Positions 1 through 64,000 of a stretch of 64,000 nucleotides of DNA are shown here, one piece after another (the stretch's first letter is position 1; each line of letters opens with the position of its first letter). The stretch covers positions 5,949,613 to 6,013,612 of the forward strand of contig CM018603.1 in the NCBI GenBank assembly GCA_009192285.1, written 5' to 3'. This stretch comes from Morchella semilibera. Lineage: Eukaryota > Ascomycota > Pezizomycetes > Pezizales > Morchellaceae. The notes beneath the pieces are model-generated. The model was not told where the DNA came from. It did no database searches and was given only the letters and a program-made list of their open reading frames with translations. The translations under genes were made by a program, and so were the position numbers.

Positions 1-202
1 AGACCAGATGCAAAATCCCCTCCGAGACCAAGAACCAATCGTATCGCTACTGTTTTCGGGAAAATCTTGTCGTCAAGAGAAATGACGAACCGAATGCACC
101 GTAGATCTCTTATGGATCTAAATCCAGAGAGCCGGGGCACAGGAGAAGGGAAGGTTTGAAAGACAACCGACGGGTGATTGAGTTAACAAGAAAAAAACTT
201 AC

Positions 203-2307
203 CTTTGGCGCGGTTTTCAAAGCGTCCTCCTTATTTCCCTCCACGAACGCTTGGACGGCTTTTCGCTCATTATCACCCGCTTGGACACCAAAAAACTCCT
301 TGGCCAGCTCCCCTAGTGAGTATACTTTTAATCAATGTTGCATCGAAGTAAGTTGAGCGGTTGGGCTTCAGCACGATAGAGTCCACCTCCTGCGTAATTG
401 TGCATTCCTAGTTAGCTTTGAACTCCCTTTCCGAAAGGAAGTCGTCGACAAGGAGTATTAAAGGTGTCGAGAATTTTTAAGAAAAAGCAAAGAGAGGGAA
501 AAAAATGAAAAGAAAAAGCAAAAAACGCAGTTCCCCGGATCGTACCTGGAATAAAAATTTCGAAAAAAAAAAAAAAAAAAAAAAAAAACGCGACGTGGAC
601 AATCAAACCACATGGTCGTCAAAGGAAACACGGCCAGGCAAGCGTATCCAAAGAGCCATGGCACACGAACATGCGAGGATAGAAAAAACAAAGAAAGACA
701 TGTTACTTGCTTCAGACCAGTCTACGTCAATCCTGGTCGAGGAAAGAATCGGTGAGATCAAGGACCGTGGACAATTGACTTGGGCGCAAGCGCTGAAGCA
801 TGAGGAAAAGAAAAGAAAAGAAAAAAACGAAAAAATCGCTCAATAGAGTTTGACAACAAGCGATCGACACATACCTACGAATGAGTTTCCAGGCTGTATT
901 GGCAAGAAATAGCATGCGTAGGGACCCTTTTTGCCCGTCCGCAACCTGCATTAGGACAATATTAGAAATAATTCATCCTCATCTCCATATTTCCAACCAG
1001 CCAGTGGTCTCCTCTGGATCATCAATAGCCATAATTAAGTGGATTGAGCCACGTCGTATTCGGGTGTATTGGGGACAACAAATAACGATTGAACGGTATC
1101 ATTACCATGCAGCAGAGAAATAGGTCTTTCAATAATCGGACGGTTAGTAAATGTGTTTCTGGCAACTCAAATTTGCCAATGGTAACATATCACAGGGCAT
1201 TAATAAACAGAGTAAGGTAAGCCCCACCTTGTAAGGTGTTCGATCATTGCTGAAGCGGATATCTATATATCCGGAGAATCTATTTCGTTGCATAACTTTC
1301 ATCAGCTCAACATAAACAATGGGTCCGAAGGGTGTTAATATCCAGTCCTCGTATCGACAGGACTATTTGGCCCAACATTAACACAACTACATCATGTGAG
1401 ATACAGCGCATGCAGATACGCAATTGGGAAGTAGATGCAATCTTCTAACCAAGGGAAACCCATCCAGCGACCCGGGGATAGTTGGTCGATCAACCGGATA
1501 AGAAAAGCAAGTATTCGAGGCTGAAAAGAAGCAAAATCATAGCTTCAGGTAATATTCGGGACAGGGCCTACCAAATCTTTGATTGGTAATTCCGGGATTG
1601 TGCCATCCACTTCTGTAATGATTGATTTGCTCAATGTTTCAACGAACGATTCGGAATCGGATTTGGCGCTCTTAAACAGGCCGCCATTTTCTGCAACGGG
1701 AACGCTTAATCTTCTTACTTTTGGATATGTATGAGGCGTAAATGGATCTGGGATCTAACTGGATACGCTCCAAGAAGAAATTGATATATATATAAAAGCA
1801 ATTATCGTTCCGCGGAGCGCGGGCAGAGCGTAGAGCCATACCATTAAACCAACGATCATTATTCTTTGCTAGATCTGCAGTTATTGGTATAAGATCAGTA
1901 ATTGATACATCTTACTACCCACTTACGCCTAATGTCGGCATTATAAATCTAATGATAAGCAGGCTATCTAAGCTCTTCTTAAAACCTAGATCAAAGAACT
2001 GGCTGAAACAAACCTTTCAAAAAGTTCAAAGTATTGGGGTGGATCTTATGTGCATGGTAGTCGATGCCCCCAGGACTAGCTTGTCTGATAGGTATAAATA
2101 CCTCTTCTGGCCTTTTCAACCGCTTAGCGGGGCCGGGTGCGGAAACCGTATCAATTGGGCTTCTTTCTGTCTTTGTTGGCTTAGGCGATGAGCTCTCGAA
2201 ATAAGAGCTCCTCTTTGTGGCCTTGCGAACTGACCGGCGCCGCGAGGAATTAGCTTCTCGTCTGAAAAAACAGATTTTGTGTCAGATTTTGTTTTGCGTG
2301 GTGGCAT
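203..2307 (-). pseudogene. DUF2461-family gene, apparently frame-broken, 3' end outside window
   Basis: Seven exons can be read on the minus strand, about 2307-2014, 1874-1842, 1690-1572, 1279-1228, 1125-1106, 945-875 and 389-203. They encode, in order, a basic N-terminus, IHPNTLNFLKDLAKNNDRWF, DGTIPELPIKDL, ILRIYR then DIRFSNDRTPYK, TYFSAAW, RTGKKGPYACYF with IQPGNSFVG, GGGLYRAEAQPLNLLRCNID, and an ELAKEFFG...EDALKTAPK block. This is the order of the DUF2461 (TIGR02453) family, whose biochemical role is unknown. Two breaks interrupt it: between ILRIYR and DIRFSND near 1260, and after NID near 330, where a stop precedes the continuation in another frame. The start is ambiguous: ATG at 2307 needs one more T in a T6 run, whereas ATG at 2410 with a 17-nt first exon and the acceptor at 2265-2275 keeps frame. 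Splice sites are otherwise good, so decay is recent, or the breaks are sequence errors. Family call firm; pseudogene call moderate. Confidence 0.62.
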
Positions 2308-2521
2308 TTTCGATGTTGTGACTTGAGGTTATTATATGTGTGTTTGGGAGTTGGTTTGTGGTTGTGACCTGAGGATCTGGTAGTCGAGGTTACCCCTGAA
2401 GTGATGTCATTATAACTAACCCGTCCTTATAATCTTATCTTATCAGATGCTACAAAATTCAAATCAAAACTCATTCCAAGACGCTCGTCCCCACTTTCCT
2501 TTTTCAATATACTCGAAAAAA
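2308..2521. promoter_or_regulatory. Divergent intergenic promoter region
   Basis: About 210 bp separate the likely start of the minus-strand DUF2461 gene from the ATG of TYW3 on the plus strand. Both 5' ends must lie here, so the stretch presumably holds both promoters. The sequence shows AT-rich blocks but no motif that I can assign with confidence. If the alternative DUF2461 start at 2410 is used, the spacer is only about 110 bp. Confidence 0.35.
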
Positions 2522-3583
2522 ATGTCATCACCAGAGGCCCGTTTCGCGGTCAACAAAACTCGAATACTAGCTGAAATTGCCTCTACAGCTCCTGACGCAT
2601 CCCCTAAAGGGTCAATCGATGTTCAAATTCTCCCATTAATTAATCAATTAAACCAACATGAACGGGTATTCACAACAAGTAGCTGTAGTGGCAGAATCAG
2701 CGTCTTTTCTGAAGGAGTGAAGAAGGTCATAGAGCCAATTGGCTCTGAAGAAGCACAAGGGGAAGGTCGAGGAAACAGGACCGGCCAAGCTGGAATGGGA
2801 GGAAAGGGAGAGGGCGGGAAATGGCTATTCGTGTCTCATGATCCCATGAGCGACGTGGAGAGGAGGAGTAATCAAGAGATTGCAGAAATACTTTTTAGAG
2901 GTGAAAAGAATGAAGCAGTTACAGAAATTGCTAGCGATGAGGGAGGGCCAAGCGAGCTTGTAGAGCTGCGGATGGGTGAAATAGCAGATTTCGACATCTC
3001 ATCTACTACCCGTTTCGTGCATCTGAAGTTCGAGCCAATGGTATGTGGAGGGTATTTTGCTCCATATTTTACCAGGACAACACACTAATCAAGCCTTTCA
3101 AAGATCCTGCATATTCAGACTGCCGACCTTAAAACAGCCAATGAAATTCTTACGGTGGCCCTGTCAGTAGGCTTTCGTGAGTCAGGAATCATGAATCCTG
3201 GCCTCAAGACATCCTCATTCCCAATGGTTGCGATACGTTGCAATGGCCTTATTATGGATTCGATCATCGGCATAATTGAAGGTTCTAATGGACAGATAAG
3301 AAAACTAGTTGACGACATATACTTGAAGACTTTGATCAAGGTTTGCAACCTCAGATTCAAGGAGAATCAGAGAAGAATCGATACATTCACTACAAAAATA
3401 GGAGAAGCGTTATTTGGCAGCGGTACAGGCAAGAACGAAGGCTATGAGGATAAAGGGATAAGGAAAGCGAGGAAGCGAGAAGAGGGGCTAAGAAAACAGA
3501 AAGAGTTGAGAGACAGAGAGCAATGCCGGGATGGTGATGGTGCTTTAGGTGAAGTAGTAGGGATGGCTGGCAATTTTGATTGA
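2522..3583 (+). CDS. TYW3: tRNA wybutosine-synthesizing protein 3 (TYW3)
   Basis: Two exons, 2522-3040 and 3104-3583, joined by a 63-nt GT-AG intron, give a protein of about 332 aa. The N-terminal half has the TYW3 landmarks FTTSSCSGRISVF and WLFVSHDP; after the splice the reading continues FEPMILHIQTADLKTANEI and LSVGFRESGI, all typical of the family. TYW3 is the SAM-dependent N4-methyltransferase step in building wybutosine at position 37 of tRNA-Phe in the cytosol. The ATG at 2522 was chosen because it begins the conserved N-terminus (MSSPEARFAVNKTRIL); the frame is open 75 nt further upstream without homology. The C-terminal 50 residues are a basic, low-complexity RK/RE-rich tail. Family call is firm. 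Confidence 0.93.
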
Positions 3584-3843
3584 GCATACATTTGCCTTGA
3601 AAATACTGCAGGTCTCCGATATAGGAATTTTCTACAATCTTGGACAAGGTTGTCTAAGGAGGTTCTCGTGGATGCTATTGAAGGAGGGTCACTTCATCTA
3701 GACTAGGGCTGGGGGCGATGTATCGGCGTATTACAGAATAAAGTGGAATTTTGGGGGTCAAAGAACGGGCACCCCCTTGCTGTTTATTACCCGCTCAAAA
3801 AACTTATAACAATATAGTATTATTACCTAGATCTACCCACTTA

Positions 3844-3906
3844 TTAATTAAGTCCTGAGAATTCTTGGTAGCAACGGGCTCACAAAATTTCTCAGGACTT
3901 AATTAA
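3844..3906. repeat. Short hairpin repeat H1 (loop GGTAGCAACG)
   Basis: The left arm TTAATTAAGTCCTGAGAA is repeated in inverted orientation at the right end, with a loop of about 25 nt containing GGTAGCAACG. The loop core recurs in other hairpins of this window although the stems differ. Confidence 0.7.
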
Positions 3907-4087
3907 CACGCGAGTAGCTTACCATCCATCGACAAACCTGTATCAAGATTATTTGGAAGTACATGACTCAGGCAACCCTTGCCTGGCTACACTGGTAACA
4001 CGTTACCACTTCTCTTTTTGTCTCATCCACGTCATCTGTACGCCGTTATCACGAACATGGAAGAAAGTCTTATTTACAAGAACTGTA

Positions 4088-4175
4088 CTATGGTGTCAAG
4101 GGTAAGTGAGTAGAACGTAGCAACGCAAACCGCACCGCCGCGTTCTACTCACTTGCCCTTCACACCGGAGTAGAT
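4088..4175. repeat. Short hairpin repeat H2
   Basis: Inverted arms GGGTAAGTGAGTAGAACG and CGTTCTACTCACTTGCCC enclose a loop beginning GTAGCAACGCAAACC. Flanking GGTGTCA and TTCACACC extend the pairing imperfectly. The GTAAGTGAG arm resembles the hairpin at 10433-10491, and the loop core resembles H1. Confidence 0.72.
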
Positions 4176-4810
4176 GTATCCCGATCCAATTGTTGTCTAC
4201 ATCTCTTCGAAGTGGTTGATAAGACCACAGTTTTGCATGTCTCGGGAGCTTCTGACAACCAGTGATGCCCGTAGATCTCAATTAGGGATAGCTGGACAAA
4301 GACATCTGCGGGCAGTGGATGTATCCCTTGGAACGGCCCTCCCTCTTTGAACTAACAGTTGTCCTACTTTTGTAGATAACATTAATTTATAATTGGCTCT
4401 ATGGCCTTGACAAAGTGAATGCACGGACCAAGCCGCGAATTTGAGGATTTCATCCGTCCAAGGGATAAGGGCGGGTAGGAAGAAATCTGAGACTGCGCAT
4501 ATTACCTACCGTCGCTTCACCCATATCGATGGGCCCCCATCGAGGCAAAGATGTGTACGCAGATATGGGACGATAACTGCGATCATGAGGCTGGCGTGGT
4601 ACATACACCCCGTAAGTATGATCTCACACCAGAGCATTCGATTGTTTTCCCATTACTCATGATAACCGGCTATTAGCTATTGGTCAGAAAATCGTAGAGA
4701 CCAGAGGAAAGGCAACAGCTATGTGTGTAGGTCACGCGCCACTAGACCTGATCATGACCATGCAATAGCTTCTGTCAAGGGAACTGGCTTGCTGCACTTG
4801 TCTTGAAAAT

Positions 4811-4923
4811 GGAGACTTTGCGCAAATGGAGCCAGCTCCATTTTCCGGTAACCTGATTGATGCCGATCCCATAGCCTGCCAATCAGATAACTGAAATATA
4901 GAGCTGGATTTGCGCAAAGTCTC
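4811..4923. repeat. Inverted repeat with 60-bp spacer
   Basis: GAGACTTTGCGCAAAT at the left is matched by ATTTGCGCAAAGTCTC at the right, and GAGCTC-like sequence extends the match inward. No coding content. It does not share the GTAGCAAC loop of the other hairpins. Confidence 0.55.
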
Positions 4924-7900
4924 TATTATAACCAATATGTAAAGACTTTGCCTAGTGATGTAGGAAGCATACATATATGTCATTTCAGTGATTCCGCGGA
5001 TCCTTTAGTATAGAAGATACCTGACGCAGCAACAAACATCGCAAGAGGGGCGACTTTCTTGGTTGGTGATATTCGACCCTTTCACGGGTATTTACACCCA
5101 TGATTATAGCTCTGTGAAGTATTATCCAGGGATAATGTCGGACCGAGCGAGCATCATATATGAGTTTCTATTAGGTACTCGTGTCCATCAGAGTTTGTGA
5201 ATTCCTTTGGTAGTTACATTTACATGGAGTGCATGTAATGGTGAAGAGGGCTAGAGCTGCATAGCACCAGTTGTGTGTATGTACATGTACATGTACTTAT
5301 AAATAATGTGTACATGTACGTAGGGGCAACTCTATCCCCAGAAAGTGCCAAGAATGCCGTCTTTTGGAGACGGGCTTTCGTCCAGTTCCACCTAGCTGAA
5401 GCACATGTACTTCTTGTGACAATAAGGTACATACATGTACATACCCAAACCAATCGCTCGCGTTTGCCTCAACCCGAGCCCTTAAACATCGATCTGTTGC
5501 ACCCTTGCATTAAATTAGTCGTGGGGGCTTGGACAGGTAAAATGATTTCAGGCTCTCGGGAAAGGGTCCAAATTTTTGTTGGCACCTACCTACGCGACAT
5601 GAAGATTTTATTGATAATCGATACAGGTATCATACATGGGCTGTACATCATGTAGATAACACCCACCCTTGTCAGCTTACTGTTCCCCTCAAATCGTAAT
5701 TCTGAGAAAGATGGGGCCGATATGCCGGCTACTCGACGGGTCGGCCCGCGAGTAAAATGCCACCTCCTTCCCACCAATGCAGTGGATAGCCCCTGCGGAT
5801 CACATTGCCGGGATCCAGGGTCCTGGCTTCCTTTTAGGGATGCATGAGACAATAATACCCACTCATGTTACACGGCCTTAAACTTCACTGGGTCTCCTAC
5901 TCTATGTATGTATGTAAGGCTCCCTTACCTACAGCCTTATATAGATATAAATAATGTATGTATGTCGTTCGGGCACCCCGCAACATTACCAAGATACATG
6001 TTCGAATATTAACCAGATTATGCGCTGTAGCCGCAGAGGTCATTCATGATCATCGCTTGGCAGTTCGATCAATACCCGGGTTTGAGTAGATGATCATCAG
6101 TTCTGAATCACAATGCTCTAAGAGGCCTTTATGAGACTCATCAGTTGGCTTTTTTTTTTTTTTCTTTCTTTTTGTTTTTACGGGAAGGGCTAAAACGACA
6201 CGTTTTAGAAAGGGGGGTTAACGTTGGTTTGTCAACATTAATCATATTAAATCACTCGTCCTTTCAACTAGCGAGACACACTAGAATCAATATCCACCAA
6301 GCCCACCTTGGGTGCGCACATATCGTCTTCGCTAGAATAAAAAAACATATTCCAAATTGGCAAGTTAAATGTAATTACGATCATCCTAAGACCCTGGGAA
6401 TCCCAAACGGATCGAAGTAAATCGCCGAGTGATGGGTGATGATTTGTAAGCAAAAGGTTGGGGGCAAGCGAAGAACCATAGGTTTAGTCGAACAGCTGCA
6501 GGCCATAATATTGTGGTGCTAGTCTCATACATCCACGCTTTCTATTAGGCTACCCCTCAAATGTACTTATAGAACTACAGCGCAAAAAAAGGCCTCAATT
6601 ACTCAGGATATTTTCCTAGGTACGAAGGCCGCGGAAACCAAGATACGAGGAGGTCCTGAATGCATAAAGAATACCAGATTAGCCAAATTTCTTTCACAAA
6701 CCAGCTGGCGTTGTCACAGATTACTTGGCAATGATTATTGCAGAATTTAATATTGATCATTGGCACCTTGTTCACAGCTAGTCACTCGATGGAAATTTTT
6801 AAGATTTTTTTAAGTTTGCTAATACAGATCACTTTATTAGTGAATTCTAGTAATTGTGATAAGATTTGTTTAGATCCGGTTAGACAAATTACTATATGTT
6901 AATAGCACGTACATCATGTATTCAAGTGCCCCCACCACGGGGGCAAGGGAATTATGTCCCATACAGTCTCTACAGTACATATATACATGTAATACTTAAG
7001 GCCAATGTAGCGTTATGTGTAATGAGCCACTGGCTTTTAGCCATTAGGCCACATAACCATGCTATCAGGTTTGTTATTTGGGTTTTTGATGTTTGCATAA
7101 TCAAACCGACTAAAGCTGAACGCTCACAGATCATTCTACACCTAAAAGATGTGTTTTATAGGGGGTGGCTAAGCGGTTACGGGTACATCATGGTTATACT
7201 ATCCCAAGAAACTACATGTACATGTACTCATCAGTTTGCGACTACAACGCAGGTGGTCTCGATAAGTCATATACATGTACCCGATGCAAGGTACATACAA
7301 AAGCTCCCACGCGTAATCTGTCCTAATATTTCCGGTATAGCCAATCCGACCATGTGTACACTTGAATTGAATGTATAAATTTTAACGTTCCATATTTATA
7401 TACGGTACCAGAAATTGGACGAAAAATCGATTGATTGTGGTATTTATATAGTACATTATTGGTGTATTGATTCCGGTCAGAATACCGCTTAAAATACTAA
7501 GTATTTCTATAACGGGATTTCTTAAATTTCCAAGATACATTTCTCCAGGGCGTCTTGTATTCTATATAGAGAGAGGGTTAATTTCCGGTTAGCTATATAT
7601 AGGTCTGGAGCATTGTATATCCATAAATTTTCTCACGTCACATCAGATTATGATCATGAGGTTGAGCCATATAAGTTAGTACACTTACAACTAGTATAAT
7701 TTACAGAAAGCAACTAGCTGATCGAGCTTGGAAACTGGTTTCTAGCTAGTATATTAGTATTGTTTGGACGTCGCTCACCAACAATCAAGGGTACACAACA
7801 GCAATTATTCTACCGAGTGCTACTAAGATAAGACATAGCTATATAGAGTTCGAGGGTTACGAGCAATTAATAGTTATCTGATATACCATGGCAGTTGCTG

Positions 7901-9875
7901 CGCTCCATCACAACTAGTATTTATAAGGCTATGGTTATTCGGTGTTAACTTATACAACCCCACACAGCCCCCATACCCCCTCCCCTCCCCGCCAGTTCAG
8001 GCCGGCTAACGTCCATATCCATATATAGGCCATGGTATTTGGTCAGTGTGTTTGGAAAATAACTGAAAATTAGTTGGAGGATCTAGAGAATTAGTCAAGA
8101 CTAATATATATAGTCTCAAGAAGTTAATTAAGGCCACTCGAGGTGAAATGGAGGGACTAGCTATTTGAGGGCCTCTGTCGCTCCTGGTATAATGCTATAA
8201 TATATCGCCTTTTTATTAAGATAAATAGTCTTAATCTCAAATTATAGGATAGGTTTGAGCTCAGGCTCTTAGGAATAATTATAGCGGATATATATATATA
8301 CCCACATTACTCTGATATATAAAACCGCAATTCCTCTAGCAAGATGGTAGTCGTAAGTCCGTTGCCTCAATTGGGCTGGTATTCCCGGCCCCGTCCCAAA
8401 CCACGTTACTGTCGTAACATGTTACTTCTAGTCTAAATACATGGGCGAACTAAGTATATGTAGTTTGTATCAGGCCCATCACATGCGCGGCCGGAAGATA
8501 ACCACCTGCGGTACACGTGCATGCCTAGTTGGGGTGTCAGCATCAAGATTTTAAAGGCTCCATAGAGCTAGAAAAAGTCTTTTTAGGCTGATGCGAACTT
8601 CTAACTTACACTACTAACTGGAGGAGTAAATATTACATCACAATATATCACTCGAATTTCTCGTTTGTGTCGTCAGATTAGTATACAGCCTGTAGGTACT
8701 TGTAGATACCACCGTATAAAGGGTAGTGAAAAGAATTAAGGCCATAGATTATGATCGACCTAACCTGCTAAAAGATCGAAGAGATCGCGAGTAATAATTA
8801 ACAAGCCAGGAGATCCAGGAATTTATCAGGTACCTGTAACCTGAACCCGGATACTAATATTGAACATTTGTTTATATTTAATGGTCCGGGTTAACCTAAA
8901 CAGTATAACAGGGGTTCATGAAGTGTGCTTAATATATGTACATAACTCTGACTGATTGCTACATGTACTATCAATCAATGGAGGAGAGCCTCCTGTCGGG
9001 TACTTAGCTTATACGCAGCGTCCCAATTGCGTGGCCTCATATCCTCGGCTTCTCGCTGCTCTATTACTAGATGTAATACAATGTACCACTGTACCCTCTC
9101 CCATTCATCTTACAACATACATGTACTCGACCCATAGAGTTCAGTTATGGGAGATGCTCAGTAGGCACTGTACTGATCGAAATACATGTACTAGTTATAG
9201 GATTGTAGGCGGAGCTTGTTGGGAAATAATAGTTTCTTCATTGTTAAATCTCAAGAACTTAAGGATCATATATTGAGAAATTTCTGGGTATGTACGCGTA
9301 GGAAAGACTTCTTCTGTGTGGATAAGTACATGTATGTATATACTAATATGTGGAAGTACTCGGGTGTGTACTAAAGTGATCAGACTCGACGACAATTGGT
9401 TGGGGATGTGTGGGTACGACAGGCTGGGTTCAATAAGACCTGCCAAAAACTCCGATCTTGAATGGGAGAGGAAAGTCATCGGAACTCTTCCAAGATCTTC
9501 ATCAAAGAATCCAAAAAAGAATCCAAAAATATATATAAAGTACCAGGTTTTGGGTTTCTTGGGGCACACGGTTGGCACTCTAGGCCAACCAGAAGGTTCT
9601 AACGACAATTCTACCAACCAGGAGTACATGTAGTTCACTCCCCCACACCCAAGTACATGTAGTGACGATCTCGGGACGTCTGGTATCATTGCCCTGTTGT
9701 TAACGCGTCACCATATGCCAAATGCCGTTTGCTAAAGGAATTATTAATCTCAATGTTACACTTAAGTTACATGTAGGCATAACGTGTCCCTACTGTTTAA
9801 TTAGCCCAGGTCTGAATCCTTGAACGAAAGTTGGCCGCCGGCGCGGCGCTACGTACATGTATATATACTTGTACT

Positions 9876-9963
9876 ATGTACTACGGTAGGGGCAAGTCTG
9901 TAGACACCTACTGCTGTTGCAACCACAACCACTGTCTACAGACTTACCCCTACCCCGTAGTAC
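9876..9963. repeat. Hairpin repeat H3 (arm TAGGGGCAAGTCTGTAGAC)
   Basis: Arms of about 29 nt (GTACTACGG, TAGGGGCAAGTCTGTAGAC) pair with GTCTACAGACTTACCCCTA and CCCGTAGTAC. The loop contains CTGTTGCAACCACAACC. The arms match those of the hairpin at 17783-17883, so these are copies of one family. Confidence 0.75.
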
Positions 9964-10338
9964 TATTACAAAAGCTCTTAGGTTGATATTTCAGGGCCCG
10001 AATCTAGTAAGGTTAGCTGAGTTGATAGTATAGAACGCATGTGAGTGATATAAACTCCTACTTAATTATAGTATCGGTGTAGTCTTAGAACGCCAAATTT
10101 GGTTGCCAAGAAAGCCAACGGTGTTTGACTCACATTGGACTAGTCTCTTTTGTAAACAATAGTAGTTAGAGAAACTTGTTCTAACTAAAGTTCGTCTAAT
10201 CAGCACATTCGAGCATTCAATTAATCGCTGTTTATACATGTAGCATTTGCGTAAGATACATCATACATGTACTTGGGGTGTTTACCTTTAGTCGTACTGT
10301 ATCACATAGCGTCTGTACTCGCTATCCTCCATAAGAAC

Positions 10339-10433
10339 CTGAAAATGCAAGTGAATAAGGCGGGGATAATTTCTATGGGAGAACGGCGCCACTACATACA
10401 AATGATCCTTGTATCTGTCACTTGCATTTTCTG
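10339..10433. repeat. GGCGCC-centred hairpin, copy 1
   Basis: Arms GAAAATGCAAGTGA and TCACTTGCATTTTC flank an internal palindrome with GGGATAAT, GGCGCCACT, CATACAAATGATCC. The same internal core recurs at 14096-14218 and 45469-45572. A second hairpin follows immediately at 10433. Confidence 0.65.
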
Positions 10434-10491
10434 GGTAAGTGAGAAGACATCCTTCACGTAGTCCTGGCAGAGTGGTGTCTTCTCACTTACC
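10433..10491. repeat. Hairpin repeat (arm GTAAGTGAGAAGACA)
   Basis: GTAAGTGAGAAGACA is followed after about 28 nt by TGTCTTCTCACTTAC. It abuts the GGCGCC-centred hairpin on its left and is followed by CCCTGCACCCGAAGTACATG, which resembles the outer arms of H3, H4 and the 45.6-kb element. Confidence 0.65.
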
Positions 10492-11330
10492 CCTGCACCC
10501 GAAGTACATGTACCTAGGACTTGTGGCAATCTGTGGCTCATCATACAGAAGTCAGACTCTAGCTAAGGGCGGCTGTCGGCGGTGCAGGAGAGACCCACTT
10601 GTCACGCAAAATTGTATATTACAGGTTAGACTGATATTTGGACTCTGTTCGGGGGGTCTCTAACGATAGACAATAGAAACCCCAGTTCTACCCGTTGCAA
10701 CCTGGGGGGTGGGTCTACTAGAATAGTGACTAAATAGGGCAGAGAGACCCCCTTTACATACGGGAAACCACCTTTGTCTTTAGTAACTTCTACCCTATTA
10801 GATAGAAAAAAAAAATAGGAATAGAACAGCTTCCATAGCCTACCTCTCCCCATCCACAATCAAACGCAGGCTATGTCGGAGGTGCGGATCAGACTGTCCA
10901 TCCCATACTGCAGTGCTACATCATATGGGTTTACCCCGCATCATATTTTCTCGGAACCAAATTCCACGCAATGCCCATGCAGCTGCATGCAGTTGCCAAG
11001 GTTTTACACAAAAAACAAGCATTGAGACCCCTGGCTCAGCCTACTTAAGCAAGAAACGTAGATCAGGCCATGCCTGCATCCGTCGGGTGGAAATGTGTAA
11101 ACATCACGTCATTTATTTCCCAGAAAGAAATGGCCTCATCATACAGGCGTTGCATACATGTGCTAGTATTCGGTTTCCAGTGCCGGAATACTTCAAGTAA
11201 GTATAAATACTGTTAAGGTAGCCATTATTTTTTTCTAGCATAAGCAATTACTTTCCATCTTAGTTTACTGAGTCCTCATATAAAACTGGAACGGTCCGGT
11301 TGTATCCTCGAACTATAATAAATTGTCGCA

Positions 11331-13226
11331 ATGTCGCTCTCAAAGCATGTACGTGATGCTACCCTGTTAGAGTTAATATTAAGTCTCTGATACTAACTGC
11401 CGGCAATTGATTTAGGTCGACCCAGATGAACTCATTGCGTCTCTCCGCGAGCGTACCCCAAAACGTCGTTTACACAAGACTGCCACTCATCATTATGTCT
11501 ACGGCTCTCGCTACTCTGCAAGCCAAGAGATACCAAAGTTCCGGATCCCCAAGACAGGCGCCGATGCCAGCGTTGTTCATCAGATCATCAAAGATGAATT
11601 AGACCTTGATGGACGTCCCAACCTAAATCTAGCTTCTTTTGTGAATACATATATGGAGCCAGAATGCGATAAGCTGATCCTAGAAAACGTCGCAAAGAAC
11701 CTGGCAGATGCAGATGAATATCCTGCTCTTATGGCTATCCATGCAAGATGTATTTCTATGATTTCTCACCTGTGGAACATTCCCAAGGGTGAAACTGCAA
11801 TTGGAACTGCAACAACTGGAAGCAGCGAGGCTATTCACCTCGGAGGATTAGCTATGAAGAGAAGATGGCAGGAAAGGCGCCGGAAGGAAGGCAAGTCAAC
11901 GGAAAAGCCTAACATTTTGATGGGGGCCAATGCGCAAGTTGCTCTCGAGAAGTTAGTATACGTGTTATGTGTTTTACTATAATATTGGCTAACTCTTCCG
12001 TTACAAAAATAGGTTTGCTCGTTATTTTGAGGTTGAGGCCCGAATCCTCCCTGTTAGCGAAGAATCACATTGGTGTCTTGATCCAAAGTTAGTCCGCCAA
12101 AACATTGACGAGAATACTATCGGTGTCTTTGTGATCCTTGGATCAACATACACCGGACACTTTGAGCCCGTCGAAGAAGTTTCTAAGGTCCTTGATGAAT
12201 ACGAGAAAGAAACAGGTATCTCTATACCCATTCACGTTGACGGTGCCTCCGGAGCTATGGTTGCCCCCTTTACCGGTGCCCAAGGGAAGTGGGGATTTGA
12301 GCTCCCTAGAGTGCACTCTATCAACACGTCTGGCCACAAGTTCGGGTTGGTATATCCCGGGCTTGGTTGGATTGTGTGGAGAAATGAAGAATACCTTCCA
12401 AAGGATCTCATCTTTGAACTTCATTATTTAGGTGGAACGGAACAATCGTATACTCTTAATTTCTCGAGGCCTGGTAACCAGGTTATTGCACAGTATTTCA
12501 ACTTCATCCACCTTGGTCGCGAAGGGTTTACATCAGTTATGCGCAACGCATTACAAAATGCACGAGTTCTGTCAAAGGCACTCGAAGCTAGTGGTTGGTA
12601 TGTCTGCCTGAGCGACATTCACCGGAAGCGAGGATTATGGGGAGACGGGGGTACTGGAACAAAAGTTATCGATGGTGTCAAGGATCTTGTATTGCACGAG
12701 TCCGACGCAAGTCTATATAACCCGGGTTTACCGGTTGTTGCATTTAGATTTAATGATGAGTTCCGTAAGACGTTCCCGCATATCAAACAGCAGAGTGTTT
12801 CAACGCTCCTGAGAACGAAAGGATATATCATTCCAAGTACGCATCATATTATCCGAGCTAAATCCTCATATGAGCTGGAATTCTAACACCCGTTTTTTGT
12901 GATAGACTACAACTTGCCACCAAGTGTAGAGAAAATTGAAATTCTGAGGGTGGTGGTGCGAGAGAGCATGTCTGCCGATCTACTAGACCGGTTAGTCGCC
13001 CTTTTCCACTTTTAGTTGCTCCGAGTCCGTATTTCTAATACAGTTAACATATAGGTTAATTGCCGATATCTTGGAGACAACGGAAACCTTGATGAGTTGT
13101 GATACTGTGGACTTGGAGAGCCTAGCTGCGCCCAGGAGTGCTAGAATCGAGAAACAGGCCCAAAGCATGGGCAAGCATGGAAGGCAGGAACAGGATTTTT
13201 CTGGAACATTAAAAACAACTTGCTAA
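11331..13226 (+). CDS. GAD1: Glutamate decarboxylase (PLP-dependent)
   Basis: Five exons, 11331-11348, 11416-11951, 12013-12836, 12906-12990 and 13055-13226, give about 545 aa. The enzyme converts L-glutamate to GABA in the cytosol. The group II decarboxylase fold is clear: GTATTGSSEAIHLGG binds the cofactor phosphate, HVDGASGA holds the Asp that contacts the pyridine nitrogen, and INTSGHKFGLVYPG carries the Schiff-base lysine at about residue 294. The N-terminal RTPKRRLHKTATHHYVYGSR and the C-terminal YNLPPSVEKIEILRVVVRE are characteristic of fungal GAD. The 18-nt first exon (MSLSKH) was chosen because it is the nearest ATG with a GTACGT donor that joins in phase to VDPDELIASLRER. Size is usual for the family. 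No neighbouring GABA-shunt gene is seen. Confidence 0.94.
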
Positions 13227-13390
13227 AGCTATTCGGGGGCTGGAAGAAAAAGAGTGCCGCGCCACAAAGTCTTTTTTTGCAGCCACCGTCAGGATTGTCC
13301 CTAATAAATAGCTTGCATTAACCATATGTAGGCCGGGATTAAGATGTATTTTAAATCTCCAAATCAACAAAAATTACCAACATGACTCAA

Positions 13391-14079
13391 TATGGTGCGG
13401 TAAACGTGTCAAAAGTGATTTTACCACCGGTGGTGAAAATAATACCAGAATTTATACCTCAAAATGGATAATAGCACAGACATTTTCGCCAAAAGGGGCT
13501 ATATAATGCCAGTATATATGAACATTGTCCACCGGTGGGAATTTCACCAGGTACCAGTGGTAGGCTATTTTACACCGGTGGCAGGAATTTTACCACCAGT
13601 GGTATTAATGATAATGCAGAATAAAGACTGAAAGTCAGCATTTATACTGGAACAAGGACTGAAATTCAGTGCTTATACCACCGTTGGTGAAATGAATTAA
13701 TTAGGGAAACTGGATGACTTTACAACCTTAATTAACCAATTGTACCCTAAATTTAGGGAGTGGGGAAGAAAGACTATGGAGCGGTAAATGTGCTAAAAGT
13801 AATTTGACTAACGGTGGTATAAGCACTGAATTTCAGTCCTTGTTCCAGTATAAATGCTGACTTTCAGTCTTTATTCTGCATTATCATTAATACCAACAGT
13901 TTCTCACTGGTGGTAAAATACCTGCCACCGGTGGTAAAATGGCCTACTGGTGGTGAAATTCCCACCGGTGGACAATGTTCATATATACTGGCATTATATA
14001 GCCCATTTTGGGGTATAAATGCTGGTATTATTTCCACCACCGGTGGTAAAATCACCTTTGACACGTTTACCGCACCATA
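13391..14079. repeat. Large foldback element with ACCACCGGTGGT motifs (copy 1)
   Basis: Two arms of roughly 300 bp are near-perfect inverted copies: the left begins TATGGTGCGGTAAACGTG and the right ends with its complement CACGTTTACCGCACCATA. The arms contain several copies of the palindrome CCACCGGTGG, usually followed by AAAAT or GAAAT. A central spacer of about 100 bp lacks coding potential. The layout fits a non-autonomous foldback/MITE-like element with TA at its ends. A diverged copy lies at 25524-26111. Confidence 0.8.
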
Positions 14080-14095
14080 AAAGACTCTCTCTATA

Positions 14096-14218
14096 CTCGG
14101 GTGTAGCAATAAGAACTAGAACATGCAAGTGAACAGGGATTATTTGTATGGAGTGGCGCCGCTCTGCCATACAAATAACTCCAATGCATGTTCTGGTTCT
14201 AACCCTCGTACCCGAGTA
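14096..14218. repeat. GGCGCC-centred hairpin, copy 2
   Basis: Outer arms ACTCGGGTGTAG and CGTACCCGAGT, then AGAACATGCA and TGCATGTTCT, enclose GGATTATTTGTATGGAG, GGCGCC, CCATACAAATAA. It lies 17 bp from the end of the large foldback element. The core is shared with 10339-10433 and 45469-45572. Confidence 0.72.
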
Positions 14219-14513
14219 CAGTGACTTTACAATGATTTTACAGGCAAATCCGGTACCTGTATGCACATGAATTATAATGCAGTGACTTATCTATATATGT
14301 ACCTGCCCAACCAATGTCAAAAGACGCGACGAGTGAGATAGTGTGATTGGCACGTAACATGGACCTTTGATTCTATTTTAGACTAATCTGGCTCTTACCC
14401 CCTCTCCCAGGTTGGCAAGCTCTGTGCATAAATGTACGTACAAGCTGCATACCATTCGAGTGTACATACACGAGTACAAGTATGTACTTGTAAGTAGCTA
14501 CCATCACTATTGC

Positions 14514-15180
14514 CTTCAGGGTTAAGCAGGCGCTGGACACCAGGCATTGCTTAGCCACTCCGTTTAGTCATCATCCTACTTGCTCTCAATCATTTCAGGG
14601 CAGCTGCATCTATTACTTAGGTGAGCTCACAATTGAGAGGTTTGGCATGAAACTAGCCACCAACCTCACCATTTCCTTAAGCCTGATTAAATACTTAACT
14701 TCACAGCAAGTACTTGATACTCGAATTTACATAATCCTTCGAAATTGTGGAGCAAAGCTGCAGGGCGAGAAGGGAGGACTTGTAGAAGAAGTAAACTAGT
14801 ATACTTCAGGGCGTTGCTAGGCGTAGCGCAGCTCTAGTGCCCTGAAGTTTACTTCAGGGTTAAGCAGGCACTGGACACCAGGCATTGCTTAGTCACTTCG
14901 TTTAGTCATCATCCTGCTTGCTCTTAATCATTTCAGGGCAGCCGCATCTATTACTTAGGCGAGCTCAGTTGAGGTTTGGCATGTGGCTACCAACCTCACC
15001 ATTTCCTTAAGCCGGATTAAATACTTAACTTCACAGCAAGTAGTTGATACTCGAATTTAACATAATCCTTCGAAATTGCAGAGCAAAGCTGCAAGGCGAG
15101 AAAGGAGCGCTTGTAGAAGAAGTAATATTTTACTAGAGTCAACTAGCTTCAGGGCGTTGCTAAGCGTAGCGCAGCTCCAG
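14514..15180. repeat. Tandem direct duplication, two units of about 335 bp
   Basis: The segment starting CTTCAGGGTTAAGCAGGC at 14514 recurs at 14853 with about 90% identity by eye. Both units contain TGGACACCAGGCATTGCTTAG, the block ending in TTAACTTCACAGCAAGTA, and the terminal CTTCAGGGCGTTGCTA. The boundary sequence CTTCAGGG occurs at both ends of each unit. No open frame spans it; function unknown. Confidence 0.75.
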
Positions 15181-15402
15181 TACCAGAGACTACATGTAGT
15201 TAACGACGAAGAATGACTAAGCCTCAGTCACGTGACAGGGCTATGAATATTTGTGACTTCTTTTCCACCACCCACACAAACTTCCCACAATTCCCGCTAA
15301 ACAGTGCCAGCGAACTCATCACGCCAACGCCAACCACAAACGACAACGACGACACCCGAACTCACCAAAACGACGACATATTAAAGATCCCTCACAGCAA
15401 AA

Positions 15403-16269
15403 ATGAAGGTGTGTTACGGTTTCCGGCCCCTATCAAATTTGAGAGATTGCGACGGCAGCGGTATATAGACAGTAGGGAGGACTAGTTAAGGATTGAGTAG
15501 GAATATTTGGGATAGTGTCAGCCGGACAGGGGAATAAGCGGGGGCATAAATGAAGGAAAATTAGAGTTGGAGGGTGTTGCTGTTCAGATACCGCTGCTGG
15601 GATAAGACCATTAGGATATGGACCATACACTAATAAGAGTTTACTAGGTCGAACTAGATGCTTTCAGCGGTGCCAAAATCTACCCTTCAAAGGTTCGAAT
15701 ATGCTCTTCGAGAACCCTCGATTACTTCCAGCGACGAGCTTAAGCAATGAGATCTAACAATACTACGACATCACAGGGCAAGATCTATGTCCGTGGTGAC
15801 TCTAAGGTCTTTAGATTCGTGAACGGCAAGTCCGAGTCACTCTTCCTTCAGAGGAAGAACCCTAGAAGGATCGCCTGGACTATCTTGTTCAGGCGCATGC
15901 ACAAGAAGGGTATCTCTGAGGTTTGTATTTTTTGTTCTAGAATAATTTACCGCCGACTGCGTTACATTCAAGCAACTTACACCCCTCCAGGAAGTCGCCA
16001 AGAAGCGTACCCGCCGTACTGTTAAGTCCCAGCGTGCTATTGTCGGTCTTTCCCTCGAGGTTCTTAAGGAGAAGCGCTCTCTCCGTCCGGAAGCCCGCCA
16101 GGCCGCTCGCGCCCAGGCCATCAAGGATGGAAAGGCCAAGAAGGCTGAGGCTGAGAGTAAGAAGAAGGCTGAGAAGGCCAAGAACGCCAGTGTCGCTGCT
16201 CGCGGTGGAAAGGTATCAAAGCAGGGCGCGAAGGGTGCTGCGCCCAAGGTTCAGGCCAAATCCCGCTAA
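15403..16269 (+). CDS. RPL24: 60S ribosomal protein L24 (eL24)
   Basis: Four exons, 15403-15408, 15648-15692, 15777-15920 and 15991-16269, give 157 aa. The first exon is only ATG AAG (MK), followed by a 239-nt intron; the second encodes [15 protein letters not shown], which with MK restores the universal eL24 N-terminus. Exon 3 has [19 protein letters not shown] and [16 protein letters not shown], exon 4 [19 protein letters not shown] and an Ala/Lys-rich tail. eL24 is part of the large cytosolic ribosomal subunit. An ATG at 15747 opens the exon-3 frame but would lose the conserved start. A long first intron right after the start codon is common in fungal ribosomal protein genes. Confidence 0.95.
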
Positions 16270-16771
16270 AATGGGGTGGGGTAATGGTGTTGGTCTATAG
16301 TTCTGGTTTTTTTCTTTTACTTCCAATTACAGCCTGGTTTGGTCGGTCAAAATAAAGAGGTCCGAAATTGCCGCGGGAATGCGATAAAACGACCTTCTTC
16401 TAATCGCTGTGATCTTGGTTAGCTCGAGAGCTTTAGGGGGATTCCTGTAGGCTAGAATGTGTGATTTTAATACCGGTCTGTGGTTAGTAAAATTTTCCTA
16501 TGGGAAAGAAATGGGAGTCTCCTTATGCTTTGGCCTTTCAGCTGGCCAAATGTTTCGGACTTAAATCGTAATTTCAGCCAATATTCATTGCAAGTTTAAT
16601 GCCAGGGTATTTCTAGAATAGAAGTACAGTGTAGTGTAAACCCATATCGATTAAATAAGCCACTCTTCATGGAAGCTCATCCGTCTAAAATTTGAGCCTA
16701 TACCATGCCCATGGCTATTTTCTAGTAATAATGTGCCTACTCACATGTAAGTCAACATGATCATTTAGTTA

Positions 16772-17363
16772 TTAATGATACAGAATCTGGTTTACCATTT
16801 GAACACCGGCGTGCTTGTAGCCGCACTTCTCGTAGAAACCCTGGTTCTTCTCTGAACAATCGAGGATGGCCTTGTAGCAGCCAACCTTCTCCGCGATATG
16901 ATCAAGTGCGTGGATTATCTTTAGTCCCAATTTCTTTCCTTGTTGATCCTTTGCGACAGCAATGTCTTCGATATGACCGACTACTCCTAAATTTCTCAAG
17001 CTACTCGTAACCTTATATTAGAATTCTTCTTTTTATTTGATGTGTTAACTATGTAACGAGAGAGGGGAGGGGGACTGGGGGGTGCTACAATTTCTTCTCT
17101 ATAATCAAACTTCCCACGCCCACAACCTTCTCCTTATCATCCGTGATACATATGATGAAATATTCACCCTTTCTAGCGGCCATCCAGTCATATCTTTCGG
17201 TCCAATCCGCCTCGGATATATCCCCCACAGTCGTCAGAACACGAAGGACATCTAGGAACTGGCTGTAATCAGATTTACAGACTGGACGCATAGAGTACCC
17301 TTCCGGCAGCGAGGAGGAGACCTCGGGGGATATCAGAGTAGGATCAAAAAGTGGAGTTGACAT
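16772..17363 (-). CDS. GNA1: Glucosamine 6-phosphate N-acetyltransferase
   Basis: Two exons on the minus strand, 17363-17089 and 17000-16772, are joined by an 88-nt intron to give 167 aa, close to the 159 aa of yeast Gna1. It acetylates glucosamine 6-phosphate with acetyl-CoA, a step in UDP-GlcNAc synthesis for chitin, N-glycans and GPI anchors. GNAT features are visible: GYSMRPVCKSDYSQFLDVL at the N-terminus, the splice-restored EKKFLRNLGVVGHIEDIAV, the acetyl-CoA pyrophosphate loop around DQQGKKLGLKII, and the C-terminal KNQGFYEKCGYKHAGVQM. It is tail-to-tail with eL24, with 500 bp between stops. No oddities. Confidence 0.95.
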
Positions 17364-17782
17364 CTTGAGGTATAGGGCTAAGGTGAGTAAGGTTGTTGTA
17401 TAAGAGAGGTTTCACTGCTTTGTTGTGGAATGTGGGGTGCTGTCGGGCTGTGAAATACGCCTGGACAAGGATATCAAATACGCTGGATAGGCGCTACTGG
17501 TTGACCGTCTCTGAGCGCGCTAACCCGCGTTTTCTCGGCTTGGCAAACCTTTTTTTGGTTTTGTAAAACCTCAAAGTTTCACCCGAACGGGCCCTATACT
17601 GCTCAGTAGGCAGACTTGCCTGTCAGTAAGGGTGAACTTTGACCCGGGGATTTTGGCAGAATACAAATAAATCTTCACTAATTCTTGAGGTAAACACTAT
17701 TTTTCTTCCGTAGTGTAGTTTACAGCACCTTATACCTTATGTAGAGTTTTAGTTACACTACATGTATGTTATAGACTCGTGG

Positions 17783-17883
17783 AGTACTACGGTGTAGGGG
17801 TAAGTCTGGCGACAGTAAGAACTGTTACAACCAGCAGGCTGAGCCAGTGTCGCCAGACTTACCCCTACACCCGTACCGTAGTT
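17783..17883. repeat. Hairpin repeat H4 (arm TAGGGGTAAGTCTGGCGACA)
   Basis: TACTACGGTGTAGGGG and TAAGTCTGGCGACA pair with TGTCGCCAGACTTA and CCCCTACACCCGTA. The loop contains AGTAAGAACTGTTACAACC, whose complement is close to the loop of the 45.67-kb hairpin. It lies upstream of the DUF262 gene. Confidence 0.75.
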
Positions 17884-18353
17884 GCAAGGCTCTAGGACTC
17901 AGAAAGATGTGCTGGCTGGAGGCGGGGTACCTACTATGTAGCTTTACTTTCTGGATCGCAAATTTTTTTTTGATGGCCGATTAAAAGCTGTAGGTTTTGT
18001 AGCTTATTCTTTTCGGCCGGCCTCGATATTTTTGACCTGTCAATACCTACTTGCTGGGAAAAAAGTATGGTCTCAGCCCTGGCTCTTATTTTTCGCGTAT
18101 AATGTATGTTTAGTCAGCCGAATAGAACCCTTCGCGGGGTCGTTGTCTTGCTCGGAAACCCTTTTCTTGTGCAACCACATCATTTATTCCTTCCCTATCT
18201 TAAAACTCCACCACTTCTCGTTGAGAGTCACCTCCAAAGTACTCCCGCCCCCTCTTCCACCAACTATTGCAGCTATTTTGATATATTGTGTAATATCTCA
18301 ATATCTTTTTGAGATCATCAGAAGAACAGAGTCGAATAATAGCCTCTATTGTA

Positions 18354-20302
18354 ATGTCGAGACCTAGTACCCAAGGACAGCTTGCTGTCGCGCAGGAATC
18401 AGAAGACGAGTTTGAAGATGAGGAGGATACCGAAGACGAGGCAGTTGACCATAACGGGGGCTTTCAATGCCCCGAGACGATTGCAGAATGTCACTGGCAG
18501 CGGCGTTCAGTATCATCTCTCTATGGTACTCATCATGATCATTCCACCACGTGATTTGTCGCGCTAATGATTGCATGCGTACAGAAATGATGTCGAGCCC
18601 GTTTTTGGACTTAAATCCAGACTATCAAAGGGATGTTGTCTGGAGTAGTGAAAAGATGACAAGACTTATAGACTCACAGATGTGTTCGTGTTCTCGATAC
18701 TAGTAGATAAGACAGATACTGATGTGGTTTAGGCAATTACTACGTCCCCCCTGTTATATTCAATGTTATGACGGTGAAGTCTGAAGACGGCGGGGAGAGG
18801 TTTGTTCGAATCTCCATCGACGGGAAACAGCGTCTTACATCTATCCGAGAATTTATCAATGGAAATATCCCGTGTACAGATAAGCACGGGAAGAAATGGT
18901 GGGTTGTTTTCTCTGTACTGGTATAGTCTTGTCTGCTGATTATTAATGTTGTATATAGGTTTTTTAAAGATAATGGTAATATGCCTAAGAAGAAAAAACG
19001 TTTGCTCGATGAGCGGTCTAAGCGGCGATTTCTGGACAGAGAACTTCTTTGCGCAGAATACTCAGCCTTAGAGAGACGCCAGGAAGAAGATTTATTTTCC
19101 CGAGTTCAACTAGGAGTGCCACTTACACCCGCGGAGAAAATCCGCGCCTCCTCCGGGAGGTGGCAAGGGTTCGCACTGGAGATAGAAAGGGAATACCCAG
19201 AACTGATGCAAAGTACGTATTATCCGTCTTCAAATTCGCTTTGATTCGTATTCGTGCTTACTTTTAAAATCTGCTAGCTGTCGATAATAAACGTGGTAGA
19301 AGCTTTCAATTGATTTTGCAAATATTTAAGCAGGTAATGAACTGCTACTCAGAAGACCAAAACTCCAATTACAGTGCAGGAGCTGCTGCCCTCAAGACGT
19401 TTTGCAATCACCCCGAGCACCTCAGCGAAGACTTTAAAACTACAGCGAGAAAGATCTTTCAGAAGTACAATGAGGTGCGAGAAAGATGCCCGGAAACGTT
19501 CGAGAATAATAACTACACCCATGCGGCAAAGTATTCGCCTATCGAGTTCGTGGCAGCTGCGATTTTGATTCATTTGTATCCTACTCGAACAAATCCTGAT
19601 CTTCTCAGCAGAGATATTTTGAAAATGCGTCAAGTGGTTCGAGCGGGGAGGCAGGATCTCCGCAGCAACACTGCGACTTGGAGAACTCTTATGGAATACA
19701 TCGAGAACTTGGAAGTTCACCGCGGAGGGATGAACGTCACGTCAAGGCACGCGGGTCAAGAGGCCCAAGACCTTAATATAATAACCCCCGGGGGTTCTAA
19801 TAACGTCCCACAGAGCGTAGATACAGGGCTACAAGCGCGGATACCAGCTAAAAGGGCCGCCACGACTTCTTCTAATTCAAACACCCCTTCATCGTCAACA
19901 AGAACACCCGCGGGTGGTGTGCGCTTTGAGGATGGGTTCGGCCAACACCACGCAACACTGGCATCACAACAAATTGCTTCAGCGCCGATACCGCATGGGC
20001 CTCCGACTGGCCCGACTGCCCAAAGACAATATCAAACCTTTCAGTCTTCGGCTCCTATAGCGCCGCTACAGCAACCTACAGCGCCGCCCCCGCGCGATCG
20101 ATTTAGGGCTGTCATGACAGGCCAGTCGTATGGAAGCAGCGCAGCCCTGGGAACACAACGCAGAATTACGGATGAAAATTTGGATCGATCCGCTCTTAGC
20201 GGAAGTTCGGATCATAACTCACCCCAAAAGCCAACCAAAAGAGCCAGAATTGAAGCCGAGGCACCGAGGGTCAAGCAGGAGGGATGCAGCCAACGTGATT
20301 GA
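18354..20302 (+). CDS. DUF262 (GmrSD N-terminal-like) domain protein
   Basis: Five exons, 18354-18525, 18585-18683, 18733-18898, 18959-19212 and 19278-20302, give 571 aa. After an acidic N-terminus (EDEFEDEEDTEDEA) the DUF262 signature follows over roughly residues 55-200: SLYEMMSSPFLDLNPDYQRD, YYVPPVIFN, the nucleotide-site motif SIDGKQRLTSIREF, then WFFKDNG, LGVPLTPAEKI and a helical GRSFQLILQIFKQVMNCY. DUF262 is a ParB/sulfiredoxin-like fold known mainly from prokaryotic type IV restriction systems (GmrSD) and related defence proteins; fungal members exist but their role is not established. No HNH (DUF1524) partner is seen. The last 200 residues are a disordered Ser/Pro/Gln-rich tail ending with a possible basic nuclear signal (PTKRARIE). 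Splices were fixed by phase and by the family motifs. Confidence 0.85.
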
Positions 20303-21692
20303 GAAGTCTTGCATCCAAAAGCCCATTTGGGAGGGGTGGCGTTTTCTTTTGTATATATATACAACCCCACTTATTCTGTACAACCAAACAGGTACGATCG
20401 ATGAACTCTATTTGCTTAGAAAATAGATTAATTCATTCATCAATATTTAGGCGTTAAGCACCGAGAAGCACCGACAGCAGCCACCTCAGGACTTAATACG
20501 CTACATACAAGTAGTATAACCAGCTGAATATTGCCAGCAGTATTACATGTAGCTACGGGTCGGTGGGGTTTAGGTATCAGAATATTACATTTAATAAATA
20601 GAATTAACTCAATATCAGACCCACGACTAGAATCTGCCAAGTTGCATTAACTTCCTCCGTGCGTATATGCACGTTCGATTATTTGGAGTGATCAAAGACG
20701 CAGTCGCAGAAGCGGCTGAAGGCATTAGTTTTCTGATATCTGTAATGGCGGTCACAGAAATTTTAGTAGATCATAAGCTATATTTATCAAAGTGCTATAT
20801 ATGTACCCTATATTAGTTGTGTTAAGCGAAGACTCCAAATTCATCATTTTACACCTAGTACGCCTAGGCGTGTCCCTACCTACAGAAGTCGTCAATTTGG
20901 GCATGTCCTAGGCGTCACTATAGGCGTCGTTCCAGGCGTGTCGTAGGCGTCACTATGAGCGACGTTTTGGGTGTCATTTTGGGCGTGGAATGGACTCTAT
21001 ATATATTGGGATGGAGATGGGGATGGGGGCGGCGGGGTGCTTAAGACCCGAAAACGGGCTTAGCGTCCACCGGAATATTTTCTAGACGTCAAAAGACGAC
21101 CTGTGAGACTAAGTAGACGAGCTCAGACGAGCCAAATATAACCTGTCACCTTTGGAAGCGCGCCGACCCACTCAGATATTTTTGATATCTGCGTTTTGCT
21201 GATGTATCAATTTAGCAATACATGTAGTTCACATAGCTTACCTGTAGCGTTAACTTATGAGGATAAAACACCGGGTCTGGTAAAATTAGTAAGAGTACGA
21301 CTAAGACCGTGACCCCTCAAATTGCTCTCTGCATGCCGATAAATCCTTTTGAACAAGTATCTTTACTTAAGTTCAATCTACGGCCAATTGTGGGAAGACA
21401 TTCAATTCCGGTGCATAGAAACAACAATAGTTCTTTTTTTCCTGCTCTATCTGAGCAACATGGTGTCGCTTCCTGTCTGAGGCGGACTTTTGGTAACCCA
21501 CCTCTTTCTCATACTCCTTCTTAAATGGTTGCCAATCTTTTCGACCGCTTGGCGAGTCTCTCTATTAATCTTCCAGTATCCATATCGTTTCGTTCCGGCA
21601 GCGTTTCGTTTCGTTTGTGATCGTGTGTTGGTCTAGAAGACATAATTAGTACTAGTAGACCTCTTTAATCTGAGGAGAAAGACAATACCAAA
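20303..21692. other. Intergenic spacer with short degenerate repeats
   Basis: No gene is supported. Between 20871 and 20990 a degenerate unit of the type TAGGCGTCACTATAGGCGTC recurs five to six times. Around 21145 GTCACCTTTGGAAGCGCGCC resembles one terminus of the foldback element at 24996-25294, so it may be a solo end. Confidence 0.5.
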
Positions 21693-22297
21693 TCAAGACG
21701 GACTGAACGGTTGCTTATCGCTGGGTGGCTTTCTGTCACTTGAGGTGTGAAGGTTTTGGTTGTGGGCTGAACGCCCCCGGTTGCTGTCCGCGAACCTTGA
21801 GGCCGCACCTGCGCTTCTAGCGTTGCTCATATCCTTATTAAGACCCCCTTTGAAATCCCCGAAGTCCTATCAGATGTTAGCTTCAGCAAGTATTTATCAA
21901 ATACAAGCCATACTTTAACTAAGCCGCCGGATATCGTTGCAACCAAACGCTTATCAAAAATTCCGACTTTTTGATTAACGACTGAGTAATTATGCCAGTA
22001 ACACGATCATCTAACATATCAACTTGACTCCACTACTTCAAATATTCATTAGTTGCCACTCCGGCTAACACATGTGGGATAACTTACCTGTTGTTTGAGC
22101 TTGGCATTACTAGAGGCGTCCTCTGCCTCGGGAAAGTCGCCAACATTTTTGAGTGATAAATCTTCGATTATTGGACAATGGGGAGAGGAGCTAAACGGAC
22201 TCGCTTGGCGAAGAGACACAGCATAATTGTGTAGTTCAAAAGGGACCTTCTTATGCTTATTCAGCTTGCGTTGCTTTGCGGAACATTTGATTGACAC
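21693..22297 (-). CDS. Unrecognised gene, two exons readable, start unresolved
   Basis: On the minus strand an open frame down to 22088 ends at a strong GTAAGT donor (22087) after DASSNAKLKQQ. A 221-nt intron with acceptor GATAG leads in phase to an exon 21866-21693 reading DFGDFKGGLNKDMSNARSAG and ending SDKQPFSPS then a stop. The joined product is polar and rich in Ser, Asn, Lys and Pro; I recognise no domain. No in-frame ATG is seen before an upstream stop, so a further 5' exon is needed beyond about 22310; an acceptor-like TGATGCAG lies there. The gene is head-to-head with CRY-DASH. Support is only the clean frame plus good splice signals, so it remains a candidate. Confidence 0.38.
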
Positions 22298-22544
22298 GCG
22301 CCGTTCGTCCCTGCATCAGATCTGATCGACCGTTCATCCCGGTTGCCTACATGTATTTAACCAAACGAGGAAAGCATAATTGGTAGAGGTTCCCCACGCT
22401 TACTGTGAAATACGCTGGCAGGATGTGAAATCCCCAGGTGTATTCTACATCCCCCGTAAAATTGACAGTTTCGATGATCGCTTTTAACTGTGGCGAAGTG
22501 TGCCGGTTTTAACACCTAGTATTAATTCTCCGATAGTCATTGTG

Positions 22545-24612
22545 ATGTCATTTTACCCGCAGGAGGACATCAGGACCGTTCGTTCGCCCACTGCGCCTGG
22601 GCGCAGCAAGGAGAGACGCCAGTATTCTTCTGAACAAGCAACTATGACTGGAGCACCTCGAGTCCGTTTGCTTCTTCTCCGCCGTGATCTTAGGCTCGTG
22701 GATAACCCTCTTTTCCATGCACTCTCTAAAGCAAAGGACCACACGCATGTTCTTCCAGTTTACATTTTCAACCCCCAGCAAGTTGAAACCTCGGGTTTTC
22801 TATTGCCAGATATAAAATCACCATACACCGAAGCCCGCAGTCGCGTGGGCGGGTTTTGGAGATGCGGGCCTCATAGAGCAAAATTCGTTGCAGAGTGCAT
22901 CTGGGATCTGAAAGAACACTTGGAGAAACTTGGGAGCGGCCTTGTGATTAGGGTTGGATGGGGCGGCGAAGTTGTAGGTGGGATGATTGAAAGTATAGAT
23001 GATAAAGAGGACGCAGATACTGGAAAGATCGTGAGTGTGTGGATGACGAGAGACCATGGCAGCGAAGAGATGAGCGAAGAAAATGGGATCAAGAAGCTTG
23101 TAGAGAAGATTGGGAAGGGTAATATTGAATTCAGAGCGCTTGAGGATGAGAGTTATCTCATTGACCGGTACGTCACTTTCTTTATATTTCCAGTGGTATG
23201 GATACTGATTATAAGAAATAACAGCGACGACCTCGCTATGAAACCTAGCGAGGTTTCAGATGTTTTCACACAGTTCCGCAAGACCGTCGAGCCTCTCCGT
23301 GATAACATTCGAGATCCATATCCTCGGCCGACTTCAATAGCTCCAATCACACCTTATATTCCAGCCCAAAAACCGCCTTTTACAATACCTGACTCTCTTG
23401 ATGGTCTGATTTCCTCGCTTCTTCGGCCGCTTCAGGATCTTGGTCTTCCTGGGTCACCGTTGGAGATGCCACCCCGTGCAAAAACAGCTCATCCTTTCAA
23501 AGGTGGTGAAACATCTGGCTTAGAACGAATTGACCATATGCTGGCAACTGGAGCAATGACAACGTATAAGGATACCCGCAACGGATTATTAGGTGAAGAC
23601 TTTTCGTGTAAGTTTGCTGCATGGCTTGCACAAGGTTGCATCTCTGCGAGGATAATAAATAAAGCCATGTTTGAGTTTGAAGAGGGTCGTCCTTGGAAAC
23701 CCATATTGTCACTCCCTAGTACGGGCCATAGCGAAAACGGGTCGCCCCCGCAAGGTTACGGAAAGGGCGAAAATAAGGGCACTGCATCTATCCGTTTCGA
23801 ACTACTATGGCGAGATTATTTTCGTCTCTGTATGCTTAAATTTGGGCCAAAGACCTTCTCGCAGGCCGGATATCGGGGTGACACGAGTTACTACTGGAAG
23901 ACTTTATCAGACCCCACTGCAAAAGAAGACTTTGGACGGTGGCAGAGGGGAAACACAGGAATGGGTTTAGTTGACGCAAGCATGAGAGAACTGTATCTCA
24001 CAGGGTGGACAAGTAATCGGGCTAGACAGAACGTGGCAAGCTACTTGGCTAAGAGAATGAATATGGACTGGAGATTAGGGGCAGAATGGTATGAGTGTAT
24101 GCTTGTGGACTACGATACCAGTAGCAATTGGGGGAACTGGCAGTAAGTGCCTTCCGCCGTAATCTTAACATTGACTGAGGGATTGTAACCGATGATTGCT
24201 TCGCAGATATACTGCCGGCGTTGGGAACGACCCAAGAGGAGAAAGCCGTGTATTCAACCAGGTTAAGCAAGCGCAGGACTACGACCCAACTGGAGATTAC
24301 ATTAAACATTGGGTCCACGAGCTGCGGGATATTCAAAACATCGGTGGGGTATTTCAAACCTCGAAACTAACTATAGCTGAGAGGGACAAAGTTGCGGGCT
24401 TTAGCGATGATGGGAAAATCAGTGTACAGAACACTTTAGTTAAAATTGATTATTCCCGAGGGAGTGGTAGTGGAGGTGGTGGAGGTGGTGGAGGCGGGGG
24501 TAAATGGGGTAAAGGGAGCAGGAGTGGTTATGGGAGGAGCTACGGCGGAGGAGGTGGTAGAGGTGGGAAAAAGAATAGAGGTGAGGTGAGGGGTGACCGA
24601 CCGACTTGGTGA
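22545..24612 (+). CDS. cry: Cryptochrome DASH (CRY-DASH family)
   Basis: Exons 22545-23167, 23225-24142 and 24207-24612 give about 648 aa (about 615 if the second in-frame ATG at 22644 is used). The photolyase-homology region starts [19 protein letters not shown] and includes [86 protein letters not shown] and [18 protein letters not shown], all diagnostic of the DASH clade. DASH proteins bind FAD and a folate antenna and repair UV lesions in single-stranded DNA or act in light signalling. The extended C-terminus is a Gly-rich [15 protein letters not shown] tail, as in other fungal CRY-DASH, and may bind nucleic acid. The first intron (57 nt) is in frame and stop-free, so retention would insert 19 residues. 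Confidence 0.93.
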
Positions 24613-24995
24613 TGGGGGAGATGAAGGAATAGAGCCTGGTAGAGAAGGATAAAATATCGAGCGGGTAGTAACGAGGGCAATGTTACTCAAACTCTGAGTG
24701 ATTAATCATGATGCTGTTTCACATGGGCATATTTCATTCCAGTGCAATGGTGGCTCTGTTCTCCCTCCTCCCGTTAATAATGTCACCAATTATATTTAAG
24801 CCGTATACATACACCATGGAGATATATATATACATACAGGTAATACATGTGCCTTTGTTTTTAGAGCTCCCATAAAGCGTGCGCAGGCAGGGCTGAAGAA
24901 TATAAGAAAACTGGAGCAAATGTCGATGATTATAGGGGCGCCAGGTCCAGTCATCCCTTGGACAATATCTTATATCAGTACCAGAAAAGGGGATG

Positions 24996-25294
24996 TATGG
25001 TGCGGCGCAGCTTAAAGGTGACAGAAATTGCAGTACGAATAACTTTTCAACTAGACAAGATATCAAAAGTCTATGAGATTAGATTGTAGGTATAGGTATG
25101 ATAAAGATTTTGATCTCATAGATTTTTGATATTTTTGTATGTAAAAAGTGCCAAGAGTTGGTGAAGTGGAACAATTTATACCCTCTCCATGCGGAATTAC
25201 GGCTAAGATTGGACTACCATACTCTAATTGGTTCAAGGTATTCGGAGTAGCCAAGAAATACAGACATGTCACCTTTAAGACGCGCCGCACCATA
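24996..25294. repeat. Foldback element with TATGGTGCGGCGC termini
   Basis: The left end TATGGTGCGGCGCAGC plus TTAAAGGTGACA is inverted at the right (TGTCACCTTTAA, GCGCCGCACCATA). A second nested inversion lies inside: GATATCAAAAGTCTATGAGAT against ATCTCATAGATTTTTGATAT. No coding capacity. Its terminal TATGGTGCGG is shared with the element at 13391. Confidence 0.7.
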
Positions 25295-25523
25295 ATAGAT
25301 ACCATAGCAATACGGTATCGTGAAAAACTTCCGAATTAAACCGGAATTTCAACCATTATACCATAGCAATGCTGTAGTAATACCGCAGTGTCACGGTATT
25401 CTGGTAGATAATGTACTAGATACACCCGATTTTTTGGTACTGTAGTCAACAAATGATCATTTGGTCACTTCCCCTCTTACATGTATCCATGCATGGCTAC
25501 ATGTATATATGGGGCGATAAAAT

Positions 25524-26111
25524 TATGGAGCGGTAAATGTGTCAAAGATACATGTAGTTTATACCGCTGGTGGTATATGTATATACGTACATGTTTAGGC
25601 ACCGAATTTCAGTCTTTATGCTGTGCTATACATAAATAAGTAGGAGAAACACCCTACGTCCTGGTGCCAGTGAAATATCTGTTGCTGTTGGTGGTGGAAT
25701 ACTGCCAGTGCACCGCTAGTGATCATGAAATTTCCTGCTGGTGGGAAATATTGATATATACTGGCACTATATGACCCCTTTTGACCAAAAGGTCTGTACT
25801 CTTATCGTAAAAATGGGCAATAGTATGGATGCTGGTATTATTTTCACCATTGTTGGTAAATACATGTAATTGCAAGCTGTTAAAAATAATACGAGTACGC
25901 ACTGGGAAGCTGATAGGACTTAACGAAACGAACACTGCGAGATTCACCCCACCAACCAATGCCAAGTATATTACTGAGTATTTTATTATTACTACATGTA
26001 TTTACTCTGTTTGTGGCTTCTTCCCGGTTGTTGCAATTGTATCCCATTGTTTTTGACAACTCGCAATACGACCGGTGGCAAGATTACTTTTGACACATTT
26101 ACAGCCCCATA
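25524..26111. repeat. Large foldback element, diverged copy 2
   Basis: Starts TATGGAGCGGTAAATG followed by TGTCAAA and ends TTTGACACATTTACAG followed by CCCCATA, matching the termini of the 13391-14079 element. Internal blocks ACCGAATTTCAGTCTTTATG, TGATATATACTGGCA and GCTGGTATTATTTTCACC are shared with it. The arms are more decayed and the CCACCGGTGG motifs mostly mutated, so it looks older. Confidence 0.68.
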
Positions 26112-27835
26112 CTAGGCGGCCGTGACCTTAATCTTAATCATTATATTACTTCAGCTCGCATCACATTTACAGCTCTCGTGTTTCCCCTCGGCTCTCCTAT
26201 ACCTTCCTCGGAACTCGCTCCATTACTTTGGGGGGCCGAAGAAATCCTAATTATTGTTTGCCAAGATATGCTGAATAGAAAACGGTTTGTTTGAGGTCTA
26301 TTGGGGTTAGAGAGATAGATTAGATTGTCGCGTGGATAACGTCCCATCAACTTGGTTGGAGCGCGTTGGTAACCAGCCTAGAAATTTGTCTCAAACCTTA
26401 TTTCAACATCCCACGGCATATCAATACTTCGTTCCAGGCCCTGAGTGATAATATATGATCCAAGGGTGCTCTGCAACTCCCAAAGCTACTTGCAAAAGGC
26501 GCAGATTGTCCTCGCTAGTCAACTACCCCTAAACGGACACCTAGTCCAAGAAACGTCATATACAAATTAGCGAGAGTTTAACATAGAAACGTGGGGTACC
26601 GGAATTAAGTTAAGGCTAGTCACTCCAACGACATTTCATTGGGGTACGATTCCCTTCTTCCACAAGTATTAAATACTGACAGTGTACAGCAAACACATGT
26701 AGTCTGTAAATTATGTGGCACTCTACGCGCCCGTGTGTCACCCCAGGCACATAGATAGAATTATGCGGCTTGTGCATAACGGTGACAGTGCTCGGTCGGG
26801 ATCTGAATTGATGTCAACGCACTCTGGACTTAATCCGATCAATATATCTGATCGGCCACTATCAATATTCTTCCTTGCGAGACCTAGATACCATTTTGGA
26901 ACCCCTTTACTAGTATTCCAGGCCGCATACGGATTTGTACGAACAACTAGAATGACACAGTGATAGCTAGAAGTCGGTATAAATATCACGATATTTTTTG
27001 TGGTGAAGAGGGTCGAGTAGCATTTACAGCCTTGCTGTATCGAATCTTACAGAGAGACCCAATGGAGGCTAGAACCACAATATCGTACTGTCAGTGAAAA
27101 AAGGAAACACCAACGGTTTCAATTCAGCGTTGAATAAGTACATGTGTGTGCGTGGGGGTGGGGGGGGGGGGGGTTGAATCAGGCTGAGTATATGGGAAGG
27201 AAGCTATGCTTTATTGAAGTGAGAGGATTGGATTGGACTAGCCGATGCTTGAACCAGGTTTCGGCGATGCATTCCGCCTTCGTGCATACGAGGAAGGCCG
27301 GATCCCCTTCCCTTCTAAGTCGGAAAAGTGTACGTATCCACGCTGATGTTCTTCTGCGTTTTCAGCTCGACGAACTCATTCTTTAACCTTTTGTAATAGA
27401 TGATTGCCTTGGTTTTCTTGTTGGTGCTTGGTTCATACTTCTTGTGAGCCTACTCTAGGGATGCTCCGTAGTAGTTCGTTCGACATCTCTTCTATGGGTC
27501 CAGTTCAATCGAGGCAAGCTATTGCCCAGGCTCCTGATATACCCGAAAAACAACCCAGCACCATACTGCTCCGTGGGCTGTGGAATACGCATCGGAACCC
27601 AAGAGGTTTTTATTGTTTTATTTTTGGGTAAAAAGAAATTTTTTCCGCGGGGGCATTAGAATGGACCTGTACCCCACAATGCAACTAGAACCTCACCCCC
27701 CCCCCCCCCACACACACACACAACTCAAGCCCACTTCCTACTATAACCTATAACCTAAAACTATCGAGACTCGGGATGGTGATGGTGGCTTTCAAACTCT
27801 AAGGCTTTTTTCTTTTCCCTGGTGCTAGATAACTG

Positions 27836-28464
27836 ATGCAAGTTCGCTTAAAGGCTGGCTTTCTTTCAAATGTTCACGCCCATACCATAGTCACGGTAAT
27901 TCTCCTAAAGCTCCTTACAATTGCGTATATATACCTATCTTCGGGCCCTATTTTAGTTTCAATTGCAATGATTGTCCCAGAAAACATTCGGATTCTTGCT
28001 CCACGGGGGGGCCAAAACGTCTCTACCATATACTCAAGCACTTACATTAACTCCGGATCAAAGCTCCTCGACGGCCTGGGGATTGCTGGTATCGTTGTTG
28101 CAATAATAACGGCAATTGCTGGGATTTTGGCTTTATTCAGGGGGTGGAAGTTCTGGAGGAAGCGAAAAGATAGTGTAATTTCCCTTAAGAATATCGTTTG
28201 TACTTGAATAAGAAGTTTGTTCCCTTTACCTCCTAACTGACCAATTTATTTCACGGGGATTATTAGAATCAAGAAGTTCCAGCTACAATGGTAACAGTGC
28301 CACATCCTACCACATCTACAGCACAGATGCTGTGTCCTCATGCTACTATTCATGTTTACCCCCCTCCCCCCGGGGTACCTATCGGCAATGATCAACAACA
28401 GGAAGTTCGCCAACCCCCTTTAGATGACTCTCGCGGGGGGCGAGCCCAAGACTTCGACGGTTGA
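27836..28464 (+). CDS. Possible small membrane protein, unknown
   Basis: An exon 27836-28195 encodes a hydrophobic N-terminal stretch (VTVILLKLLTIAYIYL), a polar segment and a clear transmembrane helix (GIAGIVVAIITAIAGILALF) followed by a basic stop-transfer WKFWRKRK. A GTTTGT donor can join in phase to an acceptor at 28266, giving a second exon 28267-28464 reading QEVPATMVTVPHPTTST and a Pro-rich end. The product would be about 185 aa. An alternative start is the ATG at 27968. I recognise no family; fungal proteins with one helix followed by a basic and Pro-rich tail are common. Support is only frame, hydropathy and splice phase. Confidence 0.35.
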
Positions 28465-30040
28465 TCATAGGAATTGAGATGTTTATGGGGCCCGGGGGGG
28501 AAGGAATATGCAGCTAGATTGTTACAGTTCTCACAAATTCGTACACTTCTCTTTTGTTGAAATGGGTTTTTGTTTAATTAATGAAATTTTGGTTTCGTGA
28601 ATCCTGTTTTATGCCGATGCCTAGAAATGAATCTCCTGTCATAAATAACTTCACTCGATATTCACTAGGTGAGAATAAAGCTATAGTATATACGCCCGTT
28701 TTACACTCTAGTTTCACAAACAGATTGTTAGTGTGTTGAGGCGCAATAGCATATCTAAATAGAATAGTCAGGTATCTCTGTCATCACGAAAGGTTTCAAT
28801 TGGATGGGTAGCTGCCCCAGATTTCTGTGGTCTGGCGGGCTACAGCTGTCAGTAGACAAAGAATCGGGTGTGTTAAGGGAGACGGCATACACTGGCATAT
28901 ACATTGGCAAACCTCAATCACTATATAATAACCCTCTGGCCGAGATCAATATTTCTTCTCTTCTAAAACTACAACCTCACGCGAGCAAGGAGGGCCCAGC
29001 ATGCCGCGCAGCGGCAGGTGGCCCCGACTGCGTGCGGAGGTGTTTATCCCACATCATTACATTGAATAGGACTGTAGGTTTTCTGGATCCTTCAGTGTTG
29101 GTGGTTTCTCGAACTGACGATTATACGTATGCGGCCGGAGGCCGCTCCTCACTAGTAGATACATACATGTATGTACTATAACCAGAGTGCAAATTAAGAA
29201 TCATCATGTCAGCCTGCATGTGTTGAGTTTAGTATAGATCATACATGTGCATGTACGTATATAATATATACCAGATGTAATCAATTAGTAAGTCAAGTGT
29301 ATCAAATATTCGCTAGTTTTGTAGCTACAATATGGCATTTCCCATGAGTATAGCCATAGGCAGATTCCTCATACTTATGGGAGTAAACGTGTGTGCCTAC
29401 ATGTATGTAACCTATATGTAATCTGGCGGTAAGAGGCATGCGCATATGGCAGCCTGAAAGCCCACATCCCTTTTTTGTATTGTGTTAACCATACCCGTCA
29501 GACTTTTTTTTTCGTTTTCCTCAATGCGATAATATAAGGGTGGGGGTGTACCATTACTACATACATGTATGTACTTGTAGTGAAAGACCTTCACATACAT
29601 ACATGTATGTGCACTTTATTTCAACCCTTTATAAGTGACGTTGCTCTATTCACCTTCCAGAGCCCAAAACCCCCACGTCCATGAAACAAAGTACCTGCCT
29701 GTACTTATACAAAATATACCTAAATAAGTACGCCATGATTGATTAGGTTCCACGTTATCTGTATTTTCTTCTATGGTTACGACATCCAGATCAGCATTGT
29801 ACCCAGGTACCCCCAAGTGCTCTTCGAGTACTCAAATACATGTACTGTGCCCTTTTTTCACAGAAAGAAAGGAAAAAGAAAAGTGTGGGGACGCTCTGCG
29901 GCGCCTTTCTTCTTCTCCCCACGAGAAAGTCTTTGCTGGCCCTGACAGTCATGCAGGTTCCAGTGCACAGCAACAGCCTCGGGTTAACAGCCACAACACC
30001 CCCAACTCGTCTCTCTACAGTCTTTATCCCAGTTTCGAAA
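28465..30040. other. Intergenic spacer rich in TACATGTA-type palindromes
   Basis: Several ORFs cross this stretch but they lack family resemblance and are interrupted. Palindromes such as CATACATGTATGTAC recur at 29160-29180, 29400 and 29560-29610. The 3' part holds the 5' leader of the thioesterase gene. Confidence 0.45.
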
Positions 30041-31138
30041 ATGAACGTTTGCAGACCCCGCTTGTCCACCCAGCTCCGTGCTCATCCGGTAACTTTGCGC
30101 AGATACTCATCATATCCCCCAAAAGCCCGAAAGCCGTTTTTGGCTCTCCGTATCACGCTTTTAACAGCGGCGCATATCTTGCTTTGGGGCACGGCGGGCG
30201 TGGTTTTGACAAATTACTTTCTACCTATCTCTGGACCATTGTTAAAAGATCCTCTGCCGGTTCGCGGCTCTCCAGAAGACAAGAAAGCTATTCAGGAGCT
30301 TGAGGTGTCGGCTTCTAAGTTACCGATTGTTAAAGCCCTACGGGCAGACCCAGAGTACCAGGAGCATAGACCGTGGACGGGAATTCCCGAGGAGGAGCGA
30401 CAGCACAGGTATACGCCCGGGGTGCTACAGGGTGCCGATAAGATTGGATATAACAAAGTCTGGGTTAAAAGAGATGGGAGTACTATTGGTGTGTTGAGCC
30501 TAGGGAGGGGGATTTGCGGATTCCCAGGCGTCGTTGTATGAGCTCCCTTCTGCTTCGGATCCCCAAACATAGAATTGGCATAAAAAATAAAAGTTCATGG
30601 TTAACCTCCGCTCGAGATGTGTTTGTAGCATGGCGGTATTTTGGCTACGGTATCTTATTGACACATCCTCCTCTGATTTGAATACGGAATTGACCAATGT
30701 TAACCACAAGCAAGGTAGTAGATGAAGCACTCGGAAGAACTGTAAGTCTCTTAGTAGCCCCCCCTCCCCCCCCCCCCAAACATAAAATTGTTGCAGGTAA
30801 TGACCCAAACCAATATGTATAGGCAATGCATGTACTCCCTACTCGAAATGCCGTGACCGCACGACTTATAATCAACTATAAACGACCGGCGCACGCTCAT
30901 CTATACCCAAAGTCCAGCGGTTTCGTAATCTTAAGAACTTGGGTCGTTGAGGTATGATCCTAGCATTTGTAATAAAATGACACAGCCTTACCAATAATTC
31001 CTTTAAAAGCATACCGACCGCAAAGGAGTGGCGAAGGCGACAATTGAAGATGAGTTTGGCAATATCCTTGTGGAAGCTGAGGGCGTATTTGTCGTCCCAA
31101 GGAGCTGGAGCCTAGCTGAGATGCCAAAAGAAATTTAA
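30041..31138 (+). CDS. HotDog-fold thioesterase, probably mitochondrial
   Basis: Five exons, 30041-30535, 30629-30649, 30715-30741, 30823-30951 and 31010-31138, give 266 aa. The N-terminus RPRLSTQLRAHPVTLRRYSS looks like a mitochondrial presequence and is followed by a hydrophobic helix (LTAAHILLWGTAGVVLTNYF). The C-terminal half is a PaaI/4HBT-type domain: LGRGICGFPGVV then HGGILAT at a splice junction, VVDEALGRT, LPTRNAVTARLIINYKRPA, GVAKATIEDEFGNILVEAEG and VFVVPRSW. The HGG motif and the following acidic residue are the expected active-site elements of acyl-CoA thioesterases. Two exons of only 21 and 27 nt carry the catalytic region. Upstream in-frame ATGs at 29840 and 29951 exist, but the presequence argues for 30041. 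The substrate is not evident. Confidence 0.85.
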
Positions 31139-31581
31139 GTATTATTGTACTAGTAAGTTATACATACCTACATACACATACCGTTTTGGGGGTACCTGGC
31201 CACTTTCATCGTCGTCTGATAATTTGGACCAAATACGAGTGATCAGTGATGCTGAACGCAATTTTATGAAATATATCATTGACCATCATACAATGTTGAA
31301 TACCCCACTTACAAACAGACTCCAAGATACCTTTCCACTATCCCATGGAAAACACCCAAAAGAAATATCCCAGATCGTATTATATGTACATGAGTATAAA
31401 GAAAAAACAGGACATAAAAGCATAGTAAATTTATGAGATCACTCTAAGAAAAGTTAAGAGTCGCTGCGTAAGCTCCTAACACTAATGGGCTTATCCTCTT
31501 CCTGGCCATGACTGCTGTGGTATATATAGTTAAAGAAATACAGTACTTTTTTAAGTTTCCAACAAATCTTGTCGTATCAAG

Positions 31582-34500
31582 TTAGAATGTATAACTATCA
31601 TAATAGTCATTATATCTAGCATCTCTTCTTGCATGTACCCTGTCGTCTCTTGATGGCTTTACGGCAGGAAGATTCGTGAATCTAAATCCACCCTCCACAA
31701 AACTTGCGCATTGGCACCCGCATCCGGTAGGACACTCAACAACACCATCTTCTGAGAACCACGCCTCCTGACAGTCCGCGTGCCCAACATGTCCGCACTG
31801 CAGGCATGGTACATAGAGACCTTTGATAATGACATCGCAAACACAACAATTCATCGTCACCTGCCGTCGCTTACACGGTTTGCACTCCCCTCTTGCGCCT
31901 TTCGTTGATATGAGCATTGCGCCGCATTTGAAACAATGTCCACCAAGTTCTAATCCTTTAAAACACTGGCCGCTAGGTTCTATCACTTCCGGTGGCTTAC
32001 GGGAGAAGCCAACTGGCTCGTTCTCGAGAGCTTCAAAGGCAGAGTTTTTGAGACCATTGTACTTGAGTACTTCAAGACGTTGGATTTGGAGACCCCAATT
32101 AAACAGCAGGTCGGCATAATTTTCGCGGTAGGACTGGTAGAGGCGAAATTTTTGGGGGTCTAGGAAGGGCACATGAACATTACCCTCATCATCGAACTTA
32201 TCTTGGTTCATCATTGTGATTCGGATTGGGGATGGTTCTCCAAGGTCCGATGATGTCTCAGTGAGATCCGAATTGACATCTTCCTTAGAGCCACTCCCAA
32301 AAGTCGTAATGGGGCCCCAGGTAACACCGGATATTGCTGTGGGCGGACCTAACATACTTTCCGCAGGACTAGGCATCTTTCTTCTCGTTCCGGGAGGGCT
32401 ACCGGAATGCCCAGAACCGAAAGCCATGCGTAGATTTGCTGCCATTCCGGAGTTGGATTTTCTGGAGTGATGGTGTAGCTCCGGGGACGATGAAAGACTA
32501 TGGAAAACATCCTCACTAGCCCCTAGCCTGAATCCCTGAAGAGGTGGGGTAGTTCCCGTTGAATATGGATACGCAGGATCGCTTCCGAAATGAACAGTAC
32601 CGGTCGATGAGTATGATCCATGTGTACCAATCGGGGTCAGTGTTGCCGAGGCGTAGTTTGGAGAAATAGAGTTGTTTGAGGAATGTGCCATAAGTGCCAT
32701 ATCGATGCTTGGGAAATAATCTCGAGCGTAAGCCGAGGTTCTCATGGACAACGAGAGCTCCTGCCAATAAAAAAACAATTAAATTAGCAGCTTGAACGTA
32801 GGCATTAAGAAAGATGGAAAAATTTAGAAGGACATACATCAAATGGGGCCCTTAGTCCCCCGTCATCGGAACCCGATGGCTCCTCTGTTTCGCAAAACGC
32901 ACAGCTCAACATGGCTAACATTTGAACGTCCGCCCTCTTCTCGAAATATGCAAAAAGCTCCTCTACTAGCCACCTGCCACCTAGCGGATGGCTTCCCCAC
33001 TTTACCCTCCCCCAATAGTCAGATTCTATCAACTCATCTACCTCATCATCACTCATATCTAGTCCAAGGCCGCTATCACGCCTTCCTCTAACAAGACTTG
33101 CCCGCTTAGCTACAACTAATATCCTCTCTTCATATACACCTGTCCCCGAGCTAAGCCCAGGGTGTGGGTATACTTCCAGTGGGACTTCATTACGAAGAAC
33201 CATTTCAACCAACCTCCAGACGTCTGCCAGTTCACTGTTTCCATGTTTTTCAGCAACTCCAGCGTTGAATTGGCATACTTCGGCGCTATCTCCGTAGACT
33301 TGGTAGTCCTGGGCAAGCTCTTTCTTTGCTGGCAATAAGTTTTGCATGTTGTGTATAGACACTATGTTTTTTGGTTTCGCAAAATTTCCTGTTATCGTTT
33401 TCACCCCTGTTCCGGTACTTCTTTGCGTACTCCTGTCTGTGCTACCTCCTCTGAAACGTCTTCCGAGATTTCGGTGTAGCCTCCACCCAAGGCTTTGTCT
33501 TAACGGACCATCCGCAATCGAATCGCTATCATCATCGCTTGATGAACTGCTGGTAGTGCTGTATGTACTATCCGTTGTATCTTCTCCTGCCTCACTTGCT
33601 ACAGTAGCCCTCCTTCCGATAGGGGATGCAGTATACAGCCTTCCAAATGCCTCCCAAGCTCTCCCGCTACCTCCATGCCTTATCGGCCTTTCGTCATCCC
33701 TAACGTCAAGCGAGCTCAGAAGACTTCTCGTACCGAATCTCTCCTCCTTTGGCGGGAAGAAGCAGATCAATCTTCCATCATTCGACCATGTGGCCCCGCA
33801 GGCTTTTGGTAACGGTACATTGGCTTGGTTGTTGGTATTGACTACACCAACATTTTCTTCTTCCTCACCATCCCTAACACCTAGTGTGGCAATTCCTTCG
33901 CCATCATCGCTGCTGCTTTCACCGGCATCGTCGCTATCACCCACCCATGCAGCGTCCTCCGCCCTCTCACCAAGGAGGTAGCACAAACACGGCTCCAAGC
34001 AGACTCTCTTCTTTCCTACGTGGGCCTGTGAAATCCTTTTCAATTGCATGCATATTTCATCAAAAGTCTTTTCTGGAATCATGTTAGTTTTTTCCAGCAC
34101 GAAACTCGGCAAACTTGACCCATCTCCGGGATATTCATGAGGAAATGAAACATCCGCTCTGAGAAAAACCCATTTACTATCCGTGCCCCAGGGCCCTGTC
34201 AAAGACACGGTACACGACCTTGCGGCGATATTGACTTTCTCGAAATTGATTTTGGGGAATTTGCTTCCGACAAGAGATATCTCGTCACCTAGTGTTTCCG
34301 GGACTTCCCAACCAAATCCAAACAACCCACTCCGACCAGTACTGCTCCTCATTCCCTCACCTTCTCCACCATTTACGGGGATCTTTCTGGCGATTTTAAC
34401 CCCTCTCATCCAGGTTATGGGGTTAACCTCCTTCCTTCTTTTTTTACCGGCTCTCATAAACCCTCCTTGTTTCATACTTCCCCTAACTAGTCCAAGGCCA

Positions 34501-35998
34501 TCGCCGCTCAAGCTTCCCATGCTCAGTTGTTTTCCCAACGAACCTCCAGATTGAGAGCTCACCAATCCGCCCCGAATTCCTTGATTTTGGCCTGGGAATA
34601 AACTATCTCTCCGACCACCTTTCAATGCCTCCTTTTCGAGATCCATCCCACCAATGCTTAGCCTAGAGACATGCCTCATTCCCATCGGCATTGGCGCCGA
34701 CCCTTTTCTCCCACCAAGGACCTTAACAGTCGCAGCCTCATCACGAAAGGTCTTATACTCCGCCCCGCGACGGGTGACCCTAAACCTCATTTTCTTCTTT
34801 GGGTCATGGCCAATCTTCTCCGTGATTTCTCGGTCAATAGTCCAAAGCCGAATGTCCTTGTCGAGTGACCATGTCACTAACTGAAATTCTCTGTCGTCAC
34901 CCGTATCGTCCCGCTCACCTCCTCTCCATCTCCAAAGAAATTCTTTGACGTAGTCAGTGTGATCAGAGAATTTGTGTACAGGAGTAGCTGGTTCATCTGC
35001 CTTTGCTCGGCGATCCCAAAGATACAGAGATGTATCATCGCGCTGGGGCATGGTCAACAGCCCTCTCCCAAAAGGGGTATGTCGGGCCCGCCATACAGGG
35101 AAAGAAGTATGGATGATGCGTTCAGGTATGTCGTTGGGGCATTGGTCATAATCCCAAAACTTGACAGTCCGATCTAGTGCACATGTCACAATGCCTGACG
35201 GCCGAGTCCTATTCCAGTCCACCCCGTAAATCTTTGTTGAATGCGCGCTGATTTTTCGGACCGCACACATACCCATGCGGTCATCCCATATATAAAGATA
35301 CTTGTCGTGCGAGCTAGCGAGGATGTGCTCGTTTTGTCTGTTATATTTGACTTGCGTTGCACCGGCGAACCAATCGCAAAAGCTCATGACAGGTCTGCGG
35401 GGAGTTCGGAGGTCCCAACAGTGCACAAAGGAGTCGACAGAGCATGTTGCAAGGACATTCGGTTGGTGCGCAGAGAAATTTATGTCCGTTATTGCACGGG
35501 TATGTGAATGTAATACCAACTCGATAGCCTTGCGAGATGGGAGGGCGAGGTTCCAAACTATAGCCTTTTGGTTCGATGTCGAAACTACCCAATGGGAGTG
35601 GGATGCATGTGGAGACCATTGAACGTCTGCAACAGACCAAGCTGTTAAATGCGGAAGAAAACGAGGGGGGTCGTAGGGGTTATCGAGGTCCACGATGTGG
35701 AGCCCTAATTGACTATGGAGACGTCAATTTCTAGAATCCGGGGTACCATGGGGAGTCTAGGGCTTGAAATGCAACTTACGAAGCTAAGACGACGTCCCGG
35801 CTACTGGGTGATATAGACCTGGTCACAAATATTAGACCGTCACCATTTACGCCTTCTCAAATAGGTGAATGAATTGGCGAGAACATACATAGAGCCAACC
35901 GGCGCATCAACTTTGATCGACATATTCAAATTGAATGTGGGCGAGTCGTATGCCGAGGAGGTATCCCCCTTCGGCAGGGAAACATTCGGGGAATCCAT
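31582..35998 (-). CDS. MTC5: WDR59/Mtc5-type WD40-RWD-RING protein (SEA/GATOR2 subunit)
   Basis: Four exons on the minus strand, 35998-35889, 35818-35780, 35712-32838 and 32760-31582, give about 1400 aa. Order: a short N-terminus with PTFNLNMS and SMSISPSSRDVVLASQLGLH, WD40 repeats (about residues 60-370; ATCSVDSFVHCWDLR, GIVTCALDRTVKFWD, LVTWSLDKDIRLW), an RWD domain (about 540-660; FPKINFEKVNIAARSC, VSFPHEYPGDG), an acidic linker, and a C-terminal Cys/His cluster (about 1290-1385; CFKCGAM, CKPCKRR, CCVCDVIIKGLYVPC, CGHVGHADC). This is WDR59/Mtc5 (Sea3), a vacuolar-membrane SEA/GATOR2 subunit that signals amino-acid status to TORC1. The 39-nt second exon was found by matching the family N-terminus and splice phase. 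Confidence 0.93.
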
Positions 35999-37527
35999 GA
36001 TGATCGTCACCTGACAGATCCGGCCAGAGGTATCGTGCTTCTCGAATCTATAGTAAAGGGAAAGGGGGCCTCATGTATCTATTTACGCATTAAAAAGGAT
36101 CAGCGCGTGCGCAGTCACCAGAGCCTTGGTCCCACCTAGGCTACTTGGGAGTTCAGACGCACTTATCCCAGATGCGCTCAAAACGAGTGTACTGTCAATT
36201 ATAAGGGTGACCAGATACAAAGGGAGAAAGCGAACTTTTACGACCTAGCAAGATTCTCGCCCCCCTTCCCCTCCGTGTGTAGACTTGACAGGAGTTGCAA
36301 AATCCTCCTAGCTGTGAAAGCGCTCGTCGTCGGGATTGAGGTAAGCAAGTAAACGTTCAAGAAATTGCCACTATTCGCGAAGCAGCCCATCCAACCAGAC
36401 ACACGCAAAAGAACCTGTGTAAAAGAAGAGCCCGAGAAAAGAGTACGTAATAGATATATATAAGCGTTGCTACCACATTAGCAGCCCAGCCGCAAAACCG
36501 ATGATGGTTTTTTAATTGTCTGAGGTCAACGGAAGAAGCTTCTGTCAGACGAAAGAAGAAGGTGAGACGTAAAAGAACCAGCAACTGTAAAGATCTCCGC
36601 AAGGAGGCAGTGAGGTGATCGGTAAGCAAATAGGCGAATGAGATGGTATGTGGAGAAAAAGAAAGAGAAGAGTTCGGTTTTTGTCAGGGACTTGAATAAG
36701 ATATGTATTTAGGGCCTTAACCAGCGCAGGAGTACTTGAATTAGGGGGGGGAAAGCCGATTGAAATCTAGACAAGGGGCACCCGAATCTCCCGATCGCGA
36801 GTCCCTTGCAAGCTATAAATTGACGTGCAGAACTCACTTGAGACAAATTCAAGAAACTGTAACTAAATTCACACGGTGATAATCGTGCGTTTTACGCTCA
36901 AGAAACGCCGGCTAGGCAAAAAGAACCACCCCTCGATCTACGATCCATTCATCCTTGAACTCAAGTTTCAAAGACCCACACGAGCTCTGCTAACCTCTTC
37001 TATTGATTCTGAGGGGAAAAGGTGCGGCAATGAATCAATACTCCAGGCCCGGATTAATTCTCTGAATGCAATGGGTACCTTTATATATGTGAACTGATCC
37101 AATATTTTACCATCGCCCGGAGTAGCTACACATGTATGTACATGTAGGTACACTTGTGACAAAGCCCCGGAATGTGTGTCGTTGTAGCCTTCCTGATCCA
37201 GCCAATTGTAGCCTTCTAGGATCTCTTCCAGATCACATTATTTTGCTTTATGATACAATCTGCACCATACCCCACTAACCTCCACACGTCCACTCGTTCA
37301 CTCCCGACCCTCTCTCCCTTAGTGGTATCTATCCTCTACTCTAAATACTTTGACCATCTCCCCCCCCGTTATTTCTTGTCGCTCTCATAAACTTGTTTCA
37401 CAAAGATTACCCAGAAGAAGACTCACCCCAACTGCCACCATCAACCGCCACCCCACCCTTATCTCTACCACCATACAACCCCGCACTCCCTCGCTCATCA
37501 TCTTCTTTCGCCGCTAAAACACTTGAG
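35999..37527. other. Divergent spacer between MTC5 and UBC13
   Basis: No coding gene is supported. The stretch must hold the 5' regions of both flanking genes. CT-rich sequence with ACCACCATACAACC-like blocks precedes the UBC13 ATG (37400-37520). Open frames at 36357-36629 (-) and 36876-37097 (+) lack homology. Confidence 0.45.
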
Positions 37528-38412
37528 ATGGCTCTTCCAAAACGCATTATCAAGGAGACCGAGCGTCTTGTAGCTGAACCGTAAGTGACTATCCCGTCCC
37601 CAGTTTACTCACAACAAACTTTCATTTTATCTGTTTTTCATGTTGGTCTTCACATGGTTTCATGGGATATTCTATTTACAAGGCCTAAAAACTGACAATA
37701 TACACACAGAGTTCCAGGAATCAACGCTGTCCCACACGAAGACAATCTCCGGTATTTCGATGTCACTGTTCGTTGGCTCTTCGGCGTTAATACTGCTCCT
37801 ACTGCTCCGGTACCTTGCTAATAGCTCTACATAGATTCACGGACCCGCGCAGAGCCCTTACGAAGGAGGGATCTTCCGTCTCGAGCTCTTTCTTCCTGAA
37901 GATTACCCGATGACACCTCCAAAAATTCGTTTCTTGACTAAGATCTACCATCCTAATATTGACAAGCTTGGGAGGATCTGTCTTGATGTTCTTAAAGGTA
38001 AGCTTTAGTGTCGCTCTACTTGCCAAATTTTTATCAATAGGACGGGGGTAGGTAATGGCTGTAGCAACCGAAGTCCTATTGATAAAAACTTGACTAGTAG
38101 AGTGCAAACACTAGAACCTTTGAGGGGAGGAAATTATATAAAAAGTACTAATTTCTTTGTTTAGGAAACTGGTCACCAGCTCTCCAAATTAGGACCATCC
38201 TATTGAGTATCCAGGCTCTTCTTGGCGCCCCCAACCCGGACGATCCTTTGGCAAACGATGTTGCTCAAAGGTGGAAAGAAGATGAAAAAGCGGCCATACA
38301 GACTGGTATGTTGATCACTTTTCCTCCGAACCTCAGTGGTGTAGTTCCGTAATAACATCGAGTCTTCACATGAACAGCAAGGGACTGGACTAAAACGCAT
38401 GCTATGGTTTGA
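37528..38412 (+). CDS. UBC13: Ubiquitin-conjugating enzyme E2 N (Ubc13)
   Basis: Five exons, 37528-37580, 37710-37767, 37835-37997, 38165-38305 and 38378-38412, give 149 aa, the normal size. It starts [20 protein letters not shown] and has [20 protein letters not shown], the HPN triad at 76-78, the catalytic Cys at about 86 in [19 protein letters not shown], and ends [13 protein letters not shown]. Ubc13 with an Mms2-type partner builds K63-linked ubiquitin chains in post-replication repair and signalling. The third intron (37998-38164) contains a full hairpin repeat, which leaves the splice sites intact. Every exon join was checked for phase and for family sequence. Confidence 0.95.
38006..38113. 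repeat. Hairpin repeat H5 inside UBC13 intron 3
   Basis: Arms of about 38 nt pair: TAGTGT...TTTTTATCAATAGGAC against GTCCTATTGATAAAAA...ACACTA, with a few mismatches. The loop contains GGCTGTAGCAACCGAAG, the same core as the other hairpins. It fills most of the 167-nt intron. Confidence 0.75.
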
Positions 38413-38471
38413 TACCACTATTGGGATTTATTACAAATAATCTGTGTGCTTTATTATATCATTCAACAAAC

Positions 38472-39023
38472 ATGACTACCACTACTCATAAGCCACTTGC
38501 ACGAAAGTTGGAGAATTTGATACGGTAATTCGAGGAAGTTGTGCACGCATTATCACCAGCAATATCCTTGTGGAAAAACCTCGATATTTCTCTTCTATAT
38601 CATTTTTCGGAGAAGAGTTGAAGAATCTGATACGGATAGAACGCGTTTTTTCTGTATTCCTTTGGGTGTTCCTATTTCCTCTTTTTTTCCTTTTCTCTTT
38701 TTGATATTTTCGCTGAGACGTTGCCTGTAGCCTAATTTTACAGGCTTTCTATGAAATTGAAAAAACAAATTGTTTCATGATTTATCTAGTGCACCTGACA
38801 GCGATATTAGTGCAGCGAGAAGGGAGAAACTATTTTACCTTTGGTACATTCGATTCACAGACCTCCATGTACTTATAATTGTTCTCGGGATAAATACATT
38901 ATTACCAACAAAGACCAGGACATCGGCGCACCCAAATATACAGTACGGGAAAACGGAGCGAAATCATGGACTGCGGAATTTGATACCGAAGACTATTGTA
39001 TCGATACCATCTTAGCGAATTGA
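38472..39023 (+). CDS. Possible multi-exon gene or remnant, unresolved
   Basis: ATG at 38472 reads MTTTTHKPLARKLENLIR up to a GTAATT donor, and an acceptor CTGACAG at 38801 would continue in phase as DISAARREKLFYL. Further on, a frame ending at 39023 reads DKYIITNKDQDIGAPKYTV, ENGAKSWTAEF and DTEDYCIDTILAN, which looks like coding sequence by composition. I could not join the last part to the rest with an intron of plausible length, and I recognise no family. It may be a decayed gene, or the model may be wrong. Confidence 0.22.
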
Positions 39024-39886
39024 CTAGAATACAGTAGTGAATCCACGCCAATTTTTTTTCCCCTCTTCTTGCTACTGTAGTTCTTAAAGGCGTTATTTGG
39101 AAAAGCTTATTTGAAAGAGCGGAAGTGGTTAAGTAAACCGTTCCACCCCACCATCCTACCTACATGTATATATATATACACCAGAACACCCCATCACTTG
39201 TTCCTCACCCACCACCCAACAACCGTTCCACGTCCTCCTAATTCTGGCCGGTACCACCAGAAAGAGTGAAGAATTCCATACACTCTCTATTATAATGTCA
39301 ATATTCCTCTAACTATAACCGGTGTAACAGAGAAAGATATACATTGGTGGGCTTTGAGTAAGGTACAAAACACCGCCTCTAGCCTCTTTACCTATTACAA
39401 TTGCAATACTACACGTATCTATGATAAACGTAGAAAAGGAGTTGGAATACGAAGGCACGGAGTAACATTCTAATCAGGTAACTATTGCGTTTCGATAATT
39501 CGCCGAAACTGGTTATAATACTATCGGCTTTAGTAGGTGCTCGAGTACAAATAACCAGCATCCCCCCCCCCACCCTCTTTCTTCCACAACAAAAACACAA
39601 TGTTCGCAGCACTTCTCACCCCCAACGCCCAACAGGAGCCCGACTTCTGTGCGCATAACCGTGTGTCTTCGGTACTTGCAGCAATAAACAGCTGCTCCTC
39701 CTATCCTAAAGGTTAGTCTCAAATAGCACTCTCCTATGTAGAAATCAATAGAGCAAAGGAAGAAAGTTGACACATGGGGCCCCGTTATAGATGTGAATTC
39801 GAGCAAGCGGGGTGAGAGGAGGCCGGTTGTCAACAGCAAAGCGAATAAAAGCCGACCGAAGCTGCGGGGCGCCTAGCCCTCCGCAA

Positions 39887-40345
39887 ATGTCCCTGGCTGT
39901 TAAAAATAATGACCGAACAAACGGGGGCGCCCTCCTTTCTATCGGCAAGGAGAGAGGTGTCAAATGCGAAAAAAAACCCGCAATTGCAAGAGCGGAAGAC
40001 GTCCGTATCGAACCAATGGATCCTAGCGACCCTAGGTATAATCTCCCAGTCCCCGCCCGGAACTTGCGGCGCAACCCAACGCGCGATCCAAAAAGCTGGA
40101 AATACTACGATGATTCATGGGACGAACCCGCTACGGTTATCAAGACGAAAACTATCCGCATTGAACCAATGGATCCTAGCGATCCTAGAAATAAATTTCC
40201 TGTTCCTTCCCGGAACTTACAAACGCGGCACGACTCAGCTCACAATTCAATGAACTGGACTTTTTGTTATGATGATTCTTGCCTCGTCCATATGTCAGAG
40301 AAGGATGGGAAAGGGTATTACCCTAGCGCCCCCTATTGGCGCTAG
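39887..40345 (+). CDS. Short ORF with duplicated motif, retroelement-like remnant
   Basis: An uninterrupted 152-aa frame from the ATG at 39887 holds an internal repeat: RIEPMDPSDPRYNLPVPAR and, about 50 residues later, RIEPMDPSDPRNKFPVPSR, each followed by a Trp plus YDD segment (KYYDDSWD; FCYDDSC). It ends with VHMSEKDGKGYYPSAPYWR. The ending (YDDSC...H-SEK-G-GYYP) resembles short segments that I associate with fungal LTR-retrotransposon polyprotein remnants; this is recall, not an alignment. No reverse transcriptase or integrase is present nearby. The frame is open another 75 nt upstream without an ATG. Confidence 0.35.
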   Translation: MSLAVKNNDRTNGGALLSIGKERGVKCEKKPAIARAEDVRIEPMDPSDPRYNLPVPARNLRRNPTRDPKSWKYYDDSWDEPATVIKTKTIRIEPMDPSDPRNKFPVPSRNLQTRHDSAHNSMNWTFCYDDSCLVHMSEKDGKGYYPSAPYWR

Positions 40346-41623
40346 GATACTCGCCTTGGTATTACTTCTTTTGTTTATCTCCTGGGATTATCTTGCTTAT
40401 TAAATCCGTCTTTCTTGTCCTCTCAGTACAATTGGTTACCACTTCCTGCATATTCACGTGTATAAAAATTTAAAACACCCCCCCGCAATCATTCCACTTG
40501 ATTGACGCTGAGGTCACACCATCACCGATAATCACTCGGCCAAGATACATGGTATTTAGTATGGTTTAGTGTAGCCCTGTCTGTGATTCGTTGTGTGTTT
40601 AGACTCTTCTCACAATACGATATATATGTAATTCTGATACTTAAACATGCAGCGGAGACGACTCTTAACATGCACTACCCGCTCTTGCTACCAGGACGTG
40701 ACGAAATGTAGTCAACGTGTATAGATAACCCATAACGCAAGGTACATCTTTCAAGATCACTATCAACTACTTCATTACATATAGGATAATAAGATGATGG
40801 CTCACAACATTTAGGGCAGATGATGATTATAAGGTTGACACTTGGTTTAAGATAGGACCCGAACTGGCACTAGATCTAGGTATATATGTTAGGTGAAATA
40901 ATGTATAGTATTTATAGATTTATAGAACATCGAGATATGTCTGAGTCAGCGTGGGGTGAGAACCTCATTCTTCTTTAATTCTTTAAGGTTATAGGGGCAA
41001 GCCAGACAGGTATTACTGTTGCGACCACTGTCTAAGACTACTAGCCTTACCCCTGCAGTCGTAGTAGCGATAGAGTGAGTATCAGAAAGGCTATTGTCCA
41101 ACTTTGCATTCTGTCCCATATGCCGGAATTTTACCGTAGGTACTAGACTATATATGGCCCCACTAAGCCTGCGGATCAGGAGACGTTAACTTGACCTAGA
41201 AGCCTATTATTTACATAGAGTACTGCACTCATTCTTCCAAAGAGATCATGTCTCAGGTGATCTGCGCTGCTAGCAAAACCTCGCCTTTCATCTCAGTTCA
41301 CCCATCATGATCAAACCGATTGGGGATGCGCACTGCGCAGCAAACGTTTATTCCTATTGTGACATCACAAACACCAACTTCCCGCCACCCGCCTTTCAAA
41401 CATTCACGTCTTCTAAGCCTTTAGGGATTTTTTGGTTCTTTGAAATTTTTCCCTATGAAGGTATCACACTGTATACACCCGGAAACGCAAAACTCCGACA
41501 TAACTGACAATTCCTCAAATTCCTTTTGTTTTTAATTTCTAGCGGAACCTGAGTGCGAGAGCAAACAGCCATGCAGAGCCTATCGGAAATAAGATAAACT
41601 TGGCCAGCTCTCAACACCTAACT
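40346..41623. other. Intergenic spacer, AT-rich
   Basis: No gene is supported. It contains the decayed hairpin at 40991-41056 and scattered ATATATA and TACAT blocks. Confidence 0.45.
40991..41056. repeat. Hairpin repeat H6, decayed
   Basis: ATAGGGGCAAGCCAGACAG on the left pairs with CTGTCTAAGACTACTAGC and CTTACCCCTG on the right if a deletion in one arm is allowed. The loop has ACTGTTGCGACCA, one change from the GTTGCAACC core of H3. Confidence 0.55.
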
Positions 41624-43456
41624 CTATTTCTTATTCGAATCAGGCGCAGTAAGAGGGGCGGAACGGTATAGTAGGATAAGGGCGGAATGACTTTCTCCTA
41701 CAAATGATTATACCTCGTTAGGTTCGATCCGGAGGGTCAGAGCATTTTAGTTTTAGAGTATGAACCTACCTCCACCGGCCAAAGACTCAATTTTGTCCTG
41801 ATCAACCTCGGAAACTTTATCGTCATTGAAAAAGTACCAGGTTTTTCCATCACCGCCCTCTTTCTTAACGTAACTGCAATAATGTCCCGAATCTGCGCCA
41901 GCCCCTTGATGCGTAATAACACCCATCAATTCGTAAAGACCACTTGGATTACACCCATCATCCGCAGCAAGACCAGGGTCCAGTTTGTCTTTTAACTCTT
42001 GTTCCCAATCCGGGGCATTCGCATCATCCTCTTCTACCTTTTTTGCAGCAGCAGCTTTTTCCGCCTCCTCTTTGGCTTCCGCGGCCTTGCTTTGGGCAGA
42101 CCCGAAACCGCCCATGCCAGCATTCCCACCAGCAACATCATCGGGGTTTGCTGCACTACGCTTCAGTCTTTTACGAGCTCGCTCACGATCTTCTGCATCC
42201 TTCCGAAGGTCACGGAGGCGATCGCGGACAGGGATCAATTTGGCACGGAGTTCGTCGGTGCAATATTCCGAGGCATCAAGCTCGAAAGGAAATGTTACTT
42301 TACGCATAATCTTGGCCTTTTTGTTTATTTCACGTTTCCAGTAGAAACGAACAAAGTGACACTGCAGCAACATTAACAAACCGGGTACATCAGAGGCTAG
42401 GTAGATACACCTACAGTTAAATACTTAGGTAGGCGTGTGATTTTACTGGTCTTAGTGTAAATGGCATCTTTCCCTAGGGTAGGGCTATTCTTCTCAATCT
42501 CTTCAGTCAAGCCAGCAATTAGACCGTCGCGTAAGTGATTGATGGATTGGTTAATGTGGCACTTCAAGTTCACGAATGACTCGGTAGTTTCAACGGGTGG
42601 TTCATCTGGGGTATCTTCGTTGCATTTCAGGGTGGAAACCGTCTGCCCGGATAAGTACTTGTCGACAAACGAGACGTCGCCCGAAGAACCGTCTGTTGAT
42701 TGAATTTTCAGCTTTTGACGGAGCTGTGAGAGAATTTGAGAATAGCACTCCTCTGCATCTTGTTGAGAATATTGTCCGTTCTTTGCCTTTTGGGCAAATT
42801 GTGGGAACGCCATCCGGAGAGCACTAAGAAACATCATTGGCGGAAATCCCTCAGTAGTTTGGCCCATCTGTTTATATAAATCCCTCAATGCTGATGTCAA
42901 ATCAGAACCCGCAATTCCACCTAAGCCTGATAATAAAGAGCTTGATCCACCAGCTGCTCCAAATGCACCTGCGGATGGGCCACTGCTCTGGTACTTCTGC
43001 AGCTCCTCCTGGAGCTCAGGTACAAACCGAAGAGTTTGAAGAGTTGAATTCATGTAGCAAGTATTTCCTAAATTTTGTAATCCAGATGGAGTGGAGCCTC
43101 CAAACGCAGCGATTTGGGCATCTGTCATATCCTCGAGAAACTTCATCTTTTCCTTAGGCGCCTGAACATGTTTACCAGCCGGGGTTCCCATCATCATGAA
43201 TTTATGCCCTGGTTTCAGGCCTAATGAAGAGAGATCCGTATCATCCTTTAGTTGTCCGCCTTTAATTAAGACCTTTTGTCGCTCGGGTTCGACACCAGTG
43301 ATGGAATATAGCTGGTACTTAAAAACTTCTCCAGGCTGAGAGATATCTACTTCGAGCTCGTGGCGTTTTCCGGCATGAGTAACAACAACTAGATAAATGT
43401 GAGTGCGGGGTGATAGTTGGAAGGAGTAGAGGTGTTTTACCTGGTATAGAACTCAT
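41624..43456 (-). CDS. UBP6: Proteasome-associated ubiquitin hydrolase Ubp6/USP14
   Basis: Four exons on the minus strand, 43456-43441, 43388-42415, 42361-41770 and 41697-41624, give about 551 aa. A ubiquitin-like domain (residues 5-80: VVVTHAGKRHELEVDISQPG, KVLIKGGQLKDD, LGLKPGHKFMMMG) precedes the USP domain. The Cys box GLQNLGNTCYMNSTLQTLR places the nucleophile at about Cys116; the His box LYELMGVITHQGAGADSGHY places the catalytic His at about 490; the splice-restored end reads ESHSALILLYRSAP. Ubp6 binds the proteasome base through its UBL and trims ubiquitin from substrates. The first exon is 16 nt. The middle splice gives YLTCHFVRFYWKR where most homologues have V for C. Confidence 0.94.
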
Positions 43457-43694
43457 TTTGATGTTTTGAATTTTGACAAATCTTTATTCTATCGGATAAC
43501 GCGCTGAGGTATACGCGGCGAGAGATGAAGGGAATGATGAATGATGAAGTTGAAAGGGGGAGGAGGATTTGAGGTGCTGGCAAGGAAGGAGCATTGGCGG
43601 GGTGATATCTCTTGAGCCACTATGATTGCCACAAGAGGCTAATAATTCAAGGGTGTGGCGTTATTTAGTAAAATTCAAACTACTAGCGGCAAAA

Positions 43695-43798
43695 ATAAGT
43701 TTGTCCCTTTTGATACAAGGAAAGTTTTAAGCACCAAAAGGGACAGACTTGTTTTTTTTTTTTTTTTTTTTTTGGCGAGTATGATGTGCCTACTCGCC
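43695..43798. repeat. Two small hairpins separated by a T23-24 run
   Basis: AATAAGTTTGTCCCTTTTG pairs with CAAAAGGGACAGACTTGTT across a 25-nt loop (43695-43752). A homopolymer T run follows, then GGCGAGTA...TACTCGCC (43774-43798). The T run at the end of a repeat could mark a retroposed copy, but this is a guess. Confidence 0.5.
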
Positions 43799-44334
43799 AC
43801 AGTACCTTAGAAAGATGTTACAACCAATATACATGGCAGAACAGCTACTGGAATTTTTGTACCAACACTGTCAAACGAAATCTCAAAGTCATGTAGGTAC
43901 GCCTGCATATAAAGGCCCGTAGAAATACTTATTCTCTCGACTAATATCTATTCAGATGTACACTCTTCTCGACCGGATAATGTACCTAATAGGAGCAAGC
44001 CCCTTGGCTATCACCAGTAGGAGATATAGGGAACACCAAATATCAGATTGGCCCAATGTAAACCGGCTTCTTCAATAAACAATTTCTGCAAGAGCCAAAT
44101 CTAGCGACATAGAAAATTTGCGCATTGCATACTAAAAAATGAAAAACCCAAAACAAAACCAACGGACCGACTCCGAATATTCACATCCTATTGCTTCCAT
44201 GACCTCCCCTACCCAGTAGAAGAATTTTGGGACCACAAGTAAATTTTTATTTATTTAATACAAGCATGACACGTAAGAAACCATGTCATGATGTACCCCC
44301 AAACCCCAAATCCCCCAAAGAAAAGAAAAACCGC

Positions 44335-45117
<783 letters not shown>

Positions 45118-45468
45118 GGTTGCAATTCGTGTATTTACGCTTGTGATGGTTGATATGTGGGGCGCGATAAGAGGGGGGTGGTCGGTTGGCGTTGGTTGTC
45201 GTTGGATCAATTTTCACTGAAGTTTCGCAAGACAAAGATTCGATGTGTGAGATCGATTGTGGGTGACCCCATGACTGTGTGAGGGCAAAACCCTATGTCT
45301 TGGCACAAATGTCTCACCATTTACAATCAATGTGCGTTCAATAGTAAAAATTACCTATATTGTAGTTAAAATAAACTGTAATAATGGCTGCTGGTTTGTG
45401 GTAATCCTAATGTTTCCTGTGTCACCGAGTGATAGTCTGTGACGCATCCGGCGGTCGACAGCCGATCT

Positions 45469-45572
45469 TACACGCTTACCAGCAAAAGAACCAGGGATTA
45501 TTTGTATGAGAGAAAGGCGCCACTCAATACAAATTATCCTTAGCAACTGGTTCTTACGCTAGTAAGCGTGTA
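45469..45572. repeat. GGCGCC-centred hairpin, copy 3
   Basis: Outer arms TACACGCTTAC and GTAAGCGTGTA, then AAGAACCAG and CTGGTTCTT, enclose GGATTATTTGTATGAG, GGCGCCACTC, ATACAAATTATCC. The centre is nearly identical to 14096-14218, while the outer arms differ. Confidence 0.72.
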
Positions 45573-45626
45573 CAATCACGAGCTTTCCACTCAATCTTGT
45601 GCCGGCTAGCGAGGCCCGGCACTACG

Positions 45627-45733
45627 GGGGTAGGGGTAAGTCTGTCTTCTCACTTAGCCCTACACCTGAAGTACTACGGGTGTAGGCCGTCGTTGCAACA
45701 GTTCTTACTGTCGCCTACACCCGTCATAGTACA
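45627..45733. repeat. Composite hairpin H7 (two adjacent inverted repeats)
   Basis: First CTACGGGGGTAGGGGTAAGT against ACTTAGCCCTACACCTGAAG, then GTACTACGGGTGTAGGC against GCCTACACCCGTCATAGTAC with loop CGTCGTTGCAACAGTTCTT. The second loop is close to the complement of the H4 loop. It appears to be two family members fused or inserted one into the other. Confidence 0.68.
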
Positions 45734-46176
45734 TGTATACTAGGTCTCATAATCTACATATAGTACATAGTAGACATTCAATATAACCGTGGATAGAACT
45801 TGATTTACACCCACAAGCACAATTCCAACCAGAGATCCCTCATCGAGGACTTGAAACTGACATGTAAGTACATATATATACTCTAGAAATACGAGGGAAA
45901 CCACCTGGAGAATACTGAGTAAAAGTACATAGTATATACTTACGTACTAGGGGTACAAGCTAAATACAAGGCATGCCATAGCTTATACTGCGCAATGTTT
46001 TGTACTTTAAAACAAATACAACTGATATAAGGAGGTGCGAATCTCTTTCGTGCTGTGGCTGAGCATCAGTTACCCGGATGGCCTGGAAACCCCTGACAAC
46101 CAACGTCACTTAGACATTGTTGATAAACAAGCTTCCAAGCTTCCAAGTTCCAACGCCAATACAATATTCGTGAAAA

Positions 46177-47441
46177 ATGCTCGTCGACTACACCTCTGAC
46201 AGCGATTCTGAATCTGAACAAAAACAACTCACACCGCCTCTAGAATCACAACCATCAAAACTAGGACTTTCGGCATTTCTACCAAAACCCAAGGGCGCCC
46301 GAAAATCTGCCGCAGGTGGCGGCGAGGACGGTCCCAAGAAAATAATCGTTAACCTCCCAAAATTCAAAGATGACGAGGTTGATGATGGTCCCCCGACGAA
46401 AAAAGCAAGGGTAGGGGGGGGTTCAAGTTTAAGCGCTATGTTACCAGCGCCGAAGAGGTCTGGTGCAGCACTGAGGAATGCACCACTGCCACCGCCTTCC
46501 CATTCTCGAGTAGCTCAAGAGACTCACAAAGTGGGCGAAGAAATCGTAAAGGTCGGAGAGGATAAAAAATTACCTTCACTTGACAATGAGGGTGTGGATA
46601 GATCAACCAAATTTGTTCCACAGTCAGTAGCAAGGAAGCCTATTCAACCCACAAGCTCGTTCAAACACTCGGGAGCTATTAAGGGCTCCACATCGAAGTC
46701 AGCAGTTACAAAACAAAAGATATCTTTATTTGGGACAGGTATGACCAAAGTTCTCTGAGAGTAATTGTGTATGTAATTGATTCCAAAAATGACAGGCCCA
46801 AGTCTGTCGTCTTCTACGAAATCTGTAACAAAATCCATAACATCAGGCGAGTACCAACCAATAATGCTCACAACCGCGGCGCCTGCAAATCGGCCAAAGG
46901 GAACAATGTCTGGTGCCCAGGACGAAAACCCCTATTTCGAAGAGACAAATGGTGGGGCCATAGACCTTGAATCGAATTCAGTTGACAGCAGAGTCGAAAA
47001 TGGACCACAAGACCTGGAGACAGTTGCACGAGAAGCAGGCCTGGACGATGCTGCCGTATGTTAATCTAAATCTCCAAGTAAGCCTCGACACTAATGTAAA
47101 AGCAGATGCGCCAGCTTTATGGTCGACGAGGCCGTGGAAATGCCCCTCTTAATATCACAAATTACAGTGTGGACCAGGAATATAATAATAATGAAATCAG
47201 CAGGTCAATGGGGCTATTAGAAGAAGTAAAACCTGTCAGAAGTATCGCTCCCGGGAAGCACCAACTTTCCTCATTACTTAATGGTATAATCCCTTTCCTT
47301 CATGAATTAAAATTTTGTAAGCTTTGTTGGTTTCCTAACGATTTTATTGGTAGCTGCACAATCACAAAGGGGGCTTTGGAAGATGCTTTCGCTCAAGGGA
47401 AGAGAAACAAGAAAGAGGCTGGTTCCAAATACGGATGGTGA
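46177..47441 (+). CDS. PRCC-like protein (mitotic checkpoint regulator family), one-base frame break
   Basis: Exons 46177-46738, 46796-47055, 47106-47283 and 47354-47441. The start MLVDYTSDSDSESE, KLGLSAFLPKPK, KIIVNLPKF, the central ISLFGTGPSLSSSTKS, the MRQLYGRRGRG block with NITNYSVDQEY and the C-terminal HQLSSLLN...KRNKKEAGSKYGW match the PRCC family, linked to splicing and MAD2B control in animals. The last splice is phase-correct as N-A-AQSQRG, but the next codons read in the neighbouring frame as ALEDAFAQGKRNKKEAG. One extra G in the GGGGG run near 47369-47373 would reconcile both conserved parts. Either the genome has a one-base deletion or the sequence is one G short. Product about 360 aa if intact. 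Confidence 0.8.
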
Positions 47442-49624
47442 AAGGTCTTCTATGACGGTTCTTATAGCGTAACATCCGGAGCAGAGGAATTCATTATATA
47501 ACAAGACTTATATATCGAGTACGGATTTATTCTGAACTCGTAACTCTCGAAGGCAGAAAATGGATGAGATAATAAATCATCTTGAGCGGCTATCTATGAT
47601 AAATATTCTGTAACAGAGATAATTATTTGGAGTATCGAATAGACTGGAGCGATATTCTTTGACATATCCGCTGTTTTAGCTCGCGCCGGCGCTAGATTGA
47701 CTTTGTTTCGCCCCCTAAATGTACATACACAATTCTACTCTGAATAGCGTTTGCTCGTTACTGTCCATCTGTAATCATGAATTCAATAGTAAATAAATTA
47801 GATAAATTAAAATATTCATGTGCGTATAATAGAGCATCCTATATATGTTTCTTTCCGCATATTCCAAGGGACGTAATCCGTCGTTTCATTTGTATATGTA
47901 CATGCATAGCTCGATGCCAAAAGCCGCGGGACAAAACACCCCAAAATATGGACTTTTTGCAACACTCTCCAGGAACCACCACCAATCGATAGACCTTGGG
48001 ATTTACGATATAGACTCAGAAAGCCTCAAAGTACCCCCTGTAAACATATCTTGCATCAATTTTCAACTGTTGGTGGTGTAGCAAGCTCCAGCTCCCATCA
48101 AGACCCATACAAACCACAAAAATGATTATCACCCATGAAACATAATTTCGTTTTAGGCTTGCGCTCTGATCTGGACTCCCCTAATGATTCGGTAGACTCC
48201 GACAAATCTCCATTCACTAAAATGCGTTGTTGTGGTCTGGATAGGTTTTTAAAAGTGTCCATTGTTTGAGTGTGGTTTGGGCTGTTGTCCCAGGACTTTT
48301 GAACAAGAACTATAGACTCGCTCACGGGTATGTGGTGACCACGGGTACGTGGGGATCTTTCTGTCTCAACATGGTGAGTACCAAAATCAATTTGCAAAAA
48401 TTCATAATTCAAGACCATGAACTACCCAAACCTCATACGCTATCTCGCATTTACTTGTTTTTATAAGTTTAGCTGTCCTGTGGAAGGAAAAAAAGTAAAA
48501 ATTCCCACGCACCCGTGATCGCCACATACCCGTGAGCGACTCTACCTCGAGGGTCCTCAAATTGATTGCAACGGCGACAAAGAACCGCAATTTCGCAGCT
48601 ACTGGCCACCATGTCCAAAAGTTGAAATACATGTAACTTATATAGATCTAATTTGCATCAGTACGTGAGGACAGAAATGGAAAAAGTTACTTAACTGAGT
48701 CTAGCTTTGATACATGTAGTAGTCGCGACACCAAAGTATTGAGCTCGTTGCATCTCTTTAAGGACCCCCCGGGGTACTAATATCGAGCTCACAACGCGAT
48801 TCTCTGGTTTATATAACTACATGTAAGTTTATAATCAGAAGTGATTTCAATATGCTGGCTCATAGGCCAGTTTCCTTGTATAATTTAGCTGCGTGCATTA
48901 GAGTAAATTAAAGTAGCCTATATATAATTGGGAACCAATTATGAGCTAGTTGATTCCCAAAGGGAACCCTGAAACCGAATCCCGTCAGAAGGGGGGGGGG
49001 GTTTATTATAGCAGTCTCGAGGTGGTGGGACAAGGGGTCCGCTTCATCAAATATCACTCAGCTCATTAACACTTTGAGTCGTACGCGTGAGTTTATTCGA
49101 TTTATTTATTCATCAAACACATGCACCTATATTTCGAATCATGAAAGATCAAGCATATCATTTGATCTGTGGTATAATAAAAAATATACCAACGATCTAA
49201 ATCAAAAGGGTCGTTCAGGGTTTAGTACTGTACTATAACTTCCCAAGGCCGTTGTAGAAGTGTAGATAAAGACCTACATTATATATACAAAGCCAATTGA
49301 GTTAAGTACACCATTATATGTTTTGTTGGTATATGTACATGTTGTACTTATATGTATACATGGATGTATTACCGCGTTACCATTCACTTACTGATACATG
49401 TAAGTTCTGCTTGTAGGGGATGGCCACGAGGCAAGTACGACGGGATCGATACCTGTAATGTATACATATACATGCAGTTTTTCGGCGAGGTGTCTTGAGC
49501 TACAGTACCAAAAAAGGGGATGTTCTCGGTACGGTAGCCAGATTTTATTTTGTAGAATACGGTAGAACTATGGGTTTCCACAGAAGGCGGTTGTTTGAAT
49601 AATATGTATTATTAAGACTGCCGT
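47442..49624. other. Intergenic spacer
   Basis: No gene supported; short frames at 47777-48081 and 48098-48418 show no family resemblance. It holds the inverted repeat at 48309-48543 and TACATGTA palindromes. Confidence 0.45.
48309..48543. repeat. Inverted repeat of about 235 bp
   Basis: Left arm GACTCGCTCACGGGTATG, TGGTGACCACGGGTACGTGG is matched in inverted orientation by CCCACGCACCCGTGATCGCC, ACATACCCGTGAGCGACTC. Spacer of about 150 bp without a gene. Unrelated in sequence to the other repeats. Confidence 0.65.
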
Positions 49625-50435
49625 CTTGTATTTAGTAGTGTAGCACGACACTCTTATCGGTTAGCGGCATTTGTGGCTGAATGCCGCGTTTAGCCAAGAC
49701 CATACCAATCCCAAACCGTTACCGCATTAGCCCCCGCACTTTAGCGCGACTGTAGGGATGCTGAATGCTCAAGAATGCTATAGCGCTGCGGTCTGCTAAC
49801 TAATACGGTATGTGAGACACGACCGAACTCCCAACAATCTAGCAGGACTGCCGCATTCTATTGAACACCGCCTGCTGATTGGTGTCATAGTGCTACCGGA
49901 TTTCACTGAATACTGTATCACTGCCGCATTTCCTCTAAACCCGGTATGGCATTTTTAATATTTTTTTTTCGTTAATAAACCTCGCGTTATTATATGTAAT
50001 CTCGTGTATACATGTAATTGTAATGTACATATAGCACCGGGTATTCTTGTATAAAAAATAAGTACATGCAATCTACATACATGTAATTCTAAATGATATG
50101 TTCTCCTAACCCCCGCCCCATATACATGTGGACCTCCAAACTCCTAATACAATGCACCGTTCGCACCCGAATAAAACATGTATGTGAAAGAACAAAAATG
50201 TATGTAACGCAATGAGATATACATGTAAACGTGCAGTATATACACTGGCACTATCAAAAGGATATAGATAAGAGAATCTCAAAAAAAAATATATAAAAAA
50301 AAATATAACACAGAATTGATTGAAAAAAAAAAAGAATTGGTTGATAAATGAGGGAAACAAAACGGGGAAGAAAATATAATACAGAATAGATAAAATAAAG
50401 CAGCGCAGAAAGAGGTGGGGGGGGGGGTTAAAAAA

Positions 50436-51958
50436 TTATACACACCCGGCAGCGTTGAGCTCACTATCGCCATCAGTGTCATCTGACATCGGGATAGCGG
50501 AGCTTGGGCTTGCACCTCGTTGTGTCAGACCGGCATTTGGAGTGGTGACGACGGGGCGAGCAGATGAGGGTGCGCTGCTAGATGGAGCGGCTTCTTCCAC
50601 ATCTGCGCTGATGAACGGCACGAAGAGGTCGTCCTTTTCTAGGTTCCTCTTCCTTGACTTACGATAGCGTACCTTACTCGGCGGCTTTGGCGGCAGTAAA
50701 ACCAAAAGCTCAACCCCGTATGCCTTAAACTCCTCTTTAAGCCCGATAGCCCTCACACGGTCCATGGCTTCACTCCTGGGGAATGCTCCCGGATCGTTGC
50801 GAGCCTTGTGTGAGTAAATTAAGCTATATATGAACAGAGTCTTATACAGAGCCAGCATATTTGGGTTGCGAAGAGTCTCTCCCCAATCTATCACTGCGCG
50901 TGTAGTGCCGAGGAGGCTGTAGAAGTCCGCAAAATTCCATTTCGTCTCGTATGCCTGTCGGAGATCTCTCTCCGCCAGGGTTGCATAACCCATATTGTCG
51001 CTTTGGATCCGTCGTTGCAGGGCGTCGATATCTATAAAATAGTCGCTAAACCAATTCTTCCTCCAAGAAAGTATCCGATTGTACGCCTTCAGATACCCGT
51101 TTGAGGCAATATCCACTCGTCTGCCAGCTGCGTCGTTAATCATTCGTGGAATCCATTCATCAAGAATGCAGAAGTAGCGAGCAAAAATAAGGCGAGCTTT
51201 GCTGATCAGGTTGTTGAAAAGTTGGCCACCGTCCTTAAATTCGTCGTCGAGTCGACGGTTATCGTAGCGCCGCTTGGAATTCGATTTCTCATATATCGCT
51301 TTATCTATGGCACTCTGAACCTCTTGGAGTTCCAATCCCTCCGGGGCCTTTGATTCATGTGTATTAGTATACGAGTATGTCGAGTGTCCAAACGCACGCA
51401 TGTACATGTAGTTTTCCTTACCCGGATCACATAATCCGCTTCCACGTTCTCTTCGGCTTCATATGTGAGGCCCAGGTTATAGCCATCAGCGGGATCCTCT
51501 TCCGTGATATCTTCATCGATTACTATCTGGGACTCTTGGGACTCTTCGATATCGGAGCGTTGACGCCGTGGAGTGGGCGTGGGTGGGTGTCTTTGTGTCC
51601 CGAATTGTTGGGCAAGAGCGCCAAATTGCATCTGCATTTGGCCATTGGGCAATTGCTGCTGCGGCTGCGGCTGCTGCTGCTGCGGCTGCTGTTGCTGCGG
51701 GGTGCCAAAAGTCATAGTGGCATATTGCGACTGTTGCGACAGCACAGGCACCTGCGACTGTTGCGGCTGTTGTGATTGTGAATGGAAATCATGACCAAGC
51801 GTACTGATGGAGGTCTGCGAGTCATCGTTAGGGGGGGGGAAGAGTAAACGTCGTGGAGTAGGCGTTGGAGGACTAACGGGAGTGTTTCTTAGTCCACTGG
51901 AGTTACTTCTGGCGACACGCCCAATGTTCCGTGCAGGTGTTCTAATTGGCCCTACCAT
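50436..51958 (-). CDS. Unrecognised protein in candidate transposon, polyQ N-terminus
   Basis: Two exons, 51958-51422 and 51347-50436, with a 74-nt intron that has a TACTAATAC branch-point-like site, give about 482 aa. The N-terminal 140 residues are low complexity: repeated TPTPRR and TPARN motifs, then long Gln-rich runs. After an acidic segment (SDIEESQESQIVIDEDITEE) a globular, mainly helical region follows, with RLIFARYFCILDEWIPRM, DIDALQRRIQSDNMGYATL, KWNFADFYSLLGTTRAV and LALYKTLFIYSLIYSHKARN, then a basic KVRYRKSRKRNLEKDD patch and a Ser/Pro-rich end. I recognise no domain. Its position, divergent from the transposase and next to another unknown gene, suggests an accessory role such as DNA binding at the subterminal repeats; this is inference. 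Confidence 0.6.
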
Positions 51959-52443
51959 TTTTAGAGCTGTATAAAAGCTGTATAAAGTGAGTACGTCAGT
52001 GTGGTGTTAGAGATGCGTGTGAATTAGCACGGCGCTGTATAGAGTCTGTCTGGGTATGGTGTTGATGTTGAGGTAGATGGTGTGCAAAGCGGAGAAAAAA
52101 AAGAGGAGGCTGGGTGGGTTAGGGTTTTTGATTCGTTTACTTACGTTGTGTATCCACAGCAACGCCCACGTTAGCAAGGGTTCTCGCTTAGCAGGGCTCT
52201 TATTAGACCCTTTAACCCGAATAGGACTCGCTAACCTAAATAAGCCAGTATATTGGATTGATAATACAGTTGCTGTAATAATAGATGCAACACTCAAACG
52301 GATGTAGAAACTTTGTGGACTTCAACAACGCGACATGTATTTTGAAACTTTAGTAACTCCAACAACGCTTTACATGTATTTTGATGAATTTCTAGATTGA
52401 TACATGAGACGTTGCTGTATTGTTTTCATATTGTCTATCCATC

Positions 52444-52908
52444 CTAAACCATGTATGATGGCAAAACCTCCCAGTAGACAAGTGCCCTGTAGCAATGTTC
52501 CCCGTTCCAAACGAATAGCTTAGGTTTTCCACGAACAGTGGCCTCGATTTCGTGGCCAAGTTCGATGAGCTTGATGAAGAGTTCGCATTCGTGACGCCTG
52601 ACCCATCCTCCGTGAGACTGTTTGCCCTCTTTATGACAACGCAATTCGGCCCCGTAGACAGGATTTTCCGCAGTTGAATGAGTCGCTAGAGATTTGTAGA
52701 CTCTGTACTTCATGTTGCGCTTAGGACGAGAAGGATTGATTGTCTTGACGTCGCCCGCGATATCTGTAGTACTGTTAGATGATATCAGCAGAGGGGGGAG
52801 AGTCAAGGTGTTATTACAAACGATATGGGCCATCCCGAAGAGATCGCATTTCTCGTCTTTTATCTCGTCTTTTATATTGGTAATGGGGTCAGAGGAATCT
52901 GAAGACAT
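52444..52908 (-). CDS. Unrecognised 154-aa protein in candidate transposon
   Basis: A single uninterrupted frame from an ATG with no intron. The first 45 residues are polar and acidic (SSDSSDPITNIKDEIKDEK). The rest looks like one compact domain: RPKRNMKYRVYKSLATHS, YGAELRCHKEGKQSHGGWVR, RHECELFIKLIELGHEIEAT, KPKLFVWNGEHCYRALVYW. Conserved-looking Cys, His and Trp residues are present but do not form an obvious zinc finger. Between it and its minus-strand neighbour are about 480 bp, between it and the plus-strand gene about 320 bp, so the region around 53000 may be a shared promoter. Function unknown. Confidence 0.5.
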   Translation of the reverse strand: MSSDSSDPITNIKDEIKDEKCDLFGMAHIVCNNTLTLPPLLISSNSTTDIAGDVKTINPSRPKRNMKYRVYKSLATHSTAENPVYGAELRCHKEGKQSHGGWVRRHECELFIKLIELGHEIEATVRGKPKLFVWNGEHCYRALVYWEVLPSYMV

Positions 52909-53228
52909 GATGAGTATTGTGAGGATGAGGATGGATGGTAGTGGTAATGGTAGTGGTAATAGTGGTAATGGCTAGGGGACGGCATGAATTAATGATTTAA
53001 GCAAAAAATAAAATAAAAGAATGACTGGGGGGCTTAAAAACTGCGATATCGAGTGCGCGGTGGTGATGGAAGCTAGAGTACATGTAACTTCGCTACATGT
53101 TTGCACGGCCGCGAATCCCTGTAATTCCTTAGCCCTACCGCGCGATACCCTTTCGCGTGTGGTATCCTTGCATCTACATCATACATGTACCCTTCCATCA
53201 TTTGCACGCACCACGATATCCTGAAAAG

Positions 53229-56200
53229 ATGAGACGCCGAGGATTCAATGAAGATCTCCCGAGTGCACGTATTGAGCGTCCATGTAAGTTATAATCCTAT
53301 TTTTCACGTTAGCTTATCGGTTAATAATAGTACCGCCATCAGTACCCCCTCGACTTGGTGGACCTTCCACTACTCGCCGCATAATAAGGCACTCGGGTAC
53401 TCCGGCAGCCAGGGCCACGAGGCACTTAGCACCGGCCCAGCCGATAGAGATATTCGAGGATGATGATCAAGTACAGGAGGCTGTGTCAATTGCAAATGAG
53501 GACGATATTGAGCCACCAGAGTCGATACTCCAGCCATCTTCATCAGTCAATATTTTAGGTGTCAATTATGGAGAGGATTTAGACATACCGGAGGAGATCG
53601 GCGACGAAGAAAATCACGCTACTATTGGTAATCCGGAACTGGGAAAGAAGCAAGAGGCTCAAGGGGTGGGGGGGGCGGGGTTGGAAGATGCGTCGGTCGA
53701 TGTTGATATAGTAGATGGAGCTATGGGGCCAATCCTTAACATCTCATCTGCGGCGGCAGCGGTGGATCTGTCGACACCACAGTGCCTATCACCAGATCTG
53801 GGGCTATCAACGCAGAAGGTTCCACCAGAGGACCCAGCAGCGCTGGATCAACCACAAGAGGTGAAAGAGGCAACTGTAATTGAGCGAATAGCAGATGGCC
53901 CATGTCCATCAAATAGAACGGTTGATGATTTCCATCTCGCTATGATGTTATTCGTCACGGCCTCAGATTTATCGACGTCTCAGTATCAAGCGTTAACGGA
54001 AGTCTTGGCGTTAGCAACCCCGGGGGGAATTTCTTCATTGCCGCGTAGTATCAAGACCCTCAAAGAAAACTGCAGAAAATCTTTCCCGTTGTCCCAGATT
54101 AAGGCCCGTCCAGTTCATATATCTTCTAACGCGACCCCCCCGAAAACAGAGACACCAAAATCTGCATACTACTTCGAAACTGCAGAATATTCTCGCTTAT
54201 GGCTCAACAACCCAAAATTAGATTTGCATCTAGGCATGGGTATCATCGTCGACAATCCTACAGAGTTGTGGCATGGAGATGCTTGGCTAGAGAGCGTACG
54301 AACAACCTCCGGAGAGTTTGCGCGGGTTGGGAACGAAATATTATTACCTTCCGACTGTATAACGTTTAAGGATTATGCTGGAAATATCGCGTTTGGGAGA
54401 GTCAAGGGAGTTGGCATCGATAGGAGAGGCTCAGTGACGGCGTCCGGATCGAATACATCCATGTATGCTGCCATCGTTAACCGCTTGCTTCCCGTGGCTC
54501 AGCTACCACAGTACGTCAGCCACCTGGGCCGGGATGTACCAGGTAGTCACAGTTACCCTCTTAACCCTTCTGAGCTCCCAGAGCTCATTCTTTTCGACAC
54601 TCGAGATATCATTCGTTGTTCGGATATAATTTCGAAAGAATGGGTATACTTCACTGATTATGATTCAGTTGAAATGCTGTCGGCGAGTCTGCTGCCGCAA
54701 CCGCCTCGATTTTGTGTGCGCCGAGTTATATATCAAAGCAGCACCGGCGTTTTATGTACAAGGTCCATACACCAGCGGCACCGGGTGGTTGCCGAGTCTG
54801 AACTGACTACATTAACCCGCGACTACGTCTTATCCAATCTTGTGAATGGTGGGCAACCTACATTTGTATCAGAGTCGACAACAAGCGGAACTCGACGCGT
54901 ATCACTCCCATATTCCGTCTTTTTGGATGGTTTTGGCCTCTACCGCAATGCTTATCACAGTCTGAAAGGCATGTACATAACCCCTGCGGGGTTGGACGTG
55001 AATAGCCGTACCCAACTCAGTAATATGTTTGTTCTTATGATAGGTCCATTCGGGAGTAGTGAAAAAGGGATGGCGGATTGTCTGTCAGAAGATAGTAATA
55101 GGGTCGGTAAAGGGTTTCTGTTGCAATTGGAGTCTGGAGAAGAGGTTATTGCTACTACATTCCCGATCATGTTCGTCGGGGATATGCCACAGCAGAACCA
55201 GAACTCTGGTAACAAGACCCACAACGCGCAGTTTGGCTGCCGATACTGTTTCATTCCCGACCTTCAACGCGGCAACCTCCAGTTTGATTTCGTCGCTGGG
55301 GGTAGGTACAGGGCGCCGGTCAAGAGACTATACGAAGGTGCAATGAGGCTGGCATCCAAGGCCGCGAGGATGGGTACTTTGCAGGAGTGAGTACTATATT
55401 GAGTGCTATGGAAAACACGGCGGCTAACGATGTGCATGGAATTGCAGGTACGGACTTACCGCTGATGGGCCATACTTTGCGAAATGCTACCCTATGTTAG
55501 ATCCACAACGGTCAAATCCAAATGACCCAATGCATGCAGAATTACGCCTCAGTAAATATTTCGCTGAAACGCTTGTTGATGGGATATTGTCACCGTCAGG
55601 TATGAGATTATACTCCTATCATACGTTGATGTACTCGAGGAACAGTTTTTGACGATACATGTAGGTATACTTGCGTATCGCGCGGCGTGGGAGGACGTCG
55701 AAGTACCATATGGTTGGGGTCAACCACAGAACCCCGTGAATCACAAAGGGTCCATGGTGTTCAGCGAGCATGGCGAGATGGCGATAATGAATCCCTTCAT
55801 TTTGCTACACCTTTTTACGAACGACGAATCAAAGCATATAGAGGACAACCCGCGGCGAGCAGAGAATAAATCATACCTAAAACTGGGTGTTGAAGCCAAG
55901 ATGGTTCAGATGTTTGGTTCAGTCAGTGCCGCAAGGATGCATATCATTAGGACAGCATTCTTAATGGCCAAAACAGTGGATTTGACAATGAAAAGAACAC
56001 TGAGCCCAACAGAACGGAAGGAATTTCATTCGACCGTTATAGAAGATCGGATTCTACTACGAAAATTCTTTCTATCTATGGGCGGTAGTAAAGGGAGCTA
56101 TCAAAAATACGCTGATGTTCCGAACGTTCACCTGGGTCTACACTATGCGCAAGATGTAGAGAATTATGCGACGACTTATAATGCTGGAACCATGTTAGGC

Positions 56201-56974
56201 GAGCAGAAACACAAAGTATTCAAACAACACGCAGCACATACCAATTCTAAAGACAGTGATTTCCAGCTCCTGAAAGCGATCAACACGACCCAGACCATTA
56301 GGTTTCTTCTTGATGGCACATACACTCAATCCGCCCCCGATATCAGCAGACAAATCCGAATTGTTGTGGATCGGTGCCCGATCTTGAAGGCTAGGTTTCT
56401 TGGTAGAGCATCGGCCGAAGCAGAGCAAGGCGACACGACTGGAGGTGTTGATACATCCGGAAGCCTTCTAAAATTTGCCAAGACCGGCCGCCCACTAACC
56501 CTGAAGGCTATTGGAGGGGGGAATTGCGATTCAGACCTTCAATTGTTGACAGCCCACTACAAAAATGTTTTACGTATCACGCTCGTGAGGAACATGAAAT
56601 ACAAGATTCATTATTGGGGCTATATGAGTGGCAAGACCCGTGTAAGGTCAGTTTATGAGGGCCACCACATGTACAGATTATCCGCCCCTGGTGGTTTCGT
56701 GAGATTGCGAGGAGATCCCCCTTTGACTTTCTACTGGGTTCACCGCATACTGACTCTGACTATGGGGACAAACGTTTCGGTGTTTCTTATCCTAGAGGTA
56801 TTGCAAAGGGATACAGCAGGGGCGGAAGTGGCCGCCGCGCCTTACCCGGTCTACAAGAAAACATCGTGTGTGGTCGTTGCAAATCTTGCCAGGGTTGATC
56901 CTACAATACTTCACTTTGTAAAAAAAGGGGCTGATTCTTGGTGGTGGAATCCCTTTGTTCCTCAGTTCATGTAA
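53229..56974 (+). CDS. Putative Tnp2-like transposase
   Basis: Four exons, 53229-53283, 53331-55386, 55448-55599 and 55665-56974, give about 1190 aa. The N-terminal 150 residues are acidic and disordered after a basic Arg-rich start (MRRRGFNEDLPSARIERP). The middle has VSLPYSVFLDGFGLYRNAYH, GDMPQQNQNSGNKTHNAQFG with a CRYC pair, PDLQRGNLQFD, and after the second splice EYGLTADGPYFAK, DPQRSNPNDPMHAELRLSK and GWGQPQNPVNHKGSM. The order (D-x-F-G, CxxC, a D-x-MH-x-E box, then an RNase-H-like remainder) resembles fungal transposase proteins related to Tnp2 (PF02992) of CACTA elements. The end is unusual: RVDPTILHFVKKGADSWWWN. Start chosen because exon 1 joins in phase; a GTG-started longer frame was rejected. 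The frame is fully open. Confidence 0.62.
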
Positions 56975-57279
56975 TGGTCATTTCGCCACTATTTTTTCTT
57001 TCTTTCACTTTTTTTTTTTTGTGTGTGATAAGGGCTTGGGGGCGCCAGCCCTAACCGCACTATGGGAGACTCGTACTGTCTTTATCTTTCCCTTTCTCGC
57101 ACCCTCTCCCCTTTCTTTCTCATCAACCAATCATCATCTCTTCTACCAATACAGTTTTTTTCACGCGATAATACGTGCACCACCATCACGGATACATGTA
57201 CATGATTTATTTTCGTGATATAAGGTAAAGACTACCGTACATGCTTCATGCTAATCCATTTACCGTTTATCAACAGATC

Positions 57280-57650
57280 ATCTCCGAAAACACTATCAGG
57301 GCTTCTTTTATGCATCAACCAATCACGGTAATCAAACATCCCTCTCGCGTCTGTTACTGATCATCTGAAAATACTGCCAGCGTTTCTTTTTACGCGTCGC
57401 TAGATCATCACGGTAATGAACACATTTCCTTCTCGTTTGTTGCTGATGACTGATAATAACTTATAGTAGTGTTTCTTTCACGCGTCGCCATATCAGAGTG
57501 TATGTTATCATTGCGGTAATGAACTCATTTCCTTCTGCTTTGTTGCTGATGACCGTGATAATAACTTACATGTAGTGTTTCTTTTACGCGGCGCTAAATC
57601 AATCATAACGGTAATGAAAACATTCCCTTCTCGCGTCCGTTGCTGATGAT
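57280..57650. repeat. Degenerate minisatellite, about four units of 90 bp
   Basis: Each unit contains TTTCTTTTACGCGTCGCT-like sequence, ATCA..CGGTAATGAA.ACAT, CCCTTCTCG and GTTGCTGATGA. Units are about 85-100 bp and diverged. They lie just downstream of the transposase stop, within the candidate element. Confidence 0.65.
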
Positions 57651-57882
57651 TATAATGCACAGATATCACAGATACATGTATACAGATTCGCAGCTGTGGT
57701 AAGTAACAGGTGAGCCTAAATGTCGTGTTTCCCTTTGTTTTTGTCATTGACTCATCGCAGTGAGCGAAGATTTGTATATATTGGATTTCGGTATAGATAC
57801 ATGTACATGTACGTGTAGATAATGTATGATCAAATAAAATATGACTTGAGATTCGTAACATGACAGAATAGTATCTTGACTT

Positions 57883-57946
57883 GAAATACGAATGCCGTGA
57901 AATACGAATGCCGTGAAATACGAATGCCGTGAAATACGAATGCCAT
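57883..57946. repeat. Perfect 16-bp tandem repeat, four copies
   Basis: GAAATACGAATGCCGT is repeated four times without spacing; the fourth copy changes at its last bases (GCCATA). The unit contains GAATGCCG, a variant of the motif enriched in both flanks of the candidate transposon. Confidence 0.85.
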
Positions 57947-58829
57947 AAAATATAGTAACACTACAGCATTTCTATGCCATACGGTAGGGATATTCGATTG
58001 TGGTGCAGATAATCTCGAGAGAAATGCGGTAGTAGCATGGCATTCAAACCATAGTCTAGAGAATGGGCATCATACACCATACCGTTCCAATGTCATAGTG
58101 ATTCGGCACTTTATGGCAAATAGTCTCCGAAAGATTACAGTAATACTATAGTGGGTGGAGGGTCTTTGTTAGGAAGGGGCACGAAAGAGAATTCCGTAAT
58201 AGTACAGTCGTAGAACCATATTTATCAGAAGATAGTCTCCAAAAAGTTACCGCACTGCTATAGGAGCCGGAGAGCCTCGGTTGGCAATGCGCATGGGCCA
58301 GAAGCGAGTAGGACTACGGTCGGACAACCGCATTCTTCGCCATATTTCCTGATTGAGAATGCGGCACTAACGCTACAGTACTACTAGCGTGGAAGCAATG
58401 CCGCTCCACCCTAAGACTTGCTCACTACGGTCGCACTTCCCTATTGTCAACAAGCGAGCATTGCTAATAAGCGGAATTGTTTTAGAAATACGTATTGTCT
58501 CCAACACATTAATCTCAACAATATCGACCTATATCGGCATTGTTCAGAATGACACATTCTTCAGAAGATAGTCGCCCTACTATAGTACTACTATACCAGG
58601 AACACCCCTATTTTTGTTGCTGTACATGTAGTACCCCTCGTTGTATTGATGTATTCTCTTAGGCCACCTTCCCTACTTCGTTTCTTCCCTTTATTTAATC
58701 TCACTTATTCCATCCCCATCATTCTTTCTTAAAAACACCAGCAGGGAAGCCTCCACTCAACTCTGAACCCCATCTATCCGTTCGAGTTCTACTTCAAGGC
58801 TAAAACAATACATTTCTTACCTGCTTAAT

Positions 58830-61485
58830 ATGCCTTCTATCGACTTTAATCCTAGGAGTCGTTGGCCATTTTCGGCATTCTTCGCTCCTAGCACTGTTCC
58901 TGTCCCTGCGCCTTCTCCTCCTCCGAATTGCTCTTGTAATTTTCTCGGATTGGGTTTTGATCAAGCTCATTCCCATGAGCAGAGTTTTTGGCACCAGTGT
59001 AACTCCAATGCAACCGAGTTCCTCCCCCCTAGCCCACAACTTAGTCAAACCACACCATTCACTATGATGAAACCTAGTTTCGAGACCCAAGAAGGGGCTC
59101 CTTCTTCGGATTCCGAGAACTCTGGAAGTAAAAACACAGTTTCAGATACCAAGAAGATCAATGAGCCCTCTGGGAAGACTAGGAGCTGTGAATACCTTGA
59201 ATCTGGCTTCTTCAACAAAGATGGCGGTATCTCGAGGTCTAGTAGTCCCGCCCCTCCTGATGCACCTATTGCAAATGAAGATAAAGACCAAGTTCAAGGA
59301 GATAACTCCGGCCCCAACCCTACCTCTATTACAGAATCTTCTGATTCAGTCACACCTCCAAACAAAACTTGGAGACCAAGGATTACTAAAACATCCACTG
59401 GAGACGCTAACGGAAACCCTTCATGGTTGTATAAGAGTACTAGACCTATCGACAAGCCCTGGAGGAGAGATTCAGCTCCGGTAATTGAATACTCATCCTT
59501 AAAATCAAGGTCTTCTGGCGACAAAGTTGGATGTTCTTCATCCTCCAAGGATGATGCACCTCTGGTCTTAAGATTGAACGATTCCGTGCCGGAACCTGAG
59601 CCTAAACCTAAGCTTGAGCGTAAGACTGTTTTAGGTTGTTCGCAGTGTCTCACACAACCAAAGTTAAAGGTCAGTCCTTGTGGATGTCTAATTTGCTTAA
59701 ATTGTGGCGGAAGATATTGGGGGGCTGGGCAGTCTGGAAGTGCTGTTTACTGTGGTTGTGGTGAGGTTGGTTACATTTATTTCTCCCTTTTACATGAACT
59801 ATCGTTCGAGACTTATATTTCTTAGGCAGTTTCATGCATGATCAATTTCGATGCCATGAAAATTAATACTGCACCCAAGCATTATGATATGGTTTCGCAA
59901 ATCGCGGCCCCTCAGGTTCTCAGCTATATTCCTGAACCAGTAATCAACTTGCCACCGATATCTCCATCGTCTTACAACCCCTTTCCCAAATGGCAACCTG
60001 AAAAGTTCCCTCAGAAATCTCTCTCAATCTCAGCGCTCGCATATCCGACACCAAATGTCACTCCTGTGCCTCCTGCTATCGTCCCTGCTGACTCCAACAT
60101 CAACCATTTCTTGTTTAGAGATGCCGAGACTGCGATACAGAATGCACCATTTATCGAGTTGGGAAGGCATGCTTTAGCTCAAAATTGGAGTTGTGTTAGA
60201 GTGGGTAACGTATGTATTAAGTCTACTTCCACTGCCAAGCATATACACTGACCTCTTCTCTTTTAAATAAAGATACCCTACAATGTGACGACCACAGAAC
60301 TTATTGACTTTTTGGGCAAAAACTCCAATATTGTTCCTGATTCTATAGGCAGTTTAGGAGTTCATGTTATTATGGATAGATCTACTGTTAGTACATTTTT
60401 CGATTCTTAATTGCATCCACTAAATCAATGAGAATCTAGGGCAAAACAATGGATGCCTTTGTCGAATTTCTTAACGCAAAAGATGCTTGGAAGTGTGTCG
60501 CGCGTCGTAAAAGTCGTGTATTGGGCAACAGACACCTCACTTTAGATGTTGTTGACCCATCGGATCTTATGAAGGAGATATTTCCTAGAGCAAAAGGGAT
60601 TGTTTGGGACGGTGTTATCCCAGCTGTTCTACAAGACCAGTCAGGGGCCGGTGGAGTGGACCCAGTGATCTTAGGACGTGAGGAACTAGTCTTGATCGTT
60701 GCTCATGCAAAAACTCCACATAGAGTTTGTCTAACATTCCGAATATATTTACATAAACACCTAGGCTAACAACTATAAAGAGCCCGTTTAGCAGAAAATG
60801 TCTCCAAAGGCCATTCCAATCTCTTCTCTCGATTGTTTCTAAGTTTCCCTGGTTTTCGGTTGATATCTACACCCTCGAACAACGGGACTATATCTTCAAT
60901 GCCCTGCTTCAAGCAACTGATATACTCAAACGTCATATCAAACATGGAAAATCTATGCCAAACCTAGACTCTGACTTGCTGAAAAGCCTTGTCAGAGTCG
61001 GTATCAATTGTGCAGGATTTACTGACCTTCAAAAATACGAACTGATTAAAACAGCTGAGTTCGGGGCTGAGGGAACTCGCCTTGAGAGAATCATACCTGG
61101 TCTTGAAGGATTTGAAGCCATTGGTAGAAGGCCAGGGGTCGATGTTGGGGTTCTTGAGGTTCATATTAATCTTCACGTAAAGCGATTTTTTAAAAATGCT
61201 AATACCATCACTTTGCGTTTTTAGTTATATGCTCTTCTTCTCCGGCTATCTGTCTCTCCCTTTCTAACAGAAACCTCTCCAGTTCCTGTGGCCCTCTTTA
61301 CCCCCACCAAGAACGTTAAGCAAGGAGATGTCAATGGAGATAAATCCAAGTTGACAATGCTCGAGGCAGCAGTTCACGAGTGGTTGATCATTGAAAGGGC
61401 TGCTAGAACCGTTTTGCCCTCAAAGCCCCCGTTCGCTAAGAATATCTCCGGAACTAGAACCGAGTTTTTGCGTGACGGTTATTGA
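58830..61485 (+). CDS. RRM-domain RNA-binding protein with Cys-rich motif
   Basis: Six exons, 58830-59760, 59830-60209, 60273-60386, 60440-60724, 60781-61123 and 61271-61485, give about 755 aa. A disordered Ser/Pro/Asn-rich N-terminus is followed (about residues 268-315) by a Cys cluster, [27 protein letters not shown] and YCGCVSC, which looks like a small zinc-binding or RING-like unit. An RRM follows at about 425-530: RNP2-like CVRVGNIPYN and RNP1-like [10 protein letters not shown]. The C-terminal part has [39 protein letters not shown] and [16 protein letters not shown], a region I associate with a group of fungal RRM proteins, though I cannot name one. The GTGAGG donor after the Cys cluster was chosen by phase; donor GTAGAA at 61124 likewise. 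Target RNA unknown. Confidence 0.82.
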
Positions 61486-61938
61486 TAACTGCAGAGATAT
61501 CAAGCGGTAACTTCCCTAAGACGAGAGAAGTTCCCTATTTTCTCTTTTTTTTAAGGAGAGAAAAAAAGAATCTCTTAAACTTAATTAGTAGTTGCTCTGT
61601 TTTAGATTTTTACGTTGATTGGTCAATTTATACCATGGCCGCGAACACAACACGGAGGAGCTGGCGACGAGCCTGGTAGCGGATTAAAGTACGAGAACAG
61701 ATATTCTCAATTAGCTAAGGAGCTCACTAGAAATGTTTTAATTTTAAAAATGACAAGCAGCTCGGCTTAAAGGTTTAGTAATCTTACTAATAAAACAAAA
61801 CTAATTCGTGGTACATATATATAAATTGTGAAGTTAAACAAAACAAATCATGTGTTCAAAGGGAACACATCGCCGTAGCCTAAATTCTCGCGGCCTCCAA
61901 TAAAGTAAGTCCTTGTAGCAGCCTTTTGTCTAGTTTTG

Positions 61939-62979
61939 TTAAGCACGCCTTCCCTTTGCCATAAATATGCTTCTCTCCGAATTAATCACCTCGCCTGTCT
62001 TGGGGTCTTTCCCAATTATGGTCATACCCTTTCCGGGCCCAACAGCAACGATATCAACGTCCACAAGACCGGCCTCCTCATACCAACGTTTTATATCCTC
62101 CTCAGAAAATCCGTTATGGGTTACTGTGTGATGTCCTGAAAAAAACTGCTTGTCCGACTCGAGAGGCTGTTGACCTTGGTGATTTTCATGTGTAAGATGT
62201 TCCTGCTGATCGCTGTGTTTGTGTTGGTGGTGATGGTGATGGTGAGATAGTACTACAGGTTCATGTGTTCTGTGGTCGATAATCAACAGGACACCAGTTT
62301 CTTTTTTGAGGCGCTCGACTACACGTTTGATAGCGAGCGGAACATTGCTCATATGATGGAACGCCAGAGTGCTGAGAACAACGTCAAAATCATTATAATC
62401 AGGGTCTGACAACACTGGGTCGAGCTCATCGGCGCATAGGTTGGCAACAATAGCGCGCATCTCTTTTTTTGGTATTCCTTGGTCTTGGACCTGTGGGGAA
62501 TCAGTTTCACGTCCAGAATTCATCCAAAACAACCCAACCCAAATAGGAGGTGTGTTACCGATTGATTAAACTGCTGTACCATACCCTCAGAGAGGTCCAT
62601 ACCAATGAGCTGCTTTGTGTATGGGGCGAGAATCTTTACGGGCCGCCAGTGTTAGCTATGGAGTTTTTTTATCACCTGCATGTTTAGATATTCATACCTT
62701 TGAGATTAGCCCAGTCCCGCAACCGTAATCTAGCATACGAGTGCTATCCTCATCCCAAGCTACTCCAGACCATTCCTTGTGTTTCAAGACCGCGTCTGCA
62801 ACAGTCTCTATAACCTTCTGATGTGAGGCATATTGGTTGTAGTTTGCCGCAACTTCACTAGAAATCGGTTATAGATGAGTTAGCTTACAGGCGATACGAT
62901 ATTATTCGGGTAGGCATGATTACTTGAAGAACTTTCTGTTCTCTTCCGTAATGTCTTTAACAGTGCTAGAAGATGCCAT
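61939..62979 (-). CDS. SAM-dependent methyltransferase, class I
   Basis: Four exons on the minus strand, 62979-62924, 62857-62698, 62633-62559 and 62490-61939, give 280 aa. The fold is clear: helix FFNEVAANYNQYASHQKVIE, motif I MLDYGCGTGLIS, motif post-I LIGMDLSEGMVQQF, motif II-like FDVVLSTLAFHHM and motif III-like ETGVLLIIDHRTH. It belongs with the UbiE/Methyltransf_11 type used for small molecules or quinones; substrate unknown. A His-rich loop (six His in a row, then QHKHSDQQEHLTHENH) interrupts the fold between the fifth strand and the C-terminal part. The C-terminus reads GMTIIGKDPKTGEVINSERS. It converges on the RRM gene; stops are 454 bp apart. Confidence 0.88.
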
Positions 62980-64000
62980 TGTCGAGGGAGATGGAGTTTG
63001 AGGCGGGTATTTTATAAGTATTGTGATTGGGTGTAGTATTCAAGTGTTGCGATGGTTCGGATGTTGCTTGGTCTCCAATGGTGTGGAAATCTCCCTTTTA
63101 TATCAATGTAGCTCCATGAGAGCTATTAATTTTTCACACACATTATTGGTGGCCTATAATTTCTGATCCTAGTAAGACCTCAGCTCTCTGCCTGCGCAAG
63201 TCTCTACTCGACTCTAACATTCATATGTGTTCAGAAGGTGTGCGTACAAAAATTCCGGGGCCCGACTTATCCGCAATTGATATCGCAGAACCTTGGTGGG
63301 TCGATGGATGTTACTGTGCTCGTACGGGACCTCCTACCAGCCTGCGCCAAGACGTCGTGCATGGTTTTCGGGGTTCCGTGTCAAAGACAAAGTGTTTATC
63401 GACCAGAGACTCCGGAACCCGAACAGCTCTTATCCTTAGGGGAGTCGTTCATGGTATTTACTAGGTATCCACAAACCAAGCATTTATGGGCCAAGACACA
63501 TGTAGCTGAAGTTTCAGTTATGTATCGTTTTAAGAGGCTTACATTGGAATGCGCGTATACTTTACTGTATACTTTTCAAGGTCATCCTTTATTTTATAAA
63601 GCGGCGCCATCCGGCAAGTGATCGAAAAGTGAGTCTTAATGGTTTTACCTGCTCCCTTCTGGTTATGCGCACCTGTAGGTGGGGTTTCGCGACAGATTGA
63701 GGCCATCTCCTTAATTATAGCTACATGTGTGGCAAGTGCCCTCCGGGCCACTGTCACCACACGTCGCTCAAGTAGAAGTCAAGCCCATTAATTTAAATGA
63801 GCATAAATAAGATCGATAATATCACAGTATCGGAGCTGGAGTACCAATATTAATCATCACAAAGAAAAGGCCGGGTAATGGTGACCCTTAAGAATGCGGG
63901 GTCTTGGCAAATAGTGGGGTTGGTTGGTCTTGTATGAAATTGAGGGGCAGTTTTTTAAAATCATCCCCGCTAAAAGACACGCCAGGCCTCAAGCTCATCT
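62980..64000. other. Right-edge spacer
   Basis: I see no supportable gene. ORFs at 63225-63621 have alternative starts and no family resemblance. The first 100-200 bp must hold the methyltransferase promoter. Confidence 0.45.

Follow-up and report, generated by a model that had tools for sequence, protein, structure and literature searches.

A 9.1-kb transposon with TA-flanked inverted ends and two accessory genes, probably of the CMCT clade, in Morchella semilibera

The window, by which we mean the whole stretch of 64,000 nucleotides of Morchella semilibera DNA that was analysed, contains a compact block of three genes: T, which encodes a putative transposase, and A and B, which lie on the opposite strand (Table 1). 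Exons were called from splice signals in the sequence only, and all three reading frames are open in the window. The original prediction of an intact three-gene block, with a multi-exon T of 1190 amino acids, is therefore borne out. The block is enclosed by repeat zones and inverted ends and bordered on each side by a TA dinucleotide.

Table 1. Features of the element and its borders (window coordinates)
Feature	Position	Strand	Details or basis
Left TA target dinucleotide (presumed target-site duplication)	49501..49502		TA outside both ends, 7/7 elements with both ends located
Left terminal inverted repeat, imperfect, about 35 bp, starts CAGTACC	49503..49537	+	Inverted match to 58588-58622
Left subterminal repeat zone (RCCGYATT / TACSGTA)	49530..49930		Word counts; k-mer enrichment over five families
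Gene A, 482 aa, two exons	50436..51958	-	Intron 51348-51421
Gene B, 154 aa, single exon	52444..52908	-	
Gene T, putative transposase, 1190 aa, four exons	53229..56974	+	Introns 53284-53330, 55387-55447, 55600-55664
T, putative catalytic residues	D551 (codon 54926-54928), D636, E934 (codon 56201-56203)	+	
16-bp tandem repeat, 4.4 copies, right non-coding part of element	57882..57952		
Right subterminal repeat zone	57980..58365		Word counts
Right terminal inverted repeat	58588..58622	-	Inverted match to left end
Right TA target dinucleotide	58623..58624		

The main finding is that this 9.1-kb unit is a real and recently moved transposon. The M. semilibera genome (56.8 Mb) holds a second copy on contig C21, with 99.84% identity over window positions 49498-58624, which is also the single match at E 1e-10 when the whole window is compared with 30 kb of C21. 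The flanks of the two copies are unrelated, and on each side the likeness ends at the inverted end. Because the C21 copy aligns over this range within unrelated flanks, the borders of the element can be placed at 49503-58622 (9,120 bp), with a TA outside at each border. The predicted unit of about 9 kb at 49625..58580 is thus repeated elsewhere in its own genome, but its borders are slightly wider. These two are the only near-identical copies found in the genome. Between them there are 4 substitutions and 11 length differences of a single base, some within T and A; these may be errors of sequencing or genuine frame breaks. Copies bearing stop codons exist elsewhere in the genome.

Terminal inverted repeats and target-site duplications had been proposed as a further check, and the inverted ends and TA flanks are both there. 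Matching inverted ends of the form CA..TG, with sequences such as CAGTACC or CAATACC, occur in 7 of the 10 elements checked, diverged relatives included, and similar ends were seen in six families; TA stands on both sides of every one of the seven elements for which both ends were located. The search for an end pair returned none in the other three (C14, C1 at 3.83 Mb and C20), and a 636-bp inverted repeat that surrounds the C20 relative was not accepted as its ends because the family's end sequence is absent at its start. The copy on C10, an apparent allele of the C9 copy that was fetched in part, did not enter the end search or the alignments. A pattern built from the element ends gave 12 matches against 0 for a reversed control pattern, with both window ends missed and only 4 of the 12 matches at examined elements or their apparent alleles. 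As to the duplication itself, clean empty alleles were sought with the joined flanks of C21 and six other insertions, and this yielded none, only the filled sites, as split matches, and one diverged site. The latter is an uninterrupted site related to that of the C5 insertion (72%); it matches 38 of 50 bases in the left flank and 39 of 43 in the right. The match on the right starts with the final base of the right TA, while that on the left ends 4 bases before the TA, which is replaced by CA with 13 extra bases to its left. Judged from these alignments, the site would fit a TA duplication in part, and it is conceivable that the TA is part of the element ends rather than a duplication.

The zones dense in short motifs, which the original prediction placed on the flanks, are real but lie within the element, and are subterminal repeats. 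The first 500 bases of the element contain GCCGCATT twice and RCCGYATT 5 times, the last 800 once and 3 times; none of 200 dinucleotide shuffles reaches the count of either word, the degenerate words having been picked after the data were seen. Both words are absent from the inner 7.8 kb. Over the whole window the exact 8-mer has an unremarkable count of 4, reached by 4 of 100 shuffles, and two of the four other families show no enrichment of RCCGYATT (count reached by 56/200 and 41/200 shuffles).

In T, D551, D636, C655-x2-C658, H910-x3-H914 and E934 are invariant in all nine aligned members. These are the catalytic (DDE) and zinc-motif residues, C(2)C plus H(3-4)H, given for the CACTA/EnSpm-Mirage-Chapaev-Transib (CMCT) transposases (PMC12730594). 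Among the members of this clade are Plavaka and Transib, from which the RAG1 recombinase arose (same source). A Pfam scan of the window T gave no match, DUF1177 and DUF4905 matches of two relatives were rejected as below the Pfam cut-off, and a search of solved structures with T, as a single sequence or as a profile of 7 partial sequences, returned nothing. Searches with T exon 4 or the T alignment gave 6 and 89 pattern matches in viral contigs and 40 in bacterial and archaeal contigs, of which none was confirmed. A T profile aligned weakly with this genome's Plavaka proteins, over the two D and C-x2-C (relaxed setting, E 0.025) and over the H-x3-H/E stretch (E 0.049), so that the catalytic residues co-align, and with one Transposase_21 protein (E 0.052), all at hhalign probabilities of at most 1.9%. 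One of five T relatives scanned matched the Pfam Plavaka family at E 0.0035 (17 bits, cut-off 26.3). The Plavaka domain PF18759 was not found above cut-off in the window T or the T relatives scanned, no T locus coincides with any of the 128 Plavaka matches listed for the genome, and the element ends, unlike those of Plavaka, are not TGT or CATCA. Taken with the TA flanks, we consider it very probable that the element is a cut-and-paste DNA transposon, autonomous and belonging to the CMCT clade, of a kind that inserts at TA.

The prediction had likened the element to CACTA with different accessory genes, and its core stands: like CACTA/En-Spm, which pairs TnpD or Tnp2 with TnpA, the element combines a transposase with accessory genes, short inverted ends and subterminal repeats. 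The element is nonetheless not CACTA proper. It has neither CACTA nor CAC..GTG ends, and it is flanked by TA instead of a 3-bp duplication: when the TA is extended by one base, on whichever side, only 2 of 7 elements agree. Moreover, Transposase_21 (PF02992), which we take to be the Tnp2 domain of CACTA, has no match in T, and no T locus holds any of the genome's 25 PF02992 matches. Compared by description, T best fits the TA-inserting relatives of CACTA already published, namely ESTA (PMC12730594, 2025) and CNEST (PMC12810828, 2026); a family with T, A and B together was not found described in the literature searched.

Within this group, the chances are about even that the element is a member of ESTA—EnSpm-like elements with TA target sites, named from rusts (PMC12730594)—that lacks a TET/JBP gene and carries accessory genes not yet listed. 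Both are fungal and share the TA target site and a DDE transposase that has the C(2)C plus H(3-4)H residues, and the CA..TG ends of the element are given for most of the clade in the same paper, which describes three ESTA families with a captured TET/JBP gene and lists TET-less ones in its Data S1. However, this agreement is with the published description, and the available text of PMC12730594 describes no A-like or B-like gene for ESTA. Alternatively, T may represent a separate TA-inserting CMC lineage, its own or that of CNEST from Cryptococcus neoformans, which is possible but somewhat doubtful. CNEST has a CMC-type transposase, makes TA target duplications and is without Repbase relatives (PMC12810828, in the text available), and T has no Pfam match. 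Yet it is about 7.2 kb long, with 33-bp ends that start CACGG (against CAGTACC or CAATACC here) and the transposase as its one annotated gene (PMC12810828), and the residues in common belong to the whole clade and point to no one lineage. That the unit is a host gene cluster or a segmental duplication is highly improbable: the count of just two near-identical copies, the introns in T and A and the several ordinary host genes adjacent to it in the window would suit such an origin, but the two copies cease to resemble each other at the inverted end on either side, diverged relatives have similar ends, and there are stop-codon copies elsewhere.

A TA-inserting CMCT transposon of this kind would have T cut at the CA/TG ends, join these ends into a TA and thereby duplicate it. 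A has a Q-rich N terminus and a conserved C-terminal domain with W-R-K-N-W, and neither A nor B matches a Pfam family above cut-off. TFIIA (19.3 bits, cut-off 36.2) and Caskin-Pro-rich (10.5, cut-off 29.1) for A, and THBD (14.8 bits, cut-off 27) for B, were rejected as below cut-off. A likeness of B to the HIRAN domain is not claimed, Pfam scans having given no HIRAN match and the literature nothing relevant, and the one weak match of a B profile among solved structures, glutaminyl-tRNA synthetase (E 0.81), was not adopted. Structure models, made from single sequences of B and of A exon 2, were uninformative (pLDDT 30 and 39, respectively). The predicted co-occurrence of the three genes is seen in the element's own genome, where A and B both lie within 13 kb of T at 14 of 21 T loci found, and all 15 A loci found are within 13 kb of T. 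Neither of the two outcomes named beforehand as contrary to the prediction, a lack of co-occurrence elsewhere and orthologues at conserved single-copy syntenic positions, turned up. In En/Spm, TnpA binds the subterminal repeats in a sequence-specific manner. By analogy, A would most likely be the protein that plays this part, since it is found only near T. With its two candidate accessory genes and two near-identical copies, the element offers a test bed for the roles of accessory proteins in the CMCT clade.

The distribution of B is broader than the prediction of accessory genes different from those of CACTA had allowed for, and links the element to CACTA/En-Spm, since B is common to it and to this genome's Transposase_21 loci. 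Of 26 B loci found, 15 are near T and 11 near Transposase_21 transposases; all lie within 12 kb of one or the other, in neighbourhoods that make up at most 2.0% of the genome. B is therefore an accessory protein common to two transposase lineages. Because Transposase_21 elements also have B, it may serve transposases of this sort as a partner in a general way, or act as a regulator or as an anti-silencing factor, more probably than as a reader of the element's own repeats. We tentatively propose, at a little short of even confidence, that B is a factor needed by two distantly related CMCT lineages—the TA-inserting T and the Transposase_21 type—whether both inherited it from a shared ancestor or one acquired it from the other within one genome, and a conserved clade partner so far unnoticed because no Pfam family matches it. 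That B neighbours two transposase lineages of the same genome turns the common partner into a specific and testable claim. In a count that took in 68 of the 128 Plavaka matches, a single B locus of the 26 lies within 12 kb of a Plavaka place, and it is itself also near T.

The three-gene unit in the window is a mobile element. The original observation, a block of about 9 kb in which a 1190-aa transposase-like gene is accompanied by two genes on the opposite strand, is borne out by gene models of the transposase T and the accessory genes A and B, with exons inferred from splice signals (see table). Pfam matches at E 0.01 were obtained for six of 10 other reading frames in the window, photolyase, ubiquitin hydrolase, WD40 and RING proteins among them. 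In the 56.8-Mb genome searched (23 contigs, the window lying on C1), the paralogous copy to be expected of a transposon is found on C21: window 49498-58624 matches C21:2089426-2098545 with 99.84% identity over 9,129 aligned positions, and no other match appears at E 1e-10 when 30 kb of that contig are compared with the window. The copies differ by four substitutions and 11 single-base length differences, the latter inside same-base runs; if real, some of the differences would break frames in the C21 copy, where they affect T exon 2 and A. The sequence to the left of the window copy occurs once in the genome, and each end region of the element is found at these two places only. The family therefore has two near-identical copies, which is consistent with recent movement.

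Genes of the window element and homologues of B close to Transposase_21 matches
Feature	Position	Strand	Description
T	53229-56974	+	four exons, 1190 aa
A	50436-51958	-	two exons, 482 aa
B	52444-52908	-	one exon, 154 aa
B homologues	C2:4150588, C1:4147340, C1:5520807, C11:1280115, C17:421914		~2-2.6 kb from Transposase_21
B homologues, rest	C17:489870, C21:859979, C21:1246080, C22:861648, C22:1247619		~2-2.6 kb from Transposase_21

Among 10 elements examined with their flanks (the window copy, the C21 copy and eight diverged relatives), paired inverted ends were found in seven (window, C21, C1:4.65 Mb, C5:0.52 Mb, C9:1.71 Mb, C9:0.91 Mb and C23:2.38 Mb), and no pair was found in the other three (C14, C1:3.83 Mb and C20). 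The seven measure 8.8-10.8 kb without the TA that stands at both borders of every one, and their ends follow a rough consensus, with variants, of TA|CA(G/A)TACC(A/G)(A/G)AAA..GGGG. The case for target-site duplication draws on these TA borders and on one diverged site without the element; a clean empty allele was sought in the same genome and not found. In the diverged site (C1:3579956-3580066), the two flanks of the C5 element align at 38/50 bases on the left and 39/43 on the right. There, the right match starts at the final base of the right TA, the left match ends four bases before the TA, and CA replaces TA, with 13 additional bases to its left. Duplication of the TA on insertion is supported by these sequences, not proven. 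A genome scan with an end-derived pattern, too strict to recover the window's own ends, gave 12 matches and none in the backward control, four being at examined elements or their apparent alleles. The eight elsewhere (exact matches at C1:6034, C2:1338544, C3:966120, C4:635064, C5:397290, C19:718500, C21:241584 and C22:241726) are possible non-autonomous copies or further elements. In the relative at C1:3823091-3835225, about 6.3 kb of other sequence splits the transposase match. The decayed C20 relative lies between inverted copies, 81% identical, of a repeat of about 636 bp (C20:2889468-2890103 and C20:2898252-2898884), possibly another element.

T is a lineage apart from Plavaka and Transposase_21 within its own genome, since both are present there (at least 128 Plavaka matches, with 123 of 153 candidates scored, and 25 Transposase_21 matches) and none of the matches listed lies at a T locus. 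The Plavaka matches, together with short introns, suggest that the genome is fungal. T itself has no match in a Pfam scan at E up to 10 or in searches of solved structures; one of five relatives scanned reaches Plavaka (E 0.0035, 17 bits, below the cut-off of 26.3), and the other four have no Plavaka match. Residues D551, D636, C655, C658, H910, H914 and E934 are invariant in an alignment of T with eight relatives, stitched from translated matches; their order (D, D, C(2)C, H(3)H, E) is the one described for the CMCT clade (PMC12730594). The T profile weakly co-places both D and the cysteines with the genome's Plavaka proteins in a relaxed alignment (E 0.025) and, again weakly, the H-x3-H and E stretch in a second (E 0.049), and its first D region aligns with one Transposase_21 protein (E 0.052). 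TA-inserting CMC elements have already been published, namely ESTA (PMC12730594) and CNEST (PMC12810828), which resemble our element in target site; T may belong to one of these lineages. No earlier description of the three-gene element was found in the literature searched, which leaves out most subscription papers and Repbase. More distant T relatives with 35% identity (C2:3134468, C1:2774072, C1:2779871 and C4:2626576; three of them with a 552-aa frame) have no A or B match nearby and are possibly another family.

With A exon 2 as query, at least 15 loci were found in the genome, all 15 within 13 kb of T, and the B homologue of the C9 element finds at least 26 at E 0.1 or better, 15 of them no more than 12 kb from T and the remaining 11 close to a Transposase_21 match (10 within 2.6 kb, one at 9.3 kb); these are lower bounds because only scored matches were counted. 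The 11 Transposase_21-side matches have E values of 6e-10 to 7e-4 and 24-36% identity, and window B as query recovers eight of them at E 0.1 or better and misses three. B is opposite in strand to the transposase at 9/10 close Transposase_21 loci and at 11/14 T loci with B. The co-occurrence of all three genes elsewhere, as predicted, holds for 14 of 21 T loci; A is present at 15, and six have neither. All sequence lying 12 kb or less from a T or Transposase_21 locus amounts to no more than 2.0% of the genome, so the association of B with these loci is not due to chance. The counts are inflated by contig pairs that appear to be allelic (C9/C10, C21/C22, and C1 with C23); with one of each omitted, A has 12 loci, and B has 12 near T and nine near Transposase_21. 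In C9/C10, C21/C22 and C12/C13, the paired contigs share matches whose offsets are nearly constant, which looks like partial assembly of two haplotypes or nuclei.

Repeat words, selected after inspecting the data, are concentrated towards the ends. In the window copy, all eight occurrences of RCCGYATT fall in the outer 1.3 kb, with none in the inner 7.8 kb, and the palindromic TACSGTA, each site counted once, has four outer sites and one inner. Across five families, the outer 800 bases of both ends hold 28 occurrences of ACCGTA against 2.5 expected, and related words are also enriched. In every one of the five, between 0 and 5 of 200 shuffles equal or exceed the TACSGTA count. Enrichment of RCCGYATT is seen in C5 (0/200) and C9:1.71 (5/200) and is absent from C1:4.65 (56/200) and C9:0.91 (41/200), and exact GCCGCATT is limited to the window family, with none in the same zones of the four others. 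In En/Spm, TNPD cuts and TNPA binds subterminal repeats, both being required (PMC2613891). By analogy, T would cut and join the element ends and a second protein would organise them. All A loci found lie near T, and the repeats differ between families, which makes A the better end-binding candidate. For B, which two transposase lineages share, contact with the transposase or with host chromatin is more likely, a role for which VANDAL anti-silencing proteins offer a precedent (PMC10398659). Separately, the right non-coding region of the element contains a 16-bp unit repeated 4.4 times (window 57882-57952).
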